Program-made: the position numbers and the translations under genes
In this document: piece after piece, positions 1 to 64,000 of the stretch
Numbering within the stretch: the first letter of the stretch is position 1
How the letters are laid out: each line of letters starts with the position of its first letter
NCBI GenBank assembly: GCA_029268515.1
Contig: JAQWNP010000001.1
Span: 248,001-312,000 of the forward strand
Direction of reading: 5' to 3'
DNA: 64,000 nt
Origin: Phycisphaerales bacterium
GTDB lineage: Bacteria; Planctomycetota; Phycisphaerae; Phycisphaerales; SM1A02
Notes under the pieces: generated by a model
Told to the model about the DNA's origin: nothing
The model's database searches: none
Seen by the model: the letters and a program-made list of their open reading frames with translations, nothing else

Positions 1-449
1 TCAGGATCAATAAACACCTCAAAATCATTATCGTTATAAATAATCGAATCACGGGCGGTCAGCGAGCCCCATACATGCGGCTCTTCGAGTCGAGCTGCAA
101 TATAAAAGTAGGTGTCATCCCAAGCCATTTTGACGCGTGTCTTGAACGTAGGCTCTGGTTTCTGATCACCCTCGATATCAACAAATAGACTTGTCCATGG
201 TACCGACGACCAACTTGTCTCATTGAGAAGACCGTCAATGACTGGAGGCGATTCAATAAAAATAGCCTGATACGTGGGCGGCCTCTTGGCCAATAGTGAC
301 ATGCCATCAGTGGTTGGCAATTGCTCAGTTGTCCGAGATTGGGTCCTGCCTGTCGGCGACTCTGAAACACATCCACCTGGCAGTCCCGATAAGCCCGCGA
401 GCAGTAAGCAACATTGCCATTTATGCAGCCTTTGACATTGTTTATTCAT
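1..449 (-). CDS. CBM9-like carbohydrate-binding exported protein, C-terminally truncated by window edge
   Basis: The minus-strand frame is open from an ATG at 449 to the left edge (149 codons, last full codon at 3-5) and has no stop, so the C-terminus lies outside the window. Residues 1-30 form a hydrophobic leader ending in a Cys (LPGGC), a possible but non-canonical lipoprotein signal. From about residue 62 the sequence reads as a family 9 carbohydrate-binding-like domain: IDG, a Trp-containing segment (ETSW, VPW), then VKMAWDDTYFYIAARLEEP and FEVFIDP, the usual core strands of this fold. Such domains are common in exported planctomycete proteins that bind glycans or sit beside hydrolases. 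The start is 52 bp from the divergent moaA start, so the two probably share a promoter region. The family call is fairly secure; the ligand is unknown. Confidence 0.72.
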   Translation of the reverse strand, partial: MNKQCQRLHKWQCCLLLAGLSGLPGGCVSESPTGRTQSRTTEQLPTTDGMSLLAKRPPTYQAIFIESPPVIDGLLNETSWSSVPWTSLFVDIEGDQKPEPTFKTRVKMAWDDTYFYIAARLEEPHVWGSLTARDSIIYNDNDFEVFIDP

Positions 450-501
450 AGGATTCCCGCCTTCGACCCCTTTGTTTCTGACGCTGTCCTATCATGGAGT
501 A

Positions 502-1563
502 ATGACGCTTCCTCTCTCTGTGCTTCAAACCTCTTCCAACACCGCCAATGCGCCGCGCGGGGCACTCCGACCAAATCACCTGATCGATGCCCATGGGCGG
601 ATGATTCAAGATTTAAGGCTCAGCGTAACCGATCGCTGCAATTTTCGTTGCACCTACTGCATGGAACCAGACACCCGTTTCATGCCCAAGCGAAATTTAC
701 TGAACCTTCAGGAATACCTACGTTTGGCACGCGTCGTTCGTGGCCTGGGCATTACAAAAATACGGCTCACTGGAGGCGAACCCACTCTTTATCCAGATCT
801 CGATCAGCTCATTGATGGCCTTGGAAAACTCGCGCTTGATGACCTCGCAATGACAACCAATGGTTGGCAGCTTGAGCAAGATCGCGCATTGCGGTGGAAG
901 CAATCAGGCCTCACGCGCCTGACATTTAGCCTCGACACGCTGCGCGAAGAACGGATGTCTGCGATCACACGCTCTGTCACAAGCGTTGCTCAGGTCGTTT
1001 CATCAATTGAAACAGCTCACCGAGCCAAGCTTACGCCACTTAAAGTCAACGCCGTCATTATGCGAGGCGTCAACGATGATGAGATTACTGAGTTTGCGCA
1101 TTTTGCTTCCGAGATGAATATCGCCATGCGGCTTATTGAATTTATGCCGTTAGATGCGGGGCGAAGCTGGGACCGAAAGCAGGTTGTTCCCATGAGTGAA
1201 ATGCTAGAGCGTCTACAAGAAGTTCATGAACTGGTGCCCCATACAAACGATACGCCTCACTCAACATCGACCAATTTCAGTTTTGCCAATGGCCGCCCCG
1301 GAAGCATTGGCATCATTGCACCCGTATCGCGCCCGTTCTGTGGCGCCTGCAATCGTCTTCGTATTACGGCTGATGGAAAAATGCGCCCCTGCCTCTTTAG
1401 TCTGGAGGAATGGGATTTATCACCACTCCTAAGACAAGGTGCGACCGACGATGCGTTAGCGAGTTATATGGCTGATGGGGTATGGCAAAAGCAGAAGGGC
1501 CATGGAATTGACTCAGAGCAATTCGAACAACCCGCTCGCACCATGTCGTCAATAGGCGGGTAA
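502..1563 (+). CDS. moaA: GTP 3',8-cyclase MoaA (molybdenum cofactor biosynthesis)
   Basis: A radical SAM enzyme that converts GTP to 3',8-cyclo-GTP, the first step of molybdopterin synthesis. The N-terminal iron-sulfur motif CNFRCTYC, the SAM-binding LTGGEPTLYPD, and the C-terminal second cluster (FCGACNRLR, then MRPC) are all visible. The protein ends in Gly-Gly, the tail MoaA inserts into its active site. About 353 residues from the ATG at 502, close to the usual 330-340. An upstream in-frame TTG at 472 would add ten residues without homology, so I prefer the ATG. No other Moco gene is adjacent, so the rest of the pathway must lie elsewhere. It converges on galE with a gap of 8 bp. Confidence 0.95.
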   Translation: MTLPLSVLQTSSNTANAPRGALRPNHLIDAHGRMIQDLRLSVTDRCNFRCTYCMEPDTRFMPKRNLLNLQEYLRLARVVRGLGITKIRLTGGEPTLYPDLDQLIDGLGKLALDDLAMTTNGWQLEQDRALRWKQSGLTRLTFSLDTLREERMSAITRSVTSVAQVVSSIETAHRAKLTPLKVNAVIMRGVNDDEITEFAHFASEMNIAMRLIEFMPLDAGRSWDRKQVVPMSEMLERLQEVHELVPHTNDTPHSTSTNFSFANGRPGSIGIIAPVSRPFCGACNRLRITADGKMRPCLFSLEEWDLSPLLRQGATDDALASYMADGVWQKQKGHGIDSEQFEQPARTMSSIGG

Positions 1564-1571
1564 AGCGTTGG

Positions 1572-2561
1572 CTATTGATTCATCTCATTCCAGGCCGTTT
1601 CAACAATGGCATCGAGATTCTCGTACACCGGCTTCCATCCAAATGTTTTTCTAATGAGCGTGGGATCGTTGTAGAGCATGTCAGGATCTCCCGGTCGCCG
1701 CTGTTCAGTTACTGCCGGAATCGGATGCCCGGTGACACGACGACATGAATCAATCACCTCCATCACCGAATGCCCTTGCCCAATACCCACATTAAACTTC
1801 TGCATCGAACCGGGCTGCAAATGGTCCATGGCAAGCAGATGTGCTGAGATCAAATCCTCAACATGCACATAATCACGAATACAGGTTCCGTCTGGCGTCG
1901 CATAATCTGTCCCGAAGATCTTGATTTGCTCTCTCTTTCCAGCTGCGACTTCTAGACAAATTGGAATGAGGTGTGTTTCCGGCACATGGTGTTCTCCAAT
2001 TCGCCCCTGTGGATCACAGCCAGCAACATTAAAATAACGCAGTGCGGTGCAACTAAACTCAGAGTTGGCTTTAGCGCATTGCTCAAGCGCTTGCTCAAAC
2101 CACAACTTAGACCATCCATAGGGTGAAATTGGCGACTGCGGACAAGTCTCAACAAGCGGCATCTGCTGCGGTGATGGCAGACCATAGGTCGCGCAGGTGC
2201 TTGAAAACACTATTTTATTAACACCCACATCCATCATTGCACGGAGTAGCGACAATGAATTACCTGTATTGTTTTCGTAGTAACGCAATGGCTCTCTGAC
2301 TGACTCATCAACGGATGCAAAGGCGGCAAAATGCATCACAAGTTCGACTTGAGTCGAACTCATCACATCACGCATTTTTTCATAATCACCACAGCGACAT
2401 TTGATAAAGGTGAAATCGCCCTGTTCTTTAAGTGTGTCAATCGTTGCCTGCCAACCATTGGAAAGGTCGTCAACCACGGTGACCGTGTGACCGAGTTCTA
2501 AAAGTCGAAGTGTTGCATGCGAGCCAATGTAACCCGCCCCGCCTGTGACCATAATATGCAT
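1572..2561 (-). CDS. galE: UDP-glucose 4-epimerase
   Basis: A cytoplasmic NAD-dependent short-chain dehydrogenase/reductase that interconverts UDP-glucose and UDP-galactose for surface polysaccharide. The Rossmann glycine motif GGAGYIGS sits at residues 6-13, the catalytic SST and the YGWSK (YxxxK) follow, and the C-terminal FNVGIGQGHSVMEV and RPGDPDMLYND segments are typical of extended SDR epimerases. The ATG at 2561 is preceded by GGGAG nine bases upstream and starts exactly at the Rossmann strand (MHIMVTGG); an upstream in-frame start would add 39 unrelated residues. At 329 residues it is near the family length. It is divergent from the DUF368 gene across about 208 bp. Confidence 0.94.
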   Translation of the reverse strand: MHIMVTGGAGYIGSHATLRLLELGHTVTVVDDLSNGWQATIDTLKEQGDFTFIKCRCGDYEKMRDVMSSTQVELVMHFAAFASVDESVREPLRYYENNTGNSLSLLRAMMDVGVNKIVFSSTCATYGLPSPQQMPLVETCPQSPISPYGWSKLWFEQALEQCAKANSEFSCTALRYFNVAGCDPQGRIGEHHVPETHLIPICLEVAAGKREQIKIFGTDYATPDGTCIRDYVHVEDLISAHLLAMDHLQPGSMQKFNVGIGQGHSVMEVIDSCRRVTGHPIPAVTEQRRPGDPDMLYNDPTLIRKTFGWKPVYENLDAIVETAWNEMNQ

Positions 2562-2726
2562 CAATAAGAACTCCCAAAAACCCTCTTGATTTGCACTTAA
2601 TAAAAGAGCGAACAAAGCACAATTTATCAATCTATCATACTGCCTCAGACAACCCGCAATACACTCAACTTCGATCAAAGGAGACCCGATTCCACCTCCT
2701 CAGTGTCGAATACCAAAGTCATTCAA

Positions 2727-2763
2727 GCCGATAGACTGTAGATGCCGACTGACTCTTATCGGC
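2727..2763. repeat. 7-bp inverted repeat upstream of the DUF368 gene
   Basis: GCCGATA (2727-2733) and its exact complement TATCGGC (2757-2763) flank 23 bases and end seven bases before the ATG at 2770. It could be a hairpin in the leader of the mRNA or an operator. A 7-bp match at this spacing can arise by chance, so support is weak. Confidence 0.25.
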
Positions 2764-2769
2764 GTCACT

Positions 2770-3807
2770 ATGGAGCATAAAAAAACCAATACCGATGCAC
2801 TTATCTCGACCGGCGTCCGCAGCGTCATCGGTGGTTTTCTGATGGGCTTAGCGAATCTGGTTCCAGGAATTTCAGGCGGAACAATGCTACTAGCCTCGGG
2901 TGTCTATCCACAATTTATTTCCGCCGTTTCTGACATAACAACCTTCAAATGGCGAATTCGTCCCATCGTCATTATTGCCTGTATTGGCCTGAGTGCGGTT
3001 ATTGCAATTGGCTTACTTGCTGGTGTTGTCACCGGACTCATTATTACACATCAGTGGATCATGTACAGCATCTTCATTGGACTCACACTTGGTGGCGTGC
3101 CAATCATATTTCGTCTTCTACGACCGATGACCCACACAGCAATACTTGCTGCGGTGTTTGGGTGTGGATGCATGGTTGTTTTGGCGATTGCTGAAAGTTT
3201 CGGCGCAGCGAGCGCCAGTGAAAATCTCTCCAGCCATACTGCATTGCTATTCGCTGGTGGCGTTGTTGCTGGAGCAGCAATGGTTTTGCCCGGCGTTTCG
3301 GGTAGTTATCTGCTCCTGATCATGGGGCAGTATCTTCTTATTTTCGAAGCGGTTAATAGTGCGAAACTTGGCCTGAAGAGCTCGGACTCACAAACCATTA
3401 TGGAAGCAATGAAGATTCTTGTACCTGCAGTTGTTGGTGCCATTGTTGGAATTGTGGTCGTCAGTAATGTGATCAAACGGTTACTTGAAAGAGCGCCCCA
3501 ACTTACACTGGGAGCACTCATGGGCTTGCTGATTGGTGCAGTAGCAGGCTTGTGGCCCTTTCAAGCAAGAATCGAGCCCGCAATTGGTGGCAAGACGCGT
3601 TGGGGAAAAGTGATCCTAAATGAGCAGCAACTTGCTGAGCTCAAACCGAAAAACTGGGCATCCGAGTTTTTCGCGCCCTCACCAGGGTTGATCATTGGTG
3701 CTTTATGCCTGATTTGCTTGGGATTCGCGATTTCAATGGCAATTGGATGGGCAGGAACAGTCCTAGACCAAAAGGCCAAAATAGAAACAACAAAACCCAA
3801 CCCATAG
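2770..3807 (+). CDS. popT: DUF368 membrane protein, PopT-type undecaprenyl phosphate translocase
   Basis: A polytopic inner-membrane protein of about 345 residues with the two signature repeats of DUF368: NLVPGISGGTMLL near residue 35 and AMVLPGVSGSYLLLIMGQY in the middle, each in a re-entrant or membrane context. DUF368 proteins (PopT) have been shown in other bacteria to return undecaprenyl phosphate to the inner leaflet, recycling the lipid carrier used for peptidoglycan and O-antigen. About eight to nine hydrophobic segments are visible. The flanking galE and CapD-like sugar enzymes fit a lipid-linked glycan setting. The family is certain; the transport role is taken from homologues. Confidence 0.85.
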   Translation: MEHKKTNTDALISTGVRSVIGGFLMGLANLVPGISGGTMLLASGVYPQFISAVSDITTFKWRIRPIVIIACIGLSAVIAIGLLAGVVTGLIITHQWIMYSIFIGLTLGGVPIIFRLLRPMTHTAILAAVFGCGCMVVLAIAESFGAASASENLSSHTALLFAGGVVAGAAMVLPGVSGSYLLLIMGQYLLIFEAVNSAKLGLKSSDSQTIMEAMKILVPAVVGAIVGIVVVSNVIKRLLERAPQLTLGALMGLLIGAVAGLWPFQARIEPAIGGKTRWGKVILNEQQLAELKPKNWASEFFAPSPGLIIGALCLICLGFAISMAIGWAGTVLDQKAKIETTKPNP

Positions 3808-3899
3808 TCGAATGACTCAAATAGTGATCCCTCGCAAACTGGCCATGGGGCTTGGTACGATACGTGGCCAACGGCAGCGTTGCGGAGGGAGCCACACGG

Positions 3900-5351
3900 A
3901 TGAGACATGTCATCATTGGAACACCAGCAACCTGTCAACAACTTGATGCTCAGCTGGCCTTATTGACTGACCCACCTGAAACGGTCGGCTGGATTTATAT
4001 TGAGAGCAATTCCGAAGTCGCTGAAGAACGTCGGTGCCTCGGTACGCTGGAGGATCTTGAGGCACTTCTATCTAAGTGGCAGCTTGATCAAGTACTCGTT
4101 GCCCTGCCAGCGGCCATGACTGATTTGATTATCAATATACGAACGAGATTACGTCGTCTCGGTATCGCTGATCGGTTCATGCCAACCCTCGATGATCAAC
4201 TCACTGGACGAGGGCCGCGCACCAATCTTGAAATTGACACTGGAGCACTGCTGGGACGTCGTCTCCATGCGATAGACGATGCGTCAATATCACGCTCTTT
4301 TCGAAATCGACGAGTCTTAGTCACTGGCGCAGGAGGCTCCATTGGTAGCGAGCTTTCAAGGATGCTTGCCCAATGCAAGCCCAGTCAACTGGTGCTTATT
4401 GACCGTGCTGAAAACGCCCTTTTTGAAATAGATCGACAGATTGCCCAATTGGCACCGGACCTAAGTCGATGTGCGGTCCTCCATGATGTCGTTGATGCAG
4501 CCGCTACGGAGGATTACTTTCGAAAATTTCAGCCACAGATTATCTTCCACGCGGCCGCACATAAACATGTGCCAATGATGGAAGACCATCCTGGAGCTGC
4601 TATTGACAATAATCTGTTTGGCACAAAAGCAGTAGCTGATGCATCAGCAGCTGTTGGCGCTGAGCGATTTGTGCTGATTAGTTCAGACAAGGCTGTGAAT
4701 CCAAGTTCGATGATGGGTGCCACCAAGAGACTCGCCGAACTATATGTGCAGTGGATGAGTGGCCTGAGCGACACAAACTTTTCCATGGTCCGCTTTGGGA
4801 ATGTCCTTGGCTCTGCTGGCAGTGTGCTCGATATATGGAAACGGCAGATTGCAAATGGCCGCGCTCTCACAGTCACACATCCTGAAATGACTCGTTACTT
4901 CATGACCATTCCTGAAGCAACCTCTCTGGTGCTACAGGCTGCAACGCTGGAGACAGAACCTGGCGGAGCTGTCTTTCTGCTGGATATGGGAGCGCCAATC
5001 TCAATTCTTGAGCTCGCACGCAGCTTTGCACAGCAGTATGGCCTGATGCCGATCGAACGGGGCCGCGCTGGCGAAGAAGACAAACCGGTGGAGGTTGGTG
5101 AGATAGAAATTATCTTCACTGGCCCACGCCCTGGGGAAAAGCTTCATGAGAAGCTTGCCTTTGATGCGGAGGCAATGGTTCCAACCCAACACCCCAGTAT
5201 CAATCTGTGGCGCCTCTCAGACCCCCAGGAGGGCCAAATCAATCGAGCCCTGACTCAGCTTGCGAAGGATGCCCGGCCACGGGATCCGCTGGTACTTGGC
5301 GGGCTGATTCGCGATCTTGTGCCTGAGATGGTGAAACCCATGGCAATATAA
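3900..5351 (+). CDS. FlaA1/CapD-like UDP-sugar 4,6-dehydratase, soluble form
   Basis: An extended SDR enzyme related to PglF, WbpM and CapD, which dehydrate UDP-GlcNAc at C4/C6 for unusual surface sugars. Residues about 1-125 form an alpha/beta CoA-binding-like domain (start MRHVIIG), followed by the Rossmann domain with VTGAGGSIGSEL and the family-specific SSDKAVNPSSMMGATKR, in which Met replaces the usual catalytic Tyr. The C-terminal half carries VRFGNVLGSAGSV and FTGPRPGEKLHEKL, both diagnostic. The four transmembrane segments at the N-terminus of PglF/WbpM are absent, so it should be cytosolic. The ATG at 3900 has GGAGGG upstream; an earlier in-frame TTG is less likely. The exact product is not determined by sequence. 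Confidence 0.88.
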   Translation: MRHVIIGTPATCQQLDAQLALLTDPPETVGWIYIESNSEVAEERRCLGTLEDLEALLSKWQLDQVLVALPAAMTDLIINIRTRLRRLGIADRFMPTLDDQLTGRGPRTNLEIDTGALLGRRLHAIDDASISRSFRNRRVLVTGAGGSIGSELSRMLAQCKPSQLVLIDRAENALFEIDRQIAQLAPDLSRCAVLHDVVDAAATEDYFRKFQPQIIFHAAAHKHVPMMEDHPGAAIDNNLFGTKAVADASAAVGAERFVLISSDKAVNPSSMMGATKRLAELYVQWMSGLSDTNFSMVRFGNVLGSAGSVLDIWKRQIANGRALTVTHPEMTRYFMTIPEATSLVLQAATLETEPGGAVFLLDMGAPISILELARSFAQQYGLMPIERGRAGEEDKPVEVGEIEIIFTGPRPGEKLHEKLAFDAEAMVPTQHPSINLWRLSDPQEGQINRALTQLAKDARPRDPLVLGGLIRDLVPEMVKPMAI

Positions 5352-5524
5352 ACCACTGCTAAATAATAGGTTAGGATCTTTTCTGAAAGATATTGGTGCC
5401 ACTGTATTGCATAGAGGGCCAGAGCAAGTCAAGATACTGCCCTTGATTAGCTGATACTGGTAGAGAGCAGCGATCGACAAATCTAAAAGCCCCTGTGGGC
5501 AATGGTTGACCAGAGGCAATAATT

Positions 5525-5854
5525 GTGAGCAAACAACTCTCCCAATGGCTAAACATGGATGGCGTAAGTGAAGTGCGCCAGCAAACCAACCAGTTGCTTT
5601 TTCGGCTTCGCGACTCTCGTCAAATGAGCGATACCTGGCATGAGCAAACCGGCACGAACAACCCGATGCGGATGGTAACCGGGCGTTCAGCGATGGATCA
5701 TGCTGTGTCTTCCACAGAAATGATGCTTCGTGATATCGATGCGATGCTTGCATCAATGTCCGAAGAACTCGATCTTCCCCAGAACAATGCCGAAGATCAA
5801 AATGGACATGCTCCAGTCAAACAGCTCCGTCCGACCTCCAGTCTTTCGCACTAA
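5525..5854 (+). CDS. Hypothetical small protein
   Basis: A 109-residue protein that I do not recognise. It begins at GTG 5525 with AGAGG about nine bases upstream. It is soluble, polar and probably helical: residues 1-35 hold charged helix-like sequence, the middle (VSSTEMMLRDIDAMLASMSEEL) is amphipathic, and the tail is rich in Asn, Pro and Ser. There is no signal peptide or membrane segment. It lies in the same direction as the dehydratase upstream (173 bp gap) and the small membrane protein downstream. Overlapping frames in this stretch read as shadows, which supports this one weakly. Confidence 0.55.
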   Translation: MSKQLSQWLNMDGVSEVRQQTNQLLFRLRDSRQMSDTWHEQTGTNNPMRMVTGRSAMDHAVSSTEMMLRDIDAMLASMSEELDLPQNNAEDQNGHAPVKQLRPTSSLSH

Positions 5855-5916
5855 AATAACTCAACTGTTCTAACGATAGCACTCAATAAACTGGCTTGGC
5901 GGTTCGGATTATCATA

Positions 5917-6321
5917 ATGGCCTCGCGAAAAAAACAACCTCAAACACAACCCAATGAAGACTGGACCGTGGACTGGATGATCTACATAGGCTTGCTTGCA
6001 GTTGGTCTATTTGGAATCGCTATTCTGGGCACACTGGCGGGGCCTCAGGGGTGGCGGTCGATTCTGATCGGTTACATTTTGGCCATGATCTGCCTGATTA
6101 ATTTCTGTACCTACAAAGCACATCGAGGGCATCCTCTAGAGCGGTGGCAAATCGCCCTCAGCCGAATTCCACTCACCTTTGCTGGATATGGCCCCATCCG
6201 CGGAAAGCCGCTCACTGAGGCACAGGGTGATGATCGGGCGGGGCTGGCATTGTGGATGAGCATTGCCTTTAGTGTGGTCTTTCTGGCGCTCATCTCTTGG
6301 TGGCTGCTCCAGCCCGTCTAG
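5917..6321 (+). CDS. Small three-helix membrane protein, unknown
   Basis: About 134 residues from the ATG at 5917; an upstream TTG at 5896 would add seven. A charged Lys/Gln-rich N-terminus is followed by two adjacent hydrophobic segments (WMIYIGLLAVGLFGIAILG and ILIGYILAMICLINFC), a basic loop with PLERWQIALSRIPLTFAGYGPIRGK, and a last membrane segment ending in ALISWWLLQPV. I do not recognise a family. It precedes dut by 74 bp on the same strand, and the two may be cotranscribed. Confidence 0.6.
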   Translation: MASRKKQPQTQPNEDWTVDWMIYIGLLAVGLFGIAILGTLAGPQGWRSILIGYILAMICLINFCTYKAHRGHPLERWQIALSRIPLTFAGYGPIRGKPLTEAQGDDRAGLALWMSIAFSVVFLALISWWLLQPV

Positions 6322-6395
6322 AGTGCCATGCCCTAAGAGATTTCATTGTGTGAACCGACCACAAGCTGTGCCTTGTGCCTGTACACTCATCACCC

Positions 6396-6839
6396 ATGAA
6401 GCTGAAATTACAATTCACACGTCTCTCTGACCTTGCGATTATTCCCCAATATCAGAGTGATCATGCTGCAGGCCTTGATCTCCATGCAGCCATTGAAAAA
6501 CCCATCGCTATTGAAGCTGGAAAGATCACTCTCGTACCTTGCGGCTTTGCAATGGCTGTGCCCGTGGGATACGAAGCACAAGTGAGGCCCAGAAGTGGAC
6601 TGGCCACAAAGTTTGGCCTCTCCATGCCCAATGCACCAGGAACCATCGACGCAGATTATCGCGGTGAGGTAAAAATTCCACTCATCAATCTCGGTGCTGA
6701 AACGTTTACGGTCGAGCCAGAGATGCGAATCGCACAAATGGTCATCGCACCAGTTGCTCACTGTGAGATCATGGAAGTCGAAGCGCTCAGCACCACAACC
6801 CGTGGCGATGGTGGGTTCGGAAGTACTGGCACCACCTAG
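6396..6839 (+). CDS. dut: Deoxyuridine 5'-triphosphate nucleotidohydrolase (dUTPase)
   Basis: Trimeric dUTPase that hydrolyses dUTP to dUMP and PPi, keeping uracil out of DNA and feeding dTMP synthesis. All five family motifs are present in order: AGLDLHA (I), PRSGLA (II), GTIDADYRGE with the catalytic Asp (III), RIAQMVI (IV), and the glycine-rich RGDGGFGSTG (V) that closes over the active site. From the ATG at 6396 it has 147 residues, the normal length; a GTG at 6375 adds seven. Nothing odd is seen. Confidence 0.95.
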   Translation: MKLKLQFTRLSDLAIIPQYQSDHAAGLDLHAAIEKPIAIEAGKITLVPCGFAMAVPVGYEAQVRPRSGLATKFGLSMPNAPGTIDADYRGEVKIPLINLGAETFTVEPEMRIAQMVIAPVAHCEIMEVEALSTTTRGDGGFGSTGTT

Positions 6840-6905
6840 CCTACTATTTCGTTGACACCAACAAGGCTTTTAGATCGGTAAGACCAAGCTCTTCTCAAAA
6901 CGATA

Positions 6906-7412
6906 TCAGCTTGCCGATCCCATTCCTGCGACCCGGCGCCAGCCACTAATCTGTCCGAGATGAAAGGTCACATGCCCTACCATCATGAAGGTGGCCACTG
7001 CACCCATATTTGGCATGCTGTCTTCCATAAACGTTCCTGCTGCCGATTTCTCAAACACCGAATCATCTAGATTTTCAACAAACTTCGCCGCAGTCTCTAA
7101 CCGGTCCATGAAGAAAGAAATACCGTCGTCTTTTGGGTGGTATCCACCATGAAGATGAAGGCAATCAGATCCATGCTTATAAAGTTCGGCATCGGACTCA
7201 CCTAACTCGATATCACTTCCAAGCATCTGCATGCCCACGCCTACATAGTACGCACAGTGCCCAAGTACGAATGCAGGATGATTGATCGTAGAACCACAGC
7301 TATCATTAAATCGATCTGCTTCTACGTCATCCACAAGCATCTTTGTCAGTTTCATCGTAAAACGAATGGCCCCTGCAAGGGAAATTCCAGAGTGTTTACA
7401 TGTGGTCGTCAT
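6906..7412 (-). CDS. DinB-fold protein, putative metal-dependent (bacillithiol-type) transferase
   Basis: A 168-residue four-helix-bundle protein of the DinB/YfiT superfamily. The three histidines expected to bind a divalent metal are visible: one in INHPAFVLGH in the second helix and two in GHVTFHLGQI (HxxxHxxQ) near the C-terminus. The ATG at 7412 has GGAG eight bases upstream; a TTG two codons earlier is less likely. It lies downstream of the BshB1-like deacetylase on the same strand (175 bp). Some DinB proteins (BstA) transfer bacillithiol to electrophiles, so the pairing is suggestive. Other members are maleylpyruvate isomerases or damage-inducible proteins of unknown role. Confidence 0.72.
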   Translation of the reverse strand: MTTTCKHSGISLAGAIRFTMKLTKMLVDDVEADRFNDSCGSTINHPAFVLGHCAYYVGVGMQMLGSDIELGESDAELYKHGSDCLHLHGGYHPKDDGISFFMDRLETAAKFVENLDDSVFEKSAAGTFMEDSMPNMGAVATFMMVGHVTFHLGQISGWRRVAGMGSAS

Positions 7413-7587
7413 TTGCAAGCTCCTGATTTGAGGTTAGATCGCGTAGTGTAGCTTTCTCAGCCTGTACGTGAGGGTTTTATTTCCGGTGTGCTCTCAAAAT
7501 ATTTAGCTTGCTTCATTCATTTTCACCCTGACAGCCATTTCGAAAAAAGACATGCAACATTGATCCGTCTCGCATTACCAAGACCCA

Positions 7588-8265
7588 CTACAACAGTGAT
7601 CCAAGATCACTCAGTCCCAGTTCTTCACGCATAAAAAATGGTTCGGCAGACGTCACACCGATTCGGCTTCCTAGATAACGATTGCCATCCGCCACCCAGT
7701 TGACAATCGCTCTATTCTTTTCCGGCTTAATAAACTGACTCTCATAAGCTTCAATTGACTGGCGTTTGGCCGCCTCAAATCCTGTGATATCAAGTAAGAA
7801 TGTGGGCTGAGGAATGATTTTCAGATGTGTGCAGTAGTAGTAAACAAGCCTGCGTGCATAAATCGGCTCACCAGGCAAATCCACTTTCGTGAGCTTTGCA
7901 TCAAAACGTGCGTCTTCAACAATACGTGTTGTGGCAAGATGATCTGGATGCGCATCTTCGAAGTAAGGCACAAATATAATCTCAGCGCAGTGCTCACGAA
8001 TCACCCCAGCCACCCGATGACGAGCCTCAAGCGAATGCTCAATACAACGATTGGTCAGTCCTATTTGGTGCCGTTTCACACCGAGCACTTTTGCCGCCGC
8101 CGCCGCTTCCTTCTTTCGTGTCTCTGGATCTCCAAACGGTGTTGGCTCGCCATTAGACATATCTACAAGAAGAACATCGTGACCTGCGCTTGCCAACGCT
8201 GCAATTGTTCCACCCATTCCTAACTCTTGATCATCGGGATGTGGCCCGACCACGAGAATCTGCAT
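7588..8265 (-). CDS. bshB1: LmbE/PIG-L family deacetylase, BshB1-like
   Basis: A zinc-dependent N-acetylglucosaminide deacetylase. The zinc site is clear: PHPDDQELGMGG at residues 8-19 and HPDH in the middle. Beyond the superfamily motifs, the C-terminal half (YYYCTH, PTFLLDIT, AAKRQSIEAYESQF, and a terminal GVTSAEPFF) follows the pattern of BshB1, which deacetylates GlcNAc-malate in bacillithiol synthesis. The length of 225 residues also matches. bshA and bshC are not in the window, so the pathway is unproven here; the alternative is a related sugar deacetylase. Its stop is 5 bp after the gene it would follow in an operon (8271-10523). Confidence 0.8.
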   Translation of the reverse strand: MQILVVGPHPDDQELGMGGTIAALASAGHDVLLVDMSNGEPTPFGDPETRKKEAAAAAKVLGVKRHQIGLTNRCIEHSLEARHRVAGVIREHCAEIIFVPYFEDAHPDHLATTRIVEDARFDAKLTKVDLPGEPIYARRLVYYYCTHLKIIPQPTFLLDITGFEAAKRQSIEAYESQFIKPEKNRAIVNWVADGNRYLGSRIGVTSAEPFFMREELGLSDLGSLL

Positions 8266-8270
8266 AACGT

Positions 8271-10523
8271 TCAGTTGCCTCCCATATTTGGCAAAGTAGA
8301 CGGAGATTGATTTTGTTGGGGTCCAGTTTTGATAACTTCAGAAGACTGCGGTTCATTAAGCTGATTATCTTTAAGGACATCACTTGCAATAAGGCTTACG
8401 TAGCGCCGTAGTTGCTCAGCCTCATCTGCTTGCCCACGACTCTCTCGATACGTAATTTCTGGCATATATCGACCAAGCTCAGCAAGATCACTGCGGCGAT
8501 GATAAAGCCAAATTCCATCATTTGGAGGAAACACGAGTCGATTCATAACGCCTGTGGCGCCGTCACTTCGATCAGCCAATAACCCCCCTAGACGTAATTG
8601 CAAACGAGCTGCGAGCTCAGCAACGGCAAGTTCATTTGTAATATTTTGATTCTGCTTTGCTACTTCTTCATAACGCCCCTCGATTGCGGCCGCAACTGTC
8701 AAGACGAGTCGGGAAGATAGATCTCCAAAGTACACCCCACATTGCTCTTGATTAAGAGACCAGCCCGCCCAATGTTCAAGGTGTCGCTCGTTTTTACTGC
8801 CCTTCTCAACAGCTTCAACCAACACAACTCCTGACATCAATGACATGGTTTTTACAAGCTGCCTCATTGCAAACGCAGCCGAACCGCCGTTGCCTTGCAT
8901 TGCCCATTCATTAACCCACTTACGTCTCTGCACCTCAATCGTCTTAGCAAGGGCCGCCGCCTGTCCACCCGAAAGACGATCATACGCGGGGTCACCCCGA
9001 ACCAACGCCTTTTCACCGGGCACATGAACGAACAAGCTCATTTCATGGCCAAGCTGCGATATGCTTTTGATCGCTTCTTCTCGCTCACGCGACTTGAGTA
9101 AAGAGACTACCAAACGGCGCATCGTACCAGCCAATTTTGCATGAGCACTAGGATCGATCTGGATCATCCTTGCATACCAAGCATCGAGGGATCTTAAGCT
9201 CTTGAGATCATCAAGGTATTCAGCGAGTGTTGTCACCAGCGTAATCACCGCTGGATTTGATCGATCTATTGGGCGTGCGAGAATTGCGGGCAGTTTTGTA
9301 ATGACCTCTCGTTCAACGCGTTTATATTGCATATCAATTTGACGCTCCGTGCGCACCAGATCACCCCGCAATGCGCCTTGGGGCAGGGCTTTTACATTGA
9401 GTGGCAATAAAGAACGATAATCAAACATGATGCCCAAGACGTCTAATGCGAAGGTCATTTTTTGCATAGACAGTTCGATGCCGCCGCCAGCCTGTCGTTC
9501 TTTTTCGAGTGTGCGAAGAATATCTACCATGTCCGACGGTTGCACTCGCATTGATCGGTGATTGTGCATCGCAGTAATGTAAGCAAGCAAGTCTTCTAGA
9601 TGCTCGAGCTCACGAAGCACCGCCTGGGCCTCTTTCCGAGATTCGGCTTCGGAAAAACCAATCAATGCGGCTTCCCATCGCTGACGATAAAGTTGTTTTT
9701 GCTGCCGAGGCAACCATGCTGCCTCATCAAGAGCTTTCCCTAACTGCAGTGCTTCAAATAACGATAATTGAAGCACGCGTGCTTTAATTCTTAGAGATGG
9801 AATTGTTTGAGCAGAACTCAGAAGCTCGAGTGCTTTCGTCAAAGCGGCACGAGTTTCTTCATTGATGTTGGCATCTCGCAGCGCGTCACGAACCGTCTCT
9901 GTATTGACTCCCTCACGAAGTTCAGCGCCATAAGTGCCATTCATCTCATCTTGAGAAATCCAATGTGACAGCAACTGCTGACCTTCATAGTGACTAATGA
10001 CTTCTGCCAATGGTGACAGGTGGGTGACCAGCCATTGATCGAGCTCTTGCGATGTGACCTCTGTACTGAGGCTAACCTGATTACTCTGATTCTCTACAAA
10101 ACGAAGCAGGGCCTTCGCAATGCGTGACTGGGTTGCGATTCCTGAGGGAGAACCATCAGTGGTTGTTCTGAATCCATCCAGAGCGCCATCAATAAGATCA
10201 CGCGACTTTGCCAGTTGGGCACCATTGATGATGGCATAAGATCCTTTGGCGCCCACTCTTTCGCCAGTCGCCAATAGGCTTCCAGCCATTGCCCGATGTG
10301 CAATAGCTACGTCAATGAGGAGGCGCTGCCGATTATTTGCTTCAATCCGTTGCGCACTGAGATCATCAATTTCACCATCAAGCTCAAGCACTAGATCACT
10401 GACCCATGATGGACCGCTCAGATTCGGAATTTGGATAGGCTCAGGAATATCCAACGTCTGGCCATGGGCTGGCATGGCAAAGGCAGTGATCAACAACCCC
10501 AGTTGCGCGAGCATTTTCATCAT
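8271..10523 (-). CDS. Large secreted alpha-helical protein, unknown
   Basis: A 750-residue protein with a clear Sec signal peptide (MMKMLAQLGLLITAFAMPAHG, cleavage after residue 21). The mature part is almost entirely helical, rich in Leu, Ala, Glu and Arg, with repeated helix-turn-helix-like stretches but no enzymatic motif I can name; it may be an alpha-solenoid or scaffold in the periplasm. The Gln-rich tail (QQNQSPSTLP) looks disordered. The start ATG overlaps the truA stop by four bases (ATGA type), and the deacetylase follows 5 bp after its stop, so truA, this gene and the deacetylase probably form one transcript. Confidence 0.7.
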   Translation of the reverse strand: MMKMLAQLGLLITAFAMPAHGQTLDIPEPIQIPNLSGPSWVSDLVLELDGEIDDLSAQRIEANNRQRLLIDVAIAHRAMAGSLLATGERVGAKGSYAIINGAQLAKSRDLIDGALDGFRTTTDGSPSGIATQSRIAKALLRFVENQSNQVSLSTEVTSQELDQWLVTHLSPLAEVISHYEGQQLLSHWISQDEMNGTYGAELREGVNTETVRDALRDANINEETRAALTKALELLSSAQTIPSLRIKARVLQLSLFEALQLGKALDEAAWLPRQQKQLYRQRWEAALIGFSEAESRKEAQAVLRELEHLEDLLAYITAMHNHRSMRVQPSDMVDILRTLEKERQAGGGIELSMQKMTFALDVLGIMFDYRSLLPLNVKALPQGALRGDLVRTERQIDMQYKRVEREVITKLPAILARPIDRSNPAVITLVTTLAEYLDDLKSLRSLDAWYARMIQIDPSAHAKLAGTMRRLVVSLLKSREREEAIKSISQLGHEMSLFVHVPGEKALVRGDPAYDRLSGGQAAALAKTIEVQRRKWVNEWAMQGNGGSAAFAMRQLVKTMSLMSGVVLVEAVEKGSKNERHLEHWAGWSLNQEQCGVYFGDLSSRLVLTVAAAIEGRYEEVAKQNQNITNELAVAELAARLQLRLGGLLADRSDGATGVMNRLVFPPNDGIWLYHRRSDLAELGRYMPEITYRESRGQADEAEQLRRYVSLIASDVLKDNQLNEPQSSEVIKTGPQQNQSPSTLPNMGGN

Positions 10524-11302
10524 AGATCTACCTCATCTGGATATTTGATCCACATGAGGCACAGGCCCTCCGGAGGAAGAGTTGGCCCAGCCATCGCTCG
10601 ATCACAAGCATTCAGTATGGCAGGCACTGCTTCGACGGCACGTTGACCACGTCCAACTTGCGTTAATGTTCCCGCAATAATACGCACCATGTTGTAGAGA
10701 AAACCACTGCCCGTCACTTTAATAACACATCGATGAGGACCGGTTTGCTCGCATACACAAGAATAGACCTCTCTCGTGGTTCCCTTTCGACCGTGATTGA
10801 CACGCGTGAAACTTGCGAAATCAAATTCACCAACGAGATGCTGAGCTGCATCATTCATCAGATCCACATTCAGATCAAAGGGCAACCAAGTATGCATATG
10901 CCGGTCAAAAAGTGGGCGGTCATGCTTCATGGGCGAGCCAAACGAGATCGAGTAGTCATATCCTTTCGAAAGCGCATCACTAATTGGATTAAAGCTCTCT
11001 CCAGTCAGTTTCAGATCATGAACTTGCATATCCCCAGGCAATCGGCCATTGATAGCAATGCGTAAACGATCGAGTGGCAAGTTCAATGTACTGCGAAACA
11101 CTGCCACCTGACCCACAGAATGAACACCAGCATCAGTTCGAGATGCCCCCAACACTGTGACCGGCTCTCTTACAACACGACGAACCGTGTCTTCGAGAAC
11201 GCCTTGGCATGTGCGCATTGGCTCTGCATCTGGTGGGGTTTGCTTTTGCCAACCATGAAAGTCCGTGCCGTCGTATGAGACTGTCATTTTATAATGCGGC
11301 AT
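10520..11302 (-). CDS. truA: tRNA pseudouridine(38-40) synthase TruA
   Basis: Makes pseudouridine at positions 38-40 of the tRNA anticodon arm. The catalytic aspartate lies in GASRTDAGVHSVGQV around residue 57, the N-terminal VSYDGTDFHGWQ is the classic TruA opening, and GSGFLYNMVRIIAGTL and PPEGLCLMWIKYP near the C-terminus are conserved. With 260 residues it is normal in length. It overlaps the next minus-strand gene by four bases. The gap to the upstream gene is 71 bp. Confidence 0.95.
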   Translation of the reverse strand: MPHYKMTVSYDGTDFHGWQKQTPPDAEPMRTCQGVLEDTVRRVVREPVTVLGASRTDAGVHSVGQVAVFRSTLNLPLDRLRIAINGRLPGDMQVHDLKLTGESFNPISDALSKGYDYSISFGSPMKHDRPLFDRHMHTWLPFDLNVDLMNDAAQHLVGEFDFASFTRVNHGRKGTTREVYSCVCEQTGPHRCVIKVTGSGFLYNMVRIIAGTLTQVGRGQRAVEAVPAILNACDRAMAGPTLPPEGLCLMWIKYPDEVDL

Positions 11303-11373
11303 TGTTCAATTGCAGCCGGCGGTCACTCGTAGAGGGCCGCAGTGCTTGAGTCGCAAAACCATTCACTGCGCGC

Positions 11374-12507
11374 TCAGTGGCCAAACAAATTGACTTCCGG
11401 AAACATGCCCTTCTCTGAAAAATACTCGAGAGCCTCATCAACTGAAGAGAATATTTTTGTGGCTGTTTCGGTGATAAAGGGCGAGGGGCTCTTCTTAGGT
11501 TTCCAGACCACATAAACCTCTTTTGTATGTTCCCAGGCGTGGTGAAGCTCACGCTCAACGCCACTGGATAAACCAGGTCCACCTCCTGGCAATTCAGGGA
11601 TCAAAGAGACAATCATGTCGGATTGATCAATCAGTTTAAAGTCTCGCATGTAGATCTGACCATCAATATCTCCTGCGATATCCAACACTTGCTGAACGGA
11701 TACCCGTATTGCATCGCCATCTGATCTTCCCCCAAATTCATGCGGGGTAACGTCGAGCCACTCTTCGTTGGCCTGACGGGCTTCAATCGCACGGTCTAAA
11801 AGAAGTTTTTCGTCGACATCGGCTGGATCAAAGCAAATGAAGTGCTCAGCAAGCCGCCGTCTAAATTCTTCAATTTCGGCAAGTACATCTGGCATGCCAA
11901 CCACATGTGTCATGGGAAAGCTTGGATAAACACGTTTAAGATTTGGGCGCGTAATAAGCCGAACACAGGTTTCAACAGTTTCTTGATGCCTGCCACGGCT
12001 GAGAATATAAAACTCATTGTGACAGCCAAGCGCTTGGGCGAGCAACTCTGTGGCGAGAATTTCTTCTTCACGCCAAACCATACAGTCCTTGAGCGTCGCA
12101 TCAATATCGTGTTCTTGATGCAAACGATGATGAACCACCTCAATGTTGTCCATCAAGCAAATAAGCATATTTGGTTCGGCCTGCTTCATTTGATCGAAGT
12201 CATAGGCACTAAACAGACCATGCCGCCAACGAAAAGTTGCATGTGTATTGATGAGCACATTTGGATGCGCCTCAGCAGGCCGCGTCTCAGAGATGATGTC
12301 TTTAAATGCTGCTCGGCGCAGCGTCTGCAAACGGCTGAGTGGAAGGTCAAGAATACGACCCTTGCGAACATCTGGCGACTCTTGGTACATCATGTCGCCC
12401 ACATTGAACATCTCAATGGCCGTACCCCGCTCACCAGCGATCTGCTCTACCGCTTCAAGGTAGCGCTTCTTATCCATTCCGATTTGGCCAGTCATCACCA
12501 CGCGCAT
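11374..12507 (-). CDS. P-loop kinase-like domain fused to a nucleoside 2-deoxyribosyltransferase-like domain
   Basis: A 377-residue cytosolic protein with two recognisable halves. Residues 1-200 look like an adenylate-kinase-type P-loop NTPase: MRVVMTGQIGMDKKRYLE opens with a hydrophobic strand and a glycine loop, but the loop (GQIGMDKK, residues 7-14) has Asp where the last Gly normally sits and Lys in place of Ser/Thr, so nucleotide binding may be altered. A second strand, NVLINTHATF, matches the usual Walker B-region strand. Residues 280-365 (YMRDFKLIDQSDMIVSLIPE, SSGVERELHHAW, VYVVWKPKKSPSPF) follow the nucleoside deoxyribosyltransferase/TIR-like pattern, with a possible catalytic Glu at about 318. 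I infer a nucleotide or nucleoside role; the substrate is unknown. Confidence 0.65.
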   Translation of the reverse strand: MRVVMTGQIGMDKKRYLEAVEQIAGERGTAIEMFNVGDMMYQESPDVRKGRILDLPLSRLQTLRRAAFKDIISETRPAEAHPNVLINTHATFRWRHGLFSAYDFDQMKQAEPNMLICLMDNIEVVHHRLHQEHDIDATLKDCMVWREEEILATELLAQALGCHNEFYILSRGRHQETVETCVRLITRPNLKRVYPSFPMTHVVGMPDVLAEIEEFRRRLAEHFICFDPADVDEKLLLDRAIEARQANEEWLDVTPHEFGGRSDGDAIRVSVQQVLDIAGDIDGQIYMRDFKLIDQSDMIVSLIPELPGGGPGLSSGVERELHHAWEHTKEVYVVWKPKKSPSPFITETATKIFSSVDEALEYFSEKGMFPEVNLFGH

Positions 12508-12620
12508 TTGGATACTCCATCAGGTGCTAAATGCTGGACTGTTGAATCATCAACACTCCAGCAGCGAACACGTCATTATAGGGCTTCACTGAGGCTACGC
12601 CTGAACGATGGCTTGAGAAA

Positions 12621-13334
12621 TTATTGTTTCGCTTGGCTCCGCCTGGTCGCCAGCTCAGCCACACACGATGGGTCGTAGGTGCTCCCTCGCTTAAGCCAAG
12701 CGATTGGGGCACGAGGGGCTCGATTATCAGATTTACGCGAACGCATCCAGAGCCCAAAAAGGAACACCGCAACAAGAACAACCAAGACCACCACTGCTAT
12801 TTTGATCAAAAGATCGACGAAGTTCTTGGTATCTGGCATACCAGCGCCGATGAGATAACCCAACCCTAACTGAAATGGAAGGGTGACCGCAACGCAGACT
12901 GCCTCGGCGACTAAGAACTTCCAGAATTTCATTCGAAAGGCGCCAACGACGGTAATCATCGTTGTCCGGCTCGCTGGAATAAATCGACTGACCACCACAA
13001 CCCAGACACCATAGTGATCAAACTTGTACTTCATCTCCAGCATTCGTCGCGGATGGACCAGCCGTTTTATCAACCGCCTTCTTAGTAGTTTCATTCCAAA
13101 AGTACGGCAGATCCCAAACCACGTAACATCCGCTAGTACAACCCCCAGATAGGTCAGTGGAACCATGGGGAACCATCCAAACTGACCCTGGCCAATCAAC
13201 ATTCCCGCAGGAATAATGATGATGTCCTCACCAAGTGGAATACCAACCCCGGAGAGGTAAAGCAGAAAGAACACCAACCAGGGGCCATACTCCCCGATAT
13301 TGTTCGAAATTGTGAGCGATAGATCATCAAACAT
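12621..13334 (-). CDS. DedA family (VTT domain) membrane protein
   Basis: A 237-residue inner-membrane protein. Family marks are a re-entrant loop with GVGIPLGEDIIIIPAGMLIG, a second membrane segment with YLGVVLADVTWFGICR, and the conserved VVVVSRFIPASRTTMITVVGAFRM. DedA proteins move undecaprenyl phosphate or phosphatidylethanolamine across the inner membrane. The C-terminal 40 residues are a basic, Ser/Arg-rich tail after the last helix. Together with the DUF368 gene 10 kb away the window holds members of both known Und-P recycling families. It faces the glycerate kinase gene across about 80 bp. Confidence 0.88.
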   Translation of the reverse strand: MFDDLSLTISNNIGEYGPWLVFFLLYLSGVGIPLGEDIIIIPAGMLIGQGQFGWFPMVPLTYLGVVLADVTWFGICRTFGMKLLRRRLIKRLVHPRRMLEMKYKFDHYGVWVVVVSRFIPASRTTMITVVGAFRMKFWKFLVAEAVCVAVTLPFQLGLGYLIGAGMPDTKNFVDLLIKIAVVVLVVLVAVFLFGLWMRSRKSDNRAPRAPIAWLKRGSTYDPSCVAELATRRSQAKQ

Positions 13335-13415
13335 AATTACGGATTGCCGCTAGCAACATAGTGTAGGGTGTTTGCCGTGAGGTGATTGTGGTTTGATCTG
13401 GAGAAAAGTTTGCAG

Positions 13416-14573
13416 ATGGTTATCCATTGTTCCAAAAACATTAAAACCACAATCACAAATGTGCTTAGTGCATCAGATTCGCTCAAAGGAACTCTCAACG
13501 CTGAAACAGCATCCCAAGCGATCTCCCAAGGTGTGAAGCGTGTTTACCCAGATTGCCATGTTGATGTTTGCCCACTGGCCGATGGCGGAGAGGGCAGTTT
13601 GGCCGCCGTCTACAAGAGTATTGGCGGTGTTTTCCGCCAAGCTCAGGTCTGCGATCCTCTCGGCAGAACATGCCAAGCACGTTGGCTCCATGTACCCGAA
13701 CAAAGCCTTGGACTGATTGAAATGGCGGAGGCTTCAGGGCTCTTGCGGGTGGCGCCTCAAGACCGGCGCCCCTTATTGGGGACCACTTACGGCACGGGAC
13801 AGTTACTTAACGAAGCGATCCAGGCTGGCTGCCAAAATATCACTCTTTTTCTTGGTGGCAGCGCCACCATCGATGGGGGCATCGGCATGGCCCAAGCGAT
13901 TGGCGCCAAACTCTTCGATGCAGATAACAAACCACTTGTAGCGCCCCTTCCCCCAAAGTCATATTTATCGATCAGCAGCATTGATACAAGTCATATTCCA
14001 CGAGCGTATCAATCACTACGAATTGCATGTGATGTCACCAACCCTCTTGTTGGAATCAATGGCGCCGCAGAAACCTATGCCGCACAAAAAGGTGCGACAC
14101 CGTCACAAGTAAAACACCTCCAGAAAGTGCTCCTGCATGTAGCGTCACTCTGCCCAAATACCAATCCTCAAATAATGGGAGGCGGCGCCGCCGGTGGCGC
14201 TGGCTTTGGTATGCATGCCCTGCTCGGAGGAACAATGGTCTCAGGCATAGACACGATTCTAGAAATTGTAAATTTTAATGAACGTTGTAAACGTGCGTCG
14301 CTCGTCATCACAGGTGAAGGACAACTCGACGCCCAGACACAATTTGGAAAAGCTTGCGGTGGTGTTGCTATGGCAGCTGCCGCACTGAGTGTGCCGACTA
14401 TTGCTGTCGTTGGCCGCACCGCCAAAGGATTTGAGTCCATGCTTGCGGAACAAGACGGCCCACTGGCTGACTACATCAACCTCTCTACGTACGTAGGATC
14501 AGAAATGGCCCGTACGGAAACCGCTCAGTCCATTACACAGGCTGTTGAACAATGGCTAAAAACCAGCCAATGA
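13416..14573 (+). CDS. Glycerate kinase (GarK/GlxK type)
   Basis: Phosphorylates D-glycerate, giving 2- or 3-phosphoglycerate. Motifs typical of the family-II enzyme: SASDSLKGTLNA near the N-terminus, CPLADGGEGS, DPLGR, GTTYGTGQLL, FLGGSATIDGGIGMAQA, CDVTNPL, a glycine-rich GGGAAGGAGFG and VITGEGQLDAQTQFGKA. From the ATG at 13416 it has 385 residues, the expected size; an upstream TTG at 13386 would add ten. No other glycerate or glyoxylate genes are adjacent. Confidence 0.93.
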   Translation: MVIHCSKNIKTTITNVLSASDSLKGTLNAETASQAISQGVKRVYPDCHVDVCPLADGGEGSLAAVYKSIGGVFRQAQVCDPLGRTCQARWLHVPEQSLGLIEMAEASGLLRVAPQDRRPLLGTTYGTGQLLNEAIQAGCQNITLFLGGSATIDGGIGMAQAIGAKLFDADNKPLVAPLPPKSYLSISSIDTSHIPRAYQSLRIACDVTNPLVGINGAAETYAAQKGATPSQVKHLQKVLLHVASLCPNTNPQIMGGGAAGGAGFGMHALLGGTMVSGIDTILEIVNFNERCKRASLVITGEGQLDAQTQFGKACGGVAMAAAALSVPTIAVVGRTAKGFESMLAEQDGPLADYINLSTYVGSEMARTETAQSITQAVEQWLKTSQ

Positions 14574-14594
14574 GACACGTCGTGTGAGTGCTTT

Positions 14595-16046
14595 TCACAA
14601 CACCACTCGTTCACCACCGAGAATTTGGTCTGGGAGCGTCGCTAAGGAAAGCTCTTCGGCATCCATGGCTGTCAACGGGCTCACCTCGATGACCGCATCG
14701 ACCTCACGAACACCATTGACATCTTTGTATGGAATCTCGACACCATTGATTGTCAGCCAGCCCGCTGCACGACTGGTCTGTAAATGATAACTCGTGACCG
14801 CAGAGTCATTACCCTTACGATTTTTGATAGGTGCGAATTCTTCTTGTCGACGCGTTTCCATAATGGCTGGGCGAGTTGCAAAATGCAGTGCATCGAAAAC
14901 AAAGGTTTCAAATTTCACGGCGTTTGGCTCGCTTGGCTCAACCACTTTTCCTGTTGTAAGATCGACGACATTCACCTTTTTGTGAGCGCGATGCCACGGC
15001 AATTGCACCGTAGCATCTTGCGCCGAATGTTCCTGGCCTAACCGCTCGATAAAAGGAACACCCAGAAGGTGTACTGCAATGGATCCCGCGTGGAACTTAA
15101 TCTGACCTTGCTCATCTTGTGCCTTGGCAAGCTCTGGAGGAAGATCGGAATACTCGATCACGCGCGTTTTACCTTCTCCAACACAGAAGACACCAACAGG
15201 CTCTTCAGGGTGACTCTTCCGCACCATTTTGCTCGACATTTCACCAGATGAATCATCCGCCGTCGCATGAACACCAATAAACACTGGATCCAAAACTCTC
15301 ACAAGCGGATTGTCTACTTGGAAATAGCTGATGTGTTGAATGCCCCGGGCTTGCATATCCTCGATCGCACCGCTCGAACATAAAGCTCTGAGGCTGCCGC
15401 CATGTCCATCGGGATTCATGGCCACGCGCCCCTTCTCTGCCAACAGGAGCTTGCCTGTTGTTGCATCGACCGACGGGATCTCCCCCTGTGGGAACATATA
15501 GATTTCGCTTCTAACAAGACCAAAGCAATTGTTATCAAGAAAGAACGCTCTGGTGGACGCATCATTTTGCTGGCTGGTCATGATGTACCAGGGAATTCGG
15601 CAGTTAAAACGGCGCTGCGATGCCAGAATCTGCTCTGCAAAAGATTGAAAAAGTGACTTCCCGGTGACTGGCGTTGCTGGGAATGTACCCTTTGGACCAC
15701 TCCAACCCAGGCGTGTTCCTTGGCCGCCAGCGACCGTAAACGCGGCCACTTGCCCCGCGCTCAAAAGTGCCTCACCAGCACGGCGGAATTGGCCAGCATC
15801 CTCAGCTGTTTCAAAGAAATGACTTGGAGGAGGCTCTAGATGCAGCGGTGCACTGTCATCAGAATGGGGCTCTCGTACTTCTTTTCTGATCAGTCTGTCA
15901 AGAAGTCCAAAGTCGATGGTTTCGATCTGAGAAAGCAGCGAAGACTGCGCATCTTCATCTAACTCACCATAGAAGGTCAGTAGATGCTCCTGCTTATGCT
16001 GGGCTAGCAGTGACTGAACTCTTTCGAGTTGCTCCGACATAGACAT
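14595..16046 (-). CDS. UDPGP-family UDP-sugar pyrophosphorylase, UAP1-like
   Basis: A 483-residue cytosolic nucleotidyltransferase resembling eukaryotic UDP-GlcNAc pyrophosphorylase (UAP1/AGX) and UDP-sugar pyrophosphorylase rather than bacterial GlmU or GalU. The nucleotide-binding loop VAGGQGTRLG is at residues 105-114, followed by GPKGTFP, the uridine-binding MNPDGHGGSLRAL, QVDNPLV, and KFETFVFDAL near residue 390. It uses UTP and a hexose 1-phosphate. The exact sugar cannot be read from sequence; GlcNAc-1-P or glucose-1-P are the main options. It converges on the glycerate kinase gene with 21 bp between stops. Confidence 0.88.
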   Translation of the reverse strand: MSMSEQLERVQSLLAQHKQEHLLTFYGELDEDAQSSLLSQIETIDFGLLDRLIRKEVREPHSDDSAPLHLEPPPSHFFETAEDAGQFRRAGEALLSAGQVAAFTVAGGQGTRLGWSGPKGTFPATPVTGKSLFQSFAEQILASQRRFNCRIPWYIMTSQQNDASTRAFFLDNNCFGLVRSEIYMFPQGEIPSVDATTGKLLLAEKGRVAMNPDGHGGSLRALCSSGAIEDMQARGIQHISYFQVDNPLVRVLDPVFIGVHATADDSSGEMSSKMVRKSHPEEPVGVFCVGEGKTRVIEYSDLPPELAKAQDEQGQIKFHAGSIAVHLLGVPFIERLGQEHSAQDATVQLPWHRAHKKVNVVDLTTGKVVEPSEPNAVKFETFVFDALHFATRPAIMETRRQEEFAPIKNRKGNDSAVTSYHLQTSRAAGWLTINGVEIPYKDVNGVREVDAVIEVSPLTAMDAEELSLATLPDQILGGERVVL

Positions 16047-16141
16047 CGCACTTTTCTTGCATACAAAAAGATCAGTATGAGATCGGGGCCTGAATCATAG
16101 CAAGAGCAGGCGATATGCACAGGGACAAAAGAAAGCGAAGC

Positions 16142-16828
16142 TCACTCATCACTATCAGGCAATGCTGGCTCGGACCACCCTTCACGACTATGTCGGACAA
16201 TCTTGCCTGTTTCAAGGTAAATCACTTGCTCACAGATATTCGTCGAGTGATCCGCAATACGCTCAAGAGACCCAACCACACTCAATAATCGGAAAGCCAT
16301 GTCAACCAAAATACCTCCAGAGGCAACCTGCTTCTGAGCATCAAGGGTGATCTCACGTTTAAAACGATCGACAGCATCATCAAACTGAAGCACACGAGTG
16401 GCGAGCTCGATATCAAGACTAGAGAGCGAGTCATTTGCATCCCTGAGCATACCAATCACACTATTGGCCATCACGCGGAAGGTCTGTGGTAGTTGATCAT
16501 GGTGACCATCACCATCAAGAACAACCTCCGCGACATTCACCGCACAATCTGCGATTCGCTCGAGCTCGTTGTTAATCTTGACAATTGTGAGGACGCTACG
16601 GATGGAATATGGCTCGGTCTCTCCCATCGCCAAAAGGTTGATGGACCCTCGTTCGATCTCAACATCAACCCGATCGATCGACTCATCACCTTTGATCACA
16701 TCCGCCGCTTCAACGCGGTCACCATCAAAGTAGCTCTCCACTGCTCTAAGCGTGAGCTCCATGCAGCGAGCACCTTGACGGCCTAGATCATGCCTAAGAC
16801 GTTGGAGGTGTTGATTAAACGATGTCAT
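16142..16828 (-). CDS. phoU: PhoU phosphate transport regulator
   Basis: A 228-residue two-repeat helical protein that tunes the Pst transporter and the PhoR/PhoB phosphate response. Each three-helix repeat carries the metal-binding consensus: ELERIADCAVNVAE in the first and SLERIADHSTNICE in the second. The start is chosen as the ATG at 16828 (MTSFNQHLQRLRHDL, the normal PhoU opening) with AGGTG nearby; an upstream in-frame start would add 29 residues of unlike character. No pst genes are adjacent. It is divergent from pdxJ across 144 bp. Confidence 0.92.
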   Translation of the reverse strand: MTSFNQHLQRLRHDLGRQGARCMELTLRAVESYFDGDRVEAADVIKGDESIDRVDVEIERGSINLLAMGETEPYSIRSVLTIVKINNELERIADCAVNVAEVVLDGDGHHDQLPQTFRVMANSVIGMLRDANDSLSSLDIELATRVLQFDDAVDRFKREITLDAQKQVASGGILVDMAFRLLSVVGSLERIADHSTNICEQVIYLETGKIVRHSREGWSEPALPDSDE

Positions 16829-16972
16829 GCCTGCACCTGTCGGATGCTTAGAATTGGAGACCAAGGATAAAACCCTTGTGGCGCGAGTATAGCCAGCCAG
16901 CCGCCCCACGACCATTATTCGATCCCTGGTTTGCCAGTTGTCCTATGAGTAAATACGCCATAGGCTGGAGAG

Positions 16973-17722
16973 ATGGTTGAATTAGGCGTCAATGTTGATC
17001 ATATCGCCACCGTTCGGCAAGCTCGACGCCAGATTGAGCCCGACCCGGTCCAGGCAGCTCTTGAAGCCCAGCGAGCTGGCGCTGAGGGGATTACTTGTCA
17101 CCTCCGGGAGGACCGGCGCCACATTAATGACCAAGATGTGCGTCGCCTGGCCGAGGCCATTGATGTAAAGCTGAACTTTGAAATGGCCGCCACATCTGAA
17201 ATGGTGGCCATTGCTCACGAAATCCGGCCTCAGATGACCATGCTGGTTCCAGAGAGTCGGCAAGAGCTTACAACTGAAGGTGGGCTAGACGTTTATGGCC
17301 TGCAAAGCCAGCTACTGCCCATCATTCAATCCCTGACAGGCGAAGGCATCATGGTCAGCGCTTTTGTGGATGCTCAGCAAGAGCAAATTGAAGCGGCTGC
17401 AAAAGTTGGCTTTTCGGTCTGTGAAATCCACACTGGCGGTTATGCCGAGGTTTTTCTGACTGAGCCAAGTGCTCATCGTACTGATGCACTGGCTCAAGTA
17501 ATTGAAGAAATTCAGCAGGCTGGCAAGTGGATTCAAGAGGCAGGCATGCGGTTCAACGCAGGCCATGGCCTCACCCATGCCAACGTAGCCCCTATTGCTG
17601 CAATGCCTGGCCTCGCTGAACTTCATATTGGGCATAGCATTGTGAGCCGAAGTCTCTTTGTCGGGATGTTTGAATCTGTGGCCGAAATGAAACGTGAGAT
17701 TGATAAGGCTGTGAACCAATAA
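16973..17722 (+). CDS. pdxJ: Pyridoxine 5'-phosphate synthase
   Basis: Condenses 1-deoxy-D-xylulose 5-phosphate with 3-amino-2-oxopropyl phosphate, the last ring-forming step of DXP-dependent vitamin B6 synthesis. Conserved TIM-barrel motifs: LGVNVDHIATVRQAR, GITCHLREDRRHI, KLNFEMAAT, MLVPESRQELTTEGGL, EIHTGGYA and NAGHGLTHANV. The length of 249 residues is normal. dapA follows 68 bp downstream on the same strand. Confidence 0.97.
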   Translation: MVELGVNVDHIATVRQARRQIEPDPVQAALEAQRAGAEGITCHLREDRRHINDQDVRRLAEAIDVKLNFEMAATSEMVAIAHEIRPQMTMLVPESRQELTTEGGLDVYGLQSQLLPIIQSLTGEGIMVSAFVDAQQEQIEAAAKVGFSVCEIHTGGYAEVFLTEPSAHRTDALAQVIEEIQQAGKWIQEAGMRFNAGHGLTHANVAPIAAMPGLAELHIGHSIVSRSLFVGMFESVAEMKREIDKAVNQ

Positions 17723-17790
17723 TTGGTCTCTGCGGCTCAGAAGTGTCATAATAAACCTGAGCCGCATACGAGCAGGAAGGGACTCCGCTC

Positions 17791-18711
17791 ATGATAGATT
17801 TTTCTGGTGCCTATACCGCATTGATCACGCCGTTTTCCAGACGCGGTGACATGCTAGATCTTCCGCGATTGACTGAACAAATCAATCGGCAGGCCAGCTA
17901 TGGTATGACTGGCGTTGTTCCATGCGGAACAACTGGAGAAACACCAACACTGACTAATGCGGAGTACCGGATCGTTGTTCGGCATGCCATTAAAACAGCT
18001 CGAAACCTCCAACTGACTGTCATACCTGGCGCTGGTTCAAACTCAACACACCATGCCATTCAACTCCATCAGTTTTGTCATGATGTTGGCGCTCACGCCA
18101 GTCTCCAAGTAACGCCCTATTACAATCGACCTTCACAAGAAGGCATCTACCGTCACTTCATGGCGATTGCAGACAGCTGTGACCTGCCGGTTGTTCTCTA
18201 CAACATTCCAGGAAGATGTGGACGCCTCATCGAATTGAACACCATCAAACGCCTTGCAAGCCACCCGAATATTGCTGCCATCAAAGATGCCACTGGTGAC
18301 GCCAACCAAGCCAAGGAAATCTTAACTGACACCGATTTAGTACTTCTAAGTGGGGATGATCCACTCACCCTGCCGTTGATGGCCCTTGGTGGCGGTGGTG
18401 TCATCTCAGTACTCTCCAACATCTTACCGATGAGAGTCATGAGCTTAGTTGCAGCTTGTCGGGAGGCACGATGGGAAGAAGCCGTGAGTTTGCACCGACG
18501 CTTACTCACACTTGCAAGCACACTTCTAGAATGTGACGTGAACCCTGTGCCAATCAAAACTGCAATGGCGCTTCTCGACTGGGACAGCGGAACCGTGCGT
18601 CTACCTTTATGTGCTTCGACCTCCGAGGTTGTGAATCAAGTTCGAGAACAACTCAAAGCTTGCGGATTGACCATTGCTGCCACGCACCGCTCACTGGAAC
18701 AAACTGCATGA
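17791..18711 (+). CDS. dapA: 4-hydroxy-tetrahydrodipicolinate synthase
   Basis: Class I aldolase joining pyruvate and aspartate semialdehyde in lysine and diaminopimelate synthesis. The Schiff-base lysine is K165 in AAIKDATGD, Tyr137 lies in VLYNIPGR, and the substrate loop VPCGTTGETPTL is intact. At 306 residues it is slightly longer than the usual 292 because of a C-terminal tail. Its stop overlaps the Nudix start by four bases (ATGA), so the two are translationally coupled. Confidence 0.95.
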   Translation: MIDFSGAYTALITPFSRRGDMLDLPRLTEQINRQASYGMTGVVPCGTTGETPTLTNAEYRIVVRHAIKTARNLQLTVIPGAGSNSTHHAIQLHQFCHDVGAHASLQVTPYYNRPSQEGIYRHFMAIADSCDLPVVLYNIPGRCGRLIELNTIKRLASHPNIAAIKDATGDANQAKEILTDTDLVLLSGDDPLTLPLMALGGGGVISVLSNILPMRVMSLVAACREARWEEAVSLHRRLLTLASTLLECDVNPVPIKTAMALLDWDSGTVRLPLCASTSEVVNQVREQLKACGLTIAATHRSLEQTA

Positions 18712-19256
18712 CCAACCTTGCCCCTGCACACGCGATGCCTTATCAGATCGCCGTTCTTTGTTATCTCTATGATCCTGCAAAACGACTTCTGCTTTTGCGA
18801 CGGAGCAAGATGCCCAACAAAGATTTCTTTTCTCCAATTGGCGGAAAGCTCGAGATCACCACTGGCGAAAGTCCTCACCAATGTGCTGTTCGTGAGATCG
18901 ACGAAGAAACTGGCGTGTCACTTCGACCTAACGATGTAGAACTCAGAGGCATTATTTCGGAAGAAAGTTACGAAAACACCAACCACTGGTTGATTTTTTT
19001 ATACGAGGTCAAACGTGAAATTAAGCCTGATGAAATCAAAAACTATGAGATGGATGAAGGCACGCTAGAGTGGGTCGACTACGACCAAGTCGCTCAATCA
19101 GATATTCCAGAAACCGACCGGCGTATACTCTGGCCGCTCATCCAAGAACACAAAGGTGGCTTTTTTATGGCGCACGTTCGATGTGATGGCCCAGAGCTTG
19201 AGTGGGAAGTAACAGAGTCTTATAGACATAGACCTCCCCAAAGCAATCACAAATAG
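18708..19256 (+). CDS. Nudix hydrolase
   Basis: A 182-residue Nudix-fold pyrophosphohydrolase starting at the ATG that overlaps the dapA stop. The Nudix box is readable as GGKLEITTGESP then REIDEETGV; the spacing between the first Gly and first Glu is two residues longer than the canonical Gx5E, while the Glu-x7-REUxEExGU part is intact. Flanking strands (QIAVLCYLYD, LLLLRRSKMPN) and the LFIFLYE-type segment fit an ADP-ribose, 8-oxo-dGTP or general nucleotide-diphosphate substrate class, which cannot be fixed by sequence. The link to dapA is probably only positional. Confidence 0.85.
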   Translation: MTNLAPAHAMPYQIAVLCYLYDPAKRLLLLRRSKMPNKDFFSPIGGKLEITTGESPHQCAVREIDEETGVSLRPNDVELRGIISEESYENTNHWLIFLYEVKREIKPDEIKNYEMDEGTLEWVDYDQVAQSDIPETDRRILWPLIQEHKGGFFMAHVRCDGPELEWEVTESYRHRPPQSNHK

Positions 19257-19269
19257 AATGATCTCGTCT

Positions 19270-20667
19270 TTATAACCCAGCGATTGATGCGACTTCTCTT
19301 ATGAGAGATTCTGCATCTTCATTGGTTGGCGCTTCTGCAATCAATCTCACGATTGGTTCGGTATTGCTCACTCGTAAATGAACCCATGCATTAGCCCGAT
19401 CAACGCGTAAACCATCAAGATCGTTTATTTTTTCTGATGCGAATGCTTTGCGCACGCGATCAAATATAGCGCCAACTCCGTCGTGCCCACCCACTGAAGA
19501 AAGATCAAATGCCTGCTTAATCATTGCGTATTTCGGCATTTCATCAATGAGATCTGATAGAGAACGCCCCTCAGTCGCAAGTAATTCTAATACGAATGCC
19601 ATTGCAGAAAGGGAATCTCGGATCCAGCAAACGCTCGGGCAAATGACGCCGCCATTGCCCTCGCCACCCATTCCAGTTTTCTCTCCACCCACCCCAGCAT
19701 CACGTAATGCATGCACAACATTGGCCTCACCAACGGCGGTGCGAATAACTGACACACCCGGATTAATCTCTGCTAAGTCATCGATCATTCGACTGGTCGA
19801 TAGGTTTGCAGCAAGTACCCCACCATGCTCGCGAGCAAGAAAACGCCTCGCAACCATCGCCAATGTGTACTCCTCACCGACATACTCCCCACGCTGACTA
19901 ATCAATGCCAATCGATCTGCATCAGGATCCTGGGCGAATCCAACCACCGCCCCGCACTCTTTGGTCACAGAGGCGAGTTCAGTCAGATTCGCCTGAGTTG
20001 GCTCCGGTGAATGTGGAAAGATACCTGAACCGCTCGCATGCAAATGAGTCAGCTGGCAACCAAGCGCTGTCAATAGTTGACGGCCACCCTCACATCCAGA
20101 AGCATTGACTGAATCTAGAGTTACTATAAAACGCATTGCAGCAATACGGTTTCGATCAACTTGATCAAGAACGCGCTTCACATGCGTTGTCGTTCCACTG
20201 AGATCAACAGAAACCGAATCAATGGCTGTGCCCGTAAAATCCTGATCGCGTAAGCTCTTAAACCGATCGATAATAAGTGCCGCTTCATCAACAGCTGGCG
20301 CAAGCCCATCTTTGTTGAGGCACTTGAGGCCATTCCACTGCTGAGGGTTGTGACTTGCCGTGATCACAATGCCGCCTGAGGCGCCATGTTTGTCGATCAT
20401 CACACCGACGGTTGGCGTTGCCACAACATCAAGATCAATAACCTTGCAACCGGCCGCGATTAATCCTGCTAAGGCTGCCTTATGAAGTTCCTCACCACCA
20501 GCTCGGCCATCCCGCCCAGCGCATACCAAAGGTATACCATCAGAATGATCCTGGAGATGCCCGCCATAAGCCGCGGCAAAAGCTGCTGATACCTCCGGCG
20601 TCATCGTCTTGCCAACGATGCCCCGAGCACCAGAAACGGACAGCATGAGGGGTGCTTCACTGCTCAT
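19270..20667 (-). CDS. glmM: Phosphohexomutase, phosphoglucosamine mutase-like
   Basis: Alpha-D-phosphohexomutase superfamily enzyme that moves phosphate between C6 and C1 of a hexose. The four active-site pieces are present: the phosphoserine loop TASHNPQQWNG, the metal-binding DPDADR, the sugar-binding GGEGNGGV, and the phosphate-binding RVSNTEPIVR. The N-terminal SVSGARGIVG aligns with the GlmM opening (GTDGIRG-like), which is why I favour phosphoglucosamine over phosphomannose mutase, but substrate is not settled. I choose the ATG at 20667 (MSSEAPLMLSVSGARG); two in-frame starts lie upstream. About 465 residues. Confidence 0.82.
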   Translation of the reverse strand: MSSEAPLMLSVSGARGIVGKTMTPEVSAAFAAAYGGHLQDHSDGIPLVCAGRDGRAGGEELHKAALAGLIAAGCKVIDLDVVATPTVGVMIDKHGASGGIVITASHNPQQWNGLKCLNKDGLAPAVDEAALIIDRFKSLRDQDFTGTAIDSVSVDLSGTTTHVKRVLDQVDRNRIAAMRFIVTLDSVNASGCEGGRQLLTALGCQLTHLHASGSGIFPHSPEPTQANLTELASVTKECGAVVGFAQDPDADRLALISQRGEYVGEEYTLAMVARRFLAREHGGVLAANLSTSRMIDDLAEINPGVSVIRTAVGEANVVHALRDAGVGGEKTGMGGEGNGGVICPSVCWIRDSLSAMAFVLELLATEGRSLSDLIDEMPKYAMIKQAFDLSSVGGHDGVGAIFDRVRKAFASEKINDLDGLRVDRANAWVHLRVSNTEPIVRLIAEAPTNEDAESLIREVASIAGL

Positions 20668-20754
20668 AATAGTGAGAAGCATACCGCGCCAAGCCCAAAG
20701 CAAGAAGCAACATCAGAGTCTTCTGCTTTTGAGCGGTATACTCCCCTATCCACA

Positions 20755-21138
20755 ATGTACGAACTGACGATCCATTTAAATTTTCTTGCCACACACGCCG
20801 TGACGATCCAGGGCATTGATGAAGAGCCTCATGAGCACGATTGGCAGCTGGTGGTCCATGTTGCTGCCCACGATCTTGATAGTGATGGCGTGGTTTGTGA
20901 CTTCCACGTCCTTGAGCAAGGTGTCAAAGAAGCAATTGCACCACTTGAAAACGCTGATTTAAATGAGCTGACACTCTTCAAAGGCATCAGCCCGACAGCG
21001 GAACATGTGGTGACTCTGATTAGCCAACGGATTGCCCCCGTACTTCCGACACGCGTTTTCTTACGCCGCGTGAGCCTCACAGAAGCACCGGGCTGCATCG
21101 CATCAGTTGTCTTTGAAGACGAACTTGCGTCGGGCTGA
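20755..21138 (+). CDS. 6-pyruvoyltetrahydropterin synthase-like protein with ExxHxH active site
   Basis: A 127-residue T-fold enzyme of the PTPS/QueD family. Three zinc-ligand histidines are at H14 (FLATH), H26 and H28 (PHEHDW), and CDFHVLEQGVKE and ISPTAEHVV are the standard downstream motifs. The catalytic Cys four residues before the first HxH histidine of QueD is missing; instead Glu23 stands three residues before H26, giving ExxHEH. In published families ExxHGH marks PTPS-III, which can replace FolB in folate synthesis. The assignment to PTPS-III is inference, because the Gly of HGH is Glu here. Confidence 0.78.
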   Translation: MYELTIHLNFLATHAVTIQGIDEEPHEHDWQLVVHVAAHDLDSDGVVCDFHVLEQGVKEAIAPLENADLNELTLFKGISPTAEHVVTLISQRIAPVLPTRVFLRRVSLTEAPGCIASVVFEDELASG

Positions 21139-21151
21139 ATTCAGCTGGGTT

Positions 21152-21748
21152 TTAGTACGCAAGCGATCGCGGCATAGAGGAAGCTATGAGATGTAGCGTT
21201 TCCTGAGAATTGCCGTCCAGCACAACGTTCATGTTGTCATCTGGAATAATCAGCAAATCGATGGTTGCTCGATAGAGCTGACGCCCTGCTGCAAACTCTA
21301 GTGTAAACGGCGAGATCGATTCACCGGTCACTGGATCATTCTGAGCAATCACACCTTCCATTAACAGATGCTCATCACCGTTGACAATGACATACAGCGA
21401 TTCTACTGAAGGCTGCCACTCTATTGTAATTTGCTCACCTGCTGGGGTCACAATATCAATGTAATTACTTTCCAGAGTTGTCTGAGACGGCAGCGATGGC
21501 AGCGGGCCGAAACCTTGACCAGTTCGAATCATTGCCTGAATTCGATCAACAGTCAGGCGACCAATGGCATGCGTTGAAGCCGTTTCTGTTGTAGTTTGGT
21601 AAGCCGTAAAAGATGCATCAAGCGCCGTGAGAGTTGCAACCATTAACGCTGCAGTAATTGCCAATGCAACCAACAACTCTACGAGGCTGAAACCACGGCG
21701 AACAGCGCGCCGACCCCTCTTGGGTAGATTTCTAAATTGGCTATTCAC
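21152..21748 (-). CDS. Type II secretion/type IV pilus pseudopilin (GspJ/PilW-like)
   Basis: A 198-residue prepilin. A basic leader ends in RRGFSLVELLVALAI, the prepilin peptidase site (cut after Gly, +1 Phe, Glu+5) followed by the hydrophobic helix. The rest is a beta-rich minor-pilin body with an extracytoplasmic face. Its start overlaps the preceding gene's stop by four bases, so it is the last cistron of the pilT-gspF-pilin cluster. The GspJ or PilW assignment rests on size and position, not on clear diagnostic residues. Confidence 0.78.
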   Translation of the reverse strand: MNSQFRNLPKRGRRAVRRGFSLVELLVALAITAALMVATLTALDASFTAYQTTTETASTHAIGRLTVDRIQAMIRTGQGFGPLPSLPSQTTLESNYIDIVTPAGEQITIEWQPSVESLYVIVNGDEHLLMEGVIAQNDPVTGESISPFTLEFAAGRQLYRATIDLLIIPDDNMNVVLDGNSQETLHLIASSMPRSLAY

Positions 21749-24168
21749 ATTGAGCCCCCTTCAACATAGCTAAGCGGAACTGGATCACAACTAATTGGCC
21801 AAGGAATTCCATCAGGCAAGATGGCATTCGGGTCGTAGCGAATTGTGATCGCTCCGTAACCTTCAGGCTCGGCTCCAGGGTTCGATCCCTCACCGTCACC
21901 TTCTGTCGATCCAAAATAACCAATTGTTGTATTGAACGAGTCAGTCAATCCGCCGTAACTCAGCGGACCAGCTTCAGATTCCGGACGGAATGTCATCAGC
22001 ATGGTGCCAAAGACATCAGCTGTACCACGGACATCCATAATCCCAGTCACTATTGTTCCCTTGAGCTTGACCTTTGTAAGCACATCATTTGAAAAATTAC
22101 CCACGTCAGATGACCAGCCGGGAATCAACATCGAGCTCTTTGATAATTCAAAAAGGTCTTCTTCGCCCAGTCCTACCAACACGTCCTGAAGTTCGGTTGC
22201 ATCTGGCTGCTCGAGCAGGTCTGTATCTTCAGGATCAATATAGAACCGTGTATTACCTGTAAACTGCAGTTTGTTGCGCCAATGCGTGTATTGAGCTGGC
22301 TGATCACCCGCGACAGAGCCAAGAAAAGTGCATCCGTCAAAACGAATGTTATTAGAGTACGGCTTGGTGTCTTCTATTTCATCATCATCGCCAAGCTCCG
22401 CAAACAGACCAGGAAATCGAAGCACATAACCACCAGGACCTGGCTCTCGTGCGCCCACATAATTCCAGTTCTGATCTTCACATTCTTCTGTTGTTTCAAT
22501 GTAGGTCACACCAATAAATGTGCAGTTTTCAAATAAGCCGTTGTTCCCGATTGGAATGCGCACGTTTGTAAAAGTCATGTTGCGGTAGATTGCACGCTGG
22601 TAGTGATCGTAGGCATTTGAAGAACCTAAAGGCACTGATTCCCATTGTCCTGCTTCGGTAGGAATATATTCGGCGCCTGCGACACTATCGAGATTGTCTT
22701 TAACCTGCCCATTTTCGGCATCACCAAAACTCGCGCCAGATTGAGACTCACCATCAAACCAAGTCTGACTGTCACTAAACATATCCGTTGTAATTTCTCG
22801 GAGCTCTTCATCACTTACATTGAAACTTGTTGGCGATTGTTCCAGATCTGGACGAATGGGCCCTTGAACAACGGTCGTGTAACTATCTCCATGAGCTGCC
22901 TCCCATGAAGATTCGCTGACCGAAAAGACTAATCGTCCTCGTACCTTTGAATACATATCGTTGACATCAAGTACGCCATCGAGATAACCAAGTGTTGTGT
23001 CATATCCACTGATGACACCGTCTCCATCACGATCGGCATTTCCTTCATCAATGAGCTCAGCTAGCTGAAGATCATCCGTAAACTCTGCACTCAATCCGCC
23101 GTAGCCAGCGTCAAATGCAAGGCCTGAATCGTAAACAACTTTTTTGTCACCGTTAAAGTCATAGTGAGCTAGAAAGAGATCAAAATCATCGACGTACTCG
23201 TCACCGTCATAGTCCTGAAGATCAGGGTTACCAGAAAGTCCTTGACTCTCAATAGGATGATTGGGACGAAGACGGTTATCACCATCAACATCATGATCTG
23301 ACACTTCGCTATAAAGCGCATCTAACTTTGGATCTAAGACACTGCTATCCAGAAAGTAAAAGTCACTACGCAGCACCAATGGATCTCCATTAGTGCTATC
23401 AAGTTCGCCTGGAATAATTCCGTAACGAGAGCCCAGTGGACCTTCAATTCGTACATTTTTACCAATCATGATGCGGTTTGGACTGAGTACCGCATACTCA
23501 ATCTTCTTACTGATCTGAAGGTCAATCTGCACCGTCCGCGTAATACCTTGATCTGTCCCAACACTGGTCACTCTCAAATATCGGCCGTCTTGTAACAACT
23601 CATATTTCAATTGGAAATACGGATAGGTCACATCAGCGCGCAGTGGAATCAATTGCGAGTACATCGCACCAAGCGCCTCATCAATAGCTGGCAGCGCATC
23701 ATCACCTGGCTCAATTCCCGGCGGCAGCACATGCGTGTCCACTTGTTGGTGCACGTCATAGAGTGCATGAATAAGGCCAGGCCCACTTGGAAATGGAAGA
23801 TCGTATCCAACCGGATCACTTACGGTAACGCTGCCATCATCGTCATCCCATTCACCAAGCCACAAACGCTCACCAAATGTACTGTCAATAACACCACGCT
23901 CAACCACAAACCGTGCACTCTCAGCTGAAAGGCGATCGATGGCGAATGCCAGTCCTGTCTCTGCAGCACTCATTGCTCGTGAAACCTTGAGTCCTGCGTC
24001 TGCGGTCTTCATATTTGTTTGGGCTACGACGGCCATAGCTGCAGCTAATGATCCAAACATGACCATAAACATCATGGCAAGTACCGACGACACACCACGA
24101 CGAACAACAATCCTATGATTGTTCCGTCGTGCGCGAGGCGAAGATGTTTGTTGTACTGCCATGTTCAT
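21745..24168 (-). CDS. Large pilin-like (PilX/GspK-type) protein with EF-hand-like calcium loops
   Basis: An 807-residue protein in the pilus cluster. The N-terminus (RRGVSSVLAMMFMVMFGSL, then AMSAAETGLAFAI near residue 66) has the PilX/GspK character: a single helix without the Glu+5 prepilin signature. The long extracytoplasmic part carries at least four Asp-rich loops like EF-hand or dockerin repeats, at residues 291-304, 319-330, 337-349 and 379-390 (DRDGDGVISGYD is the clearest). Regions such as IGKNVRIEGPLGSRYG suggest beta-helix folding. I infer a calcium-stabilised tip or adhesive component. The stop overlaps the next gene by four bases. Confidence 0.7.
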   Translation of the reverse strand: MNMAVQQTSSPRARRNNHRIVVRRGVSSVLAMMFMVMFGSLAAAMAVVAQTNMKTADAGLKVSRAMSAAETGLAFAIDRLSAESARFVVERGVIDSTFGERLWLGEWDDDDGSVTVSDPVGYDLPFPSGPGLIHALYDVHQQVDTHVLPPGIEPGDDALPAIDEALGAMYSQLIPLRADVTYPYFQLKYELLQDGRYLRVTSVGTDQGITRTVQIDLQISKKIEYAVLSPNRIMIGKNVRIEGPLGSRYGIIPGELDSTNGDPLVLRSDFYFLDSSVLDPKLDALYSEVSDHDVDGDNRLRPNHPIESQGLSGNPDLQDYDGDEYVDDFDLFLAHYDFNGDKKVVYDSGLAFDAGYGGLSAEFTDDLQLAELIDEGNADRDGDGVISGYDTTLGYLDGVLDVNDMYSKVRGRLVFSVSESSWEAAHGDSYTTVVQGPIRPDLEQSPTSFNVSDEELREITTDMFSDSQTWFDGESQSGASFGDAENGQVKDNLDSVAGAEYIPTEAGQWESVPLGSSNAYDHYQRAIYRNMTFTNVRIPIGNNGLFENCTFIGVTYIETTEECEDQNWNYVGAREPGPGGYVLRFPGLFAELGDDDEIEDTKPYSNNIRFDGCTFLGSVAGDQPAQYTHWRNKLQFTGNTRFYIDPEDTDLLEQPDATELQDVLVGLGEEDLFELSKSSMLIPGWSSDVGNFSNDVLTKVKLKGTIVTGIMDVRGTADVFGTMLMTFRPESEAGPLSYGGLTDSFNTTIGYFGSTEGDGEGSNPGAEPEGYGAITIRYDPNAILPDGIPWPISCDPVPLSYVEGGSM

Positions 24169-24205
24169 TTGATTTGTTTACCTATTGATTTCTAATTGAG
24201 TGTTC

Positions 24206-24778
24206 TTAACGCGGTGATATCCATCCAACACGTGTGACCTCCATCGCATCACTACTTTCATCTTCCTGAAACGAAACAACGACCTCCACAGAGACCATTT
24301 CACTCGCCCCATCATCAACGGCAGAAGTAATGTCATAAGAATCAACATTGGCAATCCGGATCGTCTGCGACCATCCATCCATATTGGGAATCACTTCGCG
24401 CCGGGCATTAATGGGACCATTGTCATATGCAGACCCAAAGACCATGCCACCACCATCGCCATCGAAGTCATCTAGATCGTCATAGTCAACGACCCAAAGC
24501 TCATTCTCTTCAGGGCCCCATGCAGCAGTGCCCGTGACTGGATCATGACTTGGAAGATTCAATGTCATTTCTCGAATCTCATTGCCAAGTCGCGCGGCTA
24601 TTGATGCATGGCTCGACCACGTATTCTGTTTATGGAATGCTTGTTGTGCAGCAACAATAGATAGAACGCCTACCCCAACAATAATGGTAGCCAGCGCGGT
24701 CTCAATTAACGTAAACCCGCGACGAGTCGCTTGAACCCTACGTCTATTGCCTCGAGTATTTTTGCCTTGTGACAACAT
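24206..24778 (-). CDS. Type IV pilin-like protein (GspI/PilV type)
   Basis: A 190-residue prepilin. The leader is basic (RGNRRRVQATRRG) and the processing motif is RRGFTLIETALATIIVGVGVL, with Glu at +5. I use the ATG at 24778 because AGGAG lies about 11 bases upstream and an in-frame start at 24823 would add 15 residues to the leader. The mature part is acidic, including the DDLDDFDGDGGG stretch, which may also bind calcium. It sits 28 bp after gspF and 37 bp before the PilX-like gene. Confidence 0.8.
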   Translation of the reverse strand: MLSQGKNTRGNRRRVQATRRGFTLIETALATIIVGVGVLSIVAAQQAFHKQNTWSSHASIAARLGNEIREMTLNLPSHDPVTGTAAWGPEENELWVVDYDDLDDFDGDGGGMVFGSAYDNGPINARREVIPNMDGWSQTIRIANVDSYDITSAVDDGASEMVSVEVVVSFQEDESSDAMEVTRVGWISPR

Positions 24779-24806
24779 TGATTCGTTGGCTCCTAAGCCA
24801 TTGACA

Positions 24807-26039
24807 CTAGTGACCTGAAACAACCGAGCTCATCTTGAAGATTGGCAGGATGATCGCCATGGCAATAAAGCCAACAACACCACCCATAAGAATGATCATG
24901 ATGGGTTCGATCATGCCAGTAACAGACTTGATCGCATCTCGCAGTACTTTGGAGTAGTACTCGGAAATTTCTTGCAGAACTTCCCCGAGTCGCCCTGACT
25001 CTTCACCAGCCGCGACCATCTGGACGACTGACTTGGGCAGCAGATTTGATCGGCTCAACTGCGAGTTAATCTTCTTACCTTGACGTACTGCCGAATACAC
25101 ATTTCGCCACATACGCTTGAAGAGTACATTGCCGGAAATATCGCCTGTAATCAACAACGTATCCAGCATTGGTACGCCTGCATTAAGAAGTTCGCCCATC
25201 GTGTTCAGCGAACGGCTCACATACAACGCTCGAAACATACGGCTGAATAGTGGAACCCCGAGCTTGCCACGATCAATCCAGAAACGGCCCATATCAGTCT
25301 TCGAGAAGAAGATAAAACCAACGATCGCGCCTACGCCACCAAAGCCGAGTGTCCACCAATAATTGACCATCCAAGCCGAAAGATCCATCAGGAACTTCGT
25401 GGGCCAGGGAAGGATGTCTTCTTTGCCCTCAAATACACCAGCAAATCTAGGCAACACAAACGTAAGCAAGAAGATTGTGACAAACGTAGCCATACCAGCA
25501 ATAACACCTGGGTAGATGCTTGCACCAATGACCATTTTGCGCGTCTCGAGCTGTTGTGTCAGGAAACCAGCGATGCGATCAAGCATCTTGGCAAAGGCAC
25601 CTGACATCTCAGAAGCCTTGACCATGTTTACATACAGAGGATTAAAGAGCTTTGGATAAGCTGAAATAGCTTCGGAAAACTGTTTGCCAGATTCAATCTC
25701 TTGCTTGATGTGCATCATAACGCGCTTGAATTTCGGGTTTGTAATCTGTTCCGAAATACCATCAAGTGCGAGACGCAAACTAATGCCTGCTCGAATCATC
25801 ACCGCTAACTGTGTTGTGAAGTCGAGCACGTCACGCTGTGTTGGACCTGAAGAGTAATTAAGGATTCTCTTAATAGACTCGCCCATTTGCATGCTTGCTG
25901 TTTGAATTGGAACCAACTGAAGAACATGGTGCCCCTGGCTACGCAAAATCATAGCTGCAGCAGCTGCGCTTTCGGCGTTAAGAACGCCGGCTTGCATCTG
26001 ACCAGAGCTGTGTCGTGCTTGATAGCGATACTGAGGCAT
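24807..26039 (-). CDS. Type II secretion/type IV pilus inner-membrane protein GspF/PilC
   Basis: The polytopic platform protein that converts ATPase motion into pseudopilus growth. It contains the two repeated T2SSF domains: the first with QLAVMIRAGISLRLALDGI and PLYVNMVKASEMSGAF, the second with STMGELLNAGVPMLDTLLI-like sequence and KSVVQMVAAGEESGRL. Membrane helices follow each (MATFVTIFLLTFVLPRF and MIILMGGVVGFIAMAIILP). At 410 residues it has the family length. The pilT gene is 20 bp upstream on the same strand. Confidence 0.94.
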   Translation of the reverse strand: MPQYRYQARHSSGQMQAGVLNAESAAAAAMILRSQGHHVLQLVPIQTASMQMGESIKRILNYSSGPTQRDVLDFTTQLAVMIRAGISLRLALDGISEQITNPKFKRVMMHIKQEIESGKQFSEAISAYPKLFNPLYVNMVKASEMSGAFAKMLDRIAGFLTQQLETRKMVIGASIYPGVIAGMATFVTIFLLTFVLPRFAGVFEGKEDILPWPTKFLMDLSAWMVNYWWTLGFGGVGAIVGFIFFSKTDMGRFWIDRGKLGVPLFSRMFRALYVSRSLNTMGELLNAGVPMLDTLLITGDISGNVLFKRMWRNVYSAVRQGKKINSQLSRSNLLPKSVVQMVAAGEESGRLGEVLQEISEYYSKVLRDAIKSVTGMIEPIMIILMGGVVGFIAMAIILPIFKMSSVVSGH

Positions 26040-26058
26040 GATCCAGAGTTCCTAGGCG

Positions 26059-27114
26059 TTAGGCCGCCAACTGACGTTCGAGCTTATCGGGGAAGGCTGC
26101 CTGAGCAATCGCATCTTCGCGACTGATAAGGCCATTGAAGTAAAGTTCAGCAATTGAGTTATCCAAACTCACCATGCCAATCTGACGATTGGTATCGATG
26201 ACATTTGGAATCTCGAATGTTCTTGCCTCACGAATGATGTTGCGCACAGCAGGCGTACAGAGCAATACTTCAACCGCAGGCACCATGCCTGGACGATCAA
26301 TCCGACTGAACAACGACTGTGAAACCACTGCTTGCAGTGTGTTTGCGAGCATTGAACGAATCTGATTCTGCTGACCTCCTGGGTACATGTCGATCACACG
26401 CTCAACAGTCTGTGACGCATTCACAGTATGCAAAGTAGACAAGACCAGGTGACCGGTTTCTGCAGCACTTATTGCAAGTGCCGTGGTTTCAAGGTCACGC
26501 ATCTCACCAACGAGAATAATGTCTGGATCCTGACGCAGTGCATGCTTGAGGCCAGATGAGAAACTGGGCATATCATGCATAAGCTCACGCTGTTCAATAA
26601 GGCATTTGTCAGATACAAAGCTGTACTCAACTGGATCCTCAAGCGTGATAATGTGTTTACGATAGCGCTCATTCATCGATTGAATCATCGATGCCAAAGT
26701 GGTCGACTTGCCCGAACCAGTGTCGCCGGTAACAAGAACCAGACCACGTGGCAGGTATGTCAAACGGCTTATGACTTCAGGCAGATTGAGATCACGCATC
26801 GGAGGCACGGCCGTCTTAATGGCACGCATTGCCAGGCCAATCTGACCTCGTTGCTTATGAACGTTTACACGAAAGCGCGCCAGGTCGGGAATTTCATAAG
26901 AGAAATCCACATCCATCAGAGACTCAAGCGCTTCACGCTGCAAGTCTGTTGTAATCTGACCAAGGAATTCCCGAAGGACTTCCATGGTAAGAAGTGGATA
27001 GTCCATTGGCGTCATCACGGTATTGACGCGCATCATGGGTGGATGCTCGGCAATTAAGTGAATATCCGACGCTTGGGCCTCAATCGCGACAGTAAGAATC
27101 TCAGACAGGCGCAT
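26059..27114 (-). CDS. pilT: PilT-family secretion/retraction ATPase
   Basis: A hexameric P-loop ATPase of about 351 residues. Walker A is GDTGSGKST, the Asp box region is HIITLEDPVEYSF, Walker B is DIILVGEMRDLET, and the His box is GHLVLSTLHT. The length and N-terminal domain (MRLSEILTVAIEAQASDIHL) match PilT rather than PilB/GspE, and no tetracysteine zinc motif is present. I choose the ATG at 27114; an upstream in-frame start would add 46 residues. It is followed by gspF with 19 bp between. No PilB homologue is nearby, so assembly may rely on one elsewhere. Confidence 0.92.
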   Translation of the reverse strand: MRLSEILTVAIEAQASDIHLIAEHPPMMRVNTVMTPMDYPLLTMEVLREFLGQITTDLQREALESLMDVDFSYEIPDLARFRVNVHKQRGQIGLAMRAIKTAVPPMRDLNLPEVISRLTYLPRGLVLVTGDTGSGKSTTLASMIQSMNERYRKHIITLEDPVEYSFVSDKCLIEQRELMHDMPSFSSGLKHALRQDPDIILVGEMRDLETTALAISAAETGHLVLSTLHTVNASQTVERVIDMYPGGQQNQIRSMLANTLQAVVSQSLFSRIDRPGMVPAVEVLLCTPAVRNIIREARTFEIPNVIDTNRQIGMVSLDNSIAELYFNGLISREDAIAQAAFPDKLERQLAA

Positions 27115-27275
27115 ACAAATACCCCGTTGCTTCACGGACAAAGCGCCCGCGAGTCTTGTCTTTATCGGCGCGAATCTAGGGGAGATGAAGGGATGCCTCG
27201 TGTGATTCTGCCCCACTTCGCATAGGACACGGGCAAGTTTGGGTTGTAGCAATTATTCCGGCTGGTCCGTACTGA

Positions 27276-27821
27276 TTATGGGGCCGTAGAGCTCGATTTA
27301 GCCTTCTCGGGTATTTTCTTCTCAATAATGAGTTCGATAGAATCTTCCGCACCGAAGGCTTGACGGGGCTGATAAAGGCCCCATTCCAGTAAAGTCTCAG
27401 CGAGCTGCCCTGGGGCAATATAGAGAACATTACCCATAATCTTCATTCGGACCTGTTCTGGGCGAGCCTCTTTAGACCAGCCTAACTGCTTATCCAGAAG
27501 GACTGCGGGAACCATTGCAGATCGCTCAGCGGCTGCTGGAATAGTCTGCTCAGCGGCCCAGACGCCCTGATAGGCCCTGGTGCCATCTACCCAGACTGAA
27601 TACTCATAAAGTCGCAGTTCCGTGCCAGTATCATTGTTGTTGGCAAGATCTAGATAGATCTCGAGTTCCAGCCCCTCATCAGTCGCATGACTGACAACCA
27701 CACCCGAGACCTTCATATCTGGCCCACGAAAGCCACTACATCCATAGAACAAGGGTGCACCTAGCAACATCACCAAAACCAGACAGATGTTCTTAGAGGG
27801 CCTCAGCGCCGGTATCACCAC
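27276..27821 (-). CDS. LEA type 2-like lipoprotein
   Basis: A 181-residue probable lipoprotein: hydrophobic leader LVLVMLLGAPLFYGC with a lipid-attachment Cys (the -3 position is Phe, so the lipobox is not perfect). The mature part (VSGVVVSHATDEGLELEIYLDLAN) resembles the LEA2/WHy beta-sandwich, and the tail is rich in Lys and Ser. The function of such proteins in bacteria is little known. The start is a GTG (GTG GTG doublet). It lies 161 bp upstream of pilT on the same strand, so it could belong to the same transcript. Confidence 0.68.
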   Translation of the reverse strand: MVIPALRPSKNICLVLVMLLGAPLFYGCSGFRGPDMKVSGVVVSHATDEGLELEIYLDLANNNDTGTELRLYEYSVWVDGTRAYQGVWAAEQTIPAAAERSAMVPAVLLDKQLGWSKEARPEQVRMKIMGNVLYIAPGQLAETLLEWGLYQPRQAFGAEDSIELIIEKKIPEKAKSSSTAP

Positions 27822-28092
27822 GGTGATCGACGGGCAGAAGAACCGAGGAAGAAGACCGATATATTTGGAAGCTGTGATGGCTGGTTGAGATGCGATGATG
27901 GCACGGTAACGAAGGCCCTTGATATTGTCGAGACTACAAGGATATGAACCGTGTTAAGAGTACTAGGACGCCCTACTATTGACAGACAAGTACCACCAAG
28001 AAGATGACTGGCGTTTTCATTCCCTTAAAGGCTCTATGGGAAGCCATCCTGCTCACTGCTCTATTCTGGAGATGACAAAGGCTCTCTTTCGC

Positions 28093-31000
28093 ATGACCTA
28101 TCACTGGCCTCCAATTTCGAAACCCATATGGATTATGTTGGCGATCTTCATCATCGCCAAGCCTGGCCATGGGCAAGAAAACCCGGTCTATGTAAATGAA
28201 TCTCCCCGTGGTGCCGAATTACTACGTCGAGCAGCATCTCAGGCAGAAGCCAATCCCCGGGAAGCAGCCCGCCTTTATCAAGAGGTTCTTGATGATGCTT
28301 GGCAGCAGCTGGCCCCACTTGGCAGTCGGCATCCGGATCAGTTTTTATCTTTGAGAAACCTCGCCCTTGAGGGACTTCTTGCTGAACCCATCGTCCTTGA
28401 GCGCTATCAACAAACCCAAAGTGGCCAAGCTCAAAGAGAACTCGATGCAGGATCTCTAGAGTTGGTCGCCATCAGGCGACCGATGACCTCCGCTGGCCTT
28501 GAAGCGATGTTACGTCTCGCAGAATCTGCGATTGATCATGGCGCATTCGATTCGGCTCGATACTGGCTTGATCAATCTGAGTCACATCCCAACCAAACAG
28601 ATCGAACCATTCGACATGCTGCATATCTTCTGGGTGTGGCTGCCCGGTTTCAATCAGATACAGAGGTTCTTGAAAATGTAATTGAAAAGCTCCAAACTGA
28701 TCCTGAGGCAACACCCCTTCGAAATGCTTTGATCAACCTTAAGAATGAGCCACTTAAACAGTCTGTTTCGATATCGTCTTCACCACTCGAACAAAACACG
28801 TCTGGTGATATGAATGCACTTGTTGGCATGCCGATGTGGTCGTTTCCTCTTATTGAATCGCTGTACCAACGTCGCAAGGCAACATCCAATCGCCGATCGA
28901 ATGAACGACAAAAGATACAGACCAATACCGTTGCACCCACCGTCCACGGCGAGCTGGTACTGATCAACCAAGGAACGATCATTCAAGCCCTTAACCGCTT
29001 TAACGGAGAAGAGGTATGGCGATTCCGAAACGATAGCAATCGGTCAATTGCAAGTGCATCCGACGCACCGTTGGATTTAAACGCCATTGCTGTTGAGGGC
29101 TCTAGTCTCGTGACCTACACGGGACATGCCCATGCCAGAGTACGATCAAATCCATCGAACATTATCTGCCTTGACACTCAGACTGGCGCTTTCAAATGGT
29201 GGGTCAATCTAGAGCTCTTGAGTCCAAGCGAGACCTTTGACGGACTCTTTCCTATCGGCGCCCCGCTCATCAAAGAAGGCACCGTTTATGTTCTCGCCCG
29301 AAAAGTCAGTCGGCAATACCTTGCAAGTTGTTTTATAGTCGCCCTGGAGCTTAACAGTGGTGTCCTTAAGTGGAGCTCTTATATTGGCTCAAGCGGTAGT
29401 CTTCGCAATCGCTCGGCATGGCCTGCATCACTTTTGACGTATGACAATGGAACACTCTTTGTTGCGAGTCCAGTGGGCGTTATTGCCAGCCTAAGTGCGA
29501 CAACTGGCCAGATTAATTGGCTTCATCGATCTGAGGTACCAGTCTCACAAGGAACATCAATCACAGGCATGGTCCCGTGGAATATGGCCCAGCCAATTGT
29601 GGCTGGGGATCGGATCATTGCATTGTCACCCGATCGCAACTGGGTTTTTGAATTCGATCGCTTAAGCGGCGATCTGATCCAAACAAAAGGCGCCTTGGTT
29701 TCTAGCTCTCTCGCAGAACCACAATACCTTCTAGCAAATGATGATCGACTGTATTCGGTTGGCAAAAATGTAAGAGCTTTTTCAATTGACGATTACAATA
29801 AGCCACTTTGGCAGTACCCGCCTCGCGGTCCATTTATAGACAATCCAGTTGTGTTAACTGGCCGGGTTGTTCTTGCTGATGACGCTTTGGTGATCCCAAC
29901 AAGCGCCGGTATTGCCATACTTGATCCAACAACTGGTGATGAGATACAACTTGTTAATCATGCACTCAGTGGCCATCCGCTTGTTGTTGATAGCCAACTA
30001 CTCATTGCCACAGACGACGCGGTTCATTCTTATCTCTCTGATGCTCAAGCAGAACTCCTACTGCGCCGCAGCCTTGCCCGATCACCGGAGAATCCAAAAC
30101 CAGCAATCATGTTGGTACAGCTGGGCTATCGGACAAATCGACTAGAGCTTATGGAGGAAGCGACTGCGCTCGCATTGAAAGCAATCACAATCGCTGGACT
30201 CTATAACGAACGCCTCTCCGATCAAGCTCAGGATCAGCTCACGACCGTTCTTCTCGAAATTGCGGCCGGCAACGCTCTCAAGACGGGCGACACTGAGCCG
30301 CCAACACCAGAGATACTTGCCAATCTTGAAGTAGCTCGTGCCACTGCATTTCGTTTACTCAGTACCGTGATCCAATCTGCGAGCCAGCGTGTCGCATTCG
30401 CCCTTGCTTATGGCGATTGGCTCAAATTTGATGATCCAGCCGCCGCCGTAGATTCATACGCCTCCATTCTTCGAGATCCGGATTTGCGGCGACAATGGGT
30501 TTGGGATCGCGATGTCGGGCGACGTGGTGGCAGCTGGGCAACAGCACTCCTTAACAATTTGATCGTTTCCAGCGGGCCCGAGATTCGGAGCATTCTTCAA
30601 GAAAGAGCAGACAAAGACCCCGCTGCAGATATTTCCAATCTCACTTCGATGACACCTGCGTCCTTAATCAAACTCGCTCGGGCATTTCCATTCTCCCAAC
30701 AGGGCGTTCAAGCGAGCATGCGAGCATCTCAATTACTGATCGAGCAAGGTGCCCCGCGAAGAGCCATTGGATTACTGATGTTGATTGGTCGATCAGCAAA
30801 GCCGGCTGATCAAACTCTTATTGCTGCACAAGCACTCAAGTTATCTCAAGCGATGGGCTGGACTGAACTCGCCACGATGCTGCAATCTGATACACAATAT
30901 GTATGGAATGGCGGCGCCTATCCAACAGATGGATCCATCGCCACTACAACCTCTAATGAGTTGCCTGAAATCGGTGATGTCACTCCGAGCACTTCGGCCA

Positions 31001-32316
31001 GCGTCCTCAATGGTTCTATTGTTGCTCAAGACAAAAACATCTTCACTGAAAGTCAAAATTCGCTTGCTCTCCTGGAACAAGACAATCGCATTGGGTTATT
31101 TGATTCAACGAAAAAGAAGATGAGATGGTGGGTTGATAAACCTGCCTCTTTCTCGACAGATAGTAGCCTCTCTGTTTTAGGAATCACAAGTTCAAGCTCA
31201 CTTCTTTGGGAGTCAGGAGAGCAACCTTCGGCCGTTCTTCTAAGTAACGAAACCGGACTTCCAATCTGGAAAACGGCTCCACTCAACGGAATATTTGGTG
31301 GCGTCGTCAATCTTCAAAGACGCTCATCAACCAGACTTCAACATAGATCAAGAGACGATCGATTCGACGAAAAGGCCATGCTTCCATTAGTCGGCAAAAA
31401 TGATCTCATGATTCTCCAGAGAAGTGGACAAGCTGTTTCATTGAGCCTGGAATCTGGCGATCACCTTTGGAAAACAAAAGACCTTTTACAACATTTGCTC
31501 TTCGCCCAACGTTCATCATGGGGCGTCACACTGGTTGGCGATGGGCCACGCCCACTTACAACTGAGTATCCCTGGTCCGGTCGTACTTGGCTTGTCTTAG
31601 TTGATTCGAAAACGGGTCATAAGTTCGGAGAGATTTCCTTGCCGAACCGAGAAACTCCGCTGTGGGTTGAGGCAGCGAATGCGTCGCAGGTCTTAATTGG
31701 TGCCGCCGAGGGCATTGCCTGTGTGGACATCGTGACAGGCGACTTGCTTTGGTTCAATCGAAGCCCGCTCGCTCAATCAACAACATCTGCCTCAGCAGTC
31801 AACCGCAATGCGTTTGCTGTTTTTGATTCCAATCGTGATCTGCGCATGATCAATCTTCACACCGCACAGTTAAGCGACTCACTTCAGGCTCCCGCGAATC
31901 GCGACTGGACCTCCCAAGATGTGATTTACTCGACTGCAAGGAATGGAATCCTTTACACGATGACCCAAGATCGAATCATTGCATTTGCCGGCGATGGCCA
32001 AGTGGTTGGCGCAGATTTTATTGCCGACCCTCGTGGCTTTGAAGCTATTCTCCAGTCACGCAACGGTTTTATCATTCCCAGCCTCCGACCCAAAAACAGC
32101 AACTTGCGACAAGCTGGATTGCGAATAAGAGAGGCCAATACGCGCGACTACACATATCAGTTTTTCCAACTGACACCTGACTGTCGTATCACTGATTCTT
32201 TTGAGCTACCACCCCTACCAACACAAGGGGAGTATGCCATCCCTATTCAGGGAGCAGTGCTATTCTCTACAAACAAACAGACCATCGTCATTGATCTACC
32301 TGCTACTCAGCAATGA
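28093..32316 (+). CDS. Very large secreted protein with TPR-like and PQQ-type propeller regions
   Basis: About 1,400 residues. A signal peptide (ISKPIWIMLAIFIIAKPGHG) sits near the N-terminus; in-frame starts at 28036, 28072 and 28093 are all possible, and 28093 gives a normal-length signal. The first 250 residues are helical and TPR-like (EANPREAARLYQEVLDD). Two propeller blocks follow with PQQ-repeat signatures, for example TIIQALNRFNGEEVWRFR, GIAILDPTTGDE, and later GQAVSLSLESGDHLWKT and GIACVDIVTGDLLWF. Between them is another helical segment. I infer an extracytoplasmic binding or scaffold protein; no catalytic PQQ dehydrogenase residues are evident. It is convergent with lpxA. Confidence 0.75.
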   Translation: MTYHWPPISKPIWIMLAIFIIAKPGHGQENPVYVNESPRGAELLRRAASQAEANPREAARLYQEVLDDAWQQLAPLGSRHPDQFLSLRNLALEGLLAEPIVLERYQQTQSGQAQRELDAGSLELVAIRRPMTSAGLEAMLRLAESAIDHGAFDSARYWLDQSESHPNQTDRTIRHAAYLLGVAARFQSDTEVLENVIEKLQTDPEATPLRNALINLKNEPLKQSVSISSSPLEQNTSGDMNALVGMPMWSFPLIESLYQRRKATSNRRSNERQKIQTNTVAPTVHGELVLINQGTIIQALNRFNGEEVWRFRNDSNRSIASASDAPLDLNAIAVEGSSLVTYTGHAHARVRSNPSNIICLDTQTGAFKWWVNLELLSPSETFDGLFPIGAPLIKEGTVYVLARKVSRQYLASCFIVALELNSGVLKWSSYIGSSGSLRNRSAWPASLLTYDNGTLFVASPVGVIASLSATTGQINWLHRSEVPVSQGTSITGMVPWNMAQPIVAGDRIIALSPDRNWVFEFDRLSGDLIQTKGALVSSSLAEPQYLLANDDRLYSVGKNVRAFSIDDYNKPLWQYPPRGPFIDNPVVLTGRVVLADDALVIPTSAGIAILDPTTGDEIQLVNHALSGHPLVVDSQLLIATDDAVHSYLSDAQAELLLRRSLARSPENPKPAIMLVQLGYRTNRLELMEEATALALKAITIAGLYNERLSDQAQDQLTTVLLEIAAGNALKTGDTEPPTPEILANLEVARATAFRLLSTVIQSASQRVAFALAYGDWLKFDDPAAAVDSYASILRDPDLRRQWVWDRDVGRRGGSWATALLNNLIVSSGPEIRSILQERADKDPAADISNLTSMTPASLIKLARAFPFSQQGVQASMRASQLLIEQGAPRRAIGLLMLIGRSAKPADQTLIAAQALKLSQAMGWTELATMLQSDTQYVWNGGAYPTDGSIATTTSNELPEIGDVTPSTSASVLNGSIVAQDKNIFTESQNSLALLEQDNRIGLFDSTKKKMRWWVDKPASFSTDSSLSVLGITSSSSLLWESGEQPSAVLLSNETGLPIWKTAPLNGIFGGVVNLQRRSSTRLQHRSRDDRFDEKAMLPLVGKNDLMILQRSGQAVSLSLESGDHLWKTKDLLQHLLFAQRSSWGVTLVGDGPRPLTTEYPWSGRTWLVLVDSKTGHKFGEISLPNRETPLWVEAANASQVLIGAAEGIACVDIVTGDLLWFNRSPLAQSTTSASAVNRNAFAVFDSNRDLRMINLHTAQLSDSLQAPANRDWTSQDVIYSTARNGILYTMTQDRIIAFAGDGQVVGADFIADPRGFEAILQSRNGFIIPSLRPKNSNLRQAGLRIREANTRDYTYQFFQLTPDCRITDSFELPPLPTQGEYAIPIQGAVLFSTNKQTIVIDLPATQQ

Positions 32317-32340
32317 GAAACAGTGCAGCATGAAGAATGA

Positions 32341-33225
32341 TCACTGGCTATCTTGATCTTTAGATTGCACTTGATGGGCAAGGGTTGCCCCAGCGGCCAT
32401 CTTATCCACTGCACGCTTATCGTCCTGCCTGCTCAACTCCATAGCTCGGCCATGAACTCCGTTGATGGATGCAGCTATTGATTCACACAGTTGGACAACA
32501 GGTTTTACAGTTGCATGCTCTGCCAGAACAACCCCAATGCGATCCTGCATCGCTTTACCATTGTCTTTATAGAGACGACGGAACGCGTCTTTGACAGCAT
32601 CTACCTCATCAGCGCTAAAACCACGACGCGTCATCGCAATCGTATTCACAGCTCGAACATCTGCAGGGTTTCCTTCAACGATCATAAATGGTGGCACATC
32701 ACGAGCGATCCTCGCAAGACCACCAATAAAGCTGTAGCAACCGACAGTGGTGAAGTGATGTATTCCTGCACCTCCACCAATGCTGGCTCCATCATTGATA
32801 TGCACATGCCCGGCTAACATGACTTGGTTCGCAATAATTGTCTCATCAGAAACAATACAATCATGTGCAATGTGTGCGGCAACCATTATGAGATTGTCAT
32901 TTCCAACGCGTGTAACGCCGCCACCGTTAGCCGTACCCCGATGAATGGTGACATGCTCTCGAATACAGTTGTTGTCACCGATCTCACATACCGCTTGCTC
33001 ACCACGGTACTTTCGGTCCTGTGGATCTGCACCAATGACTGCAAACGGATAAATCAGATTTCCTTTACCAATGCTCGTCCACCCCTGGACGCAGACATGG
33101 TTTATGAGTACAGATCCCTCGCCTACCTCAACCTGAGGCCCAATGGCACAGTAAGGTCCTATCTCTGCAGACTCATGGATCTTTGCTGAAGAATCGATGA
33201 TGGCTGTTGGGTGCACGCCGGACAT
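32341..33225 (-). CDS. lpxA: UDP-N-acetylglucosamine O-acyltransferase LpxA
   Basis: The first committed acyl transfer in lipid A synthesis, moving a 3-hydroxyacyl group from ACP to UDP-GlcNAc. A left-handed beta-helix of hexapeptide repeats starts at residue 4 (GVHPTAIIDSSAKIHESAEIG). The catalytic His is in AAHIAHDC (about residue 118), and QVMLAGHVHI and EGNPADVRAVN are conserved. At 294 residues it is longer than E. coli LpxA (262) because of a C-terminal extension rich in charged residues. It is the last gene of the lpx block, 153 bp after the lpxC-fabZ gene. Confidence 0.94.
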   Translation of the reverse strand: MSGVHPTAIIDSSAKIHESAEIGPYCAIGPQVEVGEGSVLINHVCVQGWTSIGKGNLIYPFAVIGADPQDRKYRGEQAVCEIGDNNCIREHVTIHRGTANGGGVTRVGNDNLIMVAAHIAHDCIVSDETIIANQVMLAGHVHINDGASIGGGAGIHHFTTVGCYSFIGGLARIARDVPPFMIVEGNPADVRAVNTIAMTRRGFSADEVDAVKDAFRRLYKDNGKAMQDRIGVVLAEHATVKPVVQLCESIAASINGVHGRAMELSRQDDKRAVDKMAAGATLAHQVQSKDQDSQ

Positions 33226-33378
33226 TTGAAATTATTAATACCTTATCTGCACGTATCCTGCCTTGAGGGCTGGAATCTCTGAAATGAGGATGCTTATTTA
33301 TACTATTTCTGATGAGCAAATGGCTGGTTTACTATCCCGCCCAGACTAAATTTTTCCACATCAACACCAAGTAGCAAC

Positions 33379-34740
33379 TCATGCGCTATCAGGATCCACC
33401 AACATGAACCGGACCTGAGCTTCAGCAACAACAGAATTACCCACGAGCGCTCGACACTTAACGTTCGCAGTCGTGGCTTTGGCCCGTATTGCCTCTGCCT
33501 CTAGGATAACCTGATCTCCAGGTATCACCGGCTTGCGTAACTTAACCCGATCTAAACTGAGTAATATCGCAATCTTACCAGTATGCTCGAGTTTCTGACT
33601 GACCAACAAACCTCCTAATTGAGCCATTGCTTCAACCAGAAGAACGCCGGGCATAATAGGTGCCGCTGGGTAGTGACCCACAAAAAACGGCTCATTAATG
33701 GTGACATTCTTGACCCCAACGGCCCGTCGGTCGCCATCAAGCTCCAGTACTCGGTCAACTAATAGCATGGGGTATCGATGAGGCATCAACCGCTGAATGG
33801 TTCTGATATCCATTGCTCGGCCACCGCGAGCTAACTCTGCATAGTGATGGCTCTGAGCTTGTTCTACGAGCTGCCCACACATTCGTCGATTGAGACTATG
33901 ACCAGATTTGTGGGCGACAAATTTTCCGTGAATCTCCGCACCACTCAAATAAAGATCCCCGAGCAAGTCCACAATCTTGTGGCGAACCGGCTCGTTCTCA
34001 AATCGATAGCTATTTTCGATCGGCCCGTCATCACCAATGACCAAGACATCCTTGGGAGAGAGATGACGACACATTCCTTGATCCCAGAGTGCTTGAGCTT
34101 CTTCCTTCAAGCTGTAAGTCCGAGCGGGCGATATATCTTCCGCGAAGTTGCCATTGCGAAGAGCAAATGCTTGCGTTTGTCTCTTAATCCTGTGCGTGTT
34201 GTCACCGTAATCAAGATCAAAGACAACTTCGAATTCTGCAGCATCACTTGGGAATGCCGCGATCATTGCATCGCCATCCTTCACCATGATCGGACTGCTT
34301 ACTTTGAGAACTCTTCGCGGTGAGTCTTGAGCTTCGATCCCAACTTCAAGAATAGGCTCAACAAATGGTAGAGCCGAACCATCCCCACAAGGAAGTTCTG
34401 GGCCATCTATACGTATCAAGGCGTTATCGATACGCAGGCCAGCAAGCGCAGACATACAGTGCTCAACTGTTTCAATCGTCACATCTCCGCGTCGAAGCGT
34501 CGTACGCCGAGCTCTCTGAGTGACATTGTCAATCGTTGCGGGTATTTGAATTGGCGGATCTTGATCGACTCGCTCGAACACAATTCCATGACCTTCTGGC
34601 GCTGGTTGAATAGCCACATTGACTGGCTCACCGAGAAGCAACCCAATACCAGACACCTGCACTTCTCCCCGCAACGTGTGTTGCTGAGGAACGTTGGCCG
34701 GTTCGGTATCTTGCTTACTTTTCTTACCCAGCGACATCAT
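33379..34740 (-). CDS. lpxC-fabZ: Bifunctional LpxC-FabZ (UDP-3-O-acyl-GlcNAc deacetylase / 3-hydroxyacyl-ACP dehydratase)
   Basis: A 453-residue fusion. Residues 1-300 are LpxC: the zinc site is TVEH (E93, H94), H254 and D258 in HKIVDLLGDL, and H281 in KSGHSLN. Residues 310-453 are FabZ: LMPHRYPMLLVDRV, then GHYPAAPIMPG with catalytic H356 and VEAMAQLGG with E370. LpxC removes the acetyl group in lipid A synthesis; FabZ dehydrates 3-hydroxyacyl-ACP for fatty acids, so the fusion may balance the shared 3-hydroxyacyl pool. The same fusion is known in Bacteroidetes and some related phyla. The gene overlaps the lpxD stop by 17 bases. Confidence 0.96.
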   Translation of the reverse strand: MMSLGKKSKQDTEPANVPQQHTLRGEVQVSGIGLLLGEPVNVAIQPAPEGHGIVFERVDQDPPIQIPATIDNVTQRARRTTLRRGDVTIETVEHCMSALAGLRIDNALIRIDGPELPCGDGSALPFVEPILEVGIEAQDSPRRVLKVSSPIMVKDGDAMIAAFPSDAAEFEVVFDLDYGDNTHRIKRQTQAFALRNGNFAEDISPARTYSLKEEAQALWDQGMCRHLSPKDVLVIGDDGPIENSYRFENEPVRHKIVDLLGDLYLSGAEIHGKFVAHKSGHSLNRRMCGQLVEQAQSHHYAELARGGRAMDIRTIQRLMPHRYPMLLVDRVLELDGDRRAVGVKNVTINEPFFVGHYPAAPIMPGVLLVEAMAQLGGLLVSQKLEHTGKIAILLSLDRVKLRKPVIPGDQVILEAEAIRAKATTANVKCRALVGNSVVAEAQVRFMLVDPDSA

Positions 34741-35800
34741 CGGCCTCTGATTTCTTAATGTGTTTTTCCACTCGTCGCATAAAGTCGGGAAGTTTCATCA
34801 CGCTCAGTATCTGTCGCTTAACAACACGAGTGCTCTGCGCCGGAGTGCCATGCACTGGATCACCTGCAACAACATTACGAATGACGCCCGCCTGAGCGCC
34901 CACCATGGCGCCGTCTTCGATATCCAGATGACCGGTGATTCCAGCTTGAGCGCCAATCATCACACCATCACCAATGTGCACCGAACCAGCAACGCCAACC
35001 TGACCACAAATCACGCAACATCGACCAACCTGAACGTTGTGGCCAATCTGCACCAGATTATCGAGTTTGGTTCCTGCTCCAATAACGGTTGCTCCAAACT
35101 TACCTCGGTCGATACAGCTATTTGCGCCAATTTCCACATCGTCTTCAATACGCACGCTGCCAATATGTGGCATCTTGACCAACCCTGTTCCATCAGTTGC
35201 TGGCCGAAAACCGAAACCATCCGCACCAACAGCCACGCATTGATGAAGAATGACACGGTTACCAATCTCACAACGAGATCGTATCACGGTGTTACTGTGA
35301 ATTTCACAATCATCGCCAATCATCGCTTCGCTGTAGACCTGTACTCCACCAAAGATACGCGTGCGATCACCTATTTTTACACCACGCCCGAGCACAACAC
35401 CCGGCCCAATAGAAACACCTTCACCCAGTTGAACGGTTGAATCAACAACAGCAGATGGGTCTATACCTTCTGCAAGGTATTCCGCAGGCGGAGCGAACAA
35501 TGACAACAAATCGGCCATCGCCAGTTCGGCATCAGGCACCACAATGTGTGCCTTATGGCTCGGCGGCGCGTCCATCGAAATGGATTCTGATACAACACAG
35601 GCCGATGCGTTGGAATCATGCCAGCGGGTGACATATTGCGAATCACTGACCAGGGTGGCATCACCAGCCTGGGCTTCATCTACACCCATAAGACCAGTAA
35701 TAACCAGACTGCCATCACCGATTACTTTTCCGCCAAGTCTTTCGGCGAGAGATGCTGCAGTAAATTGGCTTGTGGTGGTTTGGGTAGTCATTAATGTCAT
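34724..35800 (-). CDS. lpxD: UDP-3-O-acylglucosamine N-acyltransferase LpxD
   Basis: Third acyl transfer of lipid A synthesis. The N-terminal uridine-binding domain (SLAERLGGKVIGDG, then GVDEAQAGDATLVSD) precedes a left-handed beta-helix with hexapeptide repeats from residue 110 (GIDPSAVVDSTVQLGEGV). The catalytic His lies in LVQIGHNVQVG near residue 246, and the helix is capped by IRNVVAGDPVHGTPAQ. The length of 358 residues is typical. The start could be either of two nearby ATGs (35800 or 35791). Its 3' end overlaps lpxC-fabZ by 17 bases, so translation is probably coupled. ompH lies 46 bp upstream. Confidence 0.95.
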   Translation of the reverse strand: MTLMTTQTTTSQFTAASLAERLGGKVIGDGSLVITGLMGVDEAQAGDATLVSDSQYVTRWHDSNASACVVSESISMDAPPSHKAHIVVPDAELAMADLLSLFAPPAEYLAEGIDPSAVVDSTVQLGEGVSIGPGVVLGRGVKIGDRTRIFGGVQVYSEAMIGDDCEIHSNTVIRSRCEIGNRVILHQCVAVGADGFGFRPATDGTGLVKMPHIGSVRIEDDVEIGANSCIDRGKFGATVIGAGTKLDNLVQIGHNVQVGRCCVICGQVGVAGSVHIGDGVMIGAQAGITGHLDIEDGAMVGAQAGVIRNVVAGDPVHGTPAQSTRVVKRQILSVMKLPDFMRRVEKHIKKSEADDVAG

Positions 35801-35846
35801 TTGGTCTTGTAATTTCCAGAACTACTGGTGTGGACTATCAATCTCA

Positions 35847-36479
35847 TCATGGAGAAGGTGTGGCAGAAGAGGCTGCTTGATTCATTCTCGCCAATAACTT
35901 CTCAGTAAGGTCGATCGTTGCATCGGCGTACAAGACTTTACGAGCCGAGATCTGTCGAACCATCTCCGCTTCTGCAACCGGTGGCAAGTCGCCAACACCA
36001 TCATCAACAAGGATTAATTGATATCCATCCTCTTTGGCAATTTCAGCTGCAGAATCACGAATAGATTGATAGATCCTTTTGTATATCAATGATTTTTCAA
36101 TTGAAATCTTCTGTCGGCTAAACTCCATGAATGCTTGATACTCTAGAGTCTTAAGTGAGTACTCTTCAAGCACTTGTTGGTACTTGTCAGAGCCAGGTGG
36201 ATAATCTTCAAGGTCTGCAGCAAGATCTTTAATCAATTGACCTTGTTGTTCACCGTCAACCTGAAGCGCATCAGCCATTTGCTGTAGATTTGCATCTGCC
36301 TGAGCTCTTTCTGTGAGTCCAGCGAAGACGACTTCAAGATTGACCACGCCTGCTGCAATTGGAGCCGCCTTGAGGGTGTTGCGAATCGCAAACGATTCAT
36401 AGGCAGTGAGCCCAACCAAGGTCATTAAAATGACCATTATGGAGACTGGGCAGGAGAATTTAGCACGGCTGGTCAGCAT
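35847..36479 (-). CDS. OmpH/Skp-like periplasmic chaperone (copy 1)
   Basis: A 210-residue protein with an N-terminal hydrophobic leader (VSIMVILMTLVGLTAYESFA) and a mature part of long charged helices (about residues 70-150), the tentacle helices of Skp. The hydrophobic beta-like ends (GVVNLEVVFAGL and YQLILVDDG) match the OmpH body. Skp holds unfolded outer-membrane proteins on their way to BamA. Position between bamA and lpxD is the classical one for skp, and it is followed 46 bp later by lpxD. Confidence 0.85.
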   Translation of the reverse strand: MLTSRAKFSCPVSIMVILMTLVGLTAYESFAIRNTLKAAPIAAGVVNLEVVFAGLTERAQADANLQQMADALQVDGEQQGQLIKDLAADLEDYPPGSDKYQQVLEEYSLKTLEYQAFMEFSRQKISIEKSLIYKRIYQSIRDSAAEIAKEDGYQLILVDDGVGDLPPVAEAEMVRQISARKVLYADATIDLTEKLLARMNQAASSATPSP

Positions 36480-36584
36480 GGCTCTGATTCCTCAATCATG
36501 ACGCGGTTTCCCACCACCTCTACGCTAGAGGGACAGGGCTCGACTTATTGTAGTAATGCTTTGGAAACTCGGGTTCCTTTCCTC

Positions 36585-36648
36585 TTGGCCCACATCCGGC
36601 CAACGGGGTGTATCCTGTTCCAAGCTAGGTGGTGCCTCATAACACCCC
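36585..36648. repeat. Two inverted repeats in the ompH divergent intergenic region
   Basis: Between the divergent ompH copies (36480-36687) lie TTGGCC/GGCCAA (36585-36590 and 36598-36603, loop 7) and GGGGTGT/ACACCCC (36605-36611 and 36642-36648, 30 bases apart). They may be regulator sites or mRNA structure upstream of the plus-strand ompH, whose start is at 36688. No clear promoter hexamers could be recognised. Confidence 0.3.
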
Positions 36649-36687
36649 AGTCATTTTTCCTCCTCTCAAGCCCCGGAATCCCTATCT

Positions 36688-37305
36688 ATGAAACGCAAGC
36701 AAAATCTCGGAATGCTCTTCGTCGCTGGACTGCTTCTTGGTGGATTCACTGTCCATGAGGCTACTGCGGTCAGACCACTGTTGCGGCGACCCTCAGTCAC
36801 CGTCACTGTTGATCTAGAACGTGTTTTAGAAGGGCTTAACAAACGGGCTGATGATGACGCGGAACTACAGAAATTGGCCATGTCTTACCAAGCAGAGGAC
36901 ATTGCCAAAAAGGAAGAGATTGCCAATATGGAAGATTCCATGTCGGATCTCATCGATCAGCGAAAATTGCTCGACAAGGAAGAAGAAATTGCCCTTGCAA
37001 CGCTACGTCGTCAGGCTTGGCTCAATTTCATCGGTGAAAAGTTGGATGTCGAAGAATCACTGATGCTTCAAGATCTTTTTCGAGAAATCCAAAAGGCTGC
37101 TGAAGAGATGTCGAAGACCGAGGGCTTCGATGTGGTGCTCCTTGATGATTCGAGCCTACAGCTTGCAGTCATCGAGAGAGATGTGCGTCGCGTCATTCAA
37201 ATCAAAGAGCAACTGCGAGCTCGCAATCTACTCTTTGCAAGTCCGGTCACCGACATTAGCGATGACCTCATCACACGCATGAACAACGCGTACGCCACCA
37301 AGTAA
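36688..37305 (+). CDS. OmpH/Skp-like periplasmic chaperone (copy 2)
   Basis: A 205-residue paralogue of the neighbouring minus-strand ompH, with signal sequence MKRKQNLGMLFVAGLLLGGF. The same layout is visible: an early strand (SVTVTVDLERVLEGLNKRA), long charged helices (QAEDIAKKEEIANMEDSM, DKEEEIALATLRRQ) and a late strand FDVVLLDDSSL. It stands divergently to copy 1, inserted between it and bamA, so it must use its own promoter. It converges on bamA with 25 bp between stops. Function is inferred from the family. Confidence 0.82.
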   Translation: MKRKQNLGMLFVAGLLLGGFTVHEATAVRPLLRRPSVTVTVDLERVLEGLNKRADDDAELQKLAMSYQAEDIAKKEEIANMEDSMSDLIDQRKLLDKEEEIALATLRRQAWLNFIGEKLDVEESLMLQDLFREIQKAAEEMSKTEGFDVVLLDDSSLQLAVIERDVRRVIQIKEQLRARNLLFASPVTDISDDLITRMNNAYATK

Positions 37306-37330
37306 TAGCCCCAGCGCCAATATCAGCTGA

Positions 37331-39718
37331 CTAGAAAGGCACCTCAGCTGAAAAGCTGAATATCTGGGTGATATCGTCTGGTCCCTGAAGTACGGGAATC
37401 GCAAAGTCAAAGGCTAACGGTGCGGGACCGAATATCGGCAAGAAGAGCCGAACACCTACGCCGATGGATGCACGATAAGGATCAATCGTGATCTCATTGG
37501 CCACTGTACCGCTATCGATAAAGGCAACACCGTCGACACTCTCTCCGAAGAGGGGGAACTGGTATTGAGCACCCAAGAACATCATCCAGTCACCACCAAC
37601 AGGAACATCTGTTTGTTTGCCGTTCTGGCGGTTTGTACCCTTAGGACTCACCTGCCGATACTCAAAGCCACGTAACGTGCGGCCACCAAGATAGAACTTC
37701 TCGTAGGTGGGTGCGGTACCACCAAAAATATAGCCCGTACGGCCCCTTAGACGCATCGTTGATCGACGCCCAAGAAAATCTTCATCCACAGTTAAGAAAA
37801 GCGTGTACTCCGCTTGAACGCGCGAAAAAGTCACGTCCCCAATACCACCAAACTGACTGAGATAGAGATTAAATTTACCGCCTTCGCTGGGGCGGAACAG
37901 TGAATTAACTGTGGTACGACTGAGTGCCAGGGTCAAACCGGTCAGCAAATCGGGACCGCGATCATTGTAAATTTCCTGAGGCACATCATCTCGAATATCT
38001 GAGAGTTCTACCTCCTCAATTTTCGCAGCAATTGAGCCACTCCAAACTTCACCGAGTTTATGCCCAACACCAAACTGACCACCCAGACGATTTTCCCAGT
38101 AGTCAAAGAATTGCCGACGACGGAAGAAGCCGCTGACATCAAATCCCCAGTTGCTTTCAAGGAAGTGAGGCTCATACAGAGAGATCTCATAATTAAAGAC
38201 CTCATTACCTGGCTGAAAAACCATACTGAACTGTTGCCCTGCACCTCGAAATGCACGCCCCGACCATAATTCGTCAAACGAACGGGGATAGTCTGCTATA
38301 TCAAAGTTGTTTTGGTTAATTGAGAAATCACCAAAAACACCAGAGTCACTACCAAAGGCGACACCGAAATTGAAGCTACCAGTGTTTCGCTCTTTGACCT
38401 CTACCAAAACATCTCGATGCCCGGGCTGGCTCGGTGTTGGATCCTGAATAGTGATGCGTACGTCATTAAACAATTGGGTATTTAGTACACGCTGTCGTGA
38501 TCGTGTGACCTGATTTGCATCAATACGCCGACCTGGATGCAGGTGAATAAGGCGGCGTATCACTTTGTCCTTCGTTAAAAAGTTGCCATTGATCTTGACC
38601 AGGCCCACTGTCGAGGATCGGCCCTCCGTGACTTCAAGTAAAAGATCAACAACGGGTTCATTACTGGAACGCAAGTCAGAAGCCTGAATATCAACTTCCA
38701 GATAGCCCAATAGCCCATAGGCCTCTCGGACTGCCTCAACAGACTTCCGCACTCCTGGTGCCGTAAAAATGGACCCTACCTTCATTGGCACAATGGCCTT
38801 GATCTGCTCGGGCGTAAAGACCTCTACCTGCTCACCTTCAAGTAAATTGATCACCTGTAGATCACGCAGCGTATACAGCGAGCCTTCTGCAATCATAAAG
38901 GTGACTTTGGCTTCAGAGTTGTCTGCACTGATTTCGACACGCCGGTCGATCCGAGCATCGAGATAGCCTCGATCAATATAAAACTCTGTGAGCGTTGTGA
39001 CATCTGCAATCAGCTGAGATTCATCAAGCTCGCCACGCCTAAAAAATGGAATGGCCGTTCTTGTCACAACTTCCGAATGGAGCACGCCATCAGTAAAAGA
39101 TGTATTGCCTTCAAACTCTACTGCCTTCACGCGAACACGTGGCCCCTCAATGATCTCGAAAATCAGAACTGCATTCGCTTCAAGCTCTTTCTCATCAATA
39201 GAGACCGTGATCATGTAGTAGCCTTGCTCACGGTACATCGATTCAATTTTTCGTTTGGCATTTTCAATCAGGAAGTCATCGCGGGGACCACCTCTCACCA
39301 AACGAATTGATGCGAGTAATTCTTGACCATTGAAAACCTTGTTGCCTACAAATGCGATTTCCTGAATCATCGCCTGCTCGGTGAAGTCAAAAAAGACAAC
39401 AACCGTTCCATTGGCTTGAAGTGCCGCTGAAGCTGAGATGAATCTAAAATCACCGAGGCGGGTCAGGTTTGCGATATCGAGTTCAATGGTCTGCGGCGAA
39501 TATGGCTCTCCAGGTGAACTACGAAGATTATTGAGCACTTTTTGCTCTAGAACCCGGTCAAGACCACGCAGCACAACCTGAGAAATTGGCCGGTCAATAA
39601 GGTCCTCATTCATCGACTGCCCCAGCGCGTGAGACAGGGGCGCTACCGAGAGCGATAGCCAACAGAAAAACATCAAAAGTAGAGGAGCAAAACGCATCGG
39701 CGAGTCGAGCATAACCAT
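37331..39718 (-). CDS. bamA: Outer membrane protein assembly factor BamA
   Basis: The 795-residue core of the BAM machine that inserts beta-barrels into the outer membrane. After a signal peptide come POTRA domains (VLRGLDRV opens the first, IQEIAFVGNKVFNGQEL the second), then the 16-strand barrel. The Omp85 signature is FYLGGRTLRGFEYRQVSP (LRGF in place of VRGF), and the protein ends in Phe, the barrel sorting signal. The start is not fixed (ATG at 39718 or 39697). The presence of bamA beside skp and lpx genes shows the cell has an LPS-type outer membrane. Confidence 0.96.
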   Translation of the reverse strand: MVMLDSPMRFAPLLLMFFCWLSLSVAPLSHALGQSMNEDLIDRPISQVVLRGLDRVLEQKVLNNLRSSPGEPYSPQTIELDIANLTRLGDFRFISASAALQANGTVVVFFDFTEQAMIQEIAFVGNKVFNGQELLASIRLVRGGPRDDFLIENAKRKIESMYREQGYYMITVSIDEKELEANAVLIFEIIEGPRVRVKAVEFEGNTSFTDGVLHSEVVTRTAIPFFRRGELDESQLIADVTTLTEFYIDRGYLDARIDRRVEISADNSEAKVTFMIAEGSLYTLRDLQVINLLEGEQVEVFTPEQIKAIVPMKVGSIFTAPGVRKSVEAVREAYGLLGYLEVDIQASDLRSSNEPVVDLLLEVTEGRSSTVGLVKINGNFLTKDKVIRRLIHLHPGRRIDANQVTRSRQRVLNTQLFNDVRITIQDPTPSQPGHRDVLVEVKERNTGSFNFGVAFGSDSGVFGDFSINQNNFDIADYPRSFDELWSGRAFRGAGQQFSMVFQPGNEVFNYEISLYEPHFLESNWGFDVSGFFRRRQFFDYWENRLGGQFGVGHKLGEVWSGSIAAKIEEVELSDIRDDVPQEIYNDRGPDLLTGLTLALSRTTVNSLFRPSEGGKFNLYLSQFGGIGDVTFSRVQAEYTLFLTVDEDFLGRRSTMRLRGRTGYIFGGTAPTYEKFYLGGRTLRGFEYRQVSPKGTNRQNGKQTDVPVGGDWMMFLGAQYQFPLFGESVDGVAFIDSGTVANEITIDPYRASIGVGVRLFLPIFGPAPLAFDFAIPVLQGPDDITQIFSFSAEVPF

Positions 39719-39901
39719 CGGCCATGACTACAACAACCGCCCCCAGCCTCCTTCGTGGATCGCAAGATGAGCCCCATGAGCCTCAATCTACTTATCCAGG
39801 TGGCATAACAAGCAACCATGATGGCCTTTGAGAGCCCAAAGATCGCCCCTGAGATGTCCCACATTGGCATCAAACTGGCCTTATCGCTACCTTTTGGTGC
39901 T

Positions 39902-41029
39902 ATGACTACTGCCACACTAAAACGAACTGCCTTTCATAAGTACCACTTGGAACATAAGGCCAAGATGGTTGATTTCACCGGCTGGGATATGCCCTTGCTT
40001 TACAGCTCCATTATTGAGGAGCATAAGCAAGTACGCCGCAGCGGTGGCCTATTCGATGTATCCCATATGGGTCGAATTCGCTTCAAAGGAAAAGATGCCC
40101 GTCGTTTCCTCGACCGAGTCTGTACACGGCAGATTCTCGGCATGACTGACGGCCAGGCCAGTTACTCGCTGGTTTGCAATGAAAATGGTGGCTGCCGCGA
40201 TGACGTGCTGGTTTACCGTATTTCTGACTTTGAGTATTTGATGGTGTGCAATGCCTCCAATCGGGAGAAGTTGGTACAGCACTTCGAAGCCGAACGTGGT
40301 GACATGGTCTTCAAGATGAAGGATGAGACGCTCAGCACAGCCATGGTCGCCATTCAAGGGCCAAAGGTTATGGATGTGATTGGACAGTTCTCACGAGAAG
40401 TGCCCACACTCAAGAGGTATCACTTCACACAAAAGCAGTTGCTCTTGTTCAAGATGCTCTTTTCTCGCACAGGCTACACGGGTGAAGATGGTGTTGAAGT
40501 CATTATGCCCGCCAAGATGGCAAGTAAAGCCGTTGATCTGTTGATGATGAAGCTTGGTGGAAAATACGACATTGTGCGGCCCACCGGACTCGGTGCGCGC
40601 GACTCTCTTCGACTTGAAGCAGGCATGGCTCTCTATGGCCACGAAATCACTGAGGATATTGATCCTCTCTCGGCAGGACTAAACTTCGCTGTCAAGTTAG
40701 ATAAGGGTGAGTCTGCTCCAGAAGCGGGTCGTTTCATCGGACAAGACGCTCTTCAGCGTATTGCCGCCGAAGGCCCTTCCCGAAAACTCAAAGGCCTTGT
40801 GCTTGAGGGCCGACGCAGTGCTCGCCAAGGCATGAGTGTTCTGCATGATGGGAAAGCTGTCGGAGAAGTCACCAGCGGATGCTTGAGCCCCACACTCGAT
40901 CAATCCATCGCGATGGCTTACATCCCCGCCAACATCGCCGTCGCAGGCACACACGTTGCTGTTGATTTAGGCCGAGCAACAGTCAACGCCGAAGTCGTCG
41001 ACCTACCGTTCTATAAGCGACCCAGCTAA
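39902..41029 (+). CDS. gcvT: Glycine cleavage system aminomethyltransferase (T protein)
   Basis: Transfers the methylene group from the H-protein-bound aminomethyl intermediate to tetrahydrofolate. Family motifs: FTGWDMPLLYSSIIEEH, GLFDVSHMGRIRFKGKDA, SYSLVCNENGGCRDDVLVYR, and FSRTGYTGEDGVEVI, GLGARDSLRLEAGMALYGHEI. From the ATG at 39902 there are 375 residues; an upstream in-frame ATG at 39818 would add 28 unconserved residues. No gcvH or gcvP is adjacent. A glycine riboswitch was not recognisable upstream. Confidence 0.95.
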   Translation: MTTATLKRTAFHKYHLEHKAKMVDFTGWDMPLLYSSIIEEHKQVRRSGGLFDVSHMGRIRFKGKDARRFLDRVCTRQILGMTDGQASYSLVCNENGGCRDDVLVYRISDFEYLMVCNASNREKLVQHFEAERGDMVFKMKDETLSTAMVAIQGPKVMDVIGQFSREVPTLKRYHFTQKQLLLFKMLFSRTGYTGEDGVEVIMPAKMASKAVDLLMMKLGGKYDIVRPTGLGARDSLRLEAGMALYGHEITEDIDPLSAGLNFAVKLDKGESAPEAGRFIGQDALQRIAAEGPSRKLKGLVLEGRRSARQGMSVLHDGKAVGEVTSGCLSPTLDQSIAMAYIPANIAVAGTHVAVDLGRATVNAEVVDLPFYKRPS

Positions 41030-41062
41030 GATCCAAGGTGACCTGGGCGACCCGATTTTGCT

Positions 41063-41965
41063 TTAACCAGCCTTTGAGCGAACGTTAACCATTGCCTCAG
41101 CTGCAGGATCAATGAGCTTGCGGAAAAAGCGGCTGGGGCGATCGTCCTGAAGCCGTACTTGCAGTTTCTTCAACGCGTCAACCTCAATCTGGCGAACACG
41201 TTCCCGTGTCAGGCCAACCCTCTTGCCGATCTCCTTAAGAGTGAGCGGCTGCTGGCCTTCCAGACCGAAACGCAGTCGTAAGACACGAGCGTCTCGCTCA
41301 TCAATGCTGTCAATGAGCCTGCGGAGCGTCTCATACTCTTCGGTGCGAGCAATACGCTCATCAGGTGCAATAGAACCACTATCTGGAACAAGTTCTGCAA
41401 AGTCCAAGACCTCGCCATTCTCATTGCGCGGCGCCTGACCCTTCGATTGGAATGCCTTCATGGCTCTACAGATGATTTTCGCCTTCTTGAGAGGCAAGTC
41501 CATTGCGATGGCCATTTCATTGGTACTCGGCACACGATTAATCTCATCACGAAGTCGAGCAGCCATCATTTTCCACTTTGAGATCAACTCAACCATGTAG
41601 GCTGGAATATGAATTGGTTGCACAGCATTAATCAACGTGCGTTTAATTGATTGCTTAATCCACCAAGAACCATACGTGGAGAAGCGAGCACCTTGAGCAG
41701 GATCGAAACCCTCAACAGCTCGAATCAAACCAATATTGCCTTCTTCAATAAGATCGGCCAATGGCAAGCCGCGATTTGTGTAGTGCTTTCCAATTGACAC
41801 AACCAACCTTAGATTCGCCTTGATCATCTGGTCTTTCGCAGCATGGTCATTGTCGTTGATAATTCGCCAGCCAAGGTCCTTCTCTTCTTGTGCCGTGAGC
41901 AAATCAACTTCGTTGATCTGCCGCAGGTAGAGTTGTAAATCACTATGCAAAACAGCCTCTCTCAT
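41063..41965 (-). CDS. RNA polymerase sigma-70 factor (RpoD/RpoS-like, short)
   Basis: A 300-residue group 1/2 sigma factor. Region 1.2 is DLQLYLRQINEVDLLTAQEE, region 2 has LRLVVSIGKHYTNRGLPLADLIEEGNIGL and FSTYGSWWIKQSI (-10 recognition), region 3 follows, and region 4 has LRLRFGL, LKEIGKRVGLTRERVRQIE (-35 helix-turn-helix). It lacks the long region 1.1 of a primary RpoD, so it may be an alternative or secondary sigma. The SD AGGAAGG lies within the last codons of the 52-codon ORF just upstream, seven bases before the start. Confidence 0.92.
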   Translation of the reverse strand: MREAVLHSDLQLYLRQINEVDLLTAQEEKDLGWRIINDNDHAAKDQMIKANLRLVVSIGKHYTNRGLPLADLIEEGNIGLIRAVEGFDPAQGARFSTYGSWWIKQSIKRTLINAVQPIHIPAYMVELISKWKMMAARLRDEINRVPSTNEMAIAMDLPLKKAKIICRAMKAFQSKGQAPRNENGEVLDFAELVPDSGSIAPDERIARTEEYETLRRLIDSIDERDARVLRLRFGLEGQQPLTLKEIGKRVGLTRERVRQIEVDALKKLQVRLQDDRPSRFFRKLIDPAAEAMVNVRSKAG

Positions 41966-41968
41966 TTT

Positions 41969-42127
41969 TTAACCTTCCTGTTGGCGGTCGATGACTTGAA
42001 CGGTCTGAGCATGTGGATTCATGATGGCTAGATCGTTAATCGACCCCATCCCCTTCGCCGGCTCGCATCCATTAGTTGTGTCCGCCGTAATGAACCCTCT
42101 GGATCCATCAAAACCTCGGTTATTCAT
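41969..42127 (-). CDS. Small 52-residue ORF leading into the sigma factor gene
   Basis: It starts at ATG 42127 with a good SD (AAAGGA, six bases upstream) and ends at TAA 41969-41971, three bases before the sigma start at 41965. Its last codons contain the sigma SD, an arrangement typical of translational coupling. The peptide (starts MNNRGFDGSRGFITADTTNG) has no clear family, signal or membrane segment; the middle includes one Cys. It may be a regulatory leader peptide or a small unknown protein. The frame being open and well placed supports it, but no homology is known. Confidence 0.5.
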   Translation of the reverse strand: MNNRGFDGSRGFITADTTNGCEPAKGMGSINDLAIMNPHAQTVQVIDRQQEG

Positions 42128-42366
42128 TGAATATCCTTTCGCCAGCCAAGATGGCCAGAAAACCTGACCCTGCATGAACCAGCCCCACCTAGAATCTAGG
42201 GCCTAAAATCGCCCTCTCTGCCCCTTCAATCGACGACCACAGGGTGGCTCTTGACCGTGTTTAGGACTTCAGGAACTGCATCAAGGCCGCACTATCGTTG
42301 CGATTGGATAAATTCAACTTCCTGAACATCCAATAACAACCGATATCTGATTCTGGAGATCCTGCC

Positions 42367-43110
42367 ATGGCCAATGCTGATATCAGCCATCTCTTAAAAG
42401 AATGGATTTTTGAATCCGGGGGCATTAACGCGAGGATTATTTCTGGCAAAAACGGCCTTTCTAAACTTCAGATTCGATTAGAGCTAGGCGTATTACAGTT
42501 GGAAATGGAGGGGCGACCCGATGGCAAGACCCCCTCTGGTGCGAGCACCCTTCTTGAACATCACCAGCGTCGGCTCACAAAGGATCCAGATGGCTCAGCC
42601 CCACGACTCACCGCGGAGGAGTGTCGCGAACTCAGGGAGGAGGCGGTTCAATTCCACCATCGTTATGTCGCTTTATTCGCCCTTGGTGAGTTTGTGTCCG
42701 TGGTAAGAGACACATCCCACAACCTGATGATCTTTGATCTCTGCCTCAAACGAGGTTCCAGTGAACAAGATCGCAGCATGCTCGAGGGCTACCGACCCAA
42801 TGTTATTACCGTTCGCGCTCGTGCCGCAGCAGAGCTGTGCATGCAGGCCGGCAGTTCTAAAGATGCAATGAGTGCCATCAATGCGGGGCTTCAAGAACTT
42901 GCAGAGACCTTTGAACAACAAGGGAGAACAGAGGCCTTCGACCAATCAAACGAAGTGCAACTCTTATTAGGAATGCGAGATCTACTCACTCCAAAGCTAC
43001 CCGCCAGTCAACGCATTGAGTTGGAGGATAGACTTCAGACGGCATTGGCTAACGAAAACTACGAGCTTGCCGCCATTTTGCGTGATGAAATACGCCAGAT
43101 GAAGAACTAA
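42367..43110 (+). CDS. UVR-motif (UvrB/UvrC-like) protein, unknown role
   Basis: A 247-residue soluble protein. The last 30 residues (LEDRLQTALANENYELAAILRDEIRQMKN) are a UVR motif, as in UvrB, UvrC, McsA and ClpC, where it mediates protein-protein contact. The N-terminal 210 residues are helical and unlike any enzyme I can name; DUF-type planctomycete proteins often combine such a part with UVR. It is divergent from the sigma leader ORF across about 239 bp, and convergent with the TPR operon. Confidence 0.78.
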   Translation: MANADISHLLKEWIFESGGINARIISGKNGLSKLQIRLELGVLQLEMEGRPDGKTPSGASTLLEHHQRRLTKDPDGSAPRLTAEECRELREEAVQFHHRYVALFALGEFVSVVRDTSHNLMIFDLCLKRGSSEQDRSMLEGYRPNVITVRARAAAELCMQAGSSKDAMSAINAGLQELAETFEQQGRTEAFDQSNEVQLLLGMRDLLTPKLPASQRIELEDRLQTALANENYELAAILRDEIRQMKN

Positions 43111-43115
43111 GGCGC

Positions 43116-43132
43116 ACAGCGAAAGGCGCTGT
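43116..43132. terminator. Short hairpin between convergent genes
   Basis: ACAGCG (43116-43121), loop AAAGG, and CGCTGT (43127-43132) form a perfect six-base stem in the 47-bp space between the stops of the UVR gene (43110) and the TPR gene (43158). It is suitably placed for a bidirectional terminator, but neither side carries a U-run. Confidence 0.3.
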
Positions 43133-43157
43133 TAACGATGAGACCGTGTGTGCCTGA

Positions 43158-45653
43158 TTAGGGTGATGGTGGATACTTGTTGACCAAACGCACAAAAGCC
43201 TCCTCGAAAACAAGCGCACCCAATCCGCCATCAATGAGCCGGAGCTGATTGACGCGTGGCGCGATTTGCCCAGTATTTCGACCCGCTCGATCTAGTATTT
43301 GCAACGTTCGAAGTTGGCCTAGCCAGAAAAGATCTTCTTGAGATGGTGTCGGAGGACTATTGATCGAAGCACTAATTTGCTTGTAGTACGCCAGTGATGC
43401 TGTCAGTTCTTTGACCTGATCTTGACTTAAGTGACTTCCACTAAGTCGCCACAAACTCTCAGCCAGCCCGAACACCAAATCGCGATCCTTTGGAGACGCT
43501 TTAACGAGTTCTTGATAGGCCAACACAGCTTGATCAAAGCGGCCTGCGACAAGCAATAGTCTTGCAAGCTGACGTCGCCCCGCTTCTGATAATTCAATGT
43601 CCTGCCCAGCCACCTCATACACCGTTTCAACGAGATCTTGATAGGGCACGAGCGGCAGTTCTTCTTCAACAAGTTGCCTAGCATTGAGCCGCTGCCCCTC
43701 AGCAGCACTCGATTTCATCTCTCTCAATTGCTCAAGCAAAGCCATCGCAGCGTAAAGATCACCTGCTACCAGCAGCTGCATTGCCTCGTTTGCTTTTGCA
43801 TGGTCCCCAAGATCGAGATTACCCAAAACAATAAAAGACAACGCCGCACTATCAATTGGCTCAATTTGATGTACCTGATGAAGCGCCTCTTTGGTTCGAC
43901 CCAGGGCCAGAAGTCGCTCCGCATTGCCGAGCGTCAGCCGACGGCGCCATACGCTCATATCACTCTGATCTGACTCTAGCTGCTCAAGTTCAGCCAGTGC
44001 TTCTTCAAGCACTTGATCAACTTGTTCGGCATTAAGAACTCCATTACCAGAACTCGCCAGAATGGCCGAAGCTCGAAGATATGACTGTTCCACCGCATAG
44101 TCCTGGCCTGTCATACTTGCTGTGTGCGCCAAAACATCTTCGTTTCTGCCTTCCACGAGTGCCAAACGAGCAGCCTCAACCCGCCAGCGGTTCACTTGAG
44201 GAAGCTCCTGATCTTTGATCGCCAGAGAGAGCGCCTTGCGAAAAAGCAGCTGCGCCTGATTGTCCTCTGGCCGCGATGCTGCGTATGTCAGTGCCGATTC
44301 CAACGCAAGAGAGAATGCCTGGAGACGAGCCTGATTCCTCGGTTCTTGTTGCGTTCGCTGAAGTAACAGCTCAATCCCCTGCTCAGTCCGATCTTGCGCT
44401 AACGCTAAACGACCCAAAATCTCAAGGGCACGAGCATGATCTTCTACGGTCAAATCATCACGTGTCAGCAGTGCTTCCAAATCCAACCTTGCCCCAGTGA
44501 ATGAAGTTGGATCTTGAGACCGACTGAGCCCTCTTGCTAAAAGAGCCGTCGGGAGCATTGACGCTCTGCCTTGCTCCTTGATGGCCAGCGACTGTTTCAT
44601 CACTAATCGATTCAAGGCCTGCTCAGCGAGTTCCAAGTGCCCGATGTCAAAAGCTTGATGACGCAACTTTACGTATGCGAGATCAGGATCTCTTCTCTCC
44701 GCAACCAAAACACGGTAGATCAGATCAGCCGCCAACAAAGATTCTGCATTGGTTTTCGCTGTTTCAACTGCCTTTACAGCAGATGCACGAGCTTGCGTTA
44801 GTTCACCGAGTTCCAGTTGTGCGAGACCCTCAATTAAGAGGCCTCTCAATTGATACTGAATATCTTCTCGCTGCGGCGCCTGACCAAATCTAAGGCCAAG
44901 CACCTCCAACGCTTCTCGTGGCCGATCAAGCTCAAGGAGCGCTTGTGCAAGATAGATTCGAGCTTCATCCGCCCAATCTGAGGCAAGAACATCCAGCAGC
45001 TCTTCGAGCAAGAGAACTGCCTCCTGAAGAAGTGATTGGCGGTCAGCGGGCTGATTAACAATTGCATGGGCAATTGCAGAAAAACTCCAGATCAACTGAG
45101 CCCTTTGATCTCGATGTAATTGGGCGAGCGAACGCCTAAGACGTCGCATGTCAACATCGGAAGCAAATTGGCGATCGCCCTCTAGTTTGATAATGGCGTC
45201 ATCAATCGCTTGCTTGGCTTGGACCGCAGCGATGTACATCTTGGCTGCGGTTTTTTCTGCTGCTTTTTGCTGAAGCTCTGTTGGCCAGCCAAGCAGCACC
45301 GTGTCGCCTGACCTACCAAGATTCCATTCATAGATAAACATATCAAGAGCATGGTCAATTTTCATAACCGCTCGTTTTGATTGCAGCTGCCATTGGTTTT
45401 GAGTTGATGGCTGAACCGCATTCTCAATCACAGCTTGCCTAAACGCCATCATCTCTCGGTAGGCTGAGATGCGTTCATCAGCAGATCGATTTGGATCATC
45501 AAGTACTTGCTTTGATTCTTTGATGTGCTGGGTGAGCTCATCCCATTGATCAGATTGTGCGTCAACAGACTGCCAAAGACTTAACAGCACCAATAACATG
45601 ATTGCCGCTAAGACTGGACGAACGCTCCAACATACAATCAACCGTGTGCTCAT
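43158..45653 (-). CDS. Secreted TPR-rich protein, last gene of the vWA/ExbB/ExbD operon
   Basis: An 831-residue protein with a signal peptide (VRPVLAAIMLLVLLSLWQSVDA) and repeated TPR-like helical pairs throughout, for example LVNQPADRQSLLQEAVLLLEEL-type segments, ADEARIYLAQALLELDRPREALEVLG and ARLLLVAGRFDQAVLAYQELVKASP near the C-terminus. It overlaps the upstream ExbD gene by four bases (start 45653, ExbD stop 45650). Being exported and helical, it probably binds partners in the periplasm. No enzymatic domain is visible. Confidence 0.75.
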   Translation of the reverse strand: MSTRLIVCWSVRPVLAAIMLLVLLSLWQSVDAQSDQWDELTQHIKESKQVLDDPNRSADERISAYREMMAFRQAVIENAVQPSTQNQWQLQSKRAVMKIDHALDMFIYEWNLGRSGDTVLLGWPTELQQKAAEKTAAKMYIAAVQAKQAIDDAIIKLEGDRQFASDVDMRRLRRSLAQLHRDQRAQLIWSFSAIAHAIVNQPADRQSLLQEAVLLLEELLDVLASDWADEARIYLAQALLELDRPREALEVLGLRFGQAPQREDIQYQLRGLLIEGLAQLELGELTQARASAVKAVETAKTNAESLLAADLIYRVLVAERRDPDLAYVKLRHQAFDIGHLELAEQALNRLVMKQSLAIKEQGRASMLPTALLARGLSRSQDPTSFTGARLDLEALLTRDDLTVEDHARALEILGRLALAQDRTEQGIELLLQRTQQEPRNQARLQAFSLALESALTYAASRPEDNQAQLLFRKALSLAIKDQELPQVNRWRVEAARLALVEGRNEDVLAHTASMTGQDYAVEQSYLRASAILASSGNGVLNAEQVDQVLEEALAELEQLESDQSDMSVWRRRLTLGNAERLLALGRTKEALHQVHQIEPIDSAALSFIVLGNLDLGDHAKANEAMQLLVAGDLYAAMALLEQLREMKSSAAEGQRLNARQLVEEELPLVPYQDLVETVYEVAGQDIELSEAGRRQLARLLLVAGRFDQAVLAYQELVKASPKDRDLVFGLAESLWRLSGSHLSQDQVKELTASLAYYKQISASINSPPTPSQEDLFWLGQLRTLQILDRAGRNTGQIAPRVNQLRLIDGGLGALVFEEAFVRLVNKYPPSP

Positions 45654-46132
45654 GAATCGGAACCCTGAAAGCTAATGTTCGTGTATCCAGCAAGCGCTGG
45701 CGCGTTAAACACTTCAATAACATGGCCCCACCGCGCTTGCGGTAATGGATCAATGAGAATTGGATGATCAGCCTTGAATAGCCCATAAGGGTTCGCAACG
45801 CTAATCTTGCGTTTCTTTAGCATCTCCGCCAGTTCATGCGGATTGACAATCTCTGGGTATGGGCCTTTCAGTTGTATCACCAGATCTTGAGGCTCAGTAC
45901 CAATAGATCGTACGGTCACAATCAAGGGCATTTCATCTAACTCAAATGGGTCCGGTGCAACAGCACCCTCACGCACTGGCAAATCCAGCTTGTAGATTTC
46001 TTCTCCCTCTGTGAAATCCGTTGCCACCATAAAGTAGACCAATAAAAGAAAAACAACATCAATCATTGAGGTCAGGTTTAACCCAAGACGAGCTTTACTT
46101 CGATGTTTTCGTCTGGCAGGAGGAATGCTCAT
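45650..46132 (-). CDS. ExbD/TolR-family biopolymer transport protein (copy 2)
   Basis: A 160-residue single-span protein. The N-terminus is basic, then LTSMIDVVFLLLVYFMVATDF carries the conserved Asp (D24) that binds protons in ExbD/TolR. The periplasmic domain (about residues 60-160) is ExbD-like but includes a long loop with PYPEIVNPHELAEMLKK. It is linked on both sides by four-base overlaps (46129-46132 with ExbD copy 1, 45650-45653 with the TPR gene), so the operon is tight. Confidence 0.88.
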   Translation of the reverse strand: MSIPPARRKHRSKARLGLNLTSMIDVVFLLLVYFMVATDFTEGEEIYKLDLPVREGAVAPDPFELDEMPLIVTVRSIGTEPQDLVIQLKGPYPEIVNPHELAEMLKKRKISVANPYGLFKADHPILIDPLPQARWGHVIEVFNAPALAGYTNISFQGSDS

Positions 46133-46590
46133 GGTGCTTCCTCATTAATGATCACAAGATTTAATCGAACCGGTGCCTCAAGATCATTGCGTTCCATTGC
46201 TTCTAAAGCGGACAACAACACTGACACGTATCGATATCGTGTCGATCGATCTGCCCGTAAGCTAATCGCTGCAATTGGTTGGCGAATGAGCTGGCCTCGC
46301 ACGATTTCGACAAGTTCTCTGGCACCTTGAGGAGATGCATCCACAAACGATGCTTGCATTTTGTAACCAATAGCTGAACCATCGGGACCAGGCACAACAT
46401 TAATCACAAGCCGAGCTTCATCTTCTGGACGTTCTGTTGCAGCATCTGCAGGACGTGGCAACTCCATTGCCACTGAATCAAAATCAACCAACCGTGACAC
46501 CAATACAAAAAACACGATCAAGAGAAAGACCACGTCAATCATTGGTGTAAGGTTGGCGTTGATTTCAGCGGGACGACGCCTCATGCCCAC
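46129..46590 (-). CDS. ExbD/TolR-family biopolymer transport protein (copy 1)
   Basis: A 153-residue ExbD/TolR protein. Its membrane segment LTPMIDVVFLLIVFFVL has the proton-carrying Asp at residue 19. The periplasmic domain contains ISLRADRSTRYRYVSVLLSALE, a standard ExbD strand-helix element. It follows the ExbB-like gene by 40 bp and overlaps the second ExbD gene by four bases. Two different ExbD proteins with one ExbB would give a heteromeric stator; the second copy differs in the periplasmic part, suggesting separate partners. Confidence 0.9.
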   Translation of the reverse strand: MGMRRRPAEINANLTPMIDVVFLLIVFFVLVSRLVDFDSVAMELPRPADAATERPEDEARLVINVVPGPDGSAIGYKMQASFVDASPQGARELVEIVRGQLIRQPIAAISLRADRSTRYRYVSVLLSALEAMERNDLEAPVRLNLVIINEEAP

Positions 46591-46630
46591 GCTCCTGTTA
46601 TCGAGAAAATAATGTTACCCAGGCCGAACC

Positions 46631-47455
46631 TCAATCGACTGCTTCCTTACCTGTCTCAGAATTCGTCTCACCGCCAGAACGCAAGACATTGGACTTTCGC
46701 GTGCGGGGTCGGAATGTATTAATGACTTCCTCTGCGCGCAGTGTGGCATCGACGGTCAGTTCATCAATACGGTTACGGAGAAATGCATAGCCTGCTAACG
46801 CGGGAATCGCGACGACAAGTCCCCAAAACGTTGTGGTGAGGGCGGTGCCAATGCCACCTGCAAGAAGTACTGGATCAGCACTCCCTCCACCGATGACGAT
46901 GGCCTGGAATGCCAGGATCATTCCATACACAGTTCCGAACAAACCAATCATGGGACTCACCTGGCCAAGCACATTGAGAAATTCCACACGCCTCATTCGT
47001 ACCGTGGTTAACTCATCTGCCGTCTGTTCAAGACTTCGAATCATCGCAGAAAAGCCACCTGGTGCTTCGCGAAGACCTGCATGTAGTGTTTGGCAGAAAA
47101 AGGGCTCTTGTCCACTGAGCTCATTAAGCAGTGATTGATAATCATGATTCTCCACAAGACGACGCGATTGCTTCAGCCACTTGTCTGGAATCAAGAGAGC
47201 CCGTCGATTGGCCAGTCCCAAGACAATGATCAAACCAATACTTACGATCGATAGACATAAAAGAAACCAGATAATGACGCTCCCCAATAACTCTATTGAG
47301 CCATCAGCATTACGCGATATAAAAAACGCAGCACCAAAGCTCTCAGAAGAAACGTCAATGACTGTGGCATCCTCACCAAACACTGATGATGATCCAATCA
47401 GTCCGATTCCGAAACACATCAATACCGAATAGTTCAATAGAAATTTTGTCATCAC
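46631..47455 (-). CDS. ExbB/TolQ/MotA-family proton channel protein
   Basis: A 274-residue inner-membrane protein with an N-terminal leader-like hydrophobic segment, then the three ExbB membrane helices: IIWFLLCLSIVSIGLIIVLG, QVSPMIGLFGTVYGMILAF and GIGTALTTTFWGLVVAIPAL. The latter two match the MotA/TolQ/ExbB pore. The cytosolic loop between the first and second helices contains AGLREAPGGFSAMIRSLEQ. With ExbD it should harness the proton gradient. Its start overlaps the vWA gene's stop by four bases. Confidence 0.92.
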   Translation of the reverse strand: MMTKFLLNYSVLMCFGIGLIGSSSVFGEDATVIDVSSESFGAAFFISRNADGSIELLGSVIIWFLLCLSIVSIGLIIVLGLANRRALLIPDKWLKQSRRLVENHDYQSLLNELSGQEPFFCQTLHAGLREAPGGFSAMIRSLEQTADELTTVRMRRVEFLNVLGQVSPMIGLFGTVYGMILAFQAIVIGGGSADPVLLAGGIGTALTTTFWGLVVAIPALAGYAFLRNRIDELTVDATLRAEEVINTFRPRTRKSNVLRSGGETNSETGKEAVD

Positions 47456-48480
47456 TGACGGCCCTCCAATTCAGCGGCATCAAGAAATTTGAAGGCACCT
47501 GGCCCACCGTGAATATCCGCAATATGTTCGAGCGTATTCAATGGATCTGGGTGCAAGAACTGAATACACATGATCTTTGTGACTCTTTGGTCAGAACCTG
47601 GACGGATCGGATTTGCCTCTTCAAGCATTTTCAATAGCACATCACGGTCAACTTCATAAATACTCTCGCCTGTAATATTGTCACTCAGCAAGAAAATCAC
47701 ATCGGGATTTAATGAAATTGCTTTCTGAAGCGCGTCCATTGGATTTGATGATTTACCAGGAAAAACATGAGCATCGATCCATTCAAGTGCCCGTTGTTTA
47801 TTTTCTGGTGTTGCCGGCACAAGACTATTTCTTGGAGGGACCATGACAGCAGTATCTTCTTGAAAAAAAATGATTCCGAAATTCTGCTCGAAGTCGAGAC
47901 CCTTAAGCGAACGAGCCAACTCATCAATAACAAGTGAAAAAAGTGAGAGCATTGAGCCTGATGCATCAATCACAAAGGTGACCCGTTTTACATTGGTGCC
48001 TCTCAGTCCACCAAAGGAAGCATCCAACTCCGTGGCCTGCTCTATAAAGTCCATTGCGGGCTTTCCGTCAACCGGTACCAAGTCCGTGGTCCTTTCAGGT
48101 GACAGTTCCGCAATTGCTTGCTGCTGCAACTGAGCTTTAGATAACCGCTCTTGGTTTGACTGGGGCAGACTTGCGTCCTCTTGTGGCGGCACCCGATCAT
48201 CTGCCGGCGCTTCGATGAGCGGTATATAGGCTGGCATATCGAATGTGGCATTGATAACGGGTCGAGGCACCTCATCTGGCGTAGCCACCACCGCCCAAGT
48301 CACAAAAAATGCGATCAAAATGAGGCCGAGGTGTATCGCAATCGAGATCGTCCAGCCAAACATCGGCGAGTGGGTCTGTTTCGATAGCAACTGATCACTG
48401 TCAACGTGCTGTGAACCCACACGATCGGCGTATTCTTGATCGAATTTCGACTGTGAGCCAGATGCTCCGTCTTTGCCCAT
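47452..48480 (-). CDS. Membrane-anchored von Willebrand factor A protein of the ExbB/ExbD operon
   Basis: A 342-residue protein from the ATG at 48480, which has GGAAGG seven bases upstream (a longer in-frame TTG start exists). A cytosolic part of about 40 residues precedes one membrane helix (GWTISIAIHLGLILIAFFVTW), then a Pro/Gln-rich linker and a vWA domain starting with VTFVIDASGSM: the MIDAS residues DASGS are intact (about D172, S174, S176), with SSNPMDAL and LLSDNITGES completing the site. The layout, a single TM then an extracytoplasmic domain, mirrors TonB or TolA. It is the first gene of the five-gene operon. Confidence 0.85.
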   Translation of the reverse strand: MGKDGASGSQSKFDQEYADRVGSQHVDSDQLLSKQTHSPMFGWTISIAIHLGLILIAFFVTWAVVATPDEVPRPVINATFDMPAYIPLIEAPADDRVPPQEDASLPQSNQERLSKAQLQQQAIAELSPERTTDLVPVDGKPAMDFIEQATELDASFGGLRGTNVKRVTFVIDASGSMLSLFSLVIDELARSLKGLDFEQNFGIIFFQEDTAVMVPPRNSLVPATPENKQRALEWIDAHVFPGKSSNPMDALQKAISLNPDVIFLLSDNITGESIYEVDRDVLLKMLEEANPIRPGSDQRVTKIMCIQFLHPDPLNTLEHIADIHGGPGAFKFLDAAELEGRQ

Positions 48481-48626
48481 GCGGTTGCCTTCCATAGCAA
48501 GTGCCACGCTGCGGCTTCGTGCCAATGGCAGTCTATCAGCCAATCAACGACACTCTTGCCAACATGGGCCAAGCACTGAATGTGGCAATTCGCCAATAAT
48601 GCCGCGCTTTACCTAGAGCGATGCAA

Positions 48627-49385
48627 TTATTCGGCTTCTGGCGGTTGGGCCTCAGGTTTGGGTCGGTCCTTTGCAAACAACACTGAGTCCAGGCTCACTG
48701 GACCGGCGCCAGTGAAGAAAACACCAATTGCCAGAACGAACAAAGCAGCTTGAGCAAACATTGCGTTGTAGGCATCCATGGCATCAGCCCATTGAAATGG
48801 ATTACTTAAAAACAGTCCGTTATCGTGAATCGAGACCACATAAAAGGTACCACCAATAATGACCGCCAAACAAAGCGCCCAAAGCCTTGTAATCAACCCC
48901 AACAAAATTAACGCACCGCCAACAAGCTCAACCCAGGCCACCACTTTGGCGAGCCAGATTGAAGTCTCGCCCCAACCCGCATCAATCATCTGCAGAGAAA
49001 GCAGGTAATAACCCGTTGTCTGATAGTGAGTGCCATCATGCGTCGGTGCTGCAACTGAAATCGTTGGTGGCACTGCTGGCGTACTCTGTGTAGCTGGTGT
49101 TTCAGAGGGCGTCACTGGGGGCTTCGCTGGGGGGTCAGCGGCAGGTTCGGTAGTCTCCTGCCAGAATGCCGTTTGATGGATCATTGGCTGCAAAGTCGAA
49201 GAAACCTGCTTTGCCTGGCCTGTCTCCACAGGTACGCCATATTGCTCAAGAGCGTCCCGTTGCTCCTGAGTGATATGAATAGTCCCGAAGACATAACCCC
49301 ATCCAGCACTGAAAAAAGCGCCAAAAAGGACGATTCGGGCAAGTATTGGTAGTAATTTGGTTCCGGCACAAGCACTAAGCGACAT
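48627..49385 (-). CDS. DoxX-family membrane protein with Pro-rich insertion
   Basis: A 252-residue four-helix membrane protein. The first helix (ILARIVLFGAFFSAGWGYVFG) is followed by a long hydrophilic insertion of about 80 residues, rich in Pro, Thr and Ala. The later helices (VVAWVELVGGALILLGLITRLWAL, IIGGTFYVV, and AQAALFVLAIGVFFTG) are typical DoxX. A GGAG eight bases before the ATG supports this start. DoxX proteins vary in role (quinone-related oxidoreductases, thiol homeostasis); the present function is unknown. It precedes the vWA operon by 146 bp on the same strand. Confidence 0.8.
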   Translation of the reverse strand: MSLSACAGTKLLPILARIVLFGAFFSAGWGYVFGTIHITQEQRDALEQYGVPVETGQAKQVSSTLQPMIHQTAFWQETTEPAADPPAKPPVTPSETPATQSTPAVPPTISVAAPTHDGTHYQTTGYYLLSLQMIDAGWGETSIWLAKVVAWVELVGGALILLGLITRLWALCLAVIIGGTFYVVSIHDNGLFLSNPFQWADAMDAYNAMFAQAALFVLAIGVFFTGAGPVSLDSVLFAKDRPKPEAQPPEAE

Positions 49386-49438
49386 AGGAATTCTCCATCC
49401 TGGGTTAAGCTCGAATATAAAGATATACCCGATCTTGA

Positions 49439-49467
49439 TTGCCCCGAGCAGTGTACCAGCTGATAAT
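49439..49467 (+). promoter_or_regulatory. Candidate sigma-70 promoter of tRNA-Leu
   Basis: TTGCCC (49439-49444) and GATAAT (49462-49467) are spaced by 17 bases and match the -35 and -10 consensus at four and five of six positions. The expected start site, about seven bases after the -10, is some 15 bases before the tRNA. It is the best promoter-like match seen here. Confidence 0.42.
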
Positions 49468-49490
49468 CTTCCCCTCTCGCTTAGACCCCT

Positions 49491-49572
<82 letters not shown>

Positions 49573-49664
49573 TTTTTCTGGTCATTTTCTTTGGCTCCAA
49601 ACCTAAAAATTTTCCTTCTTTCTCACTGTGCCCCAATATTTCTCCGGATAGGACGAAAATTCAT

Positions 49665-51020
49665 ATGACTGGCTGGAGCCCCAAATCATGGCAGCACAAG
49701 CGTGCCCTACAGCAACCAACTTATCCAGACAAGAATCATCTTGATCAGGTCGTTGGACAATTAGCTGAGCTGCCACCACTGGTGAGCTCCTGGGAAATCG
49801 AAACGCTTAAAACACAACTGGCCGAAGCAGCCGCCGGTGATCGCTTCCTCCTTCAGGGAGGGGATTGCGCTGAACGTTTTAGAGATTGCCAACCAGAAGT
49901 CATTGCTGCAAAATTAAAAGTGCTGCTTCAAATGAGCCTGGTGCTTGTTCACGGAACCAAGCGTCGTGTTATTCGTGTTGGGCGATTTGCCGGACAATAT
50001 GCAAAACCACGATCAAGCGATACCGAAACAAAAGATGGAATCACGCTCCCAGCCTATCGCGGCGACATCATCAATGAGCATGCATTTGAACAAAACGCGC
50101 GTACTCCAAATCCAGATCTTCTCTTGCGTGGTTTCGAGCGAGCAGCGCTGACATTGAACTTTATTCGTGCGCTGATTGATGGTGGTTTTGCGAGCTTGCA
50201 TCACCCCGAATACTGGGACCTTGACTTTGTCGAGCACTCATCCCAAGGAACTGAATACCAACATGTGGTTGAGTCGATTGGCGAATCACTTCGCTTTATG
50301 GAAACACTTTGCGGCGTCCCAATCAGTGACATGAACCGTGTTGATTTCTTTACAAGCCACGAAGCCCTCCACCTTTCATACGAAGAGGCGCTGACTCGAA
50401 CTGTGCCACGTCGAGAGGGCTGGTACGACCTATCGACCCATTTTCCTTGGCTTGGACTAAGAACATCACAGCTTGATGGCGCTCATATTGAATTTCTACG
50501 CGGCATCCGAAACCCACTGGCGATCAAAGTGGGGCCGAATATGGCCCTGGATGAGATTCATCCTTATATCGAAGCACTTTTCAATGTTCTTCACCCAGAC
50601 AATGAACCTGGCCGAATCACCATTATCCATCGCTACGGTATCGACCAGGTCTCTGAATATTTACCTGTTCTGATTGATGCGGTCCAAAAAACAGGCAAGA
50701 GTGTCCTCTACTGCTGTGATCCAATGCATGGCAACACACAAATCTCAAGTGGCGGACTCAAGACACGCCGGTTTGACCACATCCTTGAAGAAGTAGACCG
50801 CGCCTTCGAACTGCATAGTGCTGGCGGCTCTCGACTTGGCGGTGTTCATGTTGAATTGACCGGCGACAACGTGACTGAGTGCACTGGTGGCGCAAGAGGC
50901 CTTCAAGATGCTGATCTCACACAAGCCTATAAAACACAAGTTGATCCAAGACTTAACTATGAACAAGCGTTCGAATTAGCGCTGCTTGTTGCCCGTCGGG
51001 CTTCCCAAGACAACGTCTAA
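49665..51020 (+). CDS. Class II 3-deoxy-D-arabino-heptulosonate 7-phosphate synthase
   Basis: The first enzyme of the shikimate pathway, condensing PEP and erythrose 4-phosphate. It belongs to the plant-type class II family: WSPKSWQHKRALQQPTYPD near the start, FLLQGGDCAERF, RVGRFAGQYAKPRS, PLAIKVGPNM, CDPMHGNT and HVELTGDNVTECTGG are all family signatures. From the ATG at 49665 it has 451 residues, as expected; the frame is open upstream through the tRNA but that is not coding. Its stop overlaps the ZIP gene's stop, tail to tail, by four bases. Confidence 0.95.
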   Translation: MTGWSPKSWQHKRALQQPTYPDKNHLDQVVGQLAELPPLVSSWEIETLKTQLAEAAAGDRFLLQGGDCAERFRDCQPEVIAAKLKVLLQMSLVLVHGTKRRVIRVGRFAGQYAKPRSSDTETKDGITLPAYRGDIINEHAFEQNARTPNPDLLLRGFERAALTLNFIRALIDGGFASLHHPEYWDLDFVEHSSQGTEYQHVVESIGESLRFMETLCGVPISDMNRVDFFTSHEALHLSYEEALTRTVPRREGWYDLSTHFPWLGLRTSQLDGAHIEFLRGIRNPLAIKVGPNMALDEIHPYIEALFNVLHPDNEPGRITIIHRYGIDQVSEYLPVLIDAVQKTGKSVLYCCDPMHGNTQISSGGLKTRRFDHILEEVDRAFELHSAGGSRLGGVHVELTGDNVTECTGGARGLQDADLTQAYKTQVDPRLNYEQAFELALLVARRASQDNV

Positions 51021-51820
51021 TCTCTTGCCTCTATTTGATTATGAGGTGCAGGCCCATTGTTTTTGCTGAGTTCACTCTCATCAAACGGAGGCCTAATCAT
51101 CATGTCGATCACAATAATGAGAAGAAAGCCCGCAAAGAACATGACCGTTGCTCGTTTTGTATCAGGAACGCTGTGCGCACGAACCAGTAGCTCTTCAGTG
51201 ACCAAGTAAAGAAGTGCCGCTACTCCGAATGAGGCAACGGCAACAAGCCATCCGCCTGAGAGTCCTGATAAAAACCAGGCGCCCAGAACCGCTGAGCAAA
51301 CCATGCATAAACCGAGGCCTGCCACAATCAAAATGGTCCGCCGAGAACTCGTACCTGAGGACCGCAAGGCCGTTGCACAGGAGAGCCCAAGGAAGAGAAT
51401 CTCTAGGGTCAGTGCAATGCTCAGGAGAATGCCAGTGGTGACATTGGCAGAGAATCCGACCCCGATCAGGAACCCATCAACGATCAGGTCTAAAGCGACG
51501 GTGGCCAAGAGTGATGTCGTGCTTCCTGAAGACCCTTCTTGATCTCCCTCAATTTTGTCCAAAACCCATTCCAGGGCAAACATGAGGCTGACGCCGAGTC
51601 CAAAACCAATGATTACGGGCATGTAATCAGAGCCCTGGATCATGTCTGGGACAAGATCGATCGAAACAGCTGCAATCACGAGGCCGGCTGCTAAGTGCTG
51701 AATAGCGCTGGTGGTGACCTGCCCAAACTTCACGGTCGCAGCCAGGATGGCTCCCAATATCACTGAAATAAAGGGTGCTGCCGTGACAATCAGAACCAGT
51801 AGTACCGCCTTATCACCCAT
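51017..51820 (-). CDS. Divergent ZIP-family membrane transporter
   Basis: A 267-residue protein with about eight membrane helices. The ZIP-like second-helix signature AIQHLAAGLVIAAVSIDLVPDM is clear. In a standard ZIP the binuclear metal site is HNxxDG in helix 4 and HExPH in helix 5; here the equivalents read DLIVDG and LEILFL, so the His ligands are absent. The function as a zinc transporter is doubtful. It is cut tail to tail against the DAHP synthase gene and diverges from the ketosynthase pair by about 96 bp. Confidence 0.75.
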   Translation of the reverse strand: MGDKAVLLVLIVTAAPFISVILGAILAATVKFGQVTTSAIQHLAAGLVIAAVSIDLVPDMIQGSDYMPVIIGFGLGVSLMFALEWVLDKIEGDQEGSSGSTTSLLATVALDLIVDGFLIGVGFSANVTTGILLSIALTLEILFLGLSCATALRSSGTSSRRTILIVAGLGLCMVCSAVLGAWFLSGLSGGWLVAVASFGVAALLYLVTEELLVRAHSVPDTKRATVMFFAGFLLIIVIDMMIRPPFDESELSKNNGPAPHNQIEARD

Positions 51821-51916
51821 AAATCTTCTGCCATAACGAAGTCCAGCAGCAGCCTTAAATCGAGCTGAGCCAGTAGTTCAAACTGAGTGGGATCGTCATG
51901 GGTACACTATCGGATC

Positions 51917-53248
51917 ATGTCACGTCGCGTGGTCATTACAGGCACCGGTCCCATCTCTGCATGCGGTCTGGGAATTGAACCTCTTTGGGAAGCACTTCTC
52001 AAGGGTGATTCTCAGATTCGCCCCATCAGCACTTTTGATGCCTCTGGGTTTTCCAGCAATGCCGCCGCGGCCATCCAACCTGACGCCTTCAATATTCGTG
52101 ATGTGGTACCCAAGACCTATCGTAAAGCGCTGAAGGTCATGTGCCGTGATGTTGAGTTAGCGATTGGTGCCGCTGCTGCAGCGGTCTCACATGCTGGCAT
52201 GATTACCAAAGCAGTGGATGCCAATGCAACACCAACCATTGAACCGACGCGACTGGGATGCCAAATTGGCGCCGGTCTGATTGCCGCTGACCTTGATGAG
52301 CTCACCGCTGCATTATCCACCAGTCGCAATGAAGATGACCAGTTCGATCTCTCAACCTGGGGGCAACCGGGAATGGGTAATCTGACACCCTTGTGGTTGC
52401 TTAAGTACCTGCCCAACATGCTTGCATGCCATGTCACCATCGTCCACGACTGCCGTGGACCCAGTAACACGATCACTTGCTGCGAGGCCAGTGGGCTCCT
52501 TTCGATTGGTGAATCACTGCGCGTCATCGAGCGCAACTCTGCAGAAGCATGCCTCACTGGTGGCGTAGAATCGAAACTTAATCCCATGGCTCTCTTACGA
52601 CAGCACTTCGCAAAGCGCGTTGCACCAACGCCTGCGGACGAAGATCCAAAAACTATTTTAGCGCCCTTCGCCCCTGATGCTAGTGGAACGATTCTTGGCG
52701 AAGGTGGCGCACTTATTGTTGTGGAAGCGCTTGACTCAGCTCTTGCACGACAAGCAACAGTCCGAGCGGAAATCAGTGGTTTTGCTGCCACCCAATCACA
52801 TGCCGCCGAACGCATTGGCCTCGGCACCAACCCATCACATCAGGAAGTTGCCGATGCAATGGCCGCAGCATTAACTTCCGCAGGGCGAAAGCCCGATGAG
52901 ATTGATGCAGTGTTTCCACTGGGTTCTGGTATTCGTGGTGTCGATGAAGCAGAAGCGGCTTCAATCGAAACAATTTTTGGTGCACGAAGTAAGACGCTGC
53001 CAGTTATTCCATTGACAACCGTGACCGGCAACTGCGGTGCTGGACACAGCGCGCTTGTCGTGGCAGTTGCAACTGCGGCATTAGAATCACAAAAACTTCC
53101 AGCTCGCATCAACACTGTAGATTCAGATGGCATCAACGCCAAGATTGCTCCAGCTTGCGACCATAAACTCAACCATGTTCTTGTTACGACGTGTAGCCAG
53201 GGCGGGCAAAACGCCGCCATTGTGCTTTCTCGTCCGGAGATAGCCTAG
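51917..53248 (+). CDS. Ketosynthase-like subunit lacking catalytic residues (chain-length-factor-like)
   Basis: A 443-residue thiolase-fold protein aligning to KAS II/FabF along its length (RVVITGTGPISACG, GPSNTITCCEASG, GEGGALIVVE, TTCSQGGQNAAIVL). The active-site Cys position is Glu190, the first catalytic His (HGTGT) is Leu335 in PLGSGI, Lys is Thr367, and the second His is Asn372 in TGNCGAG. So the condensing triad is gone, as in the KS-beta/chain-length factor subunits of type II polyketide synthases (which have Gln). The ATG at 51917 is chosen over an upstream GTG. Its stop is 3 bp before the next gene. Confidence 0.82.
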   Translation: MSRRVVITGTGPISACGLGIEPLWEALLKGDSQIRPISTFDASGFSSNAAAAIQPDAFNIRDVVPKTYRKALKVMCRDVELAIGAAAAAVSHAGMITKAVDANATPTIEPTRLGCQIGAGLIAADLDELTAALSTSRNEDDQFDLSTWGQPGMGNLTPLWLLKYLPNMLACHVTIVHDCRGPSNTITCCEASGLLSIGESLRVIERNSAEACLTGGVESKLNPMALLRQHFAKRVAPTPADEDPKTILAPFAPDASGTILGEGGALIVVEALDSALARQATVRAEISGFAATQSHAAERIGLGTNPSHQEVADAMAAALTSAGRKPDEIDAVFPLGSGIRGVDEAEAASIETIFGARSKTLPVIPLTTVTGNCGAGHSALVVAVATAALESQKLPARINTVDSDGINAKIAPACDHKLNHVLVTTCSQGGQNAAIVLSRPEIA

Positions 53249-53251
53249 ATC

Positions 53252-54571
53252 ATGTCAACATCCTCTCGCGTTGTCATTACTGGGATGGGTTGGATTACGC
53301 CATTGGGCCACGACCTCAATACTGTCTGGTCGAATCTCACCAAAGGGGTATCAGGCGTCAGACCAATCGAGCGATTTGATGCAAAGACTTTTAGCACCAA
53401 TTTTGCCGCCCAAGTTCAAGACTACGACTTCAGCAAGTATGTCACTGATGCGAAGCGACACGAACACGCTGGCACACACACGCGATTTGCTCTTGGTGCT
53501 GCCCGACAAGCATGGTCACATGCCAAACTTGATGAAGCATCACTTGATATGCGCCGCGTTGGGACCTATCTAGGTGCGGGTGAGGGTGTACTCGATTTCA
53601 ATAACTATGCTTTTGCCAACCTGACCGCTTGGAATGAAGAAAAGAATGCTATTGATGGAAAAGTCTGGGCCCAAGCCGCCCAAGATCGAATGCACCGCTT
53701 CGACGAGATTGAACAAGAACCAATCATGCCGGCAGCCCATCTTGCAATGGAATTTGGTGTTCGAGGTCCAGTCTATAACTGCTTGACAGCCTGCGCAGCG
53801 AGCACGCAGGCGATCGGCGAAGCAGTCAATATTCTCCAACGCGGTGATGCAGACATCATGATTTCAGGTGGCGCTCACACCATGATTCATGAGCTTGGGC
53901 TCACTGGTTTTATCCGACTCACCGCACTCAGCAGCCGAACCGACAATATTGAAGGCGCGTCGAGACCATTTAGTCGATCACGTGACGGCTTTGTGATGGG
54001 CGAGGGTGCAGGCATCGTCATCTTAGAAACGCTTGAACATGCGCGGAAACGTGGCGTGACACCAATCGTAGAAGTGATTGGTTATGGCTCAAGTGCAGAT
54101 GCTTACCGAATTACAGACATTCAACCTGAAGGCAATGGCCCCGCCGCATCGATGGGCGAGGCACTGAATCAAGCGGGACTTGATCCCAACGGTGTTGATT
54201 CTGATGGCCGCCCCTTGGTGCACTACATTTCAGCCCATGGCACTGGCACCAAAGAAAATGACTCCATCGAAACAAGGGCTGTTAAAAAAGTGTTTGGGGA
54301 AAATGCTCCAGCAATTCCTATGAGTTCAATCAAGTCCATGATGGGACATCTCATCGCTGCCGCTGGTGCTGTCGAACTTATTACATGTGCGATGGCAATT
54401 CAGCATCAGACCCTACCACCAACCATTAATTTGACTGACCCTGACCCTGATCTGGATCTCGATTATGTACCCAATGAGGCACGCTCCACCAAGGTTGAGA
54501 CCTGCTTATCCAATTCATTCGGTTTTGGTGGGCAAAACGACACGCTGATTATTCAGCGATTTACTGAATAA
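53252..54571 (+). CDS. Beta-ketoacyl-ACP synthase II (KS-alpha-like) partner
   Basis: A 439-residue KAS II-type condensing enzyme. All catalytic residues are present: Cys181 in CLTACAAS, His329 in ISAHGTGTKEND, Lys361 and His366 in SIKSMMGHLIAAAG. The C-terminal SNSFGFGGQND is typical. It begins three bases after the catalytically dead homologue, so the two should be made in equal amounts and could form a KS-alpha/KS-beta heterodimer. It may be a specialised fatty acid or polyketide enzyme, or simply fabF. No ACP, KR or other fab gene is adjacent. Confidence 0.92.
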   Translation: MSTSSRVVITGMGWITPLGHDLNTVWSNLTKGVSGVRPIERFDAKTFSTNFAAQVQDYDFSKYVTDAKRHEHAGTHTRFALGAARQAWSHAKLDEASLDMRRVGTYLGAGEGVLDFNNYAFANLTAWNEEKNAIDGKVWAQAAQDRMHRFDEIEQEPIMPAAHLAMEFGVRGPVYNCLTACAASTQAIGEAVNILQRGDADIMISGGAHTMIHELGLTGFIRLTALSSRTDNIEGASRPFSRSRDGFVMGEGAGIVILETLEHARKRGVTPIVEVIGYGSSADAYRITDIQPEGNGPAASMGEALNQAGLDPNGVDSDGRPLVHYISAHGTGTKENDSIETRAVKKVFGENAPAIPMSSIKSMMGHLIAAAGAVELITCAMAIQHQTLPPTINLTDPDPDLDLDYVPNEARSTKVETCLSNSFGFGGQNDTLIIQRFTE

Positions 54572-54660
54572 GCGATCTGCATTGAGGCGTTCGTAAATCA
54601 ACGCGACTCAACAAGCAGACTCTGCATGACCGAATAGTGGAAACGTGTGGAAAGTTTTCT

Positions 54661-55494
54661 ATGCAGATTGTGCAAGATTCTGGCCAACTTTCGAATTGGA
54701 AGGGGTGCGCCCTGATCCCAACAATGGGAGCGCTCCATGAAGGACACTTGTCGCTTGTGCGAGCTGCTGCCCGTGAATGGTCGGGCCCGATCGTTGTCAC
54801 TATCTTTGTGAATCCCACCCAGTTCGGCAATCAAAACGATCTTCTCAATTATCCCCGGACGCTTGAACACGACCTTGAACAGCTAAGACCACTCGGGATT
54901 GCTGCTGCCTTTACCCCCTCCGTCGAGATGGTCTACCCCACAGATCATCAAATCTGGCAGCCACCGCTCCCGCCAGTTGCCATGACACCGCAACTTGAAG
55001 ATCTTCACAGACCAGAACACTTTGCTGGTGTTGCCCAAGTGGTCGCCCGCCTGGTTGACCTCTGTCAACCTCAGCGCCTGCTGTTGGGCGAGAAAGACTA
55101 TCAACAACTACGCGTGATCACCGAGATGGTTGAACGAGAATCAAAACGCTGGCCGGGTTTAGTCGTTGAAGGCCACCCAACCATTCGAGAGCCTGACGGT
55201 CTCGCCATGAGTAGCCGCAACCAACTACTAACTACATCAGAACGTCCCCGTGCACTTGGGCTCGTGACTGCACTTCAAGCTGCAAGTGCTGCTGAGACGG
55301 CTGCAGAAGCTGAATCGCGAATGACTCAAATCCTCCTAGAACATGCACTCCATATCGATTACGCCGTGGTTCGCGATGCAACCACGCTACAACCAATCAC
55401 CAGCCACCAACAACCAAGTCGTGCGCTCGTCGCAGCTCATCTTGGACATGTACGACTCATCGACAATCTGGCGACAGACTTCGGTTCGGCCTGA
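54661..55494 (+). CDS. panC: Pantothenate synthetase
   Basis: ATP-dependent condensation of pantoate and beta-alanine in pantothenate (CoA) synthesis. Conserved nucleotide-binding features: IPTMGALHEGHLSLVRAA, VVTIFVNPTQFG, GEKDYQQLRVI, and MSSRNQLL. It has 277 residues from ATG 54661, with GGAAAG seven bases upstream; a GTG at 54637 is a longer alternative. It follows the ketosynthase pair by 89 bp on the same strand; CoA and ACP chemistry makes the proximity plausible but not decisive. Confidence 0.94.
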   Translation: MQIVQDSGQLSNWKGCALIPTMGALHEGHLSLVRAAAREWSGPIVVTIFVNPTQFGNQNDLLNYPRTLEHDLEQLRPLGIAAAFTPSVEMVYPTDHQIWQPPLPPVAMTPQLEDLHRPEHFAGVAQVVARLVDLCQPQRLLLGEKDYQQLRVITEMVERESKRWPGLVVEGHPTIREPDGLAMSSRNQLLTTSERPRALGLVTALQAASAAETAAEAESRMTQILLEHALHIDYAVVRDATTLQPITSHQQPSRALVAAHLGHVRLIDNLATDFGSA

Positions 55495-55520
55495 TAATTT
55501 GATCCCCACTTAGGAGTCAT

Positions 55521-56894
55521 ATGTTGAACCTTCTTCGAGCTCACTCCCATCCATTGGCCTTCATGATTTTGGGCACGCTCACCTTCGCCATGGCTGGCTG
55601 CATGACCCATCGCGTGGCCTCTGAACAACGCCTGACGAATGCGCCTGGGAAGTACGAGCCTAATGAAACAATCTGGCCCACGCGCTATACCGCTATGAAT
55701 CGGCAGATTGCTGATGCCATGAACCGTTCTGCTGTTATCAAAATTAAGCCAAATGACGCCCTCACCACCATACTGCTCGGTGAAACACACGATGCACTAG
55801 AACATGACCATGCTTTGGAATACAGCAACGCCGTTCCTGCTGGACAAGGCGTGATTCGGATGACGACTTGGACACCAAGCGACATCGTCAACGGCACGCG
55901 AATGGAATTTCATGAATGGTTAGGCGAAGCTGATGCACAAGCCTCACTTCAAATATGGCAAGACTTTGCAGATGGAAAAATTGAGGCAATCGATACTGAC
56001 GAAATACTGGTGCCCTCGCTTTACTTACTCGATCCGCCACCAGACAAACCGAGTCTTGGCTTAGCTATCTTTCTTAATGGCTATGGTGCCACGCGACACT
56101 TTATTGGTGGCGCTGAGGCGCTAAGAGAACGTGGATGGCACGTCTTGATCGTCCCAAGTATCAGCCTGGGCATCGCACTGGCAAATATGCCTACACCAGT
56201 TGTTGAGAGATATGATTTTGAAGACGGCCCAGCTTGGTTTGCAACTGAGTTTGAAAATAAAAACAGATCGACATACCGCCAGATTCAGCTCGACGAAATT
56301 GGGGCGCTCGTTGCACGCGCCCATGATGACCGCCTCGCTGTCACGGCTTATGCGGTCGAAGCTGCGCTCGCGTATCTGGCAGAGTACAGGCCGGATGTAC
56401 CGCAGCATCCACGCATCTTGCTGGCCATTAGCCTCGGCGCACTCATGGCCCCACCTATGGTCGCTAGAATTGGTGGCGTTGATGCCGCGGTCATCGTTAC
56501 GGGGGGCGCCAATTTGTTTGGTTTGATTAAAGAGAGTCAATATGAACTCGCCACTCTATTAATGGGCAATATCACCCGCATTGAGTATCCAGATTCTGTT
56601 GAAAATGACTACCTCATTGAATCCCATCTCGATCCATGGAGGACTTCCCAAGTTCTCCGAGAGACGCCCTTGCTCGTCATCCAGTCTTCAAACGATGATG
56701 CGGTCCCCTCAGAATACGGCGAGCTTCTATGGGAACTACTCGGCCGCCCCGATCGATTAGAGAGTAATCTCAACCATGTCGGCGTACTGGCTTCTCTTGG
56801 TTGGCATATCGATTGGATTGTTGACTGGATAGAGACCCAGGTCCCTTTATCAAGCCGAAGCCCTAAACAATCCATGGACTCAAATTTCCAATGA
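55521..56894 (+). CDS. Lipoprotein with alpha/beta-hydrolase-like C-terminal domain
   Basis: A 457-residue probable outer-membrane or periplasmic lipoprotein: leader with lipobox MAGC, Cys at residue 27. From about residue 180 the sequence resembles an alpha/beta hydrolase: FLNGYGATRHF near the oxyanion strand, nucleophile elbow AISLGA with Ser304 (Gly replaced by Ala at the first elbow position), acid at about Asp392 (SSNDDAVP) and His419 (LNHVGV). Residues 40-170 form an unassigned N-terminal domain. I infer an esterase or peptidase-like activity; the substrate is unknown. The stop overlaps nadD by four bases. Confidence 0.65.
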   Translation: MLNLLRAHSHPLAFMILGTLTFAMAGCMTHRVASEQRLTNAPGKYEPNETIWPTRYTAMNRQIADAMNRSAVIKIKPNDALTTILLGETHDALEHDHALEYSNAVPAGQGVIRMTTWTPSDIVNGTRMEFHEWLGEADAQASLQIWQDFADGKIEAIDTDEILVPSLYLLDPPPDKPSLGLAIFLNGYGATRHFIGGAEALRERGWHVLIVPSISLGIALANMPTPVVERYDFEDGPAWFATEFENKNRSTYRQIQLDEIGALVARAHDDRLAVTAYAVEAALAYLAEYRPDVPQHPRILLAISLGALMAPPMVARIGGVDAAVIVTGGANLFGLIKESQYELATLLMGNITRIEYPDSVENDYLIESHLDPWRTSQVLRETPLLVIQSSNDDAVPSEYGELLWELLGRPDRLESNLNHVGVLASLGWHIDWIVDWIETQVPLSSRSPKQSMDSNFQ

Positions 56895-57514
56895 AGCGAA
56901 CAGTTATTGTCTTTGGTGGTACGTTCGACCCGCCTCACCGTGCCCACACACAGTTGCCGCCCTTGATTGCAGAGTCAGTTGAGGCCGAGACTATCTTGTA
57001 CGTTATTGCAGCGTTGAGTCCATTCAAAAGCGAAACGCCCCCGACACCGGCCCACCATCGATTAGCGATGCTTCGTTTAGCAACTGCGGATATTCCAAAA
57101 GCTGAGATTTGTGAAATTGAACTTTCCCGCGAGGGCCCAAGCTTCACGATCAACACGCTTGAAGCACTTCGTCATCACTACGCAGGTGATGTTGATCTGA
57201 GGCTTCTGATTGGTGCCGATCAAGCCATGGCTTTTAATCACTGGCGTGACTGGCGGCAGATCTTAGAAATTGCCCCACCGCTCATCATGCTTCGCCCTCC
57301 ACACTCAAGGGATGCCTTACTCGACGCGATTTCCAAATTTTCCACTCCAGAGGAGCTCTCAACATGGCGTTCCTGGATTATCCCCCTGGATCTCATTGAC
57401 CTCAGTGCCACTGAACTTCGTGATGAGCATGAGAGGGCCACACTTCCCCCAGATTCGCTTACCCCAGAGGTTCGCCAATACATCGATGCACACGGCCTCT
57501 ATGCTGATAAATAG
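56891..57514 (+). CDS. nadD: Nicotinate-nucleotide adenylyltransferase
   Basis: Transfers AMP to nicotinate mononucleotide in NAD synthesis. The nucleotidyltransferase motif GGTFDPPHRAH (HxxH form) is at residues 9-19, followed by SPFKSETPPTPAHHRLAM, SFTINTLEALR, LIGADQA and SATELRDEHE near the C-terminus. 207 residues is normal. It starts with ATG overlapping the stop of the lipoprotein hydrolase gene, so they are cotranscribed. rimO follows after 65 bp. Confidence 0.95.
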   Translation: MKRTVIVFGGTFDPPHRAHTQLPPLIAESVEAETILYVIAALSPFKSETPPTPAHHRLAMLRLATADIPKAEICEIELSREGPSFTINTLEALRHHYAGDVDLRLLIGADQAMAFNHWRDWRQILEIAPPLIMLRPPHSRDALLDAISKFSTPEELSTWRSWIIPLDLIDLSATELRDEHERATLPPDSLTPEVRQYIDAHGLYADK

Positions 57515-57579
57515 GGCCTGATTAGGGCCTCCAAAGCCCAAATGAAATCAAGCCAACGGTAGCGGGCGGTGTATGATGC

Positions 57580-59151
57580 ATGGTCCTCATGACCATGCCC
57601 ACACTAAAACCGCGCTCGATTGCCTTTGTGAGCCTTGGCTGCCCAAAGAATACGATCGACTCTGAGCAGATGCTCGGCACGCTGACTGAAGCTGGCTTTG
57701 AGCTCGTCGATGCAGAAGCAAATGCTGATGCGGTCATCATCAACACGTGTGGATTTCTTGAAGCTTCCAAGCAAGAATCGCTTGACGTCATTAACCAGGC
57801 CATCGAACGAAAAAAAGAAGGCAAGATCCAGCGCGTGGTCGTAACAGGCTGCCTGGTACAACGACATCGAGCTCGGTTACTGGAGTGGGCGCCAGACATT
57901 GATGCGTTGCTCGGTGTGTTCGATCGAGATCACATTCTAGAAGCTGTCACAGCACCGGACACGGAGAGAGAAACGCTCACTGAACAAGAGCCGCCCTACT
58001 GGATTGCAGGCAACGCATTACAAGCCGCAAAGGCACGCGGAATGTCCACTGTCGGCCTCACTGTGCACGGCAAAGATGGAAAAGGCATTGGCTATTTCGA
58101 AGATGAATCTCAACGCCGTCGACTCACACCACGCCACTGGGCCTATCTTCGAATTAGCGAAGGCTGCAACCAAGGCTGCGCGTTTTGTACGATTCCATCG
58201 ATCCGTGGCAAAATGAGATCGAAACCACTTAACAGAATTGCCGATGAAGCTCGCCGTCTCATGCAAGATGGCGCCTTTGAGCTCAATCTAATTGGCCAAG
58301 ATACCACCAGCTATGGCATGGATATTGGATACGACAACCTCGATCACCCCCAAGCTGAGGGCCTGATTGGTCTTCTTCGCACGCTTGACGAAGTGGCAAC
58401 TGAATTTGGCGGCGGCTGGATGCGCCTGATGTATGCGTACCCCAGTTTCTTTACCGATAGCATGATTGATGCAATCGCGCACTTCCCAAACATTGTTAAG
58501 TACATTGATATACCTCTCCAACATTCAACTGATTCAATGCTGACTGCGATGCGGAGGCGTATTTCTGCCGATGATCAACTGACATTGATGAACAAGCTGC
58601 GCGAACGCATTGATGGCTTAGCTATTCGCACGACACTAATCACTGGCTTCCCCGGTGAAACAGAAGCCGACCATGAATCGCTCTGTGATTTCGTGCGTGA
58701 GTTCCAGTTCGATATGCTCGGCGTTTTTAAGTACTCGCGTGAACCAGGAACGCCTGCAGGGACCATGGATCTTGATCCAAAGCTCCATGTGCCTGATGAA
58801 ATCAAAGAGGCGCGAGAAGCAGAGTTAATGCTCATTCAGCAAGAGATTGCATTTGAAAATGCTGAATTTCTGGCACAGGAAGAATGCCAGTTTGATGTAC
58901 TCATTGATACGCCAAGCCAAGCAATTGAACTCGATGGACAAAAAGCGGCGGCCGACCCTCAGTTCATGAGCACTGGGCGATGCTATCACCAAGCTCCACA
59001 GGTTGATTCTTCCACTTGCGTCCTCTCCCGAGAAGAATTACCCGCCGGGTCACTCGTACGAGCGACAATTGTCGGCTCAGATGGGTACGATCTCATCGCA
59101 CGGCCTACTGATGATCTCAGCCCGGACATTGCACTGCCGCTTCTCAGCTGA
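57580..59151 (+). CDS. rimO: Ribosomal protein S12 methylthiotransferase RimO
   Basis: A radical SAM enzyme that methylthiolates an Asp of ribosomal protein uS12. The N-terminal MTTase cluster region (SLGCPKNTIDSEQMLG, NTCGFLEASKQES, VVTGCLVQR) is followed by the radical SAM motif GCNQGCAFCTIPSIRG and the C-terminal TRAM domain (about residues 430-520). At 523 residues it is longer than E. coli RimO (441), with an insertion between the MTTase and SAM domains (about residues 130-180). The start could be any of three in-frame ATGs within 57580-57597. Confidence 0.92.
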   Translation: MVLMTMPTLKPRSIAFVSLGCPKNTIDSEQMLGTLTEAGFELVDAEANADAVIINTCGFLEASKQESLDVINQAIERKKEGKIQRVVVTGCLVQRHRARLLEWAPDIDALLGVFDRDHILEAVTAPDTERETLTEQEPPYWIAGNALQAAKARGMSTVGLTVHGKDGKGIGYFEDESQRRRLTPRHWAYLRISEGCNQGCAFCTIPSIRGKMRSKPLNRIADEARRLMQDGAFELNLIGQDTTSYGMDIGYDNLDHPQAEGLIGLLRTLDEVATEFGGGWMRLMYAYPSFFTDSMIDAIAHFPNIVKYIDIPLQHSTDSMLTAMRRRISADDQLTLMNKLRERIDGLAIRTTLITGFPGETEADHESLCDFVREFQFDMLGVFKYSREPGTPAGTMDLDPKLHVPDEIKEAREAELMLIQQEIAFENAEFLAQEECQFDVLIDTPSQAIELDGQKAAADPQFMSTGRCYHQAPQVDSSTCVLSREELPAGSLVRATIVGSDGYDLIARPTDDLSPDIALPLLS

Positions 59152-59241
59152 AAGATCAATCCATCAGCAAGCTCCAGACATATTCAGAATCATTTTGCAC
59201 CTTATATTCGTCTTAACCACTATTCGTGGGTTAAATAGATC

Positions 59242-59922
59242 ATGCAAAACTTTCCATTAAGCTGCTGTCTCTTGCTTGCGGGATCTCTCTTCGCATTTTC
59301 ACTGATTGGTTGTCAGACAACACCACCCACTGACTACGCACCGGAACTGACACTCGATCCAACCCATGAAGTGCCATTAATTGGCTGGTGGTATAACGGC
59401 ACTCAAGTACTTCGACTCGAAGACAATTCTCAATATCAATTGTTTGCTGACACAAATAGATACGCGAGACCACTGTCTAATGGCCGTTGGTCGCAAAAGA
59501 CATACGCAACGCTTTTTCTTTCTCCCTACAACACCCCGACAAGCATGCGACAGCGAATTACCATTGCTCGTGACGGAGAAAATGTAACATTAAAAATCCC
59601 CGACTATGCAACGTTCTCGCGTTGGGATCCACAAAACGCGGCTGGCATAAAAGAACTTGCGACTCAGTGGAGAAGTGCTGCTGGAACCCTCGATCTTCGT
59701 AGCGATCAGAGATATGTCTATCGGCCAGTTCCAAATTCGAGCCAAGCCATGAGCGAGGTTGGGCACGGAGGTGTTTGGACACTTGAAGATGGTGTTGTGA
59801 ATCTCTTCCCAGACCCACAAGGCGTAGACGAATTGTCATTTGAGATACGTCAGCAATCAGATTCTGATGACACGATTGAGCTTTGGTCAGAATCAGTCAT
59901 CTATTTTCCCGCCTCAGAATAA
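59242..59922 (+). CDS. Hypothetical lipoprotein
   Basis: A 226-residue probable lipoprotein. The leader (LSCCLLLAGSLFAFSLIGC) ends in the lipobox LIGC, with the lipid Cys at residue 24. The mature part is beta-rich: PLIGWWYNGTQVLRLEDNSQYQLF and GVWTLEDGVVNLFP are WD-like or lipocalin-like strands, but no family is recognised. It sits 90 bp after rimO on the same strand. About 300 bases separate it from lepA. Confidence 0.62.
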   Translation: MQNFPLSCCLLLAGSLFAFSLIGCQTTPPTDYAPELTLDPTHEVPLIGWWYNGTQVLRLEDNSQYQLFADTNRYARPLSNGRWSQKTYATLFLSPYNTPTSMRQRITIARDGENVTLKIPDYATFSRWDPQNAAGIKELATQWRSAAGTLDLRSDQRYVYRPVPNSSQAMSEVGHGGVWTLEDGVVNLFPDPQGVDELSFEIRQQSDSDDTIELWSESVIYFPASE

Positions 59923-59935
59923 GGCCCTGCCCACC

Positions 59936-60040
59936 TCAAGCGATGTTGTTTTCACGATCAACAGCTTCACCATCATTCTTCTCACGACAGCGCTCATTAC
60001 AGATGTAAAAGAGGCCGGAGAGACGGAGAAGAAACTCCAT
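59936..60040 (-). CDS. Possible 34-residue minus-strand ORF with a Cys pair
   Basis: ATG at 60040, stop TGA at 59936-59938, SD-like AGGAG about 10 bases upstream. The peptide has LFYICNERCREKN, a CxxxC pair loosely reminiscent of YHS/TRASH-type small metal-binding fragments. It lies in the gap between the lipoprotein gene and lepA. It may be spurious, since short frames arise by chance; I keep it because of the SD and location. Confidence 0.25.
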   Translation of the reverse strand: MEFLLRLSGLFYICNERCREKNDGEAVDRENNIA

Positions 60041-60133
60041 AGAGTGAGGTCTCCTGTATGATTAATGACCATTCGCCTGACAAGTAGCGCTCCTTGACGG
60101 ACAGAACCTTATATTACTGTGCTGCTTCGATGC

Positions 60134-60157
60134 GTAGCGACCCAATCAGGTCGCTAC
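60134..60157. promoter_or_regulatory. Perfect 9-bp hairpin upstream of lepA
   Basis: GTAGCGACC (60134-60142), loop CAATCA, GGTCGCTAC (60149-60157). It lies 60 bases before the lepA start and has no U-run, so it is not a standard terminator in either direction. It may be a 5' UTR structure or a regulator site. Between 59923 and 60217 nothing else but the small minus-strand ORF candidate was seen. Confidence 0.45.
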
Positions 60158-60217
60158 ACTCTGCTGCTCGTACAAATTGACTGACACTCCTGAAACCCTC
60201 TTCCAAACTGTGATCGC

Positions 60218-62023
60218 GTGCCAATACGTAACTTTTCCATCATCGCCCACATCGACCACGGCAAAAGCACCCTTGCCGATCGTCTTCTCCAGGCCACGAG
60301 TGCTATTTCACAACGCCAGGCACGTGCCCAGATGCTCGACACCATGGATTTGGAAAGAGAGCGTGGAATCACCATCAAAGCATCGGCCGTCACCGTTCAT
60401 CACGTGGTTGATGGTGAAGAGTATGAGCTCAACTTTATTGATACACCAGGCCATGTTGACTTTACCTATGAGGTATCGCGAGCGCTGACTGCTTGCGAAG
60501 GCGCGATTCTTGTCGTTGATTCAACCCAAGGCGTTGAGGCGCAGACGGTGGCAAATGCCTTCTTGGCCGTTGAAAGTGATGTCGACCTCATTCCAGTCAT
60601 TAACAAAATAGATCTACCAGCTGCAGACCCTACTCGGGTCGCAATGGAGATTGAACATGTTCTCGGGCTGCCGGCTGAAGACTGTCTTTTGTGCTCAGCT
60701 AAGTCAGGTCAGGGAATTGAAGATCTTCTTAAAGCGATCTGCTTGCGTGTACCCAAGCCTCGAGATGAGGCGGTCAAGCAAACACGAGCGCTCATCTTTG
60801 ATTGCCATTACGACGACTATCGCGGCGTGGTTGTCTACTTCCGCGTATTCGATGGATCGCTCAAGATTGGTGATCGAATTCGAATGATTGGTACCGGTCG
60901 GACTTACAACATCACCGAACTTGGGCGATACACGCCTGAACCAACAAAAGTCAAAGAACTGAAGCATGGCCAAGTTGGCTACATGGTTGCTGCCATTAAG
61001 ACCATCGCTGATGTTCGCATTGGTGACACGATTACCATTGAAAGCGATCCCGCTCCAGAACCATTGCCAGGCTATGAAGAGCCAAAGCAAATGGTCTTTT
61101 GTGACTTTTACCCTGCCACCAGTGGCGCTGAATCCGGAAAAAAGGGTGACTACGAAACCCTCCGTGACGCGATCGAGCGATTACATATCAATGATGTCAG
61201 CTTTACGTATGCTGCCCAGCACTCCGAAGCCCTCGGATTCGGCTTTCGGTGCGGCTTTCTTGGCTTGCTTCACATGGAAATTGTTCAAGAAAGACTTGAA
61301 CGCGAGGGCGGCGTCGAGATTGTGCAAACCGCACCAACCGTTGGCTATGAAGTGCTCAGCACAACCGGTGAGTTGATAGAGATTCATAACCCAGCTGAAT
61401 TACCCGATCCCTCTCAAATTGCGGAGATTCGGGAACCAATCGTCAAACTAGAAATCATTTGTCCAAATGAGAATATTGGCGATCTTATGAAACTGTGTGA
61501 CACACGCAGGGGTTTATTCAAATCACAAACCTATCTTTCCGACACGCGCCAAATCCTTGATTATGAATTGCCGTTGGCAGAAATCATTTACGACTTCTAT
61601 GACAAACTAAAGTCGATCACCCGCGGCTATGGAACCATGGACTATGAGATTGTTGATTTTCGCGCTGAGAGGCTCGTCAAAGTCCACATCATCGTCAATG
61701 ACCAAATCGTTGAAGCACTGAGCTTTATTTCACACCGCTCGAATGCAGAAGCTCGCAGCCGCAACATTCTCATTAAGCTTAAAAAGCAAATTTCTCGCCA
61801 TCAATTTGAGATCCCCTTACAAGCCGGCATTGGTGGCAAGATCATCGCTCGAGAAACTATTAAATCCGTCCGAAAGAATGTCACTGCCAAGTGCTATGGT
61901 GGAGACATTTCACGAAAACGAAAATTATTAGAAAAGCAGAAGCGAGGAAAGAGGCGAATGAAAACTGTTGGCTCAGTTGACATCCCTCAGGAAGCTTTTC
62001 TTTCCGTACTCGAACAAGAATAG
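60218..62023 (+). CDS. lepA: Elongation factor 4 (LepA)
   Basis: A ribosome-associated GTPase of 601 residues that back-translocates or remodels stalled ribosomes. The start is GTG (60218). G-domain motifs: AHIDHGKSTLADRLL (G1), DTMDLERERGITIKA (G2), DTPGHVDF (G3), NKIDLP (G4) and CSAKSGQG (G5). The LepA-specific C-terminal domain ends in AKCYGGDISRKRKLLEKQK and GKRRMKTVGSVDIPQEAF. A GTG start is common for this gene. The third ompH follows 47 bp downstream. Confidence 0.97.
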   Translation: MPIRNFSIIAHIDHGKSTLADRLLQATSAISQRQARAQMLDTMDLERERGITIKASAVTVHHVVDGEEYELNFIDTPGHVDFTYEVSRALTACEGAILVVDSTQGVEAQTVANAFLAVESDVDLIPVINKIDLPAADPTRVAMEIEHVLGLPAEDCLLCSAKSGQGIEDLLKAICLRVPKPRDEAVKQTRALIFDCHYDDYRGVVVYFRVFDGSLKIGDRIRMIGTGRTYNITELGRYTPEPTKVKELKHGQVGYMVAAIKTIADVRIGDTITIESDPAPEPLPGYEEPKQMVFCDFYPATSGAESGKKGDYETLRDAIERLHINDVSFTYAAQHSEALGFGFRCGFLGLLHMEIVQERLEREGGVEIVQTAPTVGYEVLSTTGELIEIHNPAELPDPSQIAEIREPIVKLEIICPNENIGDLMKLCDTRRGLFKSQTYLSDTRQILDYELPLAEIIYDFYDKLKSITRGYGTMDYEIVDFRAERLVKVHIIVNDQIVEALSFISHRSNAEARSRNILIKLKKQISRHQFEIPLQAGIGGKIIARETIKSVRKNVTAKCYGGDISRKRKLLEKQKRGKRRMKTVGSVDIPQEAFLSVLEQE

Positions 62024-62070
62024 AGATGAACCAGCTTCGCCTGCCGCAGCGAACTGGGACCGGAGACAAC

Positions 62071-62793
62071 ATGAAGACAAAAGCCTATGCGCTCCTTTTC
62101 TTTCTACTAGGGGCTTCGGTCGCTGGCAACGCTATTCTCCTGGCGGCCACGTCAAAGCAAGAAGATTCCCCCGCGAAACAAGCGCCCTCACTTGGTCCTG
62201 CATCGAGCCTGACACTCGTCAACGATGACAAGGAAGTCGTTCTTTCAAGCCTTGACGATCGACTGTCCTGGGGCACAAACATCTATCAGAAGGCGTATAG
62301 CGTTGGCTTCATTAATGTTGGCCGCGTGCTGAACCCGCTTCTGTCATCTACGCAGTTCCAGGAAGAACGTGAACAGTTCCAAGATGAAATTAAAGAGGGC
62401 GAAGCTGAGTATCAAGAGCAGCTCGAATCACTGGCTGAACAGATAGATGGCGTTGATCCAGAGAGTCCTGAAGGACGGGAGATCATGACCCAAGGAAGAG
62501 CGAAGAACCAAGAACGGCAAGAGTGGTTACGACTCATGATGGCCAAACGCAACCAATTGGAATCCGGCCATTTGTCCACGGCTTATCAAGAACTCATTAG
62601 CGCTGTGCAAATCGTCGCAGAACGCAAAAAAATCGATATCGTTCTTCGCACCATCCCACCTGAAGACGAAATTCTTGGCAAGGATATTGATGCCACCATG
62701 CTACAGATTCGACTGCGAAGCGCGCTGGTCTACCCTGAAGATCTAGAGATCACCGAAGATGTCATGAATGAACTAGGCATTGATCAGGACTGA
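62071..62793 (+). CDS. OmpH/Skp-like periplasmic protein (copy 3)
   Basis: A 240-residue exported protein from ATG 62071, which has CGGAG six bases upstream. The signal helix is YALLFFLLGASVAGNAILL. After a spacer, a strand (YSVGFINVGRVLNPLL) leads into a long charged coiled-coil stretch (about residues 100-170: FQEEREQFQDEIKEGEAEYQ split by short breaks) and a final strand IDIVLRTIPPED. It is Skp-like, but longer than copies 1 and 2. It lies after lepA on the same strand and may be cotranscribed with it. Confidence 0.75.
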   Translation: MKTKAYALLFFLLGASVAGNAILLAATSKQEDSPAKQAPSLGPASSLTLVNDDKEVVLSSLDDRLSWGTNIYQKAYSVGFINVGRVLNPLLSSTQFQEEREQFQDEIKEGEAEYQEQLESLAEQIDGVDPESPEGREIMTQGRAKNQERQEWLRLMMAKRNQLESGHLSTAYQELISAVQIVAERKKIDIVLRTIPPEDEILGKDIDATMLQIRLRSALVYPEDLEITEDVMNELGIDQD

Positions 62794-62821
62794 GGTTGAC
62801 CGCGTGGAACATTTTGGTTTT

Positions 62822-63526
62822 TTACTGGCTACCAACCTCAGCCTTTCGAATCTCGTACGCCTCTAAAAAACACTTCACGAATTCATTCTTCACTTGATCA
62901 ATCGTGGGACATGAATCACCCAACTGTTGCTTTAACGACGTCACTGGCCGACCTGCAAGCCCACAAGGCACGATAAAATCAAAGTGACTCAGATCAGTTG
63001 TTACGTTGAGTGCCAAGCCATGCATTGATACCCAACGTGATACTCGAACACCCATGGCACATATCTTGGCATCAGGCCCGTCTTGCTGATTTGGAATCCA
63101 TACACCAGTCGCGCATGTATCTCGCTGACCAGCAATGCCATACGTCTTGAGTGTGGCGATCACAATTGATTCCAGCCATCGCATGTATGAGTCAATTCTG
63201 AATTTCAACAGGTTCAGATCAATAATGACATAGCCAACCAGCTGGCCGGGTCCGTGATAGGTAATATCACCGCCACGATTCGTCTCAACAACTTCGACAC
63301 CAGCGGACGCCAGTTGCTGTGGCAATGCGGTGAGATGATCCGCCACGCCGGGACGGCGGGTCATTGTGATCACTGGCGGATTGTGCTCCACAAGGAATAG
63401 TGTGGGCTGACTCACTGCACTCGTGCCCCTGGCCTCAATAACCTGAGCCTGAGCTTCTTGCTGTCTCTTAAATGCGGCGGCGTAGGACATCTGTCCAAGA
63501 TCCTGGACCTGCACCTGTTTGGCCAT
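62822..63526 (-). CDS. lipB: Octanoyl-ACP:protein transferase LipB
   Basis: Moves octanoyl from ACP to the lipoyl domains of pyruvate and 2-oxoglutarate dehydrogenases and GcvH. The acyl-transfer residues are seen: the conserved Lys in KICAMGVRVSRWVSMHG and the catalytic Cys in VPCGLAGRPVTSL. GGDITYHGPGQLVGYVI is the classic substrate-pocket motif. The ATG at 63526 (MAKQVQVQDLGQM) is taken; an in-frame TTG at 63559 adds 11 residues. About 234 residues. The presence of gcvT in the window fits a working lipoate-dependent system. Confidence 0.93.
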   Translation of the reverse strand: MAKQVQVQDLGQMSYAAAFKRQQEAQAQVIEARGTSAVSQPTLFLVEHNPPVITMTRRPGVADHLTALPQQLASAGVEVVETNRGGDITYHGPGQLVGYVIIDLNLLKFRIDSYMRWLESIVIATLKTYGIAGQRDTCATGVWIPNQQDGPDAKICAMGVRVSRWVSMHGLALNVTTDLSHFDFIVPCGLAGRPVTSLKQQLGDSCPTIDQVKNEFVKCFLEAYEIRKAEVGSQ

Positions 63527-63685
63527 CGGCTGATTGAAATCATTATTTGGCACTGACAAGCTCTCTAATGGCGTTTTCTAAGCATTCAGTTCAGTTCGTG
63601 AGGATCGAATGATCGTTCAAGACTATATTCTCTGATCAATACTGTAGCTCTCTCAGCTCTCAGCCAGGCGATTTGGGATTCGATC

Positions 63686-64000
63686 ATGACCAATATCCAT
63701 ACAAGCTCGATCATCGAAGGCGATGTCCAATTCGCTGATGACGTAACGGTAGGCCCCTTCTGCCATCTGATCGGACCAATCACCATTGGCGCCGGCACCA
63801 AGCTGATCAGTGGAGTTCATATCCATGGGCCGTGCACGATTGGCAAAAACAACCTGATCTATCCGGGGGTGTGCTTAGGCTTTGCACCACAAGACTACAG
63901 TTTTGACTGTGCAGAACTCGGTAGTGGTCTTGTTATTGGTGACAGTAATACGTTCCGTGAACACGTTTCAATTCATCGCGCCACTGATTCTGAGCATCCG
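63686..64000 (+). CDS. Second LpxA-like acyltransferase, truncated by window edge
   Basis: ATG at 63686 opens a frame of 105 codons that reaches the end of the window. Hexapeptide repeats of a left-handed beta-helix are visible (HTSSIIEGDVQFADDVTVG, PITIGAGTKLISGVHIHG, CTIGKNNLIYPG), then LGFAPQDYSF and VIGDSNTFREHVSIHRAT, all of which match LpxA's N-terminal region (compare GADPQDRKY and IGDNNCIREHVTIHRGT in the full lpxA here). It is therefore a paralogue of lpxA or a related LpxD/LpxA-type transferase; the C-terminus and exact activity lie outside the window. Confidence 0.8.
   Translation, partial: MTNIHTSSIIEGDVQFADDVTVGPFCHLIGPITIGAGTKLISGVHIHGPCTIGKNNLIYPGVCLGFAPQDYSFDCAELGSGLVIGDSNTFREHVSIHRATDSEHP

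Follow-up and report, generated by a model that had tools for sequence, protein, structure and literature searches.

The window, a 64,000-nucleotide stretch of DNA from a Phycisphaerales bacterium, contains an operon that rather likely encodes a force transducer resembling TolA and TonB, in which a vWA protein docks through its transmembrane (TM) helix and has a TPR protein as its likeliest partner. The idea of coupling a vWA protein to such a motor has already been published (Williams-Jones et al. 2025, PMC12204202). Our survey describes how vWA transducers are distributed in one order, which of their residues stay constant and which vary, and two companion genes that recur beside them.

Operon layout and encoded proteins

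All five genes that an earlier note had assigned to the operon (vWA, ExbB, ExbD-a, ExbD-b and TPR) were confirmed on the minus strand, and they overlap or nearly touch (Table 1). The ATGA overlaps read by the note at three junctions hold for ExbD-a/ExbD-b and ExbD-b/TPR, but the vWA/ExbB junction is either GTGA, if ExbB starts at the GTG at 47455, or a one-base overlap (TGATG), if it starts at the ATG at 47452. About 46 bases separate ExbB from ExbD-a. Alternative starts also exist for vWA (the ATG or a possible TTG at 48543, 63 bases upstream) and for ExbD-a (the ATG or a GTG at 46590). The two ExbDs share 35% identity over 65 residues. A DoxX-family gene precedes vWA on the same strand, and the transcription unit may be larger than five genes and include it. 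Scans for promoters (4 sites; shuffles 5.3, sd 2.1) and terminators (8 sites; shuffles 6.0, sd 2.5) stayed within the range of shuffled sequence.

Table 1. Genes of the operon and the DoxX-family gene upstream, with coordinates in the window.
Product	Coordinates	Strand	Length (aa)	Evidence
DoxX-family membrane protein, possible operon gene 1	48627-49385	-	252	PF07681, E 1.7e-8
vWA protein	47452-48480	-	342 (from ATG)	Pfam and AlphaFold2 fold
ExbB/TolQ-like proton-channel subunit	46631-47455	-	274	PF01618, E 1.2e-25
ExbD-a/TolR-like subunit, TM Asp17	46129-46584	-		PF02472, E 1.3e-14
ExbD-b/TolR-like subunit, TM Asp25	45650-46132	-		PF02472, E 1.7e-14
TPR solenoid protein	43158-45653	-	831	TPR_14 above cut-off; TPR_16 2.4e-7 (1.2 bits under)

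The vWA protein consists of an N-terminus, a TM segment at about residues 39–66 that carries S46 and H50 and no Asp, a linker, and a vWA domain at about residues 153–340. The domain matched PF13519 with an E-value of 9.8e-6, 0.4 bits below the cut-off, and its fold was confirmed by an AlphaFold2 model comprising a TM helix at 39–66, a low-confidence linker and the vWA domain. In this model the linker is disordered (mean pLDDT 49–57 in ten-residue blocks from 81 to 150), and a three-residue strand at 78–80, in a block with a mean pLDDT of 69, follows the TM helix. Inter-alpha-inhibitor heavy chains gave the best PDB matches to the model, through their vWA domains (Z 19.2, rmsd 2.2 across 164–168 residues). 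The TonB/TolA topology proposed earlier was recovered, as a TM helix, a linker of about 85 residues and a C-terminal vWA domain; a Pfam search of the protein at E 0.01 returned no TonB or TolA family match, the C-terminal domains TonB_C and TolA included. We take the SHLS spacing in the TM helix over from TonB; its final two positions, A57 and T61 here, are mixed in the family and not kept. The MIDAS, described as intact in the earlier note, does have an unbroken DASGS motif and the loop 3 Asp267, but Ser245 replaces the Thr that is usual in loop 2.

The TPR protein has a hydrophobic N-terminus that resembles a signal peptide when read by eye, and it carries a conserved C-terminal motif; it is probably periplasmic. 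A fold search with its model returned generic TPR solenoids only, with uninformative TM-scores of at most 0.35.

Conservation of gene order and residues

We surveyed 61 genomes from the order to which this bacterium belongs (Phycisphaerales, judging by the members that carry names) and fetched loci from 55 of them. vWA, ExbB, ExbD, ExbD and TPR genes followed one another on one strand in 41 of the 61, a gene order far from chance at this frequency. Twenty of these genomes have the arrangement of the window, and the other 21 carry one added gene, probably for a secreted protein, between vWA and ExbB. The count is a lower bound because the last TPR gene has divergent members that its profile does not pick up: at one locus (L060), an 882-aa open reading frame with weak TPR matches went unlabelled, and a divergent TPR gene may likewise have been missed in two other genomes (G027 and G002). 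The full order also occurs in 5 of the 23 loci examined outside the order. Among the 55 genomes that yielded a locus, 14 do not have the full order; the coupling idea, which the earlier note had staked on conservation of the gene order across relatives, survived this test. A genome of the same genus, 89% complete, yielded no more than a weak match (E 2.4e-10, 27% identity).

Conserved residues were counted over 93 distinct clusters. In the vWA TM helix, Ser46 is kept in 90/93 and His50 in 92/93, and the conserved positions of this helix favour one face (moment 0.349 versus a shuffle mean of 0.171, p 0.014). The MIDAS residues D172 (93/93), S174 and S176 (92/93 each) are also stable, as are Asp17 of ExbD-a, Asp25 of ExbD-b, and T175 and T209 of ExbB (93/93 each), whereas the Asp of the third MIDAS loop persists in just 40/93. 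Taking the earliest starts, gaps of at most 50 bases separate ExbD-a from ExbD-b in 90/93 clusters and ExbD-b from TPR in 72/78. By comparison of sequences, coupling of the vWA protein to the motor is thus well supported, because the gene order, the TM Ser/His pair, MIDAS D172 and S174, the ExbD Asp residues and the ExbB Thr residues are all conserved. The S-x3-H pattern in itself is no marker of motor adjacency, since an automatic scan also found it near the TM segment in 29 of 42 vWA proteins that have no ExbB in their cluster.

Of 135 distinct vWA loci, 65 have a DoxX homologue directly upstream in the same orientation. Where the sequence extends 4 kb or more beyond vWA on that side, the two genes adjoin in 38 of 41 loci with a DAHP-synthase-like neighbour versus 15 of 69 without one, so that much of the DoxX signal, though not all, comes from a shared neighbourhood. 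DoxX is likely an extra membrane partner.

A full copy of the operon (L059) on another contig, C2, was considered as a third system of this genome and rejected, because the contig is probably contamination: (i) its GC content is 57.3%, versus 50–51% for the window and four other sampled contigs; (ii) its tetranucleotide correlation with those contigs is 0.68–0.75, versus 0.92–0.96 among themselves, and reaches 0.93 with a locus of another genome (L049 in G035); (iii) it brings a second DAHP-synthase-like neighbour; and (iv) 4.18% contamination is reported for the source genome, which is 99.5% complete. With C2 treated as a contaminant, the argument that DoxX was copied together with a paralogue in one genome falls. 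Distance correlations among the five proteins were 0.54–0.81. Co-inheritance of the partners was also sought in trees and set aside: real and swapped pairings separated only for the divergent C14 system (L060), and a swap between the window and L059 changed little.

Proposed mechanism and alternatives

How might such a machine work? An ExbB pentamer would surround a pair of ExbD helices, either one from each ExbD or both from the same one, and proton passage at the ExbD aspartates would rotate the complex or put it under strain. On the exterior of ExbB, the vWA TM helix may dock through Ser46 and His50, with the short strand that follows it (the published "motor box") pairing with ExbD. The disordered linker would then transmit force to the vWA domain, whose MIDAS would grip a periplasmic partner. 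The likeliest candidate is the product of the final gene, the TPR protein, which could relay the pull to the outer membrane or the peptidoglycan. The proton-driven stator with a vWA partner put forward in the earlier note is supported by comparison, through the conserved proton-path residues, TM pair and gene order, and by the same reading in PMC12204202, but its "adhesion" role for the domain was not borne out: nothing was found that places vWA outside the cell, and the third-loop Asp is variable. The length of the linker and the probably periplasmic location of the TPR protein suggest that a periplasmic partner such as the latter is likelier than adhesion.

Alternatively, vWA and TPR could form a scaffold of the Bat (aerotolerance) type, co-transcribed by chance with a motor that serves otherwise, leaving vWA unpulled. 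Bat operons hold vWA and TPR proteins together, the DoxX family has been linked to redox functions, and five genomes of one family (f2) have vWA and TPR without a close ExbB. Against this, the TM Ser/His pair hardly varies, motor genes stand between vWA and TPR in 41 of the 61 genomes, and a family in which the motor is unlinked to vWA (f4) nevertheless keeps it, at 51–56% identity, in 6/6 genomes. We regard such a scaffold as rather unlikely. Bat aerotolerance operons have MoxR ATPase and DUF58 neighbours.

It is also unlikely that DoxX-vWA-ExbB-ExbD-ExbD-TPR replaces Tol-Pal in this order, which shows no detectable TolB, as a proton-driven envelope tether with a MIDAS-TPR grip doing the work of TolA on TolB/Pal. 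A profile search for TolB_N, the sole Tol part searched, matched 0/61 genomes of the order, which raises the question of which machine powers maintenance of the outer membrane where Tol-Pal seems incomplete. Speaking against a replacement, TolB_N is rare across the phylum (7/159), six relatives have no or only a weak vWA match, and one genome outside the order (G154) combines the full gene order with a weak TolB_N match (E 7.6e-4). The available text of PMC8871954 does not comment on Tol-Pal in Planctomycetes.

An energised adhesion or gliding machine like Myxococcus AglRQS-Glt, as PMC12204202 suggests for its homologues, would account for the shared parts list (PMC3169522) and for a vWA fold with a conserved DxSxS. 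We find it very unlikely for this operon: an inner-membrane anchor holds the vWA domain, none of the six genes matches a recognised outer-membrane protein in Pfam, the third-loop Asp varies, and two genomes of about 2.0 Mb keep the full order, which fits a core envelope role over a lifestyle trait. A substitute for a Ton importer, with substrates passing through an outer-membrane receptor, would suit a source genome without a TonB_C match, but it is scarcely plausible, as a search of that genome for a plug-bearing receptor found none and TonB_C occurs in 27/61 genomes (25 above cut-off), including 18 of the 41 genomes that keep the full order.

Comparison with known systems

Relative to TonB/TolA with ExbBD/TolQR, the force transducer that we favour has the same topology, motor subunits and TM Ser/His, but its C-terminal domain is vWA, and two different ExbDs are present. 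The Myxococcus vWA protein CglB differs from ours in being an outer-membrane lipoprotein. Like our operon, AglRQS-Glt combines one TolQ-like subunit (aglR, PF01618) and two TolR-like subunits (aglQ and aglS, PF02472) with several TPR proteins, but its TM partner GltG has a TonB domain (PMC3169522). The available text on MotAB diversity (PMC12505986) contains no vWA, and that of a Rhodopirellula transcriptome study (PMC2754498) has a vWA gene in a separate entry from exbB/exbD.

The closest systems are the vWA force transducers of PVC bacteria, which rest on predicted structures (PMC12204202). In the second family of that paper, with a trans-pore helix, a TM-anchored vWA likewise lies beside a TolQ-like gene, but ExbD is missing and the vWA TM helix bears the Asp, which here resides in the two ExbDs. 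The first family shares with our protein the single TM segment with its His, which docks through this residue in AF3 models of homologues, the disordered linker and the C-terminal vWA domain; the TM Ser and His, the vWA fold and the neighbouring genes (TolQ-like, two unlike TolR-like, TPR) were all found in the window. In the text of the paper vWA follows TPR, tolQ and the two tolR genes, whereas here vWA precedes ExbB. Its main text has 0 occurrences of "DoxX", "MIDAS" or "Phycisphaer", and the available text does not mention a gene between vWA and tolQ. What this survey adds is the DoxX companion, the gene for a probably secreted protein, the loci in which vWA and motor are separated, and the TolB_N count, set beside an operon that otherwise has the parts of the first family.

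Gene content and predicted folds of the operon

The five genes of the operon are present as the earlier note had described them, on the minus strand throughout and with the vWA gene in the lead. Two of the gene overlaps are indeed the four-base ATGA that had been read at three junctions; the third is GTGA or TGATG, and ExbB and ExbD-a are separated by about 46 bases. We modeled the vWA protein with AlphaFold2 (43-row alignment, mean pLDDT 79.3) and found a single long helix (residues 39–66), a short strand (78–80), a low-confidence linker and then a well-predicted domain starting at about residue 153. In the PDB, this model is best matched by vWA domains, namely those of inter-alpha-inhibitor heavy chains, at an rmsd of 2.2 across 164–168 residues (Z 19.2). 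The TPR protein model is helical throughout (30-row alignment, mean pLDDT 81.6).

Past the repeats, the TPR proteins have a conserved C-terminal stretch in common (W777, the LQILD..GRNT..IAPRV region and G812), a candidate docking site.

Features of the window and of other loci in the same genome
Feature	Location	Strand	Remarks
vWA (gene 1)	window 47452-48480	minus	Pfam vWA match near threshold
ExbB (gene 2)	window 46631-47455	minus	Pfam MotA_ExbB
ExbD-a (gene 3)	window 46129-46584	minus	Pfam ExbD
ExbD-b (gene 4)	window 45650-46132	minus	Pfam ExbD
TPR protein (gene 5)	window 43158-45653	minus	Pfam TPR repeats
DoxX-family gene	window 48627-49385	minus	upstream of vWA
tRNA-Leu	window 49490-49573		overlaps GTG start of next feature
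ORF	window 49497-51020		DAHP-synthase-like by eye
L059	contig C2, 74001-94000		GC of contig 57.3%
L060	contig C14, 9767-19173		vWA, 380-aa protein, ExbB, two ExbDs, 882-aa protein (weak TPR matches), 1016-aa ORF (no Pfam match)
L063	contig C17, 9772-11531		ExbB-like, ExbD-like, 303-aa protein

Because the tRNA-Leu overlaps its GTG start, the DAHP-synthase-like gene probably begins further downstream. Elsewhere in the genome, L060 is a second, divergent system with a layout like the window's. The 303-aa protein at L063 gave no Pfam match, and its TM has the sequence ISVAVH; it is perhaps a TonB-like transducer with an unrecognized C-terminal domain. Contig C2, which holds L059, is likely contamination in the bin, because it differs in GC from the near 50–51% found elsewhere in the genome where sampled, has a foreign tetranucleotide profile and carries a second DAHP-synthase-like gene.

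Gene order within and beyond the order

The vWA-motor operon is real and conserved. The vWA protein was matched at E 1e-3 in 58/61 genomes of the order, a set made up of the window's own genome and 60 relatives, and loci were fetched from 55, leaving out three genomes with no match (G011, G015, G018) and three with weak matches only (G001, G006, G026). Using profiles built for this analysis, we scanned for same-strand vWA(-vWA)(-x)-ExbB-ExbD-ExbD(-ExbD)-TPR, allowing no more than 1.5 kb between genes, and found this full order in 41/55 genomes. Gene x is present in 21 of the 41 and absent in 20, the window's locus among the latter; its products are mostly 340–430 aa long and, on visual inspection, begin with a hydrophobic N-terminus, and one of four scanned gave clear TPR matches. 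The 14 remaining genomes fall into several situations: (i) six, of family f4, keep vWA-x together and ExbB-ExbD-ExbD at another place in the genome, the unlinked ExbB being 51–56% identical to the window's in 6/6; (ii) five, of family f2, have a vWA-TPR pair and no close ExbB; (iii) the G029 locus is truncated near a contig edge; and (iv) in G027 and G002 the profile scan did not recognize a TPR gene.

A DoxX homologue lies just upstream of vWA (same strand, within 900 bases) in 65/135 distinct vWA loci, 54 with ExbB in the cluster and 11 without. It is retained in 6/6 f4 loci, where the motor is unlinked, and occurs in 15/69 loci without a DAHP-synthase-like neighbor.

A named-genome scan gave at least 59 loci, some on contigs already counted within the order; most are labeled Planctomycetota of some rank, chiefly Phycisphaerae. 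Among 23 loci from beyond the order, five have the full order (L215, L216, L218, L220, L227), three a partial order with ExbB (L217, L221, L228) and 15 a cluster without motor. Thus, many of the weak phylum-wide vWA matches are other vWA proteins; at E 1e-10, 85/159 genomes match.

Conserved residues with and without the motor

Residues were counted in 93 distinct clusters, reduced from 103 by removing repeats. In the vWA TM, Ser46 is found in 90/93 and His50 in 92/93, and conserved positions favor one helix face (position shuffling, p 0.014), with Trp62 off that face. The MIDAS holds unevenly: Asp172 is found in 93/93, Ser174 in 92/93 (Thr in one) and Ser176 in 92/93, position 245 of loop 2 is Ser in 69/93 and Thr in 19/93, and Asp267 of loop 3 occurs in only 40/93 (Glu in 18/93). 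Both ExbD aspartates, and ExbB Thr175 and Thr209, are each present in 93/93.

Does the TM motif mark the motor? An automatic scan, which retained repeats of one locus, found S-x3-H near the TM in 104/118 vWA proteins with ExbB in the cluster and also in 29/42 without; the proteins that the scan missed include ORFs that are truncated or have a wrong start, and some with Ala in place of Ser. The motif is therefore a mark of the protein family, not of motor adjacency. In the f2 vWA-TPR loci, which lack a cognate motor, the TM Ser/His are retained in all four with the TM in view. The last MIDAS serine is Ala in 4/5 (L048, L051, L052, L053) and retained in L055, a pattern that raises the possibility that metal binding was lost together with the motor.

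Relation to Tol, Ton and published vWA systems

Pfam models for TonB_C, the TonB-receptor plug and TolB_N found no match in the window's own genome. TolB_N was matched in 0/61 genomes of the order, with a model that a diverged TolB could escape (a control matched in 3/14 genomes), and weakly in seven of 159 phylum genomes, including G154, which carries the full vWA order at L227. TonB_C occurs in 27/61 genomes of the order; of the 41 genomes with the full gene order, 18 have it.

The earlier note had proposed a proton-driven ExbB/ExbD stator energizing a vWA "adhesion" domain, with a periplasmic TPR protein; the mechanism is probably as guessed, save for "adhesion". In the open-licence PMC literature, as far as accessible, we found no account of such vWA-motor systems besides Williams-Jones et al. 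2025 (PMC12204202), and the main text of that paper does not contain "DoxX". The operon belongs to the class described there, to which our analysis adds the companion genes, the distribution, the loci where vWA and motor lie apart and the pattern of conservation within the MIDAS.
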